A stretch of 34,072 nt of DNA, from NCBI GenBank assembly GCA_016783445.1, contig JADHWO010000022.1, positions 1 through 34,072 on the forward strand, given 5' to 3'. The notes beneath the pieces are model-generated. The model saw nothing but the letters and a program-made list of their open reading frames with translations, did not search any database and had not been told where the DNA came from. Each line of letters opens with the position of its first letter. Position 1 is the first letter of the stretch. Positions 1 to 34,072 of the stretch are shown piece after piece. The translations under genes were made by a program, and so were the position numbers. The DNA is from Candidatus Aminicenantota bacterium (lineage in GTDB: Bacteria; Acidobacteriota; Aminicenantia; Aminicenantales; Aminicenantaceae).

Positions 1-992
1 ACATTTGAAATCGAGCTCTGGATGTACTTGGATGTATCTATGATTGGAACGAGGGTTATTTGAGGAATGTCTTGCCGAATGCGCTCTATCTCCTTCAAGA
101 CAGCTCTAGCGATCTCTACCGTGTTTTTGCCTGATTGTTTGCTTATCGAGAGTCGAATTCCTTGCTTTCCGTTAACACGGACTATCCGCCTGACCTTTTG
201 CCAGGAATCCTCGACTGTGGCGATCTCTTTGACTTGAATCGAAACACCATCCCTGATGGCAACCACAGTGTTGCGAATTTCATCAAGGTTCGTGTATACA
301 CCTGGAGTGCGGATGAGAACCTCATAGTTCCCTCGTTCTATCGTACCGGCAGGCACATCCACATTTTCAGACCTTATCTTATTGAGGATCAGGTCTAAAG
401 GCAGCCCGAGTGCTTTGATTTTATCTGGCTCAAGATTGACGTGGATTTCGCGTTCGAGGCCTCCCCAGACGTCCAAGGAAGCCACTCCTGGCACTCGCTC
501 GATACGGTACTTTATCTGATCATCGATGATGCGCCTTGTTTGAATAGAATCCAGGTCAGAAGATGCGCCCATGATGAGAATCGGGAAGCTTGCAGGGTCG
601 AATTTCCGCAGTCTTGGCCTTTCGAGGTCTTCCGGAAGAGAACGAATTATCCGATCCAGCCGGTCTCGAATATCGTTTGAAGCCTCTTCCAGATCGGTCC
701 CCCAGGCGAAGGAAACACGCACCCTGCTGCTGCCTTCAGAAGAGGTGGATGAGATTTCTTCCACACCGGGTACGGCAGCCAAGGCTTCTTCAATCGGTCG
801 GGTTATTATCTCTTCCATTTCTTCAGGACTTGCATTGCCATAGGAGGTAGAAAGGCTAAGAGTGGGATAGGTGATATCGGGCATAAGGTCAATCGGAAGT
901 CGGGTGAAAGAGACGAGGCCGAGAATAATCACGATCAAAAAAATCATGACCGTGAAGATCGGATGATATACCGAGAATTGTGATATCTTCAT
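1..992 (-). CDS. RND-family efflux pump inner-membrane transporter (AcrB/SwrC-like), 3' part outside window
   Basis: The protein begins MKISQFSVYHPIFTVMIF at 992, and about 330 codons are open to the left edge. It would be the proton-driven inner-membrane pump of a tripartite efflux system. I see the first transmembrane helix (about residues 10-30), then the RND signature region RLPIDLMPDITYP. A porter-domain stretch with IEEALAAVPGVEEISSTSSEG follows, and near the edge the SKQSGKNTVEIARAV stretch typical of the family. The start codon overlaps the stop of the upstream adaptor gene in an ATGA (989-992), so translation is probably coupled. I found no stop in this frame when reading it through to base 1. 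The substrate cannot be judged from the sequence. The family call is very secure; a drug rather than a metal pump is likely from the SwrC-like N-terminus but not proven. Confidence 0.93.
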   Translation of the reverse strand, partial: MKISQFSVYHPIFTVMIFLIVIILGLVSFTRLPIDLMPDITYPTLSLSTSYGNASPEEMEEIITRPIEEALAAVPGVEEISSTSSEGSSRVRVSFAWGTDLEEASNDIRDRLDRIIRSLPEDLERPRLRKFDPASFPILIMGASSDLDSIQTRRIIDDQIKYRIERVPGVASLDVWGGLEREIHVNLEPDKIKALGLPLDLILNKIRSENVDVPAGTIERGNYEVLIRTPGVYTNLDEIRNTVVAIRDGVSIQVKEIATVEDSWQKVRRIVRVNGKQGIRLSISKQSGKNTVEIARAVLKEIERIRQDIPQITLVPIIDTSKYIQSSISN

Positions 993-2209
993 CTTTTTTC
1001 TCCTGGTTTCAGCGTGATGCTGTCTTTTGCGTCCTTCGGAGAGGAAGGTTGCGGCAAGATGATGGGGCTTCCAGGGGCAAGAAGGTGCTGCCCCAGAGTC
1101 ACCACAAAGCCAGAGAATGAGGGAGGATCAATGATTTCTGCCAGTTCACTGTTGGAAATGCCAACCTTAACAGGAACAAACTCGGCAATTTTGTTTTCCA
1201 TGTCTGCTAAAAAGACTCCCTGTTGATTGTTCCGTTTGACGACAGAACTCAACGGGACCACGGTTGCATCATCATTGGTTGCATGCTCAACCTGGACGTT
1301 AATGAACATGCCGGGTTTGAAAAGTTCCTCCGGGTTGGGCATCTCGATTTCGACCCTTGCCTCCCTCGAGGTTTCTTGGAGGAGAGGTGCGATGCGGACG
1401 ATTTTACCGGATACAGTTTTACCGGGGATGACATCCGTGCTGATAAATGCATTTTGCTCTTTTTTTATCCGGAAGTAGTCTTTATCGGTAATGTGGATTA
1501 CGGCCAGCAATGGGTTGATTTCAAGTATTGAGAGGATTGGGGCATTGGCTGTGAGCATGGTTCCCTCATGCACGAACCTCTCTCCAACGACCCTGGAACT
1601 GCTCCCGTCTTCCCATGTGGCTCTTATTTTCGTGTAGGAGAGACGAAGCTTGGCTGCTTCAATGGCTGCTTTTCTGTGCGCCACCTGAGCCTGGGCAACC
1701 TTGTGTCTGGATTCCTGTGTTGTGAACGCGCCTTTTGCCGCATCGAGCTCAGAATCGGCGGATATGCCTTTTTTGTGAAGCTCCTGGATCCTTTCCAATT
1801 CCCGCCCGGCCACATTCAACGAGCTCAGCGATTCTTCGAGATTGGCTTGAACCACCTGCAGATCTGCCTCAGCCTGGCGGACCTGCTGGTTGTATTCTTC
1901 ATCATCGAGTTCCGCGATCAACTGGTTGCGTGTGACTCTGTCCCCGATATTGACCATGAGTTTTTTTAATCTTCCTGAGATTTTAGGGGCAATCATGAAT
2001 TGAGATTTGGGAACCAGAGTTCCTGTGAAGTTCCCATAATCCCGAATCGTGGCTTTTTTAACAGCTGTAATCTCGACAGCCACAGGCGCTGCCTGGCTCT
2101 GTATGCCTGGTTCTTGGCTGGATTTAAAAGCTTTTTGATAGATCTGCCAGCCGACCAGTCCCACAACAATGGTGGCGATAGCTATCAGTATGACTTTTCT
2201 TTTTTTCAC
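989..2209 (-). CDS. Periplasmic adaptor (membrane fusion protein) of RND efflux system
   Basis: This 406-residue protein should bridge the inner-membrane pump and the TolC-like channel. Residues about 5-22 form an N-terminal membrane anchor with no lipobox cysteine, so it is probably anchored rather than lipidated. Then come a first lipoyl half (APKISGRLKKLMVNIGDRV), an alpha-helical hairpin rich in Gln/Ala/Glu (about 105-190), the second lipoyl half and beta-barrel (ILSILEINPLLAVIHI, then KTVSGKIVRIAPLL), and a membrane-proximal domain (FKPGMFINVQVEHA). The start is GTG at 2209, supported by GGAGGT at 2215-2220 with a 5-base spacer. It is the middle gene of an operon, 103 bases after the TolC-like gene, and its stop overlaps the pump start. 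The family is secure; the substrate is unknown. Confidence 0.93.
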   Translation of the reverse strand: MKKRKVILIAIATIVVGLVGWQIYQKAFKSSQEPGIQSQAAPVAVEITAVKKATIRDYGNFTGTLVPKSQFMIAPKISGRLKKLMVNIGDRVTRNQLIAELDDEEYNQQVRQAEADLQVVQANLEESLSSLNVAGRELERIQELHKKGISADSELDAAKGAFTTQESRHKVAQAQVAHRKAAIEAAKLRLSYTKIRATWEDGSSSRVVGERFVHEGTMLTANAPILSILEINPLLAVIHITDKDYFRIKKEQNAFISTDVIPGKTVSGKIVRIAPLLQETSREARVEIEMPNPEELFKPGMFINVQVEHATNDDATVVPLSSVVKRNNQQGVFLADMENKIAEFVPVKVGISNSELAEIIDPPSFSGFVVTLGQHLLAPGSPIILPQPSSPKDAKDSITLKPGEKR

Positions 2210-2312
2210 CTTTTACCTCCCTGATCTTTTCCGCCCTGATAACGACTCCTGTGCCTGTTTTTTTATCTGCATCAATCATTGGTTTTGGATGATACATGAT
2301 GAAAATCAGTCC

Positions 2313-3872
2313 TTATCTCAGTGCGATGTCAGAAAATTTTATGTTTTTAGTCTGAAAAGTTATTCCCAAAACCCTATCCAATTGAGCCACCGAGAGAATG
2401 TAATCGACCATTGCCTTCAGTTCAGCGCTTTGGGCATCCGCGGCATCTCTTTGATACTGAAGGAGGAAGAAGTTTGTGGATTTGCCAACTTTAAATTTCT
2501 CCTCCTCCGCTTCCAGCTTTTTTCTGGCCAGTTCGCGTGCCGCTTTGTAGGCTTGGACTCTTTGGTAATTGGTCTCGACTGTTCTTACGGCTGTAGTAAT
2601 TTCCAAGAATACCTGTTGCTCCTGGTCTTTCAAATTTAAAAAAGCCTGCTCCAGGTTGATTTTTGCCCGAGCGTACTCGGCTCTCGATAGTATAGTATTC
2701 AATGGTATATTCAGAGTCAATCCGATTGACCAATTGTCGTACTTGAAGCGAAGAGCCTCTTCAAGCGCATCAGTGGTTTTCCCCGGAACTGTTCCCACTA
2801 TGACATTGGTGAAAGGATTGTCGTCTTGGTACAAAACTTGGTCTCCTGAAACCCCGGGAGTCCAGTAGGAAGCCCGGATGTTTAATTCGGGGAGGAGCTG
2901 ATTCCTTGCATATTTTGCATTAAACTCCTGGGTCTTTATATATGTTCTCATAACCTTGAGGTCTGGCCGGTTTTCAAGAGCCGTGACCAGAGCCTCCTCG
3001 AGTTTTATTTCTCTTTTTTCCAAAGTGGGACTGTCGGAAGGTAAAATTTCTATGCGTTTTCCATCTTCAGAGGTAGACAGGTTGATGATTGTTTTCAGCC
3101 GGTCTTCGTTGTTCTTGACAGAAGCTTCGGCTGCCAGGATGTCGGCTTCCCGGGTAGCCACTTCAGATTGAGCCGTATAGATTTCTATCGGAGGCATTGT
3201 TCCCACTTCGATTTTCCTTTGGTTTTCTTCCATCAGGTCACGAGCTAATTGTAAGGACTGCCTTTGCACTTTCAGGTTTTCGATGCTGTACACCAAAATC
3301 CAATAAGCCACCTCAACATTGTATATGGTATCCAGAAGAGTTTGTTGAAACTGATTCTCGGAAATTTCCCTGTTGTTCTTTGCCACGATGATCTCTCTGC
3401 GGCTGATCTTAAACCCAAAATTTTTCAGAAGAGGCTGTGTAAAGTCAAAGGCTAAAGTGCTTCCATACCTGGGATTGATGGTCTGTAACCTCCTGTTGGT
3501 TTCATTTATGTATGAACTGAGAGAGACGCTGAATGCCCCCCCAGTCGGAATAGTTTGATTCAAAGATACTATATAGTCTGTACGCGTTGAACTGACTTGA
3601 TCTGCTGCATCAATCCAGGAATAAGAAGCCGAGTTAGTCTGTTGGTCGTTATAATCGATAGAAAAAAAAGGCATAAACTTTTCGTTTGCCCGGGATACGG
3701 AGAGATCCGCCATCTCCGGGTTTAAAACTTCAACGGCAATATGAAGATTATTCTTCATGGCGCCGACAATGCAATCTTCCAGGGAAAGAGATCTCTTGCT
3801 TTGCTGGGCAGACCACCCGGAAGTCAAGATGAAAATCAGAAAAATAGAAGCTCCAGTGATTCGCTTAATCAT
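2313..3872 (-). CDS. TolC-like outer-membrane efflux channel
   Basis: The gene codes for about 519 residues from the ATG at 3872. An upstream in-frame ATG at 3908 exists, but 3872 is preferred. A perfect AGGAGG (3879-3884) lies 6 bases upstream of 3872, and this start begins a clean signal peptide (MIKRITGASIFLIFILTSGWS). The mature protein carries two repeats of the outer-membrane efflux protein family: long alpha-helical stretches with heptad-like spacing (for example LARDLMEENQRKIEVGTMPPIEIYTAQSEV cut into its helical parts, and the mirrored C-terminal LEAEEEKFKVGKSTNFFLLQ). Between them lie beta-strand segments such as NQTIPTGGAFSVSLSSY. It is the first gene of the efflux operon, so the order is channel, adaptor, pump. 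A TolC-family call is secure. Confidence 0.92.
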   Translation of the reverse strand: MIKRITGASIFLIFILTSGWSAQQSKRSLSLEDCIVGAMKNNLHIAVEVLNPEMADLSVSRANEKFMPFFSIDYNDQQTNSASYSWIDAADQVSSTRTDYIVSLNQTIPTGGAFSVSLSSYINETNRRLQTINPRYGSTLAFDFTQPLLKNFGFKISRREIIVAKNNREISENQFQQTLLDTIYNVEVAYWILVYSIENLKVQRQSLQLARDLMEENQRKIEVGTMPPIEIYTAQSEVATREADILAAEASVKNNEDRLKTIINLSTSEDGKRIEILPSDSPTLEKREIKLEEALVTALENRPDLKVMRTYIKTQEFNAKYARNQLLPELNIRASYWTPGVSGDQVLYQDDNPFTNVIVGTVPGKTTDALEEALRFKYDNWSIGLTLNIPLNTILSRAEYARAKINLEQAFLNLKDQEQQVFLEITTAVRTVETNYQRVQAYKAARELARKKLEAEEEKFKVGKSTNFFLLQYQRDAADAQSAELKAMVDYILSVAQLDRVLGITFQTKNIKFSDIALR

Positions 3873-3878
3873 TGTGTT

Positions 3879-3884
3879 CCTCCT
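3879..3884 (-). promoter_or_regulatory. Ribosome binding site fixing the TolC-like start
   Basis: AGGAGG on the minus strand, 6 bases before the ATG at 3872. It decides between this start and the upstream in-frame ATG at 3908, which has no such site and would spoil the signal peptide. Confidence 0.8.
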
Positions 3885-3924
3885 GTACTCATCATTCATT
3901 AACTTCATTCTCTCTATTTATATT

Positions 3925-3953
3925 AGTATAAAATAACATTAGAAAAATATGAA
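3925..3953 (-). promoter_or_regulatory. Candidate sigma-70-type promoter of the efflux operon
   Basis: On the minus strand TTCATA (3948-3953) and TATACT (3925-3930) are separated by exactly 17 bases. Transcription would start near 3918, about 45 bases before the ATG of the TolC-like gene. The -35 box matches 4 of 6 consensus positions and the -10 box 5 of 6. The region is AT rich, so a chance match is possible. Confidence 0.4.
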
Positions 3954-4077
3954 TAGGGTATCGATGAATAAAAAATCTATTGACATCGTAATCTCAGTTT
4001 ATTGTCTCGCTTAGAGAAAATTTTTTCAAATGCTTTCAAATATCAGGTCATCCCGAAAAATTGAAAATAATAGTATA

Positions 4078-4191
4078 TTACATTCTATTCCCACCACCAA
4101 CATAGTCCACCTGCCCGGTGACCCAGTTTTCCTGTTTAAAGGCAAAAAAGATGGCTGTAGTGGCGATATCTTCTGGTTGTCCAGGAAAATT
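4078..4191 (-). pseudogene. C-terminal remnant of a short-chain dehydrogenase/reductase
   Basis: Read on the minus strand, this gives 37 codons with GQPEDIATTAIFFAF, then NWVTGQVDYVGGG, then a stop at 4078-4080. This matches the C-terminal end of SDR oxidoreductases, where a GxPEDIA motif, a short helix, and a ..WITGQ...DGG strand finish the Rossmann fold. The frame upstream is closed by a TAG (4192-4194), and no catalytic YxxxK or GxxxGxG region is nearby, so only the tail of the gene is left. It lies outside the tRNA-bounded island, just to its left. The rest of 3954-4230 shows no gene I can recognise. Confidence 0.7.
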
Positions 4192-4232
4192 CTAACATAA
4201 CTCCTAGACCGATATTAGGGAGGCAGGTCAGT

Positions 4233-4305
4233 GGGGTGAGCGAGGGGTCTCGAACCCCCAACCTCCGGAATCAGATTCCCCCAGGTGCACCAGTTCTATC
4301 CCTGA
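4233..4305 (-). pseudogene. tRNA-like remnant carrying a copy of the tRNA-His 3' end (candidate att site)
   Basis: Bases 4233-4265 are identical to 7075-7107, the T-arm and 3' acceptor strand of the intact tRNA-His, in the same orientation. Further 5' on the minus strand the likeness continues loosely: AACTGGT like a D-loop, then GCAC, then an anticodon-arm-like GGAATCTGATTCC. The acceptor stem cannot be closed properly (only about 5 pairs with a distant GTGAG), and the anticodon arm has extra bases, so I do not call it a working tRNA. The best reading is the distal attachment site of an element integrated in tRNA-His, whose own arm partly mimics a tRNA 5' half. Alternatively it is simply a decayed duplicate tRNA. 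Confidence 0.65.
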
Positions 4306-4322
4306 AAAATCCTCACTTTCAT

Positions 4323-4359
4323 TTAGGCATCCGTATCCATAATTAGGCAGGTTTAGGCA
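4323..4359 (+). repeat. Three direct copies of TTAGGCA at 20- and 10-base spacing
   Basis: TTAGGCA occurs at 4323-4329, 4343-4349 and 4353-4359, all in the same orientation. The spacings are two and one helical turns, so the three lie on one face of the DNA. They sit just inside the tRNA-like repeat at 4233-4265. Phased short direct repeats beside an attachment core resemble arm-type binding sites of a recombinase or excisionase, but no such protein remains in the window, so the role is inferred. Confidence 0.55.
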
Positions 4360-4366
4360 TTTTTTA

Positions 4367-4382
4367 TGACGTATTTGTGACG
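4367..4382 (+). repeat. 16-base repeat near left end of the island (copy 1)
   Basis: TGACGTATTTGTGACG. A second copy with one mismatch lies at 7012-7027 in the same orientation. The two copies sit about 100 and 50 bases inside the two tRNA-His 3'-end repeats. Each contains TGACG twice, 11 bases apart. Confidence 0.6.
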
Positions 4383-4459
4383 TGGGGAGGGGTCTATATT
4401 TGATTTGACACTTCCCTCATTAATTATTATGCTATTGCCAAGTAAGCATAAGGAAAACA

Positions 4460-4797
4460 ATGGGAATAAAATGCCCTAAGTGTCAAACTGATAATCCCGA
4501 CACCCAGAAATTTTGTGGTGAATGCGCAACCACTCTTCCTTCTTCAGAAGAAATCCCTGCATCTCCAACAAAGACTCTCGAAACACCTACTGAAGAATTA
4601 ACTACAAGCTCAACCTTTGCAGGAAGATACCAGATTATTGAGGAACTGGGGAAAGGAGGTATGGGGAATGTCTAAAGAGTGCTCGATAAAGAGCTGAAAG
4701 AGGAAGTAGCACTTAAGCTCATAAAGCCAGAAATAGCTTCAGATGAGAAAACCTTAGAGCGATTCAGCAATGAGTTGAAAATGGCCCGCAAGATCGC
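4460..4797 (+). pseudogene. Zinc-ribbon / Ser-Thr protein kinase, broken by a nonsense codon and truncated
   Basis: The ORF starts at 4460 after AAGGA. Its first part is a zinc ribbon (cysteines 5, 8, 19, 22), then a Thr/Ser/Pro-rich linker, then the kinase glycine-rich loop LGKGGMGNV. Here a TAA (4673-4675) stands where related kinases have Tyr. Reading straight through it, the same frame gives RVLDKELKEEVALKLIKPEI, which contains the ATP-binding Lys region, and continues to MARKIA before the kinase homology stops at about 4797. The remaining catalytic domain is missing and group II intron sequence follows. So there are two lesions: one nonsense change and a truncation at the intron junction. 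An intact version would be a Hanks-type membrane or cytoplasmic kinase. I recall this ribbon-kinase layout from Aminicenantes-like genomes. Confidence 0.82.
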
Positions 4798-5150
4798 CGA
4801 AAGGGAGAAGATTCAAAAGTTTTACACCGGCAGTAAGTAAGAAGGCTTTAAAGAAGATGGTAAGGGAACTGAGAAAGATGAAAATTCATCGACGGACGAA
4901 AATGAGTATTGAAGACATTGCGGAGATGATAAATCCGAAGGTAAGAGGCTGGATTAATTATTATGGCAGATATAGGAAGAGGATACTAAAACAGATTTTC
5001 CACAATCTTAATGTACGGTTATTAAAATGGATACGGAACAAATACAAGAAGTTCAGGTACAGAATAAGGACAGCAAAGAGGTGGTTGAAAAATGTCTGCA
5101 AATCTAATTATAAATTGTTTGCACCCTGGAGTTTTGGTGTTAGAACATGA
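4798..5150 (+). pseudogene. Group II intron maturase/reverse transcriptase, C-terminal remnant
   Basis: From 4800 the frame reads KGRRFKSFTPAVSKKALKKM and continues to a stop at 5148-5150. An ATG at 4857 lies inside this remnant and is not a natural start. The segment is the maturase-specific domain X: MINPKVRGWINYYGRY, then a basic helix region (KWIRNKYKKFRYRIRTAKRW), then LFAPWSFGVR near the end. The palm and finger domains with the YADD active site are missing, so it has no polymerase activity. The domain normally binds intron RNA and aids splicing. Confidence 0.85.
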
Positions 5151-5236
5151 AATTTGGATGGCGGAAGCCGTATGAATCGAGAGGTTCACGTACGGTTTTG
5201 AGAGGGGCCGGGGTGAAACTTCCCGGTCTACTCAAC
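4798..5236 (+). mobile_element. 3' fragment of a bacterial group II intron (maturase C-terminus, domains V and VI)
   Basis: The fragment starts abruptly inside reverse-transcriptase/maturase coding sequence and runs through the maturase stop into RNA domains V and VI. Domain V is at about 5165-5199. It has the catalytic AGC (5166-5168), a GAGA tetraloop (5179-5182) closed by TGAATC/GGTTCA, and the complementary GCCGTA / TACGGT strands. Domain VI follows (GGCCGGG ... CCCGGTC) with a candidate branch-point A at 5230, so the intron 3' end lies near 5235-5236. The 5' half (domains I-IV and most of the ORF) is absent, so it cannot splice or move by itself. It joins the truncated kinase directly at about 4797. 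Intron-encoded 5'-truncation during retrotransposition, or a later deletion, would explain this. Confidence 0.85.
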
Positions 5237-5305
5237 TTTTTAGATAACAGAAAGAGGGAAGAAAGAAAAAGTGGTTAAAATCGAGGGCAAAAAATTTATT
5301 CTATT

Positions 5306-5340
5306 ATCCTACAATTTTGTTGATAATCCTACAATATTGT
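5306..5340 (+). promoter_or_regulatory. Twin palindromic sites (ACAATWTTGT), likely enhancer-binding-protein sites
   Basis: Two 15-base direct repeats (5306-5320 and 5326-5340, one mismatch) each end in an inverted repeat: ACAATTTTGT at 5311-5320 and ACAATATTGT at 5331-5340. Their centres are exactly 20 bases apart, two helical turns, so dimers would bind on one face. They lie about 60-90 bases upstream of the -24 element of the sigma-54 promoter. That is the usual place for an upstream activating sequence. The activator is not encoded in the window. Confidence 0.6.
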
Positions 5341-5395
5341 CGGATTTCATATGGATATGTTTTTTATAACTTATTTATATTCAATAAGTTAATAA

Positions 5396-5412
5396 TTGGC
5401 ACGTTTTTTGCT
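5396..5412 (+). promoter_or_regulatory. Sigma-54 (-24/-12) promoter
   Basis: TTGGCACGTTTTTTGCT matches the sigma-54 consensus TGGCAC-N5-TTGCW. The invariant GG (5398-5399) and GC (5410-5411) are separated by the required 10 bases. Transcription would start about 12 bases downstream, near 5423, giving a short leader before the tandem ribosome binding sites of the next gene. Sigma-54 promoters need an ATP-driven activator, which fits the twin palindromes upstream. Confidence 0.8.
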
Positions 5413-5433
5413 TTAATGATTGCCTAAACATTG

Positions 5434-5469
5434 AAAGGAGGTTAACATGATTAAATTTAAAAAAGGAGG
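5434..5469 (+). promoter_or_regulatory. Two ribosome binding sites serving two in-frame starts
   Basis: AAAGGAGGT at 5434-5442 precedes the ATG at 5447 by 4 bases, and AGGAGG at 5464-5469 precedes the ATG at 5474 by 4 bases. Both ATGs are in the same frame. The second site is also codons for the Lys-Gly-Gly of the longer form. Either one protein has two N-termini, or the first is a short attenuating start. Confidence 0.6.
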
Positions 5470-5473
5470 CAAC

Positions 5474-5956
<483 letters not shown>

Positions 5957-5963
5957 AATTTAG

Positions 5964-6815
5964 ATGCTAATACGCTGGGAAACTATTTTTAAAAGAGCAT
6001 TGGTAACGGCCTGGGTCATCTTTTTGGCCCAGACCGTTGCCCCTCCAGTATGGGGCAGTACTGTTGCTTACTCGGGTTCGATACAGTATGCGAGAGGAAA
6101 CTACATTTTCGATCAGACAACCAGCAGCATGTTTATGTTCAACGGATTTTCTTTCTCTTCAGAAGGGTTGAATCTTTCTGCGAGCATCCCAGTGATCTTC
6201 CAGAGTACTCCTTATGTATCCTACAGTGGAGTGGGAATACTCCCTTCAGGAGGCTCAGAGCACACTCAGGTCAGTGGAAGGCAGGGTAAAAACCAGGAGG
6301 TCATCCTTCCTGAACCTGTCGATTATGAGCAGTTTGGAATAGGCGACCCCACGGTATCTCTGGGACTTCGGCTTCTCAAAGAGAGCAAATTATTTCCCAC
6401 TGTCCAGCTCGTTGTTCAAGCAAAGTTGCCTTTGGCCAGCATCGAGAAAGGCTTTGGGACAGGAGAATGGGATTACAGCGGCGGATTATCCCTTTCGAAG
6501 GCATTGGGAAAAACATTTTTGTTCGTGGATATGTATTACTGGATGCTTGGCGACCTTCCTGATCTTGAACTGAAGGATACGGTGTCTTATAGCATTGCTC
6601 TTGGCCAGCCTTTGTCTGGTGGTAAGTATGCACTCCTTGTTTCTTATTCAGGGTCAACGAATATCATCAGTGAGGTAGCTCCTCCTTCCTTTTTAGGATT
6701 CGGATTTTCCTATAGGATCGATGCAAAGAAAAGCCTGATGCTCAATGCTTCCTTAGGATTGACGGAATCGGCTCCGGACTTCTCCGTTTCTTTAGGCTGG
6801 AATATCGGATTTTAG
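5964..6815 (+). CDS. Predicted outer-membrane beta-barrel protein
   Basis: The gene codes for 283 residues. Residues 1 to about 31 are a signal peptide (basic start MLIRWETIFKRA, then a hydrophobic core, ending PPVWG). The mature part is built of alternating polar/hydrophobic strands with many Gly, Ser and aromatic residues (for example STVAYSGSIQYARGNYIF, LNLSASIPVIF, YGLLVSYSG-like segments). It ends in a strand with terminal Phe (SVSLGWNIGF), the usual barrel-assembly signal. It resembles the broad transporter-like barrel families related to phenol-degradation or DUF3187-type proteins, but I cannot assign one. The ATG lies 7 bases after the stop of the Met-rich gene and has only a weak ribosome site, suggesting translational coupling. 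Both genes probably depend on the sigma-54 promoter at 5396. Confidence 0.8.
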   Translation: MLIRWETIFKRALVTAWVIFLAQTVAPPVWGSTVAYSGSIQYARGNYIFDQTTSSMFMFNGFSFSSEGLNLSASIPVIFQSTPYVSYSGVGILPSGGSEHTQVSGRQGKNQEVILPEPVDYEQFGIGDPTVSLGLRLLKESKLFPTVQLVVQAKLPLASIEKGFGTGEWDYSGGLSLSKALGKTFLFVDMYYWMLGDLPDLELKDTVSYSIALGQPLSGGKYALLVSYSGSTNIISEVAPPSFLGFGFSYRIDAKKSLMLNASLGLTESAPDFSVSLGWNIGF

Positions 6816-7011
6816 GCTAAGAAATAGAAACTTTGAAAAGGAGCATGAAGAACAGGGTTTTGTCTTGATTTCTGGCGTTGTCAAGATGTCTTTCTTGTTT
6901 CATCTAGAGAAAGTAGTCGCGCTTCGCTAATATATTCATTATATTAATAAATTATATATATGTTTCCTGCAAATAAAGCCCTTAGAACAACATTTTTGAG
7001 GACAAAAGTTG

Positions 7012-7027
7012 TGACGTATCTGTGACG
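7012..7027 (+). repeat. 16-base repeat near right end of the island (copy 2)
   Basis: TGACGTATCTGTGACG, same orientation and one mismatch from the copy at 4367-4382. It lies about 50 bases from the 3' end of tRNA-His. Confidence 0.6.
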
Positions 7028-7076
7028 CAAGAAAATCAGTCCAAGCTAATCCATTGAAAATGAAGAAGATGGAAGG

Positions 7077-7151
7077 GGTGAGCGAGGGGTCTCGAACCCC
7101 CAACCTCTGGATCCACAGTCCAGTGCTCTAACCAGTTGAGCTACGCCCACC
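7077..7151 (-). tRNA. tRNA-His (GTG)
   Basis: Minus strand. The acceptor stem GTGGGCG (7144-7150) pairs with CGCTCAC. A D-arm follows with AACTGGTTA, then the anticodon stem CTGGA/TCCAG with loop CTGTGGA and anticodon GTG, then a T-arm GGGGG-TTCGAGA-CCCCT. An extra 5' G (7151) opposite C73 (7077) is the hallmark of tRNA-His and supports the identity. CCA is not encoded. It sits about 70 bases downstream of era on the same strand. Its 3' 33 bases recur at 4233-4265. Confidence 0.95.
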
Positions 7152-7220
7152 ATAAAAAGGGGAGTCAAATTTTCGCATCAATCAGGGTTAATGTCAATAA
7201 TTAAGGGTTGGTTCTTTTTA

Positions 7221-8135
7221 TTATTGGCGTTCGATCAAATCAAGGACATCGGCTGCGTCACGCCAATTTTCCTTGACTTTTACCCATAAATCAAGATAGA
7301 TGCGAGCGTCCAGGATTTTCACAAGCTCAAGGCGGGCTTGGGTGCCAATTTTCTTTATCATGCGTCCCTGTTTGCCAATGATAATTCTCCGGTGAGTTTC
7401 TTTCTCGACAAAGATATGGGCATTAATGTATTTCCTTTGCTTTTTCTTTGCTGAGTCTGTATTTGGAGGAGAATCTTCCGGAATGTCTTCAATTGTATCA
7501 ATGTAAACAGCTGTTGAAAAAGGAAGCTCTTGCTCTACATGGCTGAGGAGTTTTTCTCGGATAATCTCTGATAAAAGAAATCTCTGGGATTGATCTGATA
7601 TTTCATCACCCGAATATATCTTTTCAGCTTCAGGTAGATTCTCATATATTATATCCTCGAAGACATTTACGTTAGTTCCTTTTAGAGCTGAGATGGGAAT
7701 GATCTCTTTAAAACTCAGAAGGTCTTTATATTGGTCAATGATAAGAAGGATTTTATCCTTTCTTACGATATCCACTTTATTGATCAGTAAGATAATTGGA
7801 GTTGAAATATTTTTTAATATATCAATGACAAACTGGTCTCCATGCCCGTACTTCTCTGTGGCGTCTATGAGTAGATTGATGAGGTCAGATGTTTCAAGAG
7901 AAGAGTAGACAAAGTTCATCATTCTTTTATTTAGTTTATGTAGTGGTTTATGAATTCCCGGGTTGTCTACAAAGATGATCTGTCCTTTTTCTGTGGTTTT
8001 TATTCCCAGGATGCTGGTTCTTGTCGTCTGGGGTTTATTAGAGATAATTGCTACTTTTTGCCCCAGCATATTGTTGAGGAGGGTGGATTTTCCAACGTTT
8101 GGCCGTCCGATTAAAGCCGCATAACCAACTTTCAT
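7221..8135 (-). CDS. era: GTPase Era
   Basis: A 304-residue protein of normal Era length. Era is an essential GTPase that binds 16S rRNA near its 3' end and aids 30S subunit maturation at the membrane. Motifs: G1 GRPNVGKS (10-17), G2 region with TTRTSILG, G3 DNPG (57-60; Thr is usual at the second place), G4 NKVD (119-122) and G5 SALKG (149-153). The C-terminal KH domain has IIIGKQGRMIKKIGTQARLE and the typical ending of the family. The ATG immediately follows the TAA of the upstream CBS-domain gene, so it belongs to the phoH-pgpH-ybeY-corC-era operon. tRNA-His lies just downstream on the same strand. Confidence 0.97.
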   Translation of the reverse strand: MKVGYAALIGRPNVGKSTLLNNMLGQKVAIISNKPQTTRTSILGIKTTEKGQIIFVDNPGIHKPLHKLNKRMMNFVYSSLETSDLINLLIDATEKYGHGDQFVIDILKNISTPIILLINKVDIVRKDKILLIIDQYKDLLSFKEIIPISALKGTNVNVFEDIIYENLPEAEKIYSGDEISDQSQRFLLSEIIREKLLSHVEQELPFSTAVYIDTIEDIPEDSPPNTDSAKKKQRKYINAHIFVEKETHRRIIIGKQGRMIKKIGTQARLELVKILDARIYLDLWVKVKENWRDAADVLDLIERQ

Positions 8136-9347
8136 TTATTTTCTTATTCTTAGTTTTTTTATCCTTTTCTGGTCAACTTCGAGAATCTCAATAGATAATC
8201 CTTTAATCTGGAAGTGTTCTCCTTGTTTGGGCAGTCTGCCAAGATGATGCGTGAGCAATCCCCCAACCGTGAGATAATTTTCTTCAGCCAATTCTAAATC
8301 AAAAAGCTTTTCGATTTCTTCAACTTCTGTTTCTCCTGATACAACATAATCAAAAGGACCTTTTTCTGTAATCTGGGCCTCTTCCATGTCATATTCATCC
8401 TGGATCTCTCCAACAATCTCCTCTACAAGGTCTTCCATGGTGACTAAGCCTGACATGCCTCCGTGCTCATCAACTACAATGGCCAGCTTTTGTTTTCTTT
8501 TCTGGAATTCCTTGAGGAGCTCTGCCACTTTCATGGATTCAGGAACGAAGTAAACCGGCCGAATGAGAGGTTCGATAGAATCATTCTTGAGTTTGTCGCT
8601 TGCATACTCGAGCAGGTCCTTAGCAATCACAATTCCTTCAACATTGTCTATCCTATCCTTGTAGACTGGCACGCGGGAATGTTTCTCTTTTATAACCAGC
8701 TCTCTGAGTTTTTTTATGGTTGAATCCTTATTGATACAGGCAATATCTCCCCTGGGAGTCATGATTTCACGGACGATTGTATCGCCAAATTCAACCACAC
8801 TTTTCAGGAGCACACCTTCTTCTTTTTCGATAATGCCTTCTTCTTTGGCTTCTTCGATAAAAGTTTGGATCTCTTCGTCCGAAGCTTCGCGTATTTCATC
8901 CTCCTCCTCATGTGAAGCTGTGATCCTGGCTATAAGCAGCAGGGGATAAGCCAAAGTATAGGGGAGCCTATAGGAAGGGAGAAAAAAACCAAGGATTTTC
9001 TTTTTGCCAATTGCATTTAGAAGTCGGGGCAGGAAATCAAAAAGGATGAAGTAGCAAGCCAGAGAGATCAGAAACAACGAGAGTGGCGAAAATCTCAGAT
9101 TGGGAAAGATTATATAAAGGTAAATCAGAAAAGCGAGGAGAAAAATTATCCTCATAAATCCAACTGCTATTTTAATCTCATCATAGATATCGAGAATTTT
9201 TAGGCGGTAACTTTTCTCTTTGTCTTCAAGAAAACGGGATAGAGAAATTTTTGAAAAGGAAGCTAATGATATGTGAAAAAGGGAAAATAGAAATGCAGCC
9301 AGGAAACTTAAAAAGAATCCAGCCCATTTTAAATATTCTATTTCCAT
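8136..9347 (-). CDS. CNNM/CorC-type membrane protein with CBS pair (hemolysin-family)
   Basis: A 403-residue protein. Residues 1 to about 130 hold several transmembrane helices of a DUF21-type domain. About 190-320 is a CBS pair (EIMTPRGDIACINKDSTIKKL ... LAIVVDEHGGMSGLVTMEDLVEEIVGEI, read as separate motifs), and about 335-400 is the C-terminal CorC/HlyC domain (YLTVGGLLTHHLGRLPKQGE). Members act in Mg/Co efflux or transport regulation, with the CBS pair binding an adenine nucleotide. The old hemolysin label has little support. The gene abuts era without a spacer. It is separated from ybeY by 143 bases holding a palindromic repeat. The family is secure; the exact ion is not known. Confidence 0.9.
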   Translation of the reverse strand: MEIEYLKWAGFFLSFLAAFLFSLFHISLASFSKISLSRFLEDKEKSYRLKILDIYDEIKIAVGFMRIIFLLAFLIYLYIIFPNLRFSPLSLFLISLACYFILFDFLPRLLNAIGKKKILGFFLPSYRLPYTLAYPLLLIARITASHEEEDEIREASDEEIQTFIEEAKEEGIIEKEEGVLLKSVVEFGDTIVREIMTPRGDIACINKDSTIKKLRELVIKEKHSRVPVYKDRIDNVEGIVIAKDLLEYASDKLKNDSIEPLIRPVYFVPESMKVAELLKEFQKRKQKLAIVVDEHGGMSGLVTMEDLVEEIVGEIQDEYDMEEAQITEKGPFDYVVSGETEVEEIEKLFDLELAEENYLTVGGLLTHHLGRLPKQGEHFQIKGLSIEILEVDQKRIKKLRIRK

Positions 9348-9393
9348 TTCAGTTTTCTAATACTAATATAAACGTATTAATTTCTGTGTTTTC

Positions 9394-9462
9394 GCGAGGA
9401 GCAAAGCGACCTGGCGATCTCATTTTTCTGAAGAGATGGCCGCGCTCCCTTTGGACGCTCGC
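9394..9462. repeat. Imperfect palindromic intergenic repeat
   Basis: A left arm beginning GCGAGGAGCAAAGCGACC and ending GGCGATCTC faces a right arm GAGATGGCCGCGCTCCC ... GACGCTCGC across a short AT-rich loop. The whole could fold into a long imperfect hairpin. Its GC content is well above the flanks. A degenerate piece of the same type occurs at about 16117-16143. Such elements are widespread in uncultured bacterial genomes. Here it lies inside the phoH-era operon, between ybeY and the CorC-type gene. Confidence 0.7.
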
Positions 9463-9490
9463 CATGACAATGTAACAACATTCATTGCGT

Positions 9491-9895
9491 TTATTTTAGA
9501 TTCCTGATTTTGTCTTCTTCTTCTTCGATTCCAGCGGAATGGTCAAATCCGATGAGATGAAGAAAGCCGTGAATTGTCAGGAGCTCCAGTTCTTTTTCCA
9601 GGCCATGTTCTTGTGAGAAACATTGCTTGAAGGCCTGCGGAACAGATATAACGATATCGCCAAGATAGTATTTTCCATTTACACTTTTTTCCCCGAGAGG
9701 AAAGCTCAAGACATCTGTTGGAGCGTTTTTTTTCAGGAACTTGAGGTTTAATTGTTTAATGGTTTTTGTATCCACAAAAACTAGAACCACCTCCGGATCT
9801 TTTAGTTTGTAGTATTCGACTAATTTTTTCAATAAATCCTTAAATCTTTTTGGATTGAGCCAGTATTTATGCTGTTGGTTTATGATTTCTATCAT
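9491..9895 (-). CDS. ybeY: Endoribonuclease YbeY
   Basis: A 134-residue protein, slightly shorter than the usual 150 or so. YbeY is a metal-dependent RNase needed for 16S rRNA 3' maturation and 70S quality control. The metal site HGFLHLIGFDH is complete (His109, His113, His119). The preceding PTDVLSFPLGE and GDIVISVPQA segments are also family hallmarks. The start at 9895 overlaps the end of the pgpH-like gene by 29 bases, so translation is probably coupled. It is next to PhoH and Era, its regular neighbours in bacteria. Confidence 0.95.
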   Translation of the reverse strand: MIEIINQQHKYWLNPKRFKDLLKKLVEYYKLKDPEVVLVFVDTKTIKQLNLKFLKKNAPTDVLSFPLGEKSVNGKYYLGDIVISVPQAFKQCFSQEHGLEKELELLTIHGFLHLIGFDHSAGIEEEEDKIRNLK

Positions 9896-12239
9896 TAGGT
9901 TTCTTATTCTGTTCAGTCTTTTTCTTTTGTTTCATTTCAAAGTCAAAACCAGGATATTCAACTCGAGGATGATAGATTGTATCAAGAGTGGTAAGAAAGG
10001 AAGAGGCGGTTGCTCTTAACTCCCTGAGGGAAAAATCACAATCATCGAGCTGCCCGTCTTCTAAATAACTATTGAAGATTTCAGTTACTACTCTTTTCAG
10101 GTTTGTGCGAGAGGGTGATTTAAGACTCCGAGATGCAGCTTCCACTGAGTCAGAGAGCAAGATAAGAGCAGCTTCCCTGGTTTTGGGTTTTGGTCCTGCG
10201 TATCGGTAGCTTTCTTCGCCTATTTTTTGCATTCCGAGGTCATATTTTTCTTTTGCTTTCTGGAAAAAATATCTCACCAGGGAAGTTCCATGATGTTGTT
10301 CGATGATTTCTCTTATTCTTTTTGGAAGCTTTAATTTTTTTGCAAGTTCCACTCCTTCCTTGACGTGATTGATGATAACAAGAGTGCTCATGCTAGGCTT
10401 AAGATCTTTGTGCATGTCTGGATTCTGGACTTGATTCTCGATGAAGTATTCCGGCCTTTTAATTTTTCCTATGTCATGGTAAAGAGCACAGGCTTTGACC
10501 AGCATTGGGTCTAGCTTTATTTCTTCGGAGGCTTCTTCAGCCAGGGTTGCAACGATAAGGGAATGATGGTACGAACCGGGGGCTTCTATAGCCATCTGCC
10601 TGAAAATAGGGAGGTCTGAGTTTGTAAGCTCCAGGAGCTTGGATTGAGTGAGAAATCCAAAAGTGTTTTCAAAGACCGGGAGAAAAAGAAAGGCTAATGA
10701 GGCGCTTAAGATTCCTCCTGCAAGCCCCATGAATAGTTCGCTTGTGAAGATATCTAAGGAGCCGAATTTTTCTCGAATAAGATGAATAGTGATGATGATA
10801 AAAACATTTATAGGGGCAACCAGAAAAATCCCTGCACGGAATGTTGAGGTTCTCTTTTGTCTTCCGTAATACCTTATTCCATAGATTGCTGAAAGGCCCC
10901 CTATAAAGCAAAAAATCATAAGATAGAAGTTTGCTTTGAAGAGATAGCCTACAAGCAAACTGTTAATAATTGTATAGATCAAGGCGAGCTGGTTTCCTGT
11001 GAGAAAGGCAAAGAGAAGAACACCGAATAGAAAGGGAAAGGCATACTTGTAACTTTCGACATTATTCAACAGGAGAAAATTGGAATTTTCGCTAAAAATA
11101 CTCGCCAGGAAAATAGAGAGTTTGTAGAAGAGAAGGCTGAGGATTAAAGTAATGCCCATCATGAGTAAATTTTTTAGAGCCATCTTAAATTTCAGGAGCG
11201 ATTTCAGGTAATACCAGAGCGTGAGGAAAATAAGGCCATAGAGAAGGAATGTCCCTGTAAAGTTAATGAGCCAGCTCGGTTTGGCTTGGAGGTTCTGGTT
11301 TATGAGTTTGATTTCTTCGACAGTTTCATTATCGATCTCATCCCCTTTCCTGAGTATCACTTTCCTTTTTTTTATGGTGTAAAAGACAGTTTCAATGCTT
11401 TGGCGGGCTTGTTCCTTTCGTAATTCGGTTTCTATTGGATTGTATGTAATATTGTCGGAAAGGAAGAGGTTGGATAGTGTGGAAAGTAGTGATTTCTCGT
11501 TTGGCGTAAGTTCCAGCTCGTTTATTTCTTCGGCAATTTTTTCCTTGCTCTCTTTTATATCCAGGATTTCCTCGACTTTTACGGTCCTTTCGCTTAACTC
11601 GCCTTCAAGTAGAGTAAAACCTCTTTCCTGTTCTTGTCGGAAGAACAGGTTTTTTGATGTAAAGGTTCCCTGAGCCAATGTTTTTCCGATGAGGCTGATC
11701 AGGCTTTCTTCTATATTTGCGGGAAATTTGTTTCTTATCAGAGACCTTAAGTCTTTATTAGGAATTTCACGGCCGTATTTCTCTAGAAAGTCATTTTGGA
11801 ATTCTTCTGTCCTTTTTGCTGTTACAGGCTTCTCAATGAAGCTTCGTCCCGAGTTGGAAAAATCACGAATTTGTTCCTCAATGTTCAAAAAAACATTCTG
11901 GTCGAGTGTATAAACAGGCAAGACTGCATCGGCTTTTTCTTTTTTTCTTTTTTCAGTTACTTTTTCATCTTCTATAGTCAAATCCTCGGGAGCGATGACA
12001 TCTGAAGTTGCGATCTCTCCTTCAATGAGGTTGGGCAGAGATTTTGTGGGGAGATACGAGATAAGCCAGGCGATAATTGCAACAAAAATGAAAAGATATA
12101 TAAAAGGATTCTGAATAAGTTTCTGCCAGAAATTTAACTTTTTCTTTTCCTTAGAGGGAGTCATGCTGTTCTTTTGTTTTTTTGAACTAGGCTTAGAGCT
12201 TGTGAAAAACTTAAGGTTCTTAAAGGATATTGAGTTCAT
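9867..12239 (-). CDS. pgpH: 7TM-HD domain protein, PgpH-type cyclic-di-AMP phosphodiesterase
   Basis: A 790-residue protein. Layout: a polar cytoplasmic start, one membrane helix (about 45-65), a large extracytoplasmic domain (about 66-320, 7TMR-HDED type), a block of about seven helices (about 325-525), then a C-terminal cytoplasmic HD domain. In the HD domain I see SYHHSLIVATLAEEA (His559) and ALYHDIGKIKRPEYF (His588-Asp589). Relatives hydrolyse c-di-AMP to pApA. Others in Gram-negative lineages are called only HDIG proteins, so the substrate is inferred. The start at 12239 has no clear ribosome site; an internal ATG at 12164 is the alternative. It lies 11 bases after phoH and overlaps ybeY. 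Confidence 0.9.
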   Translation of the reverse strand: MNSISFKNLKFFTSSKPSSKKQKNSMTPSKEKKKLNFWQKLIQNPFIYLFIFVAIIAWLISYLPTKSLPNLIEGEIATSDVIAPEDLTIEDEKVTEKRKKEKADAVLPVYTLDQNVFLNIEEQIRDFSNSGRSFIEKPVTAKRTEEFQNDFLEKYGREIPNKDLRSLIRNKFPANIEESLISLIGKTLAQGTFTSKNLFFRQEQERGFTLLEGELSERTVKVEEILDIKESKEKIAEEINELELTPNEKSLLSTLSNLFLSDNITYNPIETELRKEQARQSIETVFYTIKKRKVILRKGDEIDNETVEEIKLINQNLQAKPSWLINFTGTFLLYGLIFLTLWYYLKSLLKFKMALKNLLMMGITLILSLLFYKLSIFLASIFSENSNFLLLNNVESYKYAFPFLFGVLLFAFLTGNQLALIYTIINSLLVGYLFKANFYLMIFCFIGGLSAIYGIRYYGRQKRTSTFRAGIFLVAPINVFIIITIHLIREKFGSLDIFTSELFMGLAGGILSASLAFLFLPVFENTFGFLTQSKLLELTNSDLPIFRQMAIEAPGSYHHSLIVATLAEEASEEIKLDPMLVKACALYHDIGKIKRPEYFIENQVQNPDMHKDLKPSMSTLVIINHVKEGVELAKKLKLPKRIREIIEQHHGTSLVRYFFQKAKEKYDLGMQKIGEESYRYAGPKPKTREAALILLSDSVEAASRSLKSPSRTNLKRVVTEIFNSYLEDGQLDDCDFSLRELRATASSFLTTLDTIYHPRVEYPGFDFEMKQKKKTEQNKKPNDRNHKPTA

Positions 12240-12250
12240 TTTTTTGGCTT

Positions 12251-13204
12251 TTACTCTATTCGAGAGTTAGCCTCGGCTTTCTGGTAGGCTTTTATGATTT
12301 TTTGAACCAGCGGATGTCTGACAACATCTTTTTCTGTGAAATGGACAAATGCTATCCCGTTTATTGAGGAGAGAATTTTCATGGAGTGAAGAGCGCCAGA
12401 CTTTTTGGGCTGAGGCAGGTCTATTTGGGTGATATCGGCTGTGACCACCATTTTGGAGTCAAAGCCAGAACGAGTTAAGATCATCTTCATCTGTTCTTTT
12501 GTGGTGTTTTGGGCTTCATCAAGGATGATAAAGGAGCCGTTAAGAGTTCTTCCTCTCATGTAAGCCAGAGGAGCAATTTCTATAATACCTCTTTCAATCA
12601 ATCTGTTAGCCTGCTCTGTCTGAACCAGGTCAAAGAGAGCATCATAAAGAGGTCGCAGGTAAGGGTTAATTTTTTGCTGCATATCCCCTGGCAAAAATCC
12701 CAATTTTTCGCCTGCTTCTACAGCAGGCCGTGTAAGGATGATGCGGCTGAAAGTTTTATTCTGGAGGAAGGAGAGAGCCATAGCCATAGCCAGGTAAGTT
12801 TTTCCTGTTCCTGCGGGTCCTATCCCGAAGACAAGGTCATGAGTTTTAATAGTCTGAATAAATTCCTGCTGGTTAAGACTTTTGGGAGTGACAGATTTAC
12901 GTGACAGGTTAAGAGGTTCTGCCAGGGAGATGTCCTCCAGGTGTGGAGTGCGGCCCTCTTCAAAAAGATCTAGCGCGATATGAAAATCTTCTTCCTTGAG
13001 AGTATGTCCCTTCTCCTCAAACTCTTTCATTTTATTAAAGTAGGATTTTGCGAATTCAACCTTTTCCGGAACTCCATCTATAAACAAGCTTTCACCTCGT
13101 ACAGAGAGGGAGATGCCCAGTCTTTTTTCGAGCTTTTTTAGATTTTTATCCAGAACTCCAGAAAAAGAGTTTTTCCTGAAAAAAGGGTGTTCGATTTTCT
13201 CCAT
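12251..13204 (-). CDS. phoH: PhoH family ATPase (YbeZ-like)
   Basis: A 317-residue protein. The N-terminal ~100 residues form the small RNA-binding-like domain of this family. The ATPase core has Walker A GPAGTGKT (129-136), the GEKLGFLPGDMQQKINPYLRPL segment in pieces, and Walker B FIILDEAQN (Asp229-Glu230). PhoH/YbeZ is thought to work with YbeY in rRNA processing, and ybeY is two genes downstream here. It is the first gene of the operon. Its own promoter (TTGACA-N17-TTTAAT) lies about 50-80 bases upstream, giving a leader of about 44 bases. Confidence 0.95.
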   Translation of the reverse strand: MEKIEHPFFRKNSFSGVLDKNLKKLEKRLGISLSVRGESLFIDGVPEKVEFAKSYFNKMKEFEEKGHTLKEEDFHIALDLFEEGRTPHLEDISLAEPLNLSRKSVTPKSLNQQEFIQTIKTHDLVFGIGPAGTGKTYLAMAMALSFLQNKTFSRIILTRPAVEAGEKLGFLPGDMQQKINPYLRPLYDALFDLVQTEQANRLIERGIIEIAPLAYMRGRTLNGSFIILDEAQNTTKEQMKMILTRSGFDSKMVVTADITQIDLPQPKKSGALHSMKILSSINGIAFVHFTEKDVVRHPLVQKIIKAYQKAEANSRIE

Positions 13205-13254
13205 ATTAGTTATTTAGATAGTAGGGAAGGGATATTCTCTCATATTTTAGGTAA

Positions 13255-13283
13255 ATTAAAACTCAAAGGACTGAATTTGTCAA
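13255..13283 (-). promoter_or_regulatory. Sigma-70-type promoter of the phoH-era operon
   Basis: On the minus strand a perfect TTGACA (13278-13283) is followed after 17 bases by TTTAAT (13255-13260). Initiation would be near 13248, 44 bases before the phoH ATG. Ten of 11 to 12 key positions match the consensus, so this is one of the better promoters in the window. Confidence 0.7.
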
Positions 13284-13316
13284 GTTACCAGAGGTCAACA
13301 GAAGTTCATTGTTAAT

Positions 13317-13339
13317 AAAATGGGGACAGGCCCCATTTT
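13317..13339. repeat. Palindromic repeat AAAATGGGG-loop-CCCCATTTT (copy 1)
   Basis: A perfect 9-base stem with loop ACAGG, followed by more T residues, so it could also act as an intrinsic terminator. It lies between the divergent phoH and ribbon-helix-helix genes. The same stem with the complementary loop (CCTGT, inverted copy) is at 16172-16194, and a decayed copy is at about 13692-13709. Confidence 0.75.
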
Positions 13340-13380
13340 TTAATCAGTTGAAGTTTTTGAAGTCTGACCCTATTGGTTAC

Positions 13381-13409
13381 TTGAAAAAATGAGTGTGCTG
13401 TTGTATATA
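13381..13409 (+). promoter_or_regulatory. Sigma-70-type promoter of the ribbon-helix-helix gene
   Basis: TTGAAA (13381-13386) and TATATA (13404-13409) are spaced by 17 bases. Transcription would start near 13416, just before the palindrome at 13421-13436. Confidence 0.55.
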
Positions 13410-13420
13410 TCTAATTTAAA

Positions 13421-13436
13421 TCAAGCCCGGGTTTGA
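13421..13436. promoter_or_regulatory. Palindrome just after the promoter, candidate operator
   Basis: TCAAGCCCGGGTTTGA is a 16-base inverted repeat with one imperfect pair, starting about 5 bases after the predicted transcription start. Ribbon-helix-helix proteins often repress their own genes by binding such sites. The half TCAAGCCC also occurs in the repeats at 13719-13738 and 16201-16220, so it may instead be a piece of a dispersed repeat. Confidence 0.4.
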
Positions 13437-13468
13437 GATGGGTCTTTTATATTAATAAGGAGAAAAAA

Positions 13469-13684
13469 ATGGAAAAAGAGTTTACAGACATATCAATTCC
13501 CGCTTCTTTGTATAAAAAAATAGAGGAAAAGATAAAAGGCTCAGAAATTGAATCTGTCTCGAGCTATATTACAAAAGTTTTAAGAGAAAGTCTGTCAAAG
13601 GAAGAAGCAGGTCAGGAAGAGCTAAGTAAAGAAGATGAAGAAAAAGTAAAGGAAAGACTGAGAGCACTGGGGTATATTGATTGA
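13469..13684 (+). CDS. Small ribbon-helix-helix (CopG/Arc-like) protein
   Basis: A 71-residue protein from the ATG at 13469, preceded by AAGGAGA. An upstream in-frame ATG at 13433 lacks a site and falls in the candidate operator. Residues about 5-40 fit the ribbon-helix-helix fold: a beta strand (FTDISIPASLYKKIE), then two helices with SVSSYITKVLRESLS. A charged Glu/Lys helix follows and the protein ends KVKERLRALGYID. That tail looks like the C-terminus of the APS kinase encoded 2 kb downstream (NKVIQRLNDLGYLE). The gene has its own promoter and probably regulates itself. Control of the sulfate genes is possible but unproven. The fold is likely; the target is unknown. Confidence 0.7.
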   Translation: MEKEFTDISIPASLYKKIEEKIKGSEIESVSSYITKVLRESLSKEEAGQEELSKEDEEKVKERLRALGYID

Positions 13685-13691
13685 GATTCAT

Positions 13692-13738
13692 TGGAGACAG
13701 GCCCCATTATTCCTGTAGGGGCTTGATTCATCAAGCCC
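13692..13738. repeat. Composite repeat: decayed GGACAGGCCCC element plus GGGCTTGAT palindrome (copy 1)
   Basis: A damaged copy of the 13317 hairpin (13692-13709) is followed by GGGCTTGATTCATCAAGCCC (13719-13738), a perfect 9-base inverted repeat around TC. The block of 25 bases at 13714-13738 is identical to 16196-16220. The two composite copies flank the sat-sulfotransferase-cysC operon. Confidence 0.75.
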
Positions 13739-13851
13739 ACAAAGAGTAAGAGATAGAATGAGATGTTGTTACGAGGAAGGAAATGACATAGCAATATTTT
13801 CCTTTCTTATTAATTCAATATCAGGACTTTTAACTTAAACAGGAGAGAAAG

Positions 13852-15000
13852 ATGATTCAGCCTCATGGCGGAAAACTTGTTAATCGAGTTCTTCAAGGAG
13901 ATGAGAAAGAAAAAGCTTTGGAAAAAGCTCAGCTTTTACCCTCTCTAAAACTAAATTTTGAACTTGTTAGTGATGTGGAAAACATAACATTTGGTGTCTT
14001 CAGCCCCCTGGAAGGTTTTATGACACAGAGGGAGTACCAGAATGTTTTAAACCATATGAGGCTTCCCAACGACCTTCCCTGGCCCATTCCCATTATCCTG
14101 GATGCGGAGAGGGGAGAGGCAGATAAATTAAATATCGGTCAGGGAGTAAAACTAATCAATGAGAGCGACCAGCCGGTAGCATTACTCCATCTTGAAGAGA
14201 AATATGAATATGACAAAGAAGAACTGGCAGAGAAGGTCTTTAAGACTACAGACGCAACACACCCAGGTGTGGCTAAGATTAATAATATGAAAGATGTTCT
14301 CCTTGCCGGGAAGATCGATCTTATCCAGGAATCTCCAACACCTTTTTTTAAATATAAGCTTAAGCCAAGAGAGACAAGGGTTCTTTTCAAGGAGAAAGGC
14401 TGGAGGACAGTTGTTGGTTTTCAAACGAGGAATACTCCTCATATCGGGCATGAATATGTCCAGAAAACAGCCCTGACGTTTACCGATGGAATCTTTGTTA
14501 ATCCTGTCATAGGGCGCAAGAAAAAAGGAGATTTTAAGGATGAGGTAATTCTTGCCTCCTATGATGAACTCATCAAAAATTATTATCTGAAGGAGAGGGC
14601 GGTAGTGGTCATCCTTCAGATGGAAATGAGGTATGCGGGCCCCAGGGAGGCGATTTTTCATGCCATAATCCGGAAAAACTTCGGCTGTACACATATTATC
14701 ATCGGACGGGATCATGCTGGTGTTGGAAATTACTATCATCCCTATGCAGCTCAGGATATTTTCGGAGAATTCCCTGATTTGGAAATTGTTCCATTATTCT
14801 TTAAATCCTTTTCTTTTTGTAAGAAGTGTAATTCTGTGGTTAATGAAAAAACTTGTCCGCACCCTCCTTCTGAGCACATCAACTTCAGTGGAACCAAGAT
14901 TAGAGAAATACTGATTCAAGGAAAGATTCCTTCGCCTGAATTGATGCGGCCAGAAGTAGCGAAGATCATACTAAGTTACGATAATCCTTTTGTGGAGTGA
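13852..15000 (+). CDS. sat: ATP sulfurylase (sulfate adenylyltransferase)
   Basis: A 382-residue protein of the homo-oligomeric Sat type. It makes adenosine 5'-phosphosulfate (APS) and pyrophosphate from ATP and sulfate. Motifs: QTRNTPHIGH (191-200), the nucleotide-binding region GRDHAGVG (285-292), a zinc-knuckle-like cluster (Cys323, Cys326, Cys335, with His near 337-342), and FSGTKIRE close to the end. The cluster is typical of thermophile and archaeal-like sulfurylases. GGAGAG lies upstream of the ATG. It is followed after 4 bases by a sulfotransferase-like gene, then by APS kinase. No APS reductase is present in the window, so the cluster points to PAPS formation rather than dissimilatory sulfate reduction. 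Confidence 0.96.
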   Translation: MIQPHGGKLVNRVLQGDEKEKALEKAQLLPSLKLNFELVSDVENITFGVFSPLEGFMTQREYQNVLNHMRLPNDLPWPIPIILDAERGEADKLNIGQGVKLINESDQPVALLHLEEKYEYDKEELAEKVFKTTDATHPGVAKINNMKDVLLAGKIDLIQESPTPFFKYKLKPRETRVLFKEKGWRTVVGFQTRNTPHIGHEYVQKTALTFTDGIFVNPVIGRKKKGDFKDEVILASYDELIKNYYLKERAVVVILQMEMRYAGPREAIFHAIIRKNFGCTHIIIGRDHAGVGNYYHPYAAQDIFGEFPDLEIVPLFFKSFSFCKKCNSVVNEKTCPHPPSEHINFSGTKIREILIQGKIPSPELMRPEVAKIILSYDNPFVE

Positions 15001-15004
15001 ATAA

Positions 15005-15565
15005 ATGAAGCCGATTACAATTGTTACTGGCTTACCGCGGTCTGGCACATCGATGGTGATGCAAATTCTGCAAGCAGGGGGAATGCCTATCGCTACTGAT
15101 AAAAAAAGGGAGCCGGATGAAAATAATCCAAAAGGGTACCTGGAAGTGGAAAGCATCATTGATAAATTGAGAGATTGTCCAGAGAGTGTTTTTGATTTTG
15201 AGGGGAAAGTTTTGAAGGTAATAGCGTATGGACTTCAATCCCTTCTTCCCGGAAAGTACAGAGTTATCTATGTGGATAGAAACATAGATGAAGTCCTGGA
15301 CTCCATGGAGAAAATGATGGGTGAGGAGGATAAGAAAAGAGAGGAAACGAAGAAGGTGTTTAACAAATTAAACAACAGGACAAAAACAGAGATAAGAAAA
15401 AGAGAGGATATGGAAGTGCTGTTTGTAGACTACAACAAAATCCTTTCCAGCCCAAAGAAGCATCTGGAAGAAATCCATCGTTTCCTTCAGGACAAAAATC
15501 TGGATTTAGATAAGATGGTAAAAGCTGTAGATGATAAATTATACAGGCAAAGGAGAGCGAACTGA
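15005..15565 (+). CDS. Small sulfotransferase-family P-loop protein
   Basis: A 186-residue protein. The N-terminus ITIVTGLPRSGTSMVMQIL is the PAPS 5'-phosphosulfate loop of sulfotransferases. YRVIYVDRNIDEVLDSME (about 80-97) fits the 3'-phosphate binding strand and helix. NPKGYLEVESI and the later FVDYNKILSSP are also seen in this group. It is shorter than typical sulfotransferases (250 or more residues), so the acceptor-binding part is minimal. It lies between sat and cysC with a 4-base gap before it and the next start 1 base after its stop. Its role is thus probably linked to PAPS use or handling. The acceptor is unknown. A regulatory or chaperone role for the sulfate-activating complex cannot be excluded. 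Confidence 0.8.
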   Translation: MKPITIVTGLPRSGTSMVMQILQAGGMPIATDKKREPDENNPKGYLEVESIIDKLRDCPESVFDFEGKVLKVIAYGLQSLLPGKYRVIYVDRNIDEVLDSMEKMMGEEDKKREETKKVFNKLNNRTKTEIRKREDMEVLFVDYNKILSSPKKHLEEIHRFLQDKNLDLDKMVKAVDDKLYRQRRAN

Positions 15566-15566
15566 C

Positions 15567-16100
15567 ATGACGGAGCAGAAGGGATTTACTTTATGGTTTA
15601 CTGGCCTGCCCTGTTCAGGGAAATCTGCTGTGGCAGATAAAGTAGCAGAGATACTTCAGGAGAAAGGCCTTAAGGTTGAAAGATTGGACGGCGATATTGT
15701 TCGCCAGAGCCTGACTCGAGACCTGGGTTTTTCCAAGGAAGACAGGGATGAAAACATTCGAAGGGTAACCTTTGTTGCCAAGCTCTTAACGAGAAATGGT
15801 GTTGCGGTCCTGACGTCATTTGTCTCCCCTTACCGGGAGATACGGGCTGAATCACGCAAGGAAATCGGGAATTTTATAGAAGTGTACGTCAAGTGTTCTC
15901 TTGAGGTTTGTATGGAGCGGGATATTAAAGGCATGTACAAAAAAGCTATTAATGGAGAAATTGAAGAGTTTACCGGCGTTTCAGATCCTTATGAGGAACC
16001 GCTGAGTCCTGAAATTTTCCTGGAGACCGATAAGGAAACACTGGATGAGAGTGCAAATAAGGTTATTCAGAGATTAAACGATCTGGGATATTTAGAATAA
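15567..16100 (+). CDS. cysC: APS kinase (adenylylsulfate kinase)
   Basis: A 177-residue protein from the ATG at 15567, preceded by AAGGAGAG. An upstream in-frame ATG at 15531 lies inside the previous gene and is not preferred. The enzyme phosphorylates APS to PAPS. Motifs: P-loop GLPCSGKS (13-20; GLSGAGKS is more usual), RLDGDIVR, FSKEDRDENIRRV, SPYREIRAESRK, and MYKKAINGEIEEFTGVSDPY with the APS lid region. Together with sat this forms a complete sulfate-activation pathway supplying the sulfotransferase-like protein between them. Confidence 0.96.
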   Translation: MTEQKGFTLWFTGLPCSGKSAVADKVAEILQEKGLKVERLDGDIVRQSLTRDLGFSKEDRDENIRRVTFVAKLLTRNGVAVLTSFVSPYREIRAESRKEIGNFIEVYVKCSLEVCMERDIKGMYKKAINGEIEEFTGVSDPYEEPLSPEIFLETDKETLDESANKVIQRLNDLGYLE

Positions 16101-16116
16101 AAAGTTTAGTTGTGTG

Positions 16117-16143
16117 ATTGCCGCACTTCGTTCGCAATGACAT
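16117..16143. repeat. Fragment of the 9394-type intergenic repeat
   Basis: TTGCCGCACTTCGTTCGC followed by AATGACA resembles the right arm of the element at 9394-9462. Only this half is present. Confidence 0.5.
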
Positions 16144-16171
16144 TTTATAGGCTTGATTCATATGTAGGAAT

Positions 16172-16220
16172 AAAATGGGGCCTGTCCCCATTTTATGTAG
16201 GGGCTTGATTCATCAAGCCC
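16172..16220. repeat. Composite repeat: AAAATGGGG hairpin plus GGGCTTGAT palindrome (copy 2), possible terminator
   Basis: A 9-base hairpin (16172-16180 / 16186-16194) with loop CCTGT is followed by TTTT and then by GGGCTTGATTCATCAAGCCC (16201-16220). A partial third copy of the palindrome's left half is at 16150-16161. The hairpin could terminate the sat-cysC transcript. It also lies only 46 bases before the epimerase gene. Confidence 0.75.
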
Positions 16221-16266
16221 TTAATATATAATACAAGGCAGTAATTAAATATAAAAAGAGAAAATA

Positions 16267-17199
16267 ATGAGTAAATATTTAGTCACCGGCGGGGCAGGTT
16301 TTATCGGTTCGCATATCACCGAAGAACTGGTCAAAAGAGGGCATGCAGTCAGGATTGTTGATAATTTTTTAACAGGAAAAAGGGAAAACATTAATTCATT
16401 CCTTGATAAGATAGAACTCATAGAGGGCGATATAAGGGATTCTGAGGTCTGTGCGCGTGCTGCAGAAGGAGTGGATTTTGTTTTGCATCAGGCAGCCTTG
16501 CCTTCTGTTCCACGTTCTGTAAAGGACCCCGTCACGACTAATGACATCAATATCAAGGGGACTTTAAATCTTCTTCTTGCTTCCAGGGACGCAAAAGCCA
16601 AAAAGTTTGTTTTTGCCTCCTCTTCTTCTGTTTATGGAGACGACCCCAGGCTCCCGAAAAAAGAAGGCACTGAAGGGACTCCTTTATCTCCTTATGCCAT
16701 AAGCAAGCGGGGCGGAGAGATGTACTGTCTTGTCTTCAGCCAGATTTTTAACCTATCTACAATCTGCCTCAGGTACTTTAATATCTTTGGGCCTCGTCAA
16801 GATCCATTCTCCCAGTATGCAGCGGTGATTCCGAATTTCATTACTAAAATGATTAAGGAAGAAAAGCCTGTTATTTTTGGCGACGGGGAGCAGTCACGTG
16901 ATTTTACTTATGTAGCTAATGTGGTTGAAGCTAACATTTTGGCGGCAGAAACTCAGGACATCTCAGGTGAAATTTTTAATATTGCCTGCGGAGAGAGAAC
17001 AACGGTTAATTCCCTGGCTGCAAAAACTAGCGAAATATTAAAAAAGGAAATCCCTCCTACTTATTGCGAACCGCGTCCTGGTGATGTCAAACATTCCTTT
17101 GCTGATGTCTCAAAAGCTCAGAAAATATTAAAGTATAAGCCTGCAGTCCAGTTTGATAAGGGCCTGGAGGAAACTATACGCTGGTACAGGGAGAGTTAG
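16267..17199 (+). CDS. UDP-hexose(NAc) 4-epimerase, WbpP/TviC-like
   Basis: A 310-residue extended short-chain dehydrogenase. NAD site GGAGFIGS (8-15), catalytic SSSSVYG region (about 118-124) and Tyr143-xxx-Lys147 (YAISK). The later segment with FGPRQDPFSQYAAVIP and GDGEQSRDFTYV closely matches UDP-GlcNAc 4-epimerases of the WbpP/TviC group rather than housekeeping GalE. The product would interconvert UDP-GlcNAc and UDP-GalNAc (or their uronates). It is followed after 6 bases by a UDP-HexNAc dehydrogenase, the same pairing as in Vi-antigen-like pathways. The fold is certain; the exact substrate is inferred. Confidence 0.9.
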   Translation: MSKYLVTGGAGFIGSHITEELVKRGHAVRIVDNFLTGKRENINSFLDKIELIEGDIRDSEVCARAAEGVDFVLHQAALPSVPRSVKDPVTTNDINIKGTLNLLLASRDAKAKKFVFASSSSVYGDDPRLPKKEGTEGTPLSPYAISKRGGEMYCLVFSQIFNLSTICLRYFNIFGPRQDPFSQYAAVIPNFITKMIKEEKPVIFGDGEQSRDFTYVANVVEANILAAETQDISGEIFNIACGERTTVNSLAAKTSEILKKEIPPTYCEPRPGDVKHSFADVSKAQKILKYKPAVQFDKGLEETIRWYRES

Positions 17200-17205
17200 A
17201 AGAGA

Positions 17206-18525
17206 ATGAACAGGAACGCAATGGATTTAGAAAAAAAAATTGAAAACAGAGAAGCCCGTATTGGCATTATCGGTATGGGCTATGTTGGACTTCCTCTGGC
17301 TTTAACATTTTTAAAAAAAGGATTTGAAGTTTTTGGATTTGACGTTGATGAAAAAAAAGTCAAGATGTTGAATCAGGGGAAAAGTTATATAAAACATATT
17401 GCCGCAGAAGAATTAAAAGTTTTTCTCAAAGAGAAAAAGTTTTTAGCCACGAAAGATTTTGGAGCTCTCTCCAGGATCAATGTTATTATTATCTGTGTTC
17501 CAACGCCTCTGGATTCCCATAAAAATCCTGACCTTTCCTATGTCCTGAAAACAACGGAAGTCATTTCTAAAAATTTTATAAAAGGCCAGCTTGTTATTTT
17601 GGAGAGCACTACTTACCCCGGCACAACGGAGGAGGAGATGCTTCCTCTTCTGGAAGCCAGAGGTTTAAAAGTGGGAGAGGATTTTTACCTTGCATATTCT
17701 CCAGAGAGGGAAAATCCAGGGGACGAAGTCTTCTCAACCGCAAAAACTCCTAAAGTTGTAGGAGGTATTACTCAAAAATGCAGGCGTGTGGCTAAAGCTC
17801 TTTATGACCAGGTTGTTGTGAGAACAATTCCTGTCTCATCAACAAAAGTTGCCGAAGCCACAAAGCTGCTTGAGAACATTTTTCGTTCTGTCAACATAGC
17901 GATGGTCAACGAGATGAAGCTGATTTTTGAACGTTTGGGAATAGATATATGGGAAGTGATTGAAGCAGCCTCTACCAAGCCCTTTGGATTTATGCCCTTT
18001 TCGCCTGGCCCGGGCTATGGTGGACACTGCATCCCCATTGATCCCTTTTATCTAGCCTGGAAAGCCAAAGAGGTTGATTATCCGACAAGGTTTATTGAGC
18101 TGGCAGGAGAAATTAATACATTCATGCCTTATTATGTTGTTTCCAGAACGGTTGAAGCCTTAAACAGTAGAGGAAAGTCTATAAAAGGAGCCAGGATATT
18201 GATCCTTGGAATTGCCTACAAAGAGGATGTTGATGACCAGAGAGAATCCCCCTCGCTAAAGATTATCAGCCTTCTCCAGGGAAAGGGAGCTAAAGTCTCT
18301 TACAATGATCCTCATGTGCCTCAATCTCCTGGATACAGAGATTACCCTGGTTTAAAACTCAAATCAGTAGCTTTAACCGAGAAAAGATTAAAGGAGTTTG
18401 ATGCTGTAATCGTAGCAACGGCTCATTCAGCCTATAACTTTGAATGGATAGCAAAAAATTCGGCCCTTATCATCGATACTCGAAATGCCATAAAAAAGAA
18501 GAAAAAAAATGTCGTTAAAGCTTGA
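17206..18525 (+). CDS. UDP-N-acetylhexosamine 6-dehydrogenase (WbpA/WbpO type)
   Basis: A 439-residue member of the UDP-glucose/GDP-mannose dehydrogenase family. It performs a two-step NAD-dependent oxidation of a UDP-HexNAc to the uronic acid. Motifs: IGMGYVGLP (22-30), ESTTYPGTTEE (133-143), YSPERENPGD (164-173), TKPFGFMPF, and the catalytic-cysteine loop GPGYGGHCIPIDP (Cys275). GHCIPIDP with SPERxNPGD marks the HexNAc-specific branch rather than Ugd. Two starts are possible, 17206 and 17221; both have weak purine-rich sites. With the upstream epimerase it would give UDP-GlcNAcA or UDP-GalNAcA for a surface polysaccharide. Confidence 0.92.
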   Translation: MNRNAMDLEKKIENREARIGIIGMGYVGLPLALTFLKKGFEVFGFDVDEKKVKMLNQGKSYIKHIAAEELKVFLKEKKFLATKDFGALSRINVIIICVPTPLDSHKNPDLSYVLKTTEVISKNFIKGQLVILESTTYPGTTEEEMLPLLEARGLKVGEDFYLAYSPERENPGDEVFSTAKTPKVVGGITQKCRRVAKALYDQVVVRTIPVSSTKVAEATKLLENIFRSVNIAMVNEMKLIFERLGIDIWEVIEAASTKPFGFMPFSPGPGYGGHCIPIDPFYLAWKAKEVDYPTRFIELAGEINTFMPYYVVSRTVEALNSRGKSIKGARILILGIAYKEDVDDQRESPSLKIISLLQGKGAKVSYNDPHVPQSPGYRDYPGLKLKSVALTEKRLKEFDAVIVATAHSAYNFEWIAKNSALIIDTRNAIKKKKKNVVKA

Positions 18526-18616
18526 CCGGCATTTAGAAAAATATTAGAGAAATACAAACCACATAGACCATAGGTAATATTCCTGTGAGTTTGGTGGTTT
18601 TTTAAGAGGAGAAGTC

Positions 18617-19921
18617 ATGAAGATAGCAGTTATTGGCACAGGATATGTAGGGCTTGTGAGTGCAGCATGCTTTGCTGAATTAGGTCATGATGTTATAGGA
18701 ACAGACGTGGTTTCAGAAAAAATTGATAAAGCATCTCGTGGAATTGCCCATATTTACGAACCAGGTCTTGAGGATTTGTTGAAGACGAATCTCAAAAAAG
18801 GGAATCTTTCTTTCAGTCTTGATTTGGATGAGACCATTCAGTCCTCAGATGTTCTCTTCGTCTGTGTTAATACACCTCAAAAAGAAGATGGAAGCGCTGA
18901 TATGACTTATGTTGAAGGAGTTTCGAAGAGGATTGCTGAAAACTTGAATGATTATAAAGTTGTTGTGGAAAAGAGCACAGTGCCTGTTCAAACATCCATG
19001 TGGATTAAAAGAGCTATCGATTTATACAAGAAAAAAGATAAAACTTTTGATGTCGCCTCAAACCCTGAATTCCTGCGGGAAGGCTCGGCCGTTTCGGATT
19101 TTCTCAATCCGGACCGCATCATTGTAGGAGTGGAAACGGAGAAAGCCAAAGATATTATGATTAAAATTTATGAAAAATATAAGGACCGGCTCCTTGTTAC
19201 AAACATTGATACGGCAGAAATCATCAAGCATGCCTCCAATTCTTTTTTAGCCCTGAAAATTTCCTACATCAACCTTATTTCCGAGCTCTGCGAGAAAACA
19301 GATGCAAATGTGGAGCTGGCAGCTAAAGGGATGGGACTTGATGAGAGGATAGGAAGTCAGTTTCTTAGGGCAGGTCTTGGCTATGGAGGCTCCTGTTTTC
19401 CCAAGGATATAAGAGCTCTCTCCCGGATCGGAGAAGATTTGGGTGTAAACATGAATTTGTTAAAAGAGGCTGATAGGATCAATTTAAAAAGAATTGATGT
19501 TTTTGTGGAAAAGATCAAAAAAGCCATCTGGGTGTTAAAAGACAAAAAGATTGCTGTTTTAGGGCTTTCGTTTAAGCCAGAGACTGATGATATAAGAGAG
19601 GCGCCGAGTATTAAAGTCATAAAAAGGCTTCTTGAAGAAGGTGCATCCCTCAGCCTTTATGATCCCAAAGCCATGGAAAATGTAAAAAAGGTTTTTCCTG
19701 AAAAACCTTCACAGATATCTTACGCCAAATCTCCATACGAAGCAGCGGAAAAAGCCAATGTTTTGCTAATTATCACAGAGTGGGATGAGTTTAGAGAACT
19801 GGATCTAAACAAGATTAAAGAAGTTATGGCTAATTCCATTATTGTAGATGGAAGAAATATTTTTGAACCTGCAAAGGTCCGGGAACTGGGTTTTGAATAT
19901 TATTCTTTCGGCAGGAAGTAG
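18617..19921 (+). CDS. ugd: UDP-glucose 6-dehydrogenase
   Basis: A 434-residue protein. It oxidises UDP-glucose to UDP-glucuronate. Motifs: MKIAVIGTGYVGL (1-13), VEKSTVPVQT (117-126), SNPEFLREGSAVSDFLNPDR (148-167) and the catalytic GYGGSCFPKD (Cys260). A good ribosome site (AGAGGAG) precedes the ATG. It lies 91 bases after the UDP-HexNAc dehydrogenase and converges on hypE with a 10-base gap. Having both a UDP-HexNAc and a UDP-Glc dehydrogenase suggests a glycan with two kinds of uronic acid. Confidence 0.96.
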   Translation: MKIAVIGTGYVGLVSAACFAELGHDVIGTDVVSEKIDKASRGIAHIYEPGLEDLLKTNLKKGNLSFSLDLDETIQSSDVLFVCVNTPQKEDGSADMTYVEGVSKRIAENLNDYKVVVEKSTVPVQTSMWIKRAIDLYKKKDKTFDVASNPEFLREGSAVSDFLNPDRIIVGVETEKAKDIMIKIYEKYKDRLLVTNIDTAEIIKHASNSFLALKISYINLISELCEKTDANVELAAKGMGLDERIGSQFLRAGLGYGGSCFPKDIRALSRIGEDLGVNMNLLKEADRINLKRIDVFVEKIKKAIWVLKDKKIAVLGLSFKPETDDIREAPSIKVIKRLLEEGASLSLYDPKAMENVKKVFPEKPSQISYAKSPYEAAEKANVLLIITEWDEFRELDLNKIKEVMANSIIVDGRNIFEPAKVRELGFEYYSFGRK

Positions 19922-19931
19922 CCTAAAAAAG

Positions 19932-20921
19932 TCAGCAAATTCGAGGCAGAAGTTCTGAAGTCAGGGGTTCCAGAAGCCTTAATCCTCCTGAGCAAGTCGA
20001 GAGAAGTAATTCTCCAGGCTTTCCTATTTTATTTTCTACCTCTCCTATGATTTTTGCCTTTTTGCCAAGGGGATCCATTTTTATTTTCTCAAGGAGCTCA
20101 TTTGCCTTTTTTTTCGGGACTAAAAGGACAGCCCTCCCTTCACAGGCAAGGTAGAAAGGATCGATTCCTAAAAGTTCTGTTGCTCCCCTTACAGCTCGAG
20201 AAAGTGGGATTTTTTCCTCATCTATCAAGAGAGAAAAGTCTGTCTTTTCTGCGAGTTCACATAGAACTGTTGCCAGGCCCCCGCGAGTGATGTCTCTCAT
20301 CCACAGAACGCCTTCTTTCCAGAAAGGGAGGAGGAAGTTTAAGGGGGCACAATCACTTTTAGCTGTTGATTCCAGTCCAAAATCTCCTCTGGCAAGCATC
20401 ACAGCAAGGCTGTGTTCTCCAAGGGTTCCCGTTAAGATGATTTTATCACCGGGTCGGATTTTTTTTATTGATGGCTTGGTCAGGATTTTTCCTATGCCAG
20501 ACGTGTTAATGTAGATTTTATCTCCCTGGCCGCGTCTGACTACTTTTGTATCTCCTGTAGTGATCTCCACGCCAGCTTTTTTTGCTGACTTTTTTATGGA
20601 CTTGAGGATTTTTTCCAGCTCTTCCCAGGACATCCCCTCTTCGAGGATAAGAGAAAGAGATATATATTTAGGTTCAGCTCCTGAAACAATAAGGTCGTTA
20701 ACAGTACCGTTTATGCAGAGAGTGCCGATGTCTCCTCCTGGGAAAAAGATCGGGTCAACCACATAGCTATCTGTTGTAAAAGCGATCTGCCGGGGGAGAA
20801 GGGCTGAGTCTGAGAGTTCATCCAGGAAAGGATTATTAAAAGTTTTTACTATATGTTGAGCGATAAAATCTCTCATCAATTTACCGCCGCTGCCCAGCTC
20901 TAAGCTGATTTTTTTCTTCAT
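19932..20921 (-). CDS. hypE: Hydrogenase maturation protein HypE
   Basis: A 329-residue protein. HypE dehydrates its own carbamoylated C-terminal cysteine to a thiocyanate, the source of the CN ligands of NiFe hydrogenases. The protein ends LLPRIC, with the required terminal Cys (Cys329). The N-terminus has GSGGKLMRDFI, and the AIR-synthase-like body has TTDSYVVDP, GTVNDLIVSGA, TGDTKVV and RDITRGGLATVLCELAE. The start overlaps the hypD stop in an ATGA (20918-20921). Confidence 0.97.
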   Translation of the reverse strand: MKKKISLELGSGGKLMRDFIAQHIVKTFNNPFLDELSDSALLPRQIAFTTDSYVVDPIFFPGGDIGTLCINGTVNDLIVSGAEPKYISLSLILEEGMSWEELEKILKSIKKSAKKAGVEITTGDTKVVRRGQGDKIYINTSGIGKILTKPSIKKIRPGDKIILTGTLGEHSLAVMLARGDFGLESTAKSDCAPLNFLLPFWKEGVLWMRDITRGGLATVLCELAEKTDFSLLIDEEKIPLSRAVRGATELLGIDPFYLACEGRAVLLVPKKKANELLEKIKMDPLGKKAKIIGEVENKIGKPGELLLSTCSGGLRLLEPLTSELLPRIC

Positions 20922-22021
20922 TTTAAGCCTCTGTTATATTTGTAATGGACAAAGCATGCTCCTTCAAAAGAAACCATGCATGGCCCATAGGGCGAATTTG
21001 GATTGCATTTTTTAGCGAATAAGGAACACTGAGGGGGGGAGATTACGCCCTGCAGGACTTCTCCACATCGGCAGCCTGGAAGGTCACCGCTTCCGCCTTT
21101 TATGTTAAGGTTGAATTTGCTTTCAGCATCATAATTTGAGTATTTCTTTTTGAGTTTTAAACCACTAAGAGGAATAAGACCCAGGCCTCTCCAGTAAGCA
21201 TCTTTGGTTTCCAGCATTTCTTCCATGACTGCCAGGGCTTTTGGATTGCCTGTTGGTCTAACCACTCTTGAATACTCGTTGGAAACCATTGCCTTCCCTT
21301 GATGTATCTGGTCTAGGATTGAAGAGAGGCCGAGGAGCATATCACTGGGTTCAAAACCGGCAATGGCTCCCGGGATACCATAATCTTCTGCAATAAATTG
21401 ATAAGGTTTTTCCCCGATAATCGTACTCACATGTCCAGGGTAGAGAAAGCCATCAATGGCTATCTCTTTTGCCTCCACAATAGCTTTGAGCGGAGGGGGA
21501 ATAAGCCATAGTGCGGAAAGGATCGAGAAGTTGGTAAGGCCTTCAAAAAAAGCTTCTCTGACAGTTAGGGCAATGGTAGGGATTGTGGTTTCAAATCCAA
21601 CTCCAAAAAAGACAACATTCTTTTCTGGGTTTGACCTTGCCTGCTCCAGTGATTCCTCTGGGGAGTATACAATTTTGACCACTGATCCTGAAGCTGGAAC
21701 CGCTGTCTGGAGAGAACCTTTTCTGGAGGGTACCCTTGTCATGTCTCCAAAGGTAGTCAGAATAAAGTTTTTTTTCTTTGTGACCAGCTCTATGGCAGCC
21801 TCGTGGATTTCATTTGGAGTGATGCATACCGGGCATCCCGGACCGGAGATCATCTCCACGCCTATATTTTCAAGAAGTTTTTTTAAACCGTACCGGTGTA
21901 CAGTCATGGTGTGGGTTCCGCAGACTTCCATGATGCGGATAGAAGAGGGAAGTGCTCGTGTTTTTTTCTCTAATTCAGCAAGAAGTGCTTGAATTACTCT
22001 TTTATCTCTGAATTCTTGCAT
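20918..22021 (-). CDS. hypD: Hydrogenase maturation protein HypD
   Basis: A 367-residue iron-sulfur protein forming, with HypC, the scaffold for the Fe(CN)2CO moiety. Motifs: MEVCGTHTMTVHRYG (Cys34), the redox/iron pair GPGCPVCITP (Cys63, Cys66), FGVGFETTIP, IPGAIAGFEP, and a C-terminal cysteine-rich 4Fe-4S region (GCRCGEVLQG, CSLFAKKC, YGPCMVS, CFVHY). It lies 72 bases after hypC and overlaps hypE by 4. No clear ribosome site precedes the ATG. Confidence 0.97.
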   Translation of the reverse strand: MQEFRDKRVIQALLAELEKKTRALPSSIRIMEVCGTHTMTVHRYGLKKLLENIGVEMISGPGCPVCITPNEIHEAAIELVTKKKNFILTTFGDMTRVPSRKGSLQTAVPASGSVVKIVYSPEESLEQARSNPEKNVVFFGVGFETTIPTIALTVREAFFEGLTNFSILSALWLIPPPLKAIVEAKEIAIDGFLYPGHVSTIIGEKPYQFIAEDYGIPGAIAGFEPSDMLLGLSSILDQIHQGKAMVSNEYSRVVRPTGNPKALAVMEEMLETKDAYWRGLGLIPLSGLKLKKKYSNYDAESKFNLNIKGGSGDLPGCRCGEVLQGVISPPQCSLFAKKCNPNSPYGPCMVSFEGACFVHYKYNRGLK

Positions 22022-22093
22022 TTTTTTGAAGAATGACCATTTATACTTGGAAACTGGAGGATAGATAGACGGGACAGGCTCTGTTTTTCTGCT

Positions 22094-22375
22094 TTATATT
22101 CTCTGTTTTTGATTATTTCTCCTTGCCTCTACATTATTTTTTTTATTCTCGGTAGCCTGCTGACTGGCGAGTTCTCTGAGCATAAAGAGGGTTTCTTTGG
22201 CTTCTTCTTCATTTAACTTAGAGATGGCAAATCCGGCGTGAACGATGACCCAGTCTCCAATCTTGACGTCTTCAATAAGGGAAAGATTTGTCTTAACCTT
22301 TGTTCCTAAATAATCCACTTTTCCAAAATTCGATTCCTCGATTTTTACGACTTTAGCTGGTATTCCTAAACACAT
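22094..22375 (-). CDS. hypC: Hydrogenase maturation chaperone HypC
   Basis: A 93-residue protein starting MCLGIPAKV; Cys2 is the iron-binding and hydrogenase-binding residue after Met removal. The beta-barrel core has VDYLGTKVKTNLSLIEDVKIGDWVIVHAG in separate conserved parts. The C-terminal tail after the helix is longer and more polar than usual. A good site (AGGAAGA) precedes the ATG. It is first in hypC-hypD-hypE and divergent from uppS. hypA, hypB, hypF and the hydrogenase itself are not in the window. Confidence 0.95.
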   Translation of the reverse strand: MCLGIPAKVVKIEESNFGKVDYLGTKVKTNLSLIEDVKIGDWVIVHAGFAISKLNEEEAKETLFMLRELASQQATENKKNNVEARRNNQKQRI

Positions 22376-22438
22376 TTTCTTCCTGAATTTTCCTCAGATA
22401 GATAGATTACCAGATATGGCGAACTAGGTCTATACTTT

Positions 22439-22467
22439 TTGACAATTTCTTAGCAAGTACCTATAAT
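22439..22467 (+). promoter_or_regulatory. Perfect consensus sigma-70 promoter of the uppS operon
   Basis: TTGACA (22439-22444) and TATAAT (22462-22467) with 17 bases between: all 12 consensus positions match. Initiation would fall at about 22474, which is the A of the uppS ATG. So the transcript is probably leaderless or nearly so. Confidence 0.85.
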
Positions 22468-22473
22468 TGACCT

Positions 22474-23256
22474 ATGCGCGAGGACCTCAAAGATTTCATT
22501 AAATCCGGCAGCGAAGAGGAGCTGCTGGTAAATCAGCTCGATTTCTCCCGTCTTCCCCGGCATGTGGCTGTCATCATGGATGGCAACGGACGGTGGGCAA
22601 AAAAGAGAAAATTGCCTCGGATTGAAGGTCATCGTACAGGAGCTAAATCTGTACGCGAAATTGTGGAAACTTGTGCTCGTTTGGGAATCAAATTTTTAAC
22701 TCTATATGCTTTTTCCAAAGAGAATTGGAAAAGGCCAAAAAAAGAAGTGGCAACTCTGTGGAAGCTTCTGGAGGACTATCTCAAAAAGCAGGATAAGGTC
22801 CTTGTTAAAAATCAATTCCGGCTTAAGGTCATTGGACAGAGAGAGGCAATCCCTGTGTCTGTAAAGAAAGAGTTGGAGCGTGTTGAAGAGTTGACAAAAG
22901 ATAATAATAACTTAACGATAATTTTAGCTCTTAATTATGGAGGGCGAGATGAAATTATGGACGCAGTTAGAAAGATATGTGAGGAGAAGGATTTTGATAT
23001 GAATTCTCTGGATGAAGAGAGATTTTCCCAATATTTATATACAAATCATCTCCCTGACCCTGATCTGCTCATCAGAACAAGTGGTGAACTTCGCATTTCA
23101 AATTTTTTATTATGGCAGATTGCCTATTCTGAAATCTGGTTCACCAAGGTCTTTTGGCCGGATTTCAGGAAGAAGCAGATGCTTCAAGCACTCGTGGATT
23201 ACCAGAAGAGAGAAAGGAGGTTTGGAGATATTTATCCCCATGAGGATCTTAATTAG
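22474..23256 (+). CDS. uppS: Isoprenyl transferase (undecaprenyl diphosphate synthase)
   Basis: A 260-residue cis-prenyltransferase making the C55 lipid carrier for cell wall and surface glycans. Motifs: HVAVIMDGNGRWAKKR (catalytic Asp36), EGHRTGAKSVREI, TLYAFSKENWKRP, DLLIRTSGELRISNFLLWQ, and SEIWFTKVFWPDF. The ATG at 22474 gives about 29 residues before the first conserved block, a normal extension. There is no upstream ribosome site and the ATG coincides with the predicted transcription start. First gene of uppS-cdsA-dxr-rseP-ispG. Confidence 0.96.
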   Translation: MREDLKDFIKSGSEEELLVNQLDFSRLPRHVAVIMDGNGRWAKKRKLPRIEGHRTGAKSVREIVETCARLGIKFLTLYAFSKENWKRPKKEVATLWKLLEDYLKKQDKVLVKNQFRLKVIGQREAIPVSVKKELERVEELTKDNNNLTIILALNYGGRDEIMDAVRKICEEKDFDMNSLDEERFSQYLYTNHLPDPDLLIRTSGELRISNFLLWQIAYSEIWFTKVFWPDFRKKQMLQALVDYQKRERRFGDIYPHEDLN

Positions 23257-23433
23257 ATCTTCTCTGCCTGCCCTGTTTGAGAAGGGAAGCTTAATCCGAG
23301 AAAAAGCTTAAAGGAGAAAGTCTCAGATATATTTTCCTAAAAACAAAAAGGTATAGATTGTTTAAAGATAATCCTTCAAAATGAGAGTAAAGTTATTAAT
23401 CCATAAAGGAATCCCTCTGTTTATCTTGAAAAA

Positions 23434-24240
23434 ATGAGCCTTCGAAAAAGAACGCCCACAGCTATTGTACTCCTGGTTTTGACATTTATATGGATTCAGT
23501 TTATGCCATCACTGCTCTTTTTCCTTTGTTTGCAGATTTTGATATTGGCTTCTCTTCTTGAGTTCTACAACTTATTTCAGGGAAAAAAACTTTTTCCCCA
23601 GAGGGTATTCGGAATTATTTTGGCATTAATTTTAAGTTTTTCCTTTTATTTTGAAAGACTTTCTCTTGCATTAGTTTTCTCCGTGTGTTTACTCCTTTCT
23701 GCTCTGTATTTTATCGTCTCCATTAATAAAGTTGAGAAACTTGTCTCTTTTTCCTCATCTATTGCCCTGACTTTTTTTGGCGCCCTGTACTTGAGCTTTA
23801 CTCTAAATCACACTTTTCTTATAAGAGAGGAAGAAGGCTCATTTTACATTTATTTTCTTCTGGTTGTTGTTTTTTTTGGAGATACGGGAGCTTATTTATT
23901 AGGAAAACTCTTGGGACGGCGAAAATTGGTCCCTATAGCCAGCCCCCGCAAGACCTGGGAAGGGAGTATTGGAGGGCTTATATTTGCATGTCTGGGAGCG
24001 CTGGTTGTTCAGCAATTTTTACTGAAGGACGTTGTCCTCTGGAAAGCAATCCTGTGTGGGATTTTGGTAAATGTTGTAGCACAGGTTAGTGACGCCCTTG
24101 AATCATTGTTTAAAAGGGCAGTGGGAGTGAAAGATTCCTCAAACATGCTTCCTGGTCATGGAGGATTTTTAGACCGGATAGATAGTCTTATTTTAGCTAC
24201 GCCTTTTTTCTATTATTTTATTCATTTTTTTTGGAAATAG
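23434..24240 (+). CDS. cdsA: Phosphatidate cytidylyltransferase
   Basis: A 268-residue polytopic membrane enzyme making CDP-diacylglycerol for phospholipid synthesis. It has about eight hydrophobic helices. FGDTGAYLLGKLLGRRKL (148-165) and SPRKTWEGSIGG (170-181) are conserved. The full family signature is at 224-250, from SLFKRAVGVKDSS to HGGFLDRID. The gap of 177 bases to uppS holds no gene I can recognise. The start has only a weak upstream site. Confidence 0.95.
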   Translation: MSLRKRTPTAIVLLVLTFIWIQFMPSLLFFLCLQILILASLLEFYNLFQGKKLFPQRVFGIILALILSFSFYFERLSLALVFSVCLLLSALYFIVSINKVEKLVSFSSSIALTFFGALYLSFTLNHTFLIREEEGSFYIYFLLVVVFFGDTGAYLLGKLLGRRKLVPIASPRKTWEGSIGGLIFACLGALVVQQFLLKDVVLWKAILCGILVNVVAQVSDALESLFKRAVGVKDSSNMLPGHGGFLDRIDSLILATPFFYYFIHFFWK

Positions 24241-24267
24241 AGAAGAAAGAACAAAGTTTTAAGTACA

Positions 24268-25425
24268 ATGGAAAATATAGCAATTTTGGGTTCAACCGGC
24301 TCTATCGGCTGCAATAGTCTTGATGTCATAAACAAACTCAATCACAGATTCAAGGTTGTGGGGCTTGCAGCAGGCCGCAATACAAAGCTGCTTGATGAGC
24401 AGGTTGAAAAATTCAGGCCAGAAATTGTGTCTCTGGAAAGAGAAGAGGATGCCGAGGAATTCAGGCGGAAGCACAAGTCAAAGTCCATTCAGGTCACTTT
24501 TGGCCAGGATGGAGCAGAAGAGGTTGCCAGCTTAAAAAATTGTGATATCGTTGTCTCTGCCATAACTGGTATTAATGGACTGAGGCCAACTCTTGCTGCT
24601 GTAAAGTCCGGGAAAAAAATTGCCCTTGCCAATAAAGAATCTATGGTTGTTGCAGGTCATTTGATCAAAGCTACAGCCCGAGAGTATGGAGCAGTAATCA
24701 TTCCTGTTGATAGTGAGCACAGCGGTGTGTTCCAGTGCTTGGCTAAAGAACAAATAAAAGATGTCAGGAAAGTGATCCTGACTGCTTCAGGAGGGCCTTT
24801 TTTTGAGAGGGCTCACCAGGAAATGGAGAATATTTCTCTTGAAGAAGCCCTTAATCATCCCAGATGGAAGATGGGGAAAAAGGTCACGATTGATTCAGCG
24901 ACTTTAATGAATAAAGGATTGGAGCTTATAGAGGCACGCTGGCTTTTTGATCTGGAGCCTCATCAGTTGGAGATTTTGATTCACCCGCAAAGTATCGTTC
25001 ATTCCCTTGTTGAGATGCACGATGGTTCTGTTCTGGCTCAGCTCAGTCCTACGGATATGAGAGTTCCAATCCAGTATGCTTTAACATATCCTGAGAGAGA
25101 AGATTCCCTGATGCCTTCTCTGGATCTCAGTAAGATAAAGGCTTTAGAATTTTTTGAGGCGGATGTTGAGAAATTTCCGCTAATTAAGCTTGCTCGATTT
25201 GTTCTGGAAGAAGGAGGGAGCTACCCTGTAGCCATTAATGCATCCAATGAGGCGGCAGTTTCTGCTTTCCTCAATAAGAGAATAAAATTTACAGAAATTT
25301 CAGATGTAGTAGCTGAGGTAGTAGAAAATCATCAAAAGAGAGAAGTCGAAAATTTAGAGGATATATTTTGTGTGGACCGGGAAACACGGGAGAAAACCCG
25401 GAATCTACTAAAAGAAAGGACTTGA
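24268..25425 (+). CDS. dxr: 1-deoxy-D-xylulose 5-phosphate reductoisomerase
   Basis: A 385-residue cytosolic enzyme of the MEP/DXP pathway, converting DXP to MEP with NADPH. NADPH site GSTGSIG (8-14). The catalytic and metal region is DSEHSGVFQCL (148-158), followed by TASGGPFF, HPRWKMGKKVTIDSATLMNKGLE in conserved pieces, and EARWLF. It sits in the conserved uppS-cdsA-dxr-rseP-ispG order. Its stop is 1 base before the rseP start. Confidence 0.97.
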   Translation: MENIAILGSTGSIGCNSLDVINKLNHRFKVVGLAAGRNTKLLDEQVEKFRPEIVSLEREEDAEEFRRKHKSKSIQVTFGQDGAEEVASLKNCDIVVSAITGINGLRPTLAAVKSGKKIALANKESMVVAGHLIKATAREYGAVIIPVDSEHSGVFQCLAKEQIKDVRKVILTASGGPFFERAHQEMENISLEEALNHPRWKMGKKVTIDSATLMNKGLELIEARWLFDLEPHQLEILIHPQSIVHSLVEMHDGSVLAQLSPTDMRVPIQYALTYPEREDSLMPSLDLSKIKALEFFEADVEKFPLIKLARFVLEEGGSYPVAINASNEAAVSAFLNKRIKFTEISDVVAEVVENHQKREVENLEDIFCVDRETREKTRNLLKERT

Positions 25426-25426
25426 T

Positions 25427-26761
25427 ATGGGTACAACTTTAGGAACTCTTTTAGCTTTTTTAATTGTATTTGGCATCCTTGTTTTTGTCCATGAATTAGG
25501 CCATTTTTTTATGGCAAAGCTGGTTGGGGTTCGAGTGGAAGTATTTTCCTGGGGCTACGGCAAAAGGCTTTTTGGTTTTAAAAAAGGTGAAACGGATTAC
25601 CGGGTCAGCCTTGTACCGATGGGGGGATTTGTTAAGTTTTCCGGCGAGGAGGCTTTTGACCAGGAAAAGGAGCCTGATCCCCGTGATTTTATGGCAAAAA
25701 AACGCTGGCAGAGATTTTTAGTCCTGGTTATGGGCTCTTTGATGAATATTCTTCTGGCTTTAGTGCTGGTCTCTATTATCGGCATGGTTGGGGTCACATA
25801 TTTTGAACATCAGGGACAAAAACCTGTTATTGGCTGGATAGAGCCTGGTTCTCCTGCTGAACAGGCAAATTTGAGGATTGGTGATGAGATCCTGAGCATA
25901 AACAAGAGAAAGACAAAGACCTGGAGTGACGTAGATATAGCTATTGGAACCAGACCGAGGAGACTGGTTACTGTGGAAGTCAGGAGAGACGAGGAAATTC
26001 TTTATATTCCGCTTATGACTGAGAGTAAAACCAGATATGACAGGGGTGAGGCTGGTTTTTCTGGAAAAATCTTGAATCAAGTTATCGAAGTTACACCTCA
26101 CTACCCTGCTGAAAAAGCCGGATTAAAACTGGGAGATGTTATCCTGGCGGTTAACGGAGAGCCAGTCTATTTACATCAGTTTACTGAGGTCATAGAGAAA
26201 AATCCTGAGAAAGAACTTGAATTTCTTGTTGATAGGGAAGGCAAGACTTTAACACTCCATGTTACACCCCGGCTAGAGGGTGAAGTCGGGATAATAGGAC
26301 TCACAACCTTTGTAAAATCTGTTTTTAAGAGATATGGATTTTTTTCTGCCATAGCTCGAAGTGTCAGAGAGAATAAGAGACTTGCTTTTGTTCTTGTTAA
26401 TTTTATAAGAGACTTAATCGTTGGAGAGGCATCTGCTCAGCAAGTTGGGGGCCCCCTAGAAATTGCAAAATGGTCTTTTACTTTTTTCCGTGCAGGTCTT
26501 CTTGCCTTGATGGGCTTTATTGCCTTTATCAGTCTTCAGCTTGGAATAATTAATTTATTTCCGATTCCGGTATTGGACGGTGGACAGATATTTATTCTGG
26601 GTTTTGAGGGATTATTCCGCAGAGATTTTAGCCCTAAAGTTAAACAGGTCCTGATGACAATTGGATTTGCCATGTTTATAGTCCTGCTTACACTTGTGGT
26701 TCTGAATGATATAGCCAGGAGACTTCCCAATGGGTGGGAGAGCTTCCTTTTCTGGAAATAA
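25427..26761 (+). CDS. rseP: Site-2 membrane protease RseP
   Basis: A 444-residue intramembrane zinc metalloprotease. HELGH is at 22-26 in the first helix. Two PDZ domains follow in the periplasmic loop (first near VIGWIEPGSPAEQANLRIGD, second near VTPHYPAEKAGLKLGD). The C-terminal metal ligand motif is in NLFPIPVLDGGQ. Relatives cleave anti-sigma factors and leftover signal peptides. No sigma or anti-sigma gene is nearby. It starts 1 base after dxr and abuts ispG. Confidence 0.96.
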   Translation: MGTTLGTLLAFLIVFGILVFVHELGHFFMAKLVGVRVEVFSWGYGKRLFGFKKGETDYRVSLVPMGGFVKFSGEEAFDQEKEPDPRDFMAKKRWQRFLVLVMGSLMNILLALVLVSIIGMVGVTYFEHQGQKPVIGWIEPGSPAEQANLRIGDEILSINKRKTKTWSDVDIAIGTRPRRLVTVEVRRDEEILYIPLMTESKTRYDRGEAGFSGKILNQVIEVTPHYPAEKAGLKLGDVILAVNGEPVYLHQFTEVIEKNPEKELEFLVDREGKTLTLHVTPRLEGEVGIIGLTTFVKSVFKRYGFFSAIARSVRENKRLAFVLVNFIRDLIVGEASAQQVGGPLEIAKWSFTFFRAGLLALMGFIAFISLQLGIINLFPIPVLDGGQIFILGFEGLFRRDFSPKVKQVLMTIGFAMFIVLLTLVVLNDIARRLPNGWESFLFWK

Positions 26762-26824
26762 ATGGGAACAAAAAGACAAAATGTCCCTGGCAGAAGTAAG
26801 CCTTCCTCCTGTTTGCCACTTTTT

Positions 26825-27871
26825 ATGAGGCGAAAGACAAGACAGGTCAAAATCGGCCGCGTGCCTATCGGGGGAGGAGCTCCTATTGTTGTTCAATCCA
26901 TGACCAAGACCGATACAAGGGATGTTAAAGCAACCATCGCTCAGATAAAGAGACTGGAAAAGGCAGGATGTGAGATTGTCCGCCTTGCTGTTCCTGACAG
27001 AGAAGCTGTCAAAGCTTTAGGAGAGATCAAGAAGCAGGTTTTAGTCCCTCTTGTAGCTGATATACATTTTGATCATAGATTAGCCTTGGCTTCCCTCGAG
27101 CAGGGGATAAACGCTTTACGCATAAATCCAGGTAACATCGGTTCCAAAGAAAAAGTGAAAGAAGTTGTCAGGGCAGCAAAGGACCGTGCTGTGCCTATAA
27201 GAATCGGTGTGAATTCAGGCTCTCTGGAGAAAAGCTTAATCAGGAAATATGGTGGCGCCTCTCCAGAGGCAATGGTAGAGAGTGCTTTAAGACATGTGGG
27301 AATTCTGGAGGAGATGGACTTTCCGCTTATCAAAATATCCCTGAAGGCATCCGATGTTCTCCGGACAGTCGAAGCTTATAAGCTTCTTGGAGAGAAAGTC
27401 GATTACCCTTTCCATGCTGGTATTACGGAATCAGGGAGTCTGGTCCCCGGGTCAGTGAAATCCTCAGTGGGGTTGGCTCTTCTTTTAAACCTGGGACTGG
27501 CGGACACCATAAGAGTCTCTCTTACTGCACCTCCTGAAGAAGAGGTTCGTGTCGGTTTTCTTATTCTCTCCAGTCTTGGCCTTCGCTCCCACGGGCTCAA
27601 TATTATTTCCTGCCCGGTCTGCGGCAGGTGCGAAGTTGATTTTTTTAAAATTGTCACAGAGATTGAAAAACGCCTTTTTTCTGTTAAAAGTGATTATACT
27701 GTGGCTGTTATGGGATGTATGGTTAATGGTCCCGGTGAAGCTAAAGAAGCAGATATCGGAGTAGCTTGCGGACGGGGAGTCGGGGTGCTTTTTAAAAAAG
27801 GCAAGATATATCGCCGCCTGAAAGAGAGTGAGATCGTCCCGGAGTTTGTAAAGGAAGTAAAAAAAATATAA
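26825..27871 (+). CDS. ispG: 4-hydroxy-3-methylbut-2-enyl diphosphate synthase (IspG/GcpE)
   Basis: A 348-residue iron-sulfur enzyme, the penultimate step of the MEP pathway. I prefer the ATG at 26825 (MRRKTRQVKIGRVPIGG), which matches the usual family start. The frame is open from an ATG at 26762 immediately after the rseP stop, but the extra 21 residues look unlike IspG. Conserved parts: VVQSMTKTDTRDV, LVADIHFDHRLAL, LRINPGNIG, SLEKSLIRKYGG. The 4Fe-4S cysteines lie in SCPVCGRCE and MGCMVNGPGE. Neither start has a clear ribosome site. Confidence 0.95.
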   Translation: MRRKTRQVKIGRVPIGGGAPIVVQSMTKTDTRDVKATIAQIKRLEKAGCEIVRLAVPDREAVKALGEIKKQVLVPLVADIHFDHRLALASLEQGINALRINPGNIGSKEKVKEVVRAAKDRAVPIRIGVNSGSLEKSLIRKYGGASPEAMVESALRHVGILEEMDFPLIKISLKASDVLRTVEAYKLLGEKVDYPFHAGITESGSLVPGSVKSSVGLALLLNLGLADTIRVSLTAPPEEEVRVGFLILSSLGLRSHGLNIISCPVCGRCEVDFFKIVTEIEKRLFSVKSDYTVAVMGCMVNGPGEAKEADIGVACGRGVGVLFKKGKIYRRLKESEIVPEFVKEVKKI

Positions 27872-27978
27872 AAAAGCTGAACAAGAGCAGAAAAAAATAA
27901 AATGTTTTGAGTTTTTTTAATTTTTAGGCAGGAAAAAATTCAAAGAAAAAATAGTAAAAATTAAGAGTGATTATAGGC

Positions 27979-28851
27979 ATGAGTAAAACAAGCCAAATAA
28001 AAACCGAAAAAATTCCCCGGGATACACTGTTAAAATATGAAAAACTGAAGGATCTTCTTCAAGACATGAATAAAGTCCTGGTGGCTTTCTCCGGAGGGGT
28101 GGACAGCACTTTCCTCTTGAAGGTTGCCCAGGATGTACTGGGTGAGAATGTTTTAGCGGTTTTAGCAAGCTCAGAAACTTATCCTGAGAGAGAAAGAGAA
28201 GACGCCATTAAATTCGTTCAGAAAATGAATATTCGGTATAGTGTTATTCAAACCAAAGAGCTTGAGAATCCTGATTTTGCGAACAATCCTCCACAAAGAT
28301 GTTATTTTTGTAAGACGGAACTATTCTCAAAGCTTAAAGATATTGCGGGAGCTGAGGGAATTCCTTTTGTCCTGGATGGCTCCAATTATGAAGATACGGC
28401 TGATTTTAGACCTGGACTGAAAGCAGCGGAAGAACTGGGCATCCGTTCTCCTTTGAAGGAAGCGCGGTTAGGGAAAAATGAAATCCGGTTGCTTTCAAAA
28501 GGATTTAATCTTTCCACATGGAACAAACCTTCTATGGCTTGCCTTTCTTCCCGTTTTCCCTACTATTCAGAAATCGATCCGGAAGGTTTGAAGCAAGTTG
28601 CCAGAGCTGAGGAGTTCCTTAAGGAATTGGGCTTTGTGCAGGTCAGGGTCAGGCATCATGGTCAAACTGCCAGGATCGAGATAGAACCGAGTGAGTTTTC
28701 GAAAATAATCGAGAAGAAGAAAAGAACCAAAGTTGTTAAAAACTTTAAAAAGTTTGGATATATCTACATAACGTTAGACCTTGCTGGTTTCAGAAGCGGA
28801 AGCATGAATGAGCCTCTTAACTTGGAAGGATACAGCAAGGAAACAGGATAA
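27979..28851 (+). CDS. larE: LarE-type ATP-dependent sulfur transferase (4Fe-4S type)
   Basis: A 290-residue PP-loop enzyme. LarE activates and transfers sulfur to the pyridinium dinucleotide that becomes the nickel-pincer cofactor of lactate racemase and other LarA-family enzymes. PP-loop FSGGVDST (37-44), DGSNYEDTADFRPG, and the conserved PSMACLSSRFPY. It has Cys108, Cys111 (RCYFC) and Cys188. Three such cysteines mark the cluster-bearing form (as in Thermotoga maritima) rather than the single-Cys sacrificial form. The start at ATG 27979 is preferred over a GTG at 27967. No larA, larB or larC is in the window. Confidence 0.9.
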   Translation: MSKTSQIKTEKIPRDTLLKYEKLKDLLQDMNKVLVAFSGGVDSTFLLKVAQDVLGENVLAVLASSETYPEREREDAIKFVQKMNIRYSVIQTKELENPDFANNPPQRCYFCKTELFSKLKDIAGAEGIPFVLDGSNYEDTADFRPGLKAAEELGIRSPLKEARLGKNEIRLLSKGFNLSTWNKPSMACLSSRFPYYSEIDPEGLKQVARAEEFLKELGFVQVRVRHHGQTARIEIEPSEFSKIIEKKKRTKVVKNFKKFGYIYITLDLAGFRSGSMNEPLNLEGYSKETG

Positions 28852-28900
28852 AGGAAATAAAAGCAATCTGAATACCAACTCTACTGCAGCAGCTCAGTTC

Positions 28901-29008
28901 CTATTTTAAGTTTCTGTCTGTTGCACCTATTTCATAATCTGTGTGTTTTTTTAAATACTCAAGAGCTTCGGGCAGAATGTTCCTTGTTATCAGTACTTTT
29001 GGCTTCAT
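28901..29008 (-). pseudogene. N-terminal remnant of a D-2-hydroxyacid dehydrogenase (GyaR-like)
   Basis: A 35-codon frame on the minus strand starts at ATG 29008 after a good AAGGAG site and reads MKPKVLITRNILPEALEYL, then KKHTDYEIGATDRNLK, then TAG. This is the typical start of glycerate/hydroxypyruvate dehydrogenases. Homology stops soon after the TAG, and no NAD-binding domain follows. So it is a truncated relic that still keeps its ribosome site. It lies between larE and a phosphorylase-like gene. The remainder of 28852-29083 shows nothing else. Confidence 0.7.
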
Positions 29009-29083
29009 AAAGCACTCCTTTTACTTAATAGAGGGATGGATCTTTTTTTCTTTAGCTGTTTCTGCTTTTCTTGAATTTTAAAT

Positions 29084-29791
29084 TTAATTTATAAACGGAA
29101 TAAAATATTTTTTTATGTTTTCTTCCAGCTCTGGATTATGAAATCCTTTTTTCCAGACACCGCTTGAAAGTTCATCAGAGATTATCATCAGAGCCGCAGC
29201 CTGGATGCTGTGATATTTGGCAAGAGCAAAAACAGCTGAAGCCTCCATGTCCACACAGTTTATTCCTTTTTTTTGTTTCTCCTCCAGCCAGGATTTTGTT
29301 TCCCTATAGGGGGCATCTGTAGAGACAAGAGCCCCATTGAGATAGGGGAGATTCATGGAATGGAGAATTCTTTCTACTCGATTTTTTAGAGTAGAAGAGG
29401 GATAAAAGATTCTTTTTCGAGAGAAATAGTGCTTTGACGTTCCCTCCTCTGAGAGGGCTTTTGAAATACTTACAGCGTTACCTATTTTGTACTTTGGATT
29501 AAGAGAGCCGCAAAATCCAAGTATAATAATCTCTTGAGCTCCGGAGGCAACAAGTCCTTCTAACGAGAGAATGGCTGAAGGAGCACCCAGGGATAAATAA
29601 AGGATAATTTTGTTCTTTAAAAGATAAAAATAGCCAAAACCTGTGTTTTTTTCTTTGGAAGCTGATTTTTTTATGGTTTTTTGAAGAATCCGTGAAGGGG
29701 AGTCGCATGGGATATAAACGACATTTTTGCCCACAAAATCTTTTATGGGTTTTGGTTTTAAAATTGATTCTTCGTAAAGTTTTTTTTTCAT
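29084..29791 (-). CDS. Nucleoside phosphorylase family protein (uridine phosphorylase-like)
   Basis: A 235-residue protein of the PNP/UDP phosphorylase superfamily. It has LSLGAPSAILSLEGLVASGA, then the phosphate/ribose loop IILGFCGSLNP, then STDAPYRETKSWLEE, the ribose-binding VDMEASAVFALA, and ISDELSSGVWKKGF near the end. Such enzymes split nucleosides by phosphorolysis. The particular base cannot be told from the sequence; uridine phosphorylase or a salvage relative is likeliest. It is monocistronic as far as I can see, with a weak ribosome site. Confidence 0.85.
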   Translation of the reverse strand: MKKKLYEESILKPKPIKDFVGKNVVYIPCDSPSRILQKTIKKSASKEKNTGFGYFYLLKNKIILYLSLGAPSAILSLEGLVASGAQEIIILGFCGSLNPKYKIGNAVSISKALSEEGTSKHYFSRKRIFYPSSTLKNRVERILHSMNLPYLNGALVSTDAPYRETKSWLEEKQKKGINCVDMEASAVFALAKYHSIQAAALMIISDELSSGVWKKGFHNPELEENIKKYFIPFIN

Positions 29792-29862
29792 TTCCGATAA
29801 TTCAAGATAACAGAAAAAAAAGCATGAGACAAGCCATTAGAAGCACCCTTAATCTTGTTGGG

Positions 29863-30258
29863 TCTCTTCCATTTTGTGTGGGTAATAATCATAAAGTATT
29901 CGTGAATGGTCTTGCTCCCGTTCAGATTTTTCACGCCATCCCTTCATCAGTCTATTCAACGCATAAGCGAAGGACAGTGGGTGAAAAAAACCGTTTGAAG
30001 GCAGAGCGGGCATGGTTCCTCTCCGGGATGGAGAGGGGAGCGAAGCCTGAAACCGAGCAGCTTTTGACTCGCTGGGGCAAAAGTTGCGTGTTTTCTGAAT
30101 CCACTGGCCTGAGCTTATACATACTCGCCGCCCGACTCTGTCGGGTTTCCTCGAAGCGCAATTCAGGGAAGCTAAATCTTCAAAGGTCGCTTCGTCCATC
30201 CCCGAACACTTTCTATTAATCTATTAAGACATGTTTTGCCCACACAAAATGGAAGAGA
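29863..30258. mobile_element. MITE-like element with perfect 20-base terminal inverted repeats
   Basis: The ends TCTCTTCCATTTTGTGTGGG (29863-29882) and its exact reverse complement (30239-30258) bound 396 bases. The interior holds several smaller hairpins (for example CCCGACTCTGTCGGG) and higher GC than the flanks. Short ORFs inside have no recognisable domain and look like chance frames. No transposase is present, so it would be non-autonomous. No clear target duplication is visible at the edges. The bases 30262-30345 between it and the ParB-domain gene hold no gene; they include AAGTTTTAGAAGTCTG, a motif also seen at about 13348-13365. Confidence 0.7.
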
Positions 30259-30345
30259 ACCATCTTATTTAATCTTTTTGCCTTAAACCAGGAGACATTT
30301 GAAGTTTTAGAAGTCTGCCCCCGGTGTTTTTAGTGTTTACTCTTA

Positions 30346-31320
30346 ATGTTTAATTCAATTAGAATAAAAAGCATGAAAAAAGAAAATTTATCTCTAAAAG
30401 AAATATTTTTAAAGGATGAAAGGTACCGGATTTCATATTATTTTTCCCTGGAAGAACTGGTCCTTTCTCTAAAAAAGGTAGGCATCATTTCTCCTCCTCT
30501 TGTCACCTTCAGAGGGGAGCGTTGTATTCTTGTTTCAGGATGGAAAAGGGTGCTGGCATGCCTCAAGATTTCTCTCTCTCCTCTTCCTGTTTTTGTGATT
30601 GAAGAAGAAAATGATCTGAAAACTTTTTTAACGGCTTTTTATGAGAATTTAGCCACAAGAAAGTTCAGTCTTCTGGAGAAAGCAGAAATCCTAAACAAGC
30701 TGAAAAAATTCGGTGAGGAGGAGAAAAGGATCGTTCGTTTTTATATGCCTCTGCTCAACATCCCTTCAACCTTATCCCTGCTTGACTCTTACTTGATTTT
30801 CTCTCAGTTAGAACCAGAAGTAAAAAGAGTCATTCACGAGAAGAATATGTCTTTCCCTTCTGTTGAGCTACTTGCCGGATTTACGCCTCAAGAGAGGAAG
30901 CTTCTTCTGCCTTTACTTTTACCTCTTAGCCAGAATAAAAGAAAAAAAACTCTCGAAGACCTTCAGGAAATCTCAAAGAAAAATGATGTGTCTGCTGAAA
31001 AGATTCTCAAAACAAAGGAAATTCTTGATATTCTCGGCACTAAAAGATTGTCGCCACTTCAGAAAGCGGATAATATCCGTCTATTGTTGAAGAAAAAGCG
31101 TTATCCCGCTCTTTCCACATGGACCGATTCTTTTAATTCTTTGTTAAAAAGGCTGCAGTGGCCCCGGGAGATCGAGATTAATCCTTCTCCCTTTTTTGAG
31201 GAAGAAGATTTTTTTGTCAAATTTAACTTTAAAGATCAAGAAGAGCTTCAAGCAAGCCTTCACAAGCTTCAGGAACTAGCCTCCAGAGAGGAGCTTTCTG
31301 AAATATTTAAATTTAAATAA
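30346..31320 (+). CDS. ParB/sulfiredoxin N-terminal domain protein, partner of SPL-like gene
   Basis: A 324-residue protein. Residues about 15-95 resemble the ParB/Srx N-terminal fold: SLEELVLSLKKVGIISPPLV, then ILVSGWKRVLACLK in place of the usual GERRWRAA box, then an acidic strand. The middle (about 100-160) could be the helical DNA-binding part with FYENLATRKFSLLEKAEIL, like ParB NLxRxxLNPxEEA. The rest is Lys/Leu/Glu-rich helices without a known domain. There is no parA nearby and the CTP-binding motif is altered, so it is not the chromosomal partition protein. It lies 6 bases before an SPL-like radical SAM gene. The start could also be 30373; neither has a ribosome site. Its function is unknown. 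Confidence 0.7.
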   Translation: MFNSIRIKSMKKENLSLKEIFLKDERYRISYYFSLEELVLSLKKVGIISPPLVTFRGERCILVSGWKRVLACLKISLSPLPVFVIEEENDLKTFLTAFYENLATRKFSLLEKAEILNKLKKFGEEEKRIVRFYMPLLNIPSTLSLLDSYLIFSQLEPEVKRVIHEKNMSFPSVELLAGFTPQERKLLLPLLLPLSQNKRKKTLEDLQEISKKNDVSAEKILKTKEILDILGTKRLSPLQKADNIRLLLKKKRYPALSTWTDSFNSLLKRLQWPREIEINPSPFFEEEDFFVKFNFKDQEELQASLHKLQELASREELSEIFKFK

Positions 31321-31326
31321 CTAACG

Positions 31327-32454
31327 ATGTTTAATTCAAAATACTTTCCTCAAAGAGTCTATATAGAAAAGGGAAGCTTAAATTTTCCTTTAACGCAGAG
31401 GGTCTTGAAAAATATAGGCCAGGTTCCTACAGAGGTTTTAGAAGATACCACAAGTCTTCTTGAAAATATGAGAATTTCGAGAGATGTAATAGAACAGGGG
31501 AAAAAGGTACTTTTACTAACTTCCCAGAGAGGAGAATTTATTAAGTCCTGTCCGTGCACTCCTGGTTACATTGGCTGTAACTATTATATTATAAATTTAG
31601 ATCTTAACTGTCCTCTTGACTGCAGCTATTGTATTCTTCAGCATTATCTATCGAATCCCCTGATCACAGTTAATGTCAACCTGGAAGATTTGTGGAGCCA
31701 GCTAGATGTTTTTTTAAAGAGGAACAAAGAGAGGATTCTCCGCATCGGAACAGGTGAACTGGCAGATTCTTTAGCTTTAGACCATTTAACTGAACATTCC
31801 ATAAATCTGATATCCTATTTCAGAGATAAAAGTAATGCCATCTTTGAGTTAAAAACAAAAACTGTGAACATTAATAATGTTTTAAAGATAAAACCAGCTC
31901 GAAACATTGTTATTGCCTGGTCTCTTAATTCTTCAAAAATAGCACAAGAAGAAGAAATAGGAGCTCCTCCTGTCATCGAGAGAATAAATGCAGCCAGCAA
32001 GGTCTCGGAAAGGGGATTCCTGGTTGGTTTTCATTTTGATCCATTAATTCGTTATCCTGAGTGGGAAAAAGACTATCGGGAAGTAATAAAAAAAATGCTG
32101 GAAACTGTGGACCCAACCGGGATTGCCTGGATAAGCCTTGGGAGTTTAAGATTCCCTCCATTCCTGAAAGCAATAATTAAAAAAAGATTTCCCGGAACAA
32201 AAATCATCTATGATGAGCTTATTAAAGGGAAGGATGGAAAACTCAGATATTTTAAGCCTCTTCGCATTGAGCTTTATAAAAAGATTATCGGTTATATTAG
32301 GGATTTTGGAGGTGAACAAATTCCTCTTTATTTTTGTATGGAGAATGAAGAGGTTTGGCGTGATGTTATGGGGTGGGTTCCAAGGGGAAAAGAAAACCTG
32401 GAAGCTTATCTTTCTTTTCCCCTCGATCAATCAAAGATAAAATTGATTTATTAA
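31327..32454 (+). CDS. SPL family radical SAM protein
   Basis: A 375-residue protein. The radical SAM cluster motif is CPLDCSYC (Cys95, Cys99, Cys102), followed by ILQHYLS, as in spore photoproduct lyases. An additional Cys cluster precedes it (Cys75, Cys77, Cys84 in CPCTPGYIGC). VNLEDLWSQLDVFL, LDHLTEHSI and WSLNSSKIAQEEE, then GFLVGFHFDPLIRYPEWEKDY, complete the fold. Where Bacillus SplB has its hydrogen-donor cysteine (Cys141, before the DHLT segment), this protein has RIGTGELADS with no Cys. So it may repair or modify something other than the spore photoproduct. It is 6 bases after the ParB-domain gene, almost certainly one operon, and ends 19 bases from convergent exbD. Confidence 0.88.
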   Translation: MFNSKYFPQRVYIEKGSLNFPLTQRVLKNIGQVPTEVLEDTTSLLENMRISRDVIEQGKKVLLLTSQRGEFIKSCPCTPGYIGCNYYIINLDLNCPLDCSYCILQHYLSNPLITVNVNLEDLWSQLDVFLKRNKERILRIGTGELADSLALDHLTEHSINLISYFRDKSNAIFELKTKTVNINNVLKIKPARNIVIAWSLNSSKIAQEEEIGAPPVIERINAASKVSERGFLVGFHFDPLIRYPEWEKDYREVIKKMLETVDPTGIAWISLGSLRFPPFLKAIIKKRFPGTKIIYDELIKGKDGKLRYFKPLRIELYKKIIGYIRDFGGEQIPLYFCMENEEVWRDVMGWVPRGKENLEAYLSFPLDQSKIKLIY

Positions 32455-32473
32455 TCCAGATAAAATGAGTTTC

Positions 32474-32899
32474 TTAGTCTTTAGTATCTGTCTTAATCTC
32501 AGTAATAATGCCTACTATCTCTATCCCTGCATCTTTTAGAACATAGACTACTTCTATGATTTTTCCGTAATTTATGTTTCCATCGGCTCTTAAGTAGAGC
32601 CTTGGATCGCTCGCAGTTAGAAAAGCCTCTTCCACCATAAGCTGAAGATTGTCCATTGTCACTTCATCTTGGCCCACAAACATCTTGCCGTCATTTTTGA
32701 TAGATAAGACCACTTCCAGGTTTTCAGGCATATTTATCGTGTTGATAGCGACAGGGAGCTCGACATCAATTCCTTTTTTGATTAGAGGAGTTGCTATCAT
32801 AAAAATGATAAGAAGAACAAGAAGAACGTCGCACAGAGGAACAACATTAGGTTCAGAAGTAACTTCGTCTTTCTTTTTTTCTCCAACTGCGAATGCCAT
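32474..32899 (-). CDS. exbD: ExbD/TolR-type biopolymer transport protein
   Basis: A 141-residue protein. A short cytoplasmic N-terminus precedes a single helix containing the proton-path aspartate (VVPLCDVLLVLLIIFMI, Asp24), then a periplasmic domain with YLRADGNINYGKIIEVV. With ExbB it converts proton motive force into movement of TonB. A strong site (TGGAGG) precedes the ATG. It is last in the minus-strand tonB-like - exbB - exbD unit. Confidence 0.93.
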   Translation of the reverse strand: MAFAVGEKKKDEVTSEPNVVPLCDVLLVLLIIFMIATPLIKKGIDVELPVAINTINMPENLEVVLSIKNDGKMFVGQDEVTMDNLQLMVEEAFLTASDPRLYLRADGNINYGKIIEVVYVLKDAGIEIVGIITEIKTDTKD

Positions 32900-32943
32900 T
32901 TTATGCCTCCAGCTTTAAAACTTTATATTTATGAATAGGCTTT

Positions 32944-33627
32944 TTATGTAACGTCTTGTTCTGCTTTTTTGATGAAAAAGTCAGTTATTTCAGAACTAGT
33001 GTTGGCCATCTCAGCGCCATAGACGTCAATCCTTGTGCTCAAAAAGTTATAGGCCCACAGTGCGATAATAGCGACACCGATCCCAAAAGCTGTAGTAATC
33101 AATGCTTCAGCAATCCCTTGCGAAACAGCGCCGATACCAGCAGAACCTGTTCCAGCCATTCCGCGGAATGCGTTGATGATACCAGCAATTGTTCCGAATA
33201 GCCCGATAAATGGAGATGAAGTGGCGATTGTTGCTATTGTATTTGACCCCTTTTTTAGTTCCTGAGTGAAAATTGTTGAAGCTCTGTCACAACCTCTCTG
33301 GGCTGTTCCAATCTGCTCTTCAAGGCTGAGATTGGCCTCTTTCCCTTCTAAAAACTCTTTGATTGCAGCACCAGTCACCCGGGCTAAATGGCTCCCTCTA
33401 TTCTCTTTCATGGATGTGAGTTTTAAAGCTTCCTGGATTTGACCCCTCTTCAGCATTCCTGCAAGCTTTGGAGCGACCTTTTTAGATTTTAGCTTGGCTC
33501 TGGCGAATACCAGTTGCCTTTCGATAAAAAGGTAAAGAGTAAAAATGGAGAGAATGAATAAAAGGATTGCGACTCCTTTGGCCAAAGATCCCATTTGAGC
33601 CCACATTTGCGTCAGACCAAATTCCAT
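32944..33627 (-). CDS. exbB: ExbB/TolQ/MotA-type proton channel protein
   Basis: A 227-residue protein with three membrane helices (about 17-40, about 130-155, about 165-195). FIGLFGTIAGIINAF is the family core, and ALITTAFGIGVAIIALWAYNFL is the last helix. It forms the ring around the ExbD helices. The ribosome site AAAGGAGG precedes the ATG at 33627. It lies 44 bases from exbD and the same from the TonB-like gene, consistent with one operon. Confidence 0.94.
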   Translation of the reverse strand: MEFGLTQMWAQMGSLAKGVAILLFILSIFTLYLFIERQLVFARAKLKSKKVAPKLAGMLKRGQIQEALKLTSMKENRGSHLARVTGAAIKEFLEGKEANLSLEEQIGTAQRGCDRASTIFTQELKKGSNTIATIATSSPFIGLFGTIAGIINAFRGMAGTGSAGIGAVSQGIAEALITTAFGIGVAIIALWAYNFLSTRIDVYGAEMANTSSEITDFFIKKAEQDVT

Positions 33628-33671
33628 TTTTTGTACCTCCTTTCAAATATAGATAGCAATTATAGCTATTC

Positions 33672-34072
33672 TTATTTTAAGTTAAATCTGACTGTAACAA
33701 CAAAGATGACGCCTCTGGGACGTCCATTTATGACCATGGGTTCATATACCCACTGACGTACAGCATCATAAGCTGCCTGGTCGAGAAGGGGAATAGATTT
33801 GAGAATCTTTATATTCTGCACTCTTCCATATATGTCAGTTGTTGCTTCAACAATAACCACACCTTCTACTCTTGCCTGACGGGCGATCTCAGGGTAGATG
33901 GGAGTTACTTCATGGATACATCTTGGAGGTCTGATCTCGCCGACAGCTCTTACCGGGGCTTCGATATCACCAACAACACCGCCGAGCACACCGCCGACAA
34001 CACCGCCGAGCACACCACCAACAACTCCACCTTCGACTCCGCCTTCTACGCCGCCTTCGATACCGATATCGG
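33672..34072 (-). CDS. TonB-like energy transducer, N-terminus outside window
   Basis: The frame is open to the right edge (about 132 codons visible), so a GTG at 34013 is not the start. The C-terminal ~85 residues are a TonB C-terminal domain: CIHEVTPIYPEIARQARVEG, then VVIVEATTDIYGRVQNIKIL, then AAYDAVRQWVYEPMVINGRP and VTVRFNLK. The visible linker is a Gly/Val repeat (VGGVLGGVVGGVLGGVVGD, preceded by VEGGVEGG units) instead of the usual Pro-rich rod. Through ExbB/ExbD just downstream it should power an outer-membrane receptor. The receptor is not in the window. Confidence 0.88.
   Translation of the reverse strand, partial: DIGIEGGVEGGVEGGVVGGVLGGVVGGVLGGVVGDIEAPVRAVGEIRPPRCIHEVTPIYPEIARQARVEGVVIVEATTDIYGRVQNIKILKSIPLLDQAAYDAVRQWVYEPMVINGRPRGVIFVVTVRFNLK
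33974..34058 (-). repeat. GGV/GGE repeat region in the TonB-like linker
   Basis: At DNA level, units such as ACACCGCCGAGC and ACACCGCCGACA recur (plus strand) in 9- and 12-base steps. They code for Gly-Gly-Val with alternating Val, Leu and Glu. Such tracts may change length by slippage while keeping the frame. Confidence 0.75.

Follow-up and report, generated by a model that had tools for sequence, protein, structure and literature searches.

Sequence comparisons strongly support the view that the genes for a radical SAM (rSAM) enzyme resembling spore photoproduct lyase (SPL), a ParB-like protein and a GT2 glycosyltransferase form one functional module. The first two are adjacent in the window, a 34,072 nt contig of a Candidatus Aminicenantota bacterium (JADHWO010000022.1), and the third is encoded elsewhere in the same genome. 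The preferred reading, to which a probability of roughly 0.4 is given, is a module of three chromosomally encoded proteins, of which the rSAM enzyme functionalises a base (most likely thymine in DNA), the GT2 enzyme glycosylates it and the ParB-like protein binds DNA. Substrate and product of the module, as named below, are inferred. No published description of the module was found in the open-licence literature.

The radical SAM enzyme

Both ORFs of the pair described in the earlier note were re-read in the sequence and stand 6 bases apart at the positions listed in Table 1. The claim that the downstream product has the SPL fold holds: the protein scores 117 bits against PF20903 (cut-off 27), and a predicted model (pLDDT 93) gives TM 0.84–0.86 against SPL crystal structures. 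The likeness extends over nearly the full length and is well ahead of that to other rSAM enzymes (Foldseek 1.8e-25 versus 1.7e-4), with peptide-modifying rSAM enzymes listed after SPL; the fold is accompanied by the radical SAM CxxxCxxC motif. The nearest named relatives of the locus are found in Aminicenantes MAGs, with identity of up to 71 %.

Table 1. Positions of the two adjacent genes and of the diagnostic segments of the rSAM protein within the window
Feature	Position	Strand	Basis or content
ParB-like partner ORF	30346..31320	+	ParB_N-type domain, helical HTH-like region, C-terminal alpha/beta domain foreign to ParB
SPL-like radical SAM (rSAM) enzyme	31327..32454	+	Pfam, predicted structure, alignments
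Extra Cys loop C75-P-C77-(6)-C84; Cys83 instead of Cys77 in other lineages	31549..31578	+	Alignments
Radical SAM motif C95xxxC99xYC102, then Ile103 at SPL Tyr99 position	31609..31632	+	Alignments
RIGTGELADSL segment, Glu144 (31756-31758) at SPL Cys141 position	31741..31773	+	Alignments
Cys337 in C-terminal CMExxxxW motif, fourth extra Cys, past SPL end	32335..32337	+	Alignments

Judged by active-site residues and equivalog scores, which rule out that identity, the protein is not a spore photoproduct lyase. It reaches 134.8 bits against the SPL equivalog TIGR04070 (cut-off 400) and 59.1 bits against TIGR03886 (cut-off 437.55), and has no Cys at the SCYTD segment. With SplB (TIGR04070; PDB 4FHC-4FHG) it shares the fold, the CxxxCxYC motif and an equivalent of Tyr97 (Tyr101), but it differs in having Glu for Cys141, Ile/Val for Tyr99, a shorter hairpin, four extra cysteines, a C-terminal extension and the GT2 and ParB-like partners, and in being carried by hosts not known as spore formers. 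The TIGR03886 SPL family protein of Cyanobacteria and Acidobacteria plasmids belongs to the same superfamily; of four members sampled, three retain the Cys and YCYL, whereas the rSAM protein of the window falls in a separate clade. The suggestion in the earlier note that the system differs from spore photoproduct repair has good support.

The reading of RIGTGELADS as the replacement of the Cys-bearing SPL segment was borne out, with Glu144 aligned to SPL Cys140 of Geobacillus (Cys141 of Bacillus). Ile103 aligns with SPL Tyr99 in profile and pairwise alignments, and both hydrogen-return residues of SPL are lost (Cys141 to Glu144, Tyr99 to Ile103); Bacillus SplB, used for comparison, reads FEASCTSD and YCYL. 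Of 110 family rows, 106 carry Glu at position 144 and the other 4 carry Gln or His; at position 103, 108 have Ile, Val or Phe. Where SPL has the segment RYKWGRYGIGKYIY, the rSAM protein has about 9 residues fewer and is without the tip of the SPL hairpin. The GxGE motif present here is common among radical SAM enzymes, in which it binds the amino group of SAM, and normal SAM cleavage would therefore be expected, without the hydrogen return and SAM recycling of SPL.

The extra cysteines reported at positions 75, 77 and 84 proved invariant across a 19-member alignment, to which Cys337 adds a fourth. In the wider SPL-like family Cys75, Cys84 and Cys337 are near-invariant, and among 93 distinct sequences Cys77 is present in 39 and Cys83 in 50, one of the two in 89 and both in none. 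The four sequences with neither (L063, L070, L081 and L084, all Omnitrophota) also lack Cys75, and their residue 144 is Gln or His; two of them are without Cys337. A switch between Cys77 and Cys83 within one loop, together with joint loss, is the behaviour of the ligands of one metal centre; thus the extra cysteines are inferred to ligate an auxiliary [4Fe-4S] cluster.

The ParB-like partner

The true start of the partner ORF is probably 30373 (codon 10), since nearly all relatives start there. The predicted structure of the protein (pLDDT 94) has ParB/Noc as its top PDB matches (E 3e-7), and its fold is like that of the ParB, Noc and Spo0J CTPases across the N-terminal domain and HTH region. 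It differs from these in its other C-terminal domain, in scoring below the cut-offs of Pfam ParB_N (19.9 bits, cut-off 26.3) and TIGR00180 (34 bits, cut-off 58.45), and in having a degenerate GWKR at the GERR site, one of the two CTP-binding motifs. The other, ENxxR, reads ENLATR here, and Gly65, Arg68, Asn101 and Arg105 are retained. No ParA-like gene was noticed adjoining the pair in the loci read; a separate, ordinary ParB match is encoded in the genome (G000:C24:65674-66168).

A survey of the pair across phyla, set by the earlier note as a check, found the two genes to be neighbours commonly rather than rarely and did not refute the reading given there. In all 30 relatives with flanking sequence the partner gene immediately precedes the rSAM gene (the L012 copy ends at a contig edge), and the partner was found at 58 of 80 named loci in Aminicenantes, Desulfobacterota-type, KSB1, Acidobacteriota and other MAGs. 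Some lineages (L071, L079, L105; Omnitrophota) lack ParB_N or the entire partner, and in L071, L079 and L105 the C-terminal domain of the partner is encoded by itself 5′ of the rSAM gene.

Genome lists for the GT2, partner and SPL genes were compiled by hand from search tables, and the genomes compared include incomplete MAGs. Within the phylum of the window 54 of 247 genomes have an SPL-like match and 193 have none. The partner (listed as full-length or C-terminal) occurs in 41, every one with an SPL-like match; the strong SPL form is present in 40 of these, adjacent to the partner in 35 and on a different contig in 5. From a second phylum, to which the Deltaproteobacteria MAG L104 belongs, 198 genomes were sampled and 99 of the 101 with the partner have the SPL-like gene. 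In one exception, G393, a contig ends with GT2 and partner as neighbours, and in the other, G480, the partner lies at a contig start; given these contig-edge positions, the rSAM gene may be missing through assembly.

The glycosyltransferase

Clustering of neighbouring genes brought out a GT2 gene immediately 5′ of the pair or, at loci lacking the partner, of the rSAM gene. Desulfobacterota-type and KSB1 MAGs have it directly before the ParB-like and SPL-like genes, and in L091 the GT2 stop codon and the partner start overlap as ATGA. Some lineages have all three genes in an operon; most GT2 copies are in trans.

A profile of this subfamily (A5), built from 23 members, separates cleanly from ordinary GT2 in the phylum of the window, where E jumps from 1e-100 to 1e-61. 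All 38 genomes of that phylum with the subfamily also have an SPL-like gene (247 searched), and the subfamily is absent from all 193 without one; 12 genomes with the strong SPL-like form are without GT2. Likewise, 104 of 109 second-phylum genomes with the subfamily have the SPL-like gene (198 searched), and all three genes occur together in 91 of the 198, about half. The co-occurrence has a Fisher p of about 1e-32, a value that ignores shared ancestry. Among close relatives within one family (f6) the three genes are jointly present (genus g30) or jointly absent (genus g26).

The genome of the window has a single, in trans copy of the subfamily (G000:C89:99951-100775; 52 % identity, E 1e-90), and its next-best GT2 match has E 8e-9. 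The product has no membrane span and is soluble. The nearest named models are makers of surface polysaccharides (TuaG/EpsD/WcaA-type), all far below cut-off, and no functional hint was found among the neighbours of in trans copies. The same GT2 is also found 5′ of SPL genes of a divergent clade, separated from them by a phosphorylase-like gene (L146, L148, L151).

Neighbouring elements

A MITE-like dispersed repeat of 404 bp with 27 bp terminal inverted repeats occupies 29859-30262, just 5′ of the ParB-like gene, and accounts for the spurious ORFs there. It has 87 matches in its own genome, about 8 of them near full length at 89–94 % identity and many shorter. Another copy (G000:C89:105581-105986, in the L167 region) is located approximately 4.8 kb from the single GT2-subfamily gene.

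Divergent from the ParB-like gene is a nucleoside-phosphorylase-family gene (29084-29791), with synteny kept in Aminicenantes. Phosphorylase/MTAN-like genes encoding an additional C-terminal part are also found directly upstream of divergent SPL genes (L146:1580-2428, L148:3643-4869(-), L145:1719-2525), preceded by GT2 in L146 and L148; this arrangement may be another version of the module. The 29084-29791 gene has no BLAST similarity to those genes and was rejected as a part of the module, and a relationship between the partner and the C-terminal domain of the divergent-SPL phosphorylase-like proteins was unsupported (hhalign probability 1.3). LarE-like and TolR/ExbB/TonB-like neighbours in the window were likewise set aside, being conserved merely as Aminicenantes synteny. 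In three Omnitrophota MAGs (L073, L094, L110) a standalone pyruvate-kinase C-terminal-like protein is encoded directly 5′ of partnerless SPL-like genes.

Proposed mechanism and alternatives

The SPL fold of the rSAM protein and the ParB/HTH fold of its partner both point to a DNA substrate. The ParB-like protein would bring the complex to DNA, where the rSAM enzyme would make a 5′-deoxyadenosyl radical and take a hydrogen from a base, most likely from the methyl group of thymine or a position next to it. Thymine in DNA is the target of SPL, and in SPL C141A the thymine methyl radical is trapped as TpTSO2-, with TpTOH among the compounds named in the same chromatogram legend (PMC3742179). Since the Cys/Tyr pair for hydrogen return is absent, it is proposed that the substrate radical is oxidised via the auxiliary cluster, yielding a functionalised base, for example 5-hydroxymethyluracil, to which the GT2 enzyme would then attach a sugar.

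The overall logic would resemble that of kinetoplastid base J, in which thymine is oxidised and then glycosylated, run anaerobically. The base J pathway consists of the JBP1/2 thymine hydroxylase and the J glucosyltransferase (PMC4111573, and in part general knowledge). Common to both are the proposed order of functionalisation and glycosylation, a DNA-binding component and a co-encoded glycosyltransferase, seen here as GT2 co-occurrence. The module differs in using a radical SAM enzyme rather than an O2-dependent dioxygenase, in being bacterial and anaerobic, and in being a prediction; no TET/JBP dioxygenase was seen in the gene neighbourhoods read. The fully specified form of this proposal, a cellular, non-viral and O2-independent marking of DNA in which the rSAM enzyme with its auxiliary cluster hydroxylates or otherwise functionalises thymine, GT2 glycosylates it and the ParB-like protein picks the site, is held to be rather doubtful. 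Counting against a DNA-base module are the shortened hairpin, the polysaccharide-type relatives of GT2, the lack of partner or GT2 in some carriers, the degenerate GERR motif and the lack of an SPL-like gene in viral contigs.

Modification of a tRNA or rRNA base, functionalised by the rSAM enzyme and glycosylated by GT2, is an unlikely alternative, though one with which a chromosomal, housekeeping-like distribution and the lack of viral copies are consistent. Glycosylated tRNA bases occur in nature. Additionally, in three related Deltaproteobacteria MAGs (L072, L082, L096) the SPL-like gene is overlapped or immediately followed by a ThiI-like gene; the one member scanned encodes an NFACT-R_2 RNA-binding domain. 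However, the partner has a ParB and HTH-like fold, and no RNA-related neighbour is constant.

The earlier note had offered 'DNA lesion repair or DNA/nucleotide modification' for the pair, of which modification is favoured because of the tight glycosyltransferase link; repair alone would leave GT2 unexplained. Light-independent repair, with the SPL-like enzyme reversing another base lesion located by the ParB-like protein, accords with the fold and the partner, and to our knowledge DNA repair is the sole demonstrated function of an SPL-fold enzyme. It is nevertheless quite improbable in view of the loss of Cys141 and Tyr99 and the gain of extra cysteines, and many carriers are sediment or groundwater MAGs (habitats taken partly from isolate names), for which UV is an unlikely driver.

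A role in maturing a small molecule, a peptide or an envelope glycoconjugate, regulated by the ParB-like protein, would suit the similarity of GT2 to TuaG/EpsD/WcaA-type enzymes and the peptide-modifying rSAM enzymes in the Foldseek list. This too has a low probability: neither a precursor peptide nor a polysaccharide cluster was seen in the vicinity of the genes, GT2 is soluble, and the SPL match far exceeds those to other rSAM enzymes. A defence system was rejected on the lack of any matching PADLOC model and on conserved chromosomal synteny, and phage or mobile DNA modification on the SPL-like gene being confirmed in no viral contig scanned, where GT2 matches are generic (best 39 % over 185 aa). 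Most of the base hypermodification known is viral; the module appears to be chromosomal and of a housekeeping kind.

Significance

The gene associations suggest that the three-gene module is an undescribed way of chemically marking DNA. Its presence in roughly half of the sampled genomes of one phylum and a fifth of another predicts nucleic-acid modification in anaerobes. If the DNA-base reading is true, an unknown, probably glycosylated, nucleoside would be present in the genomic DNA of the carriers, and SPL chemistry would gain a biosynthetic role.
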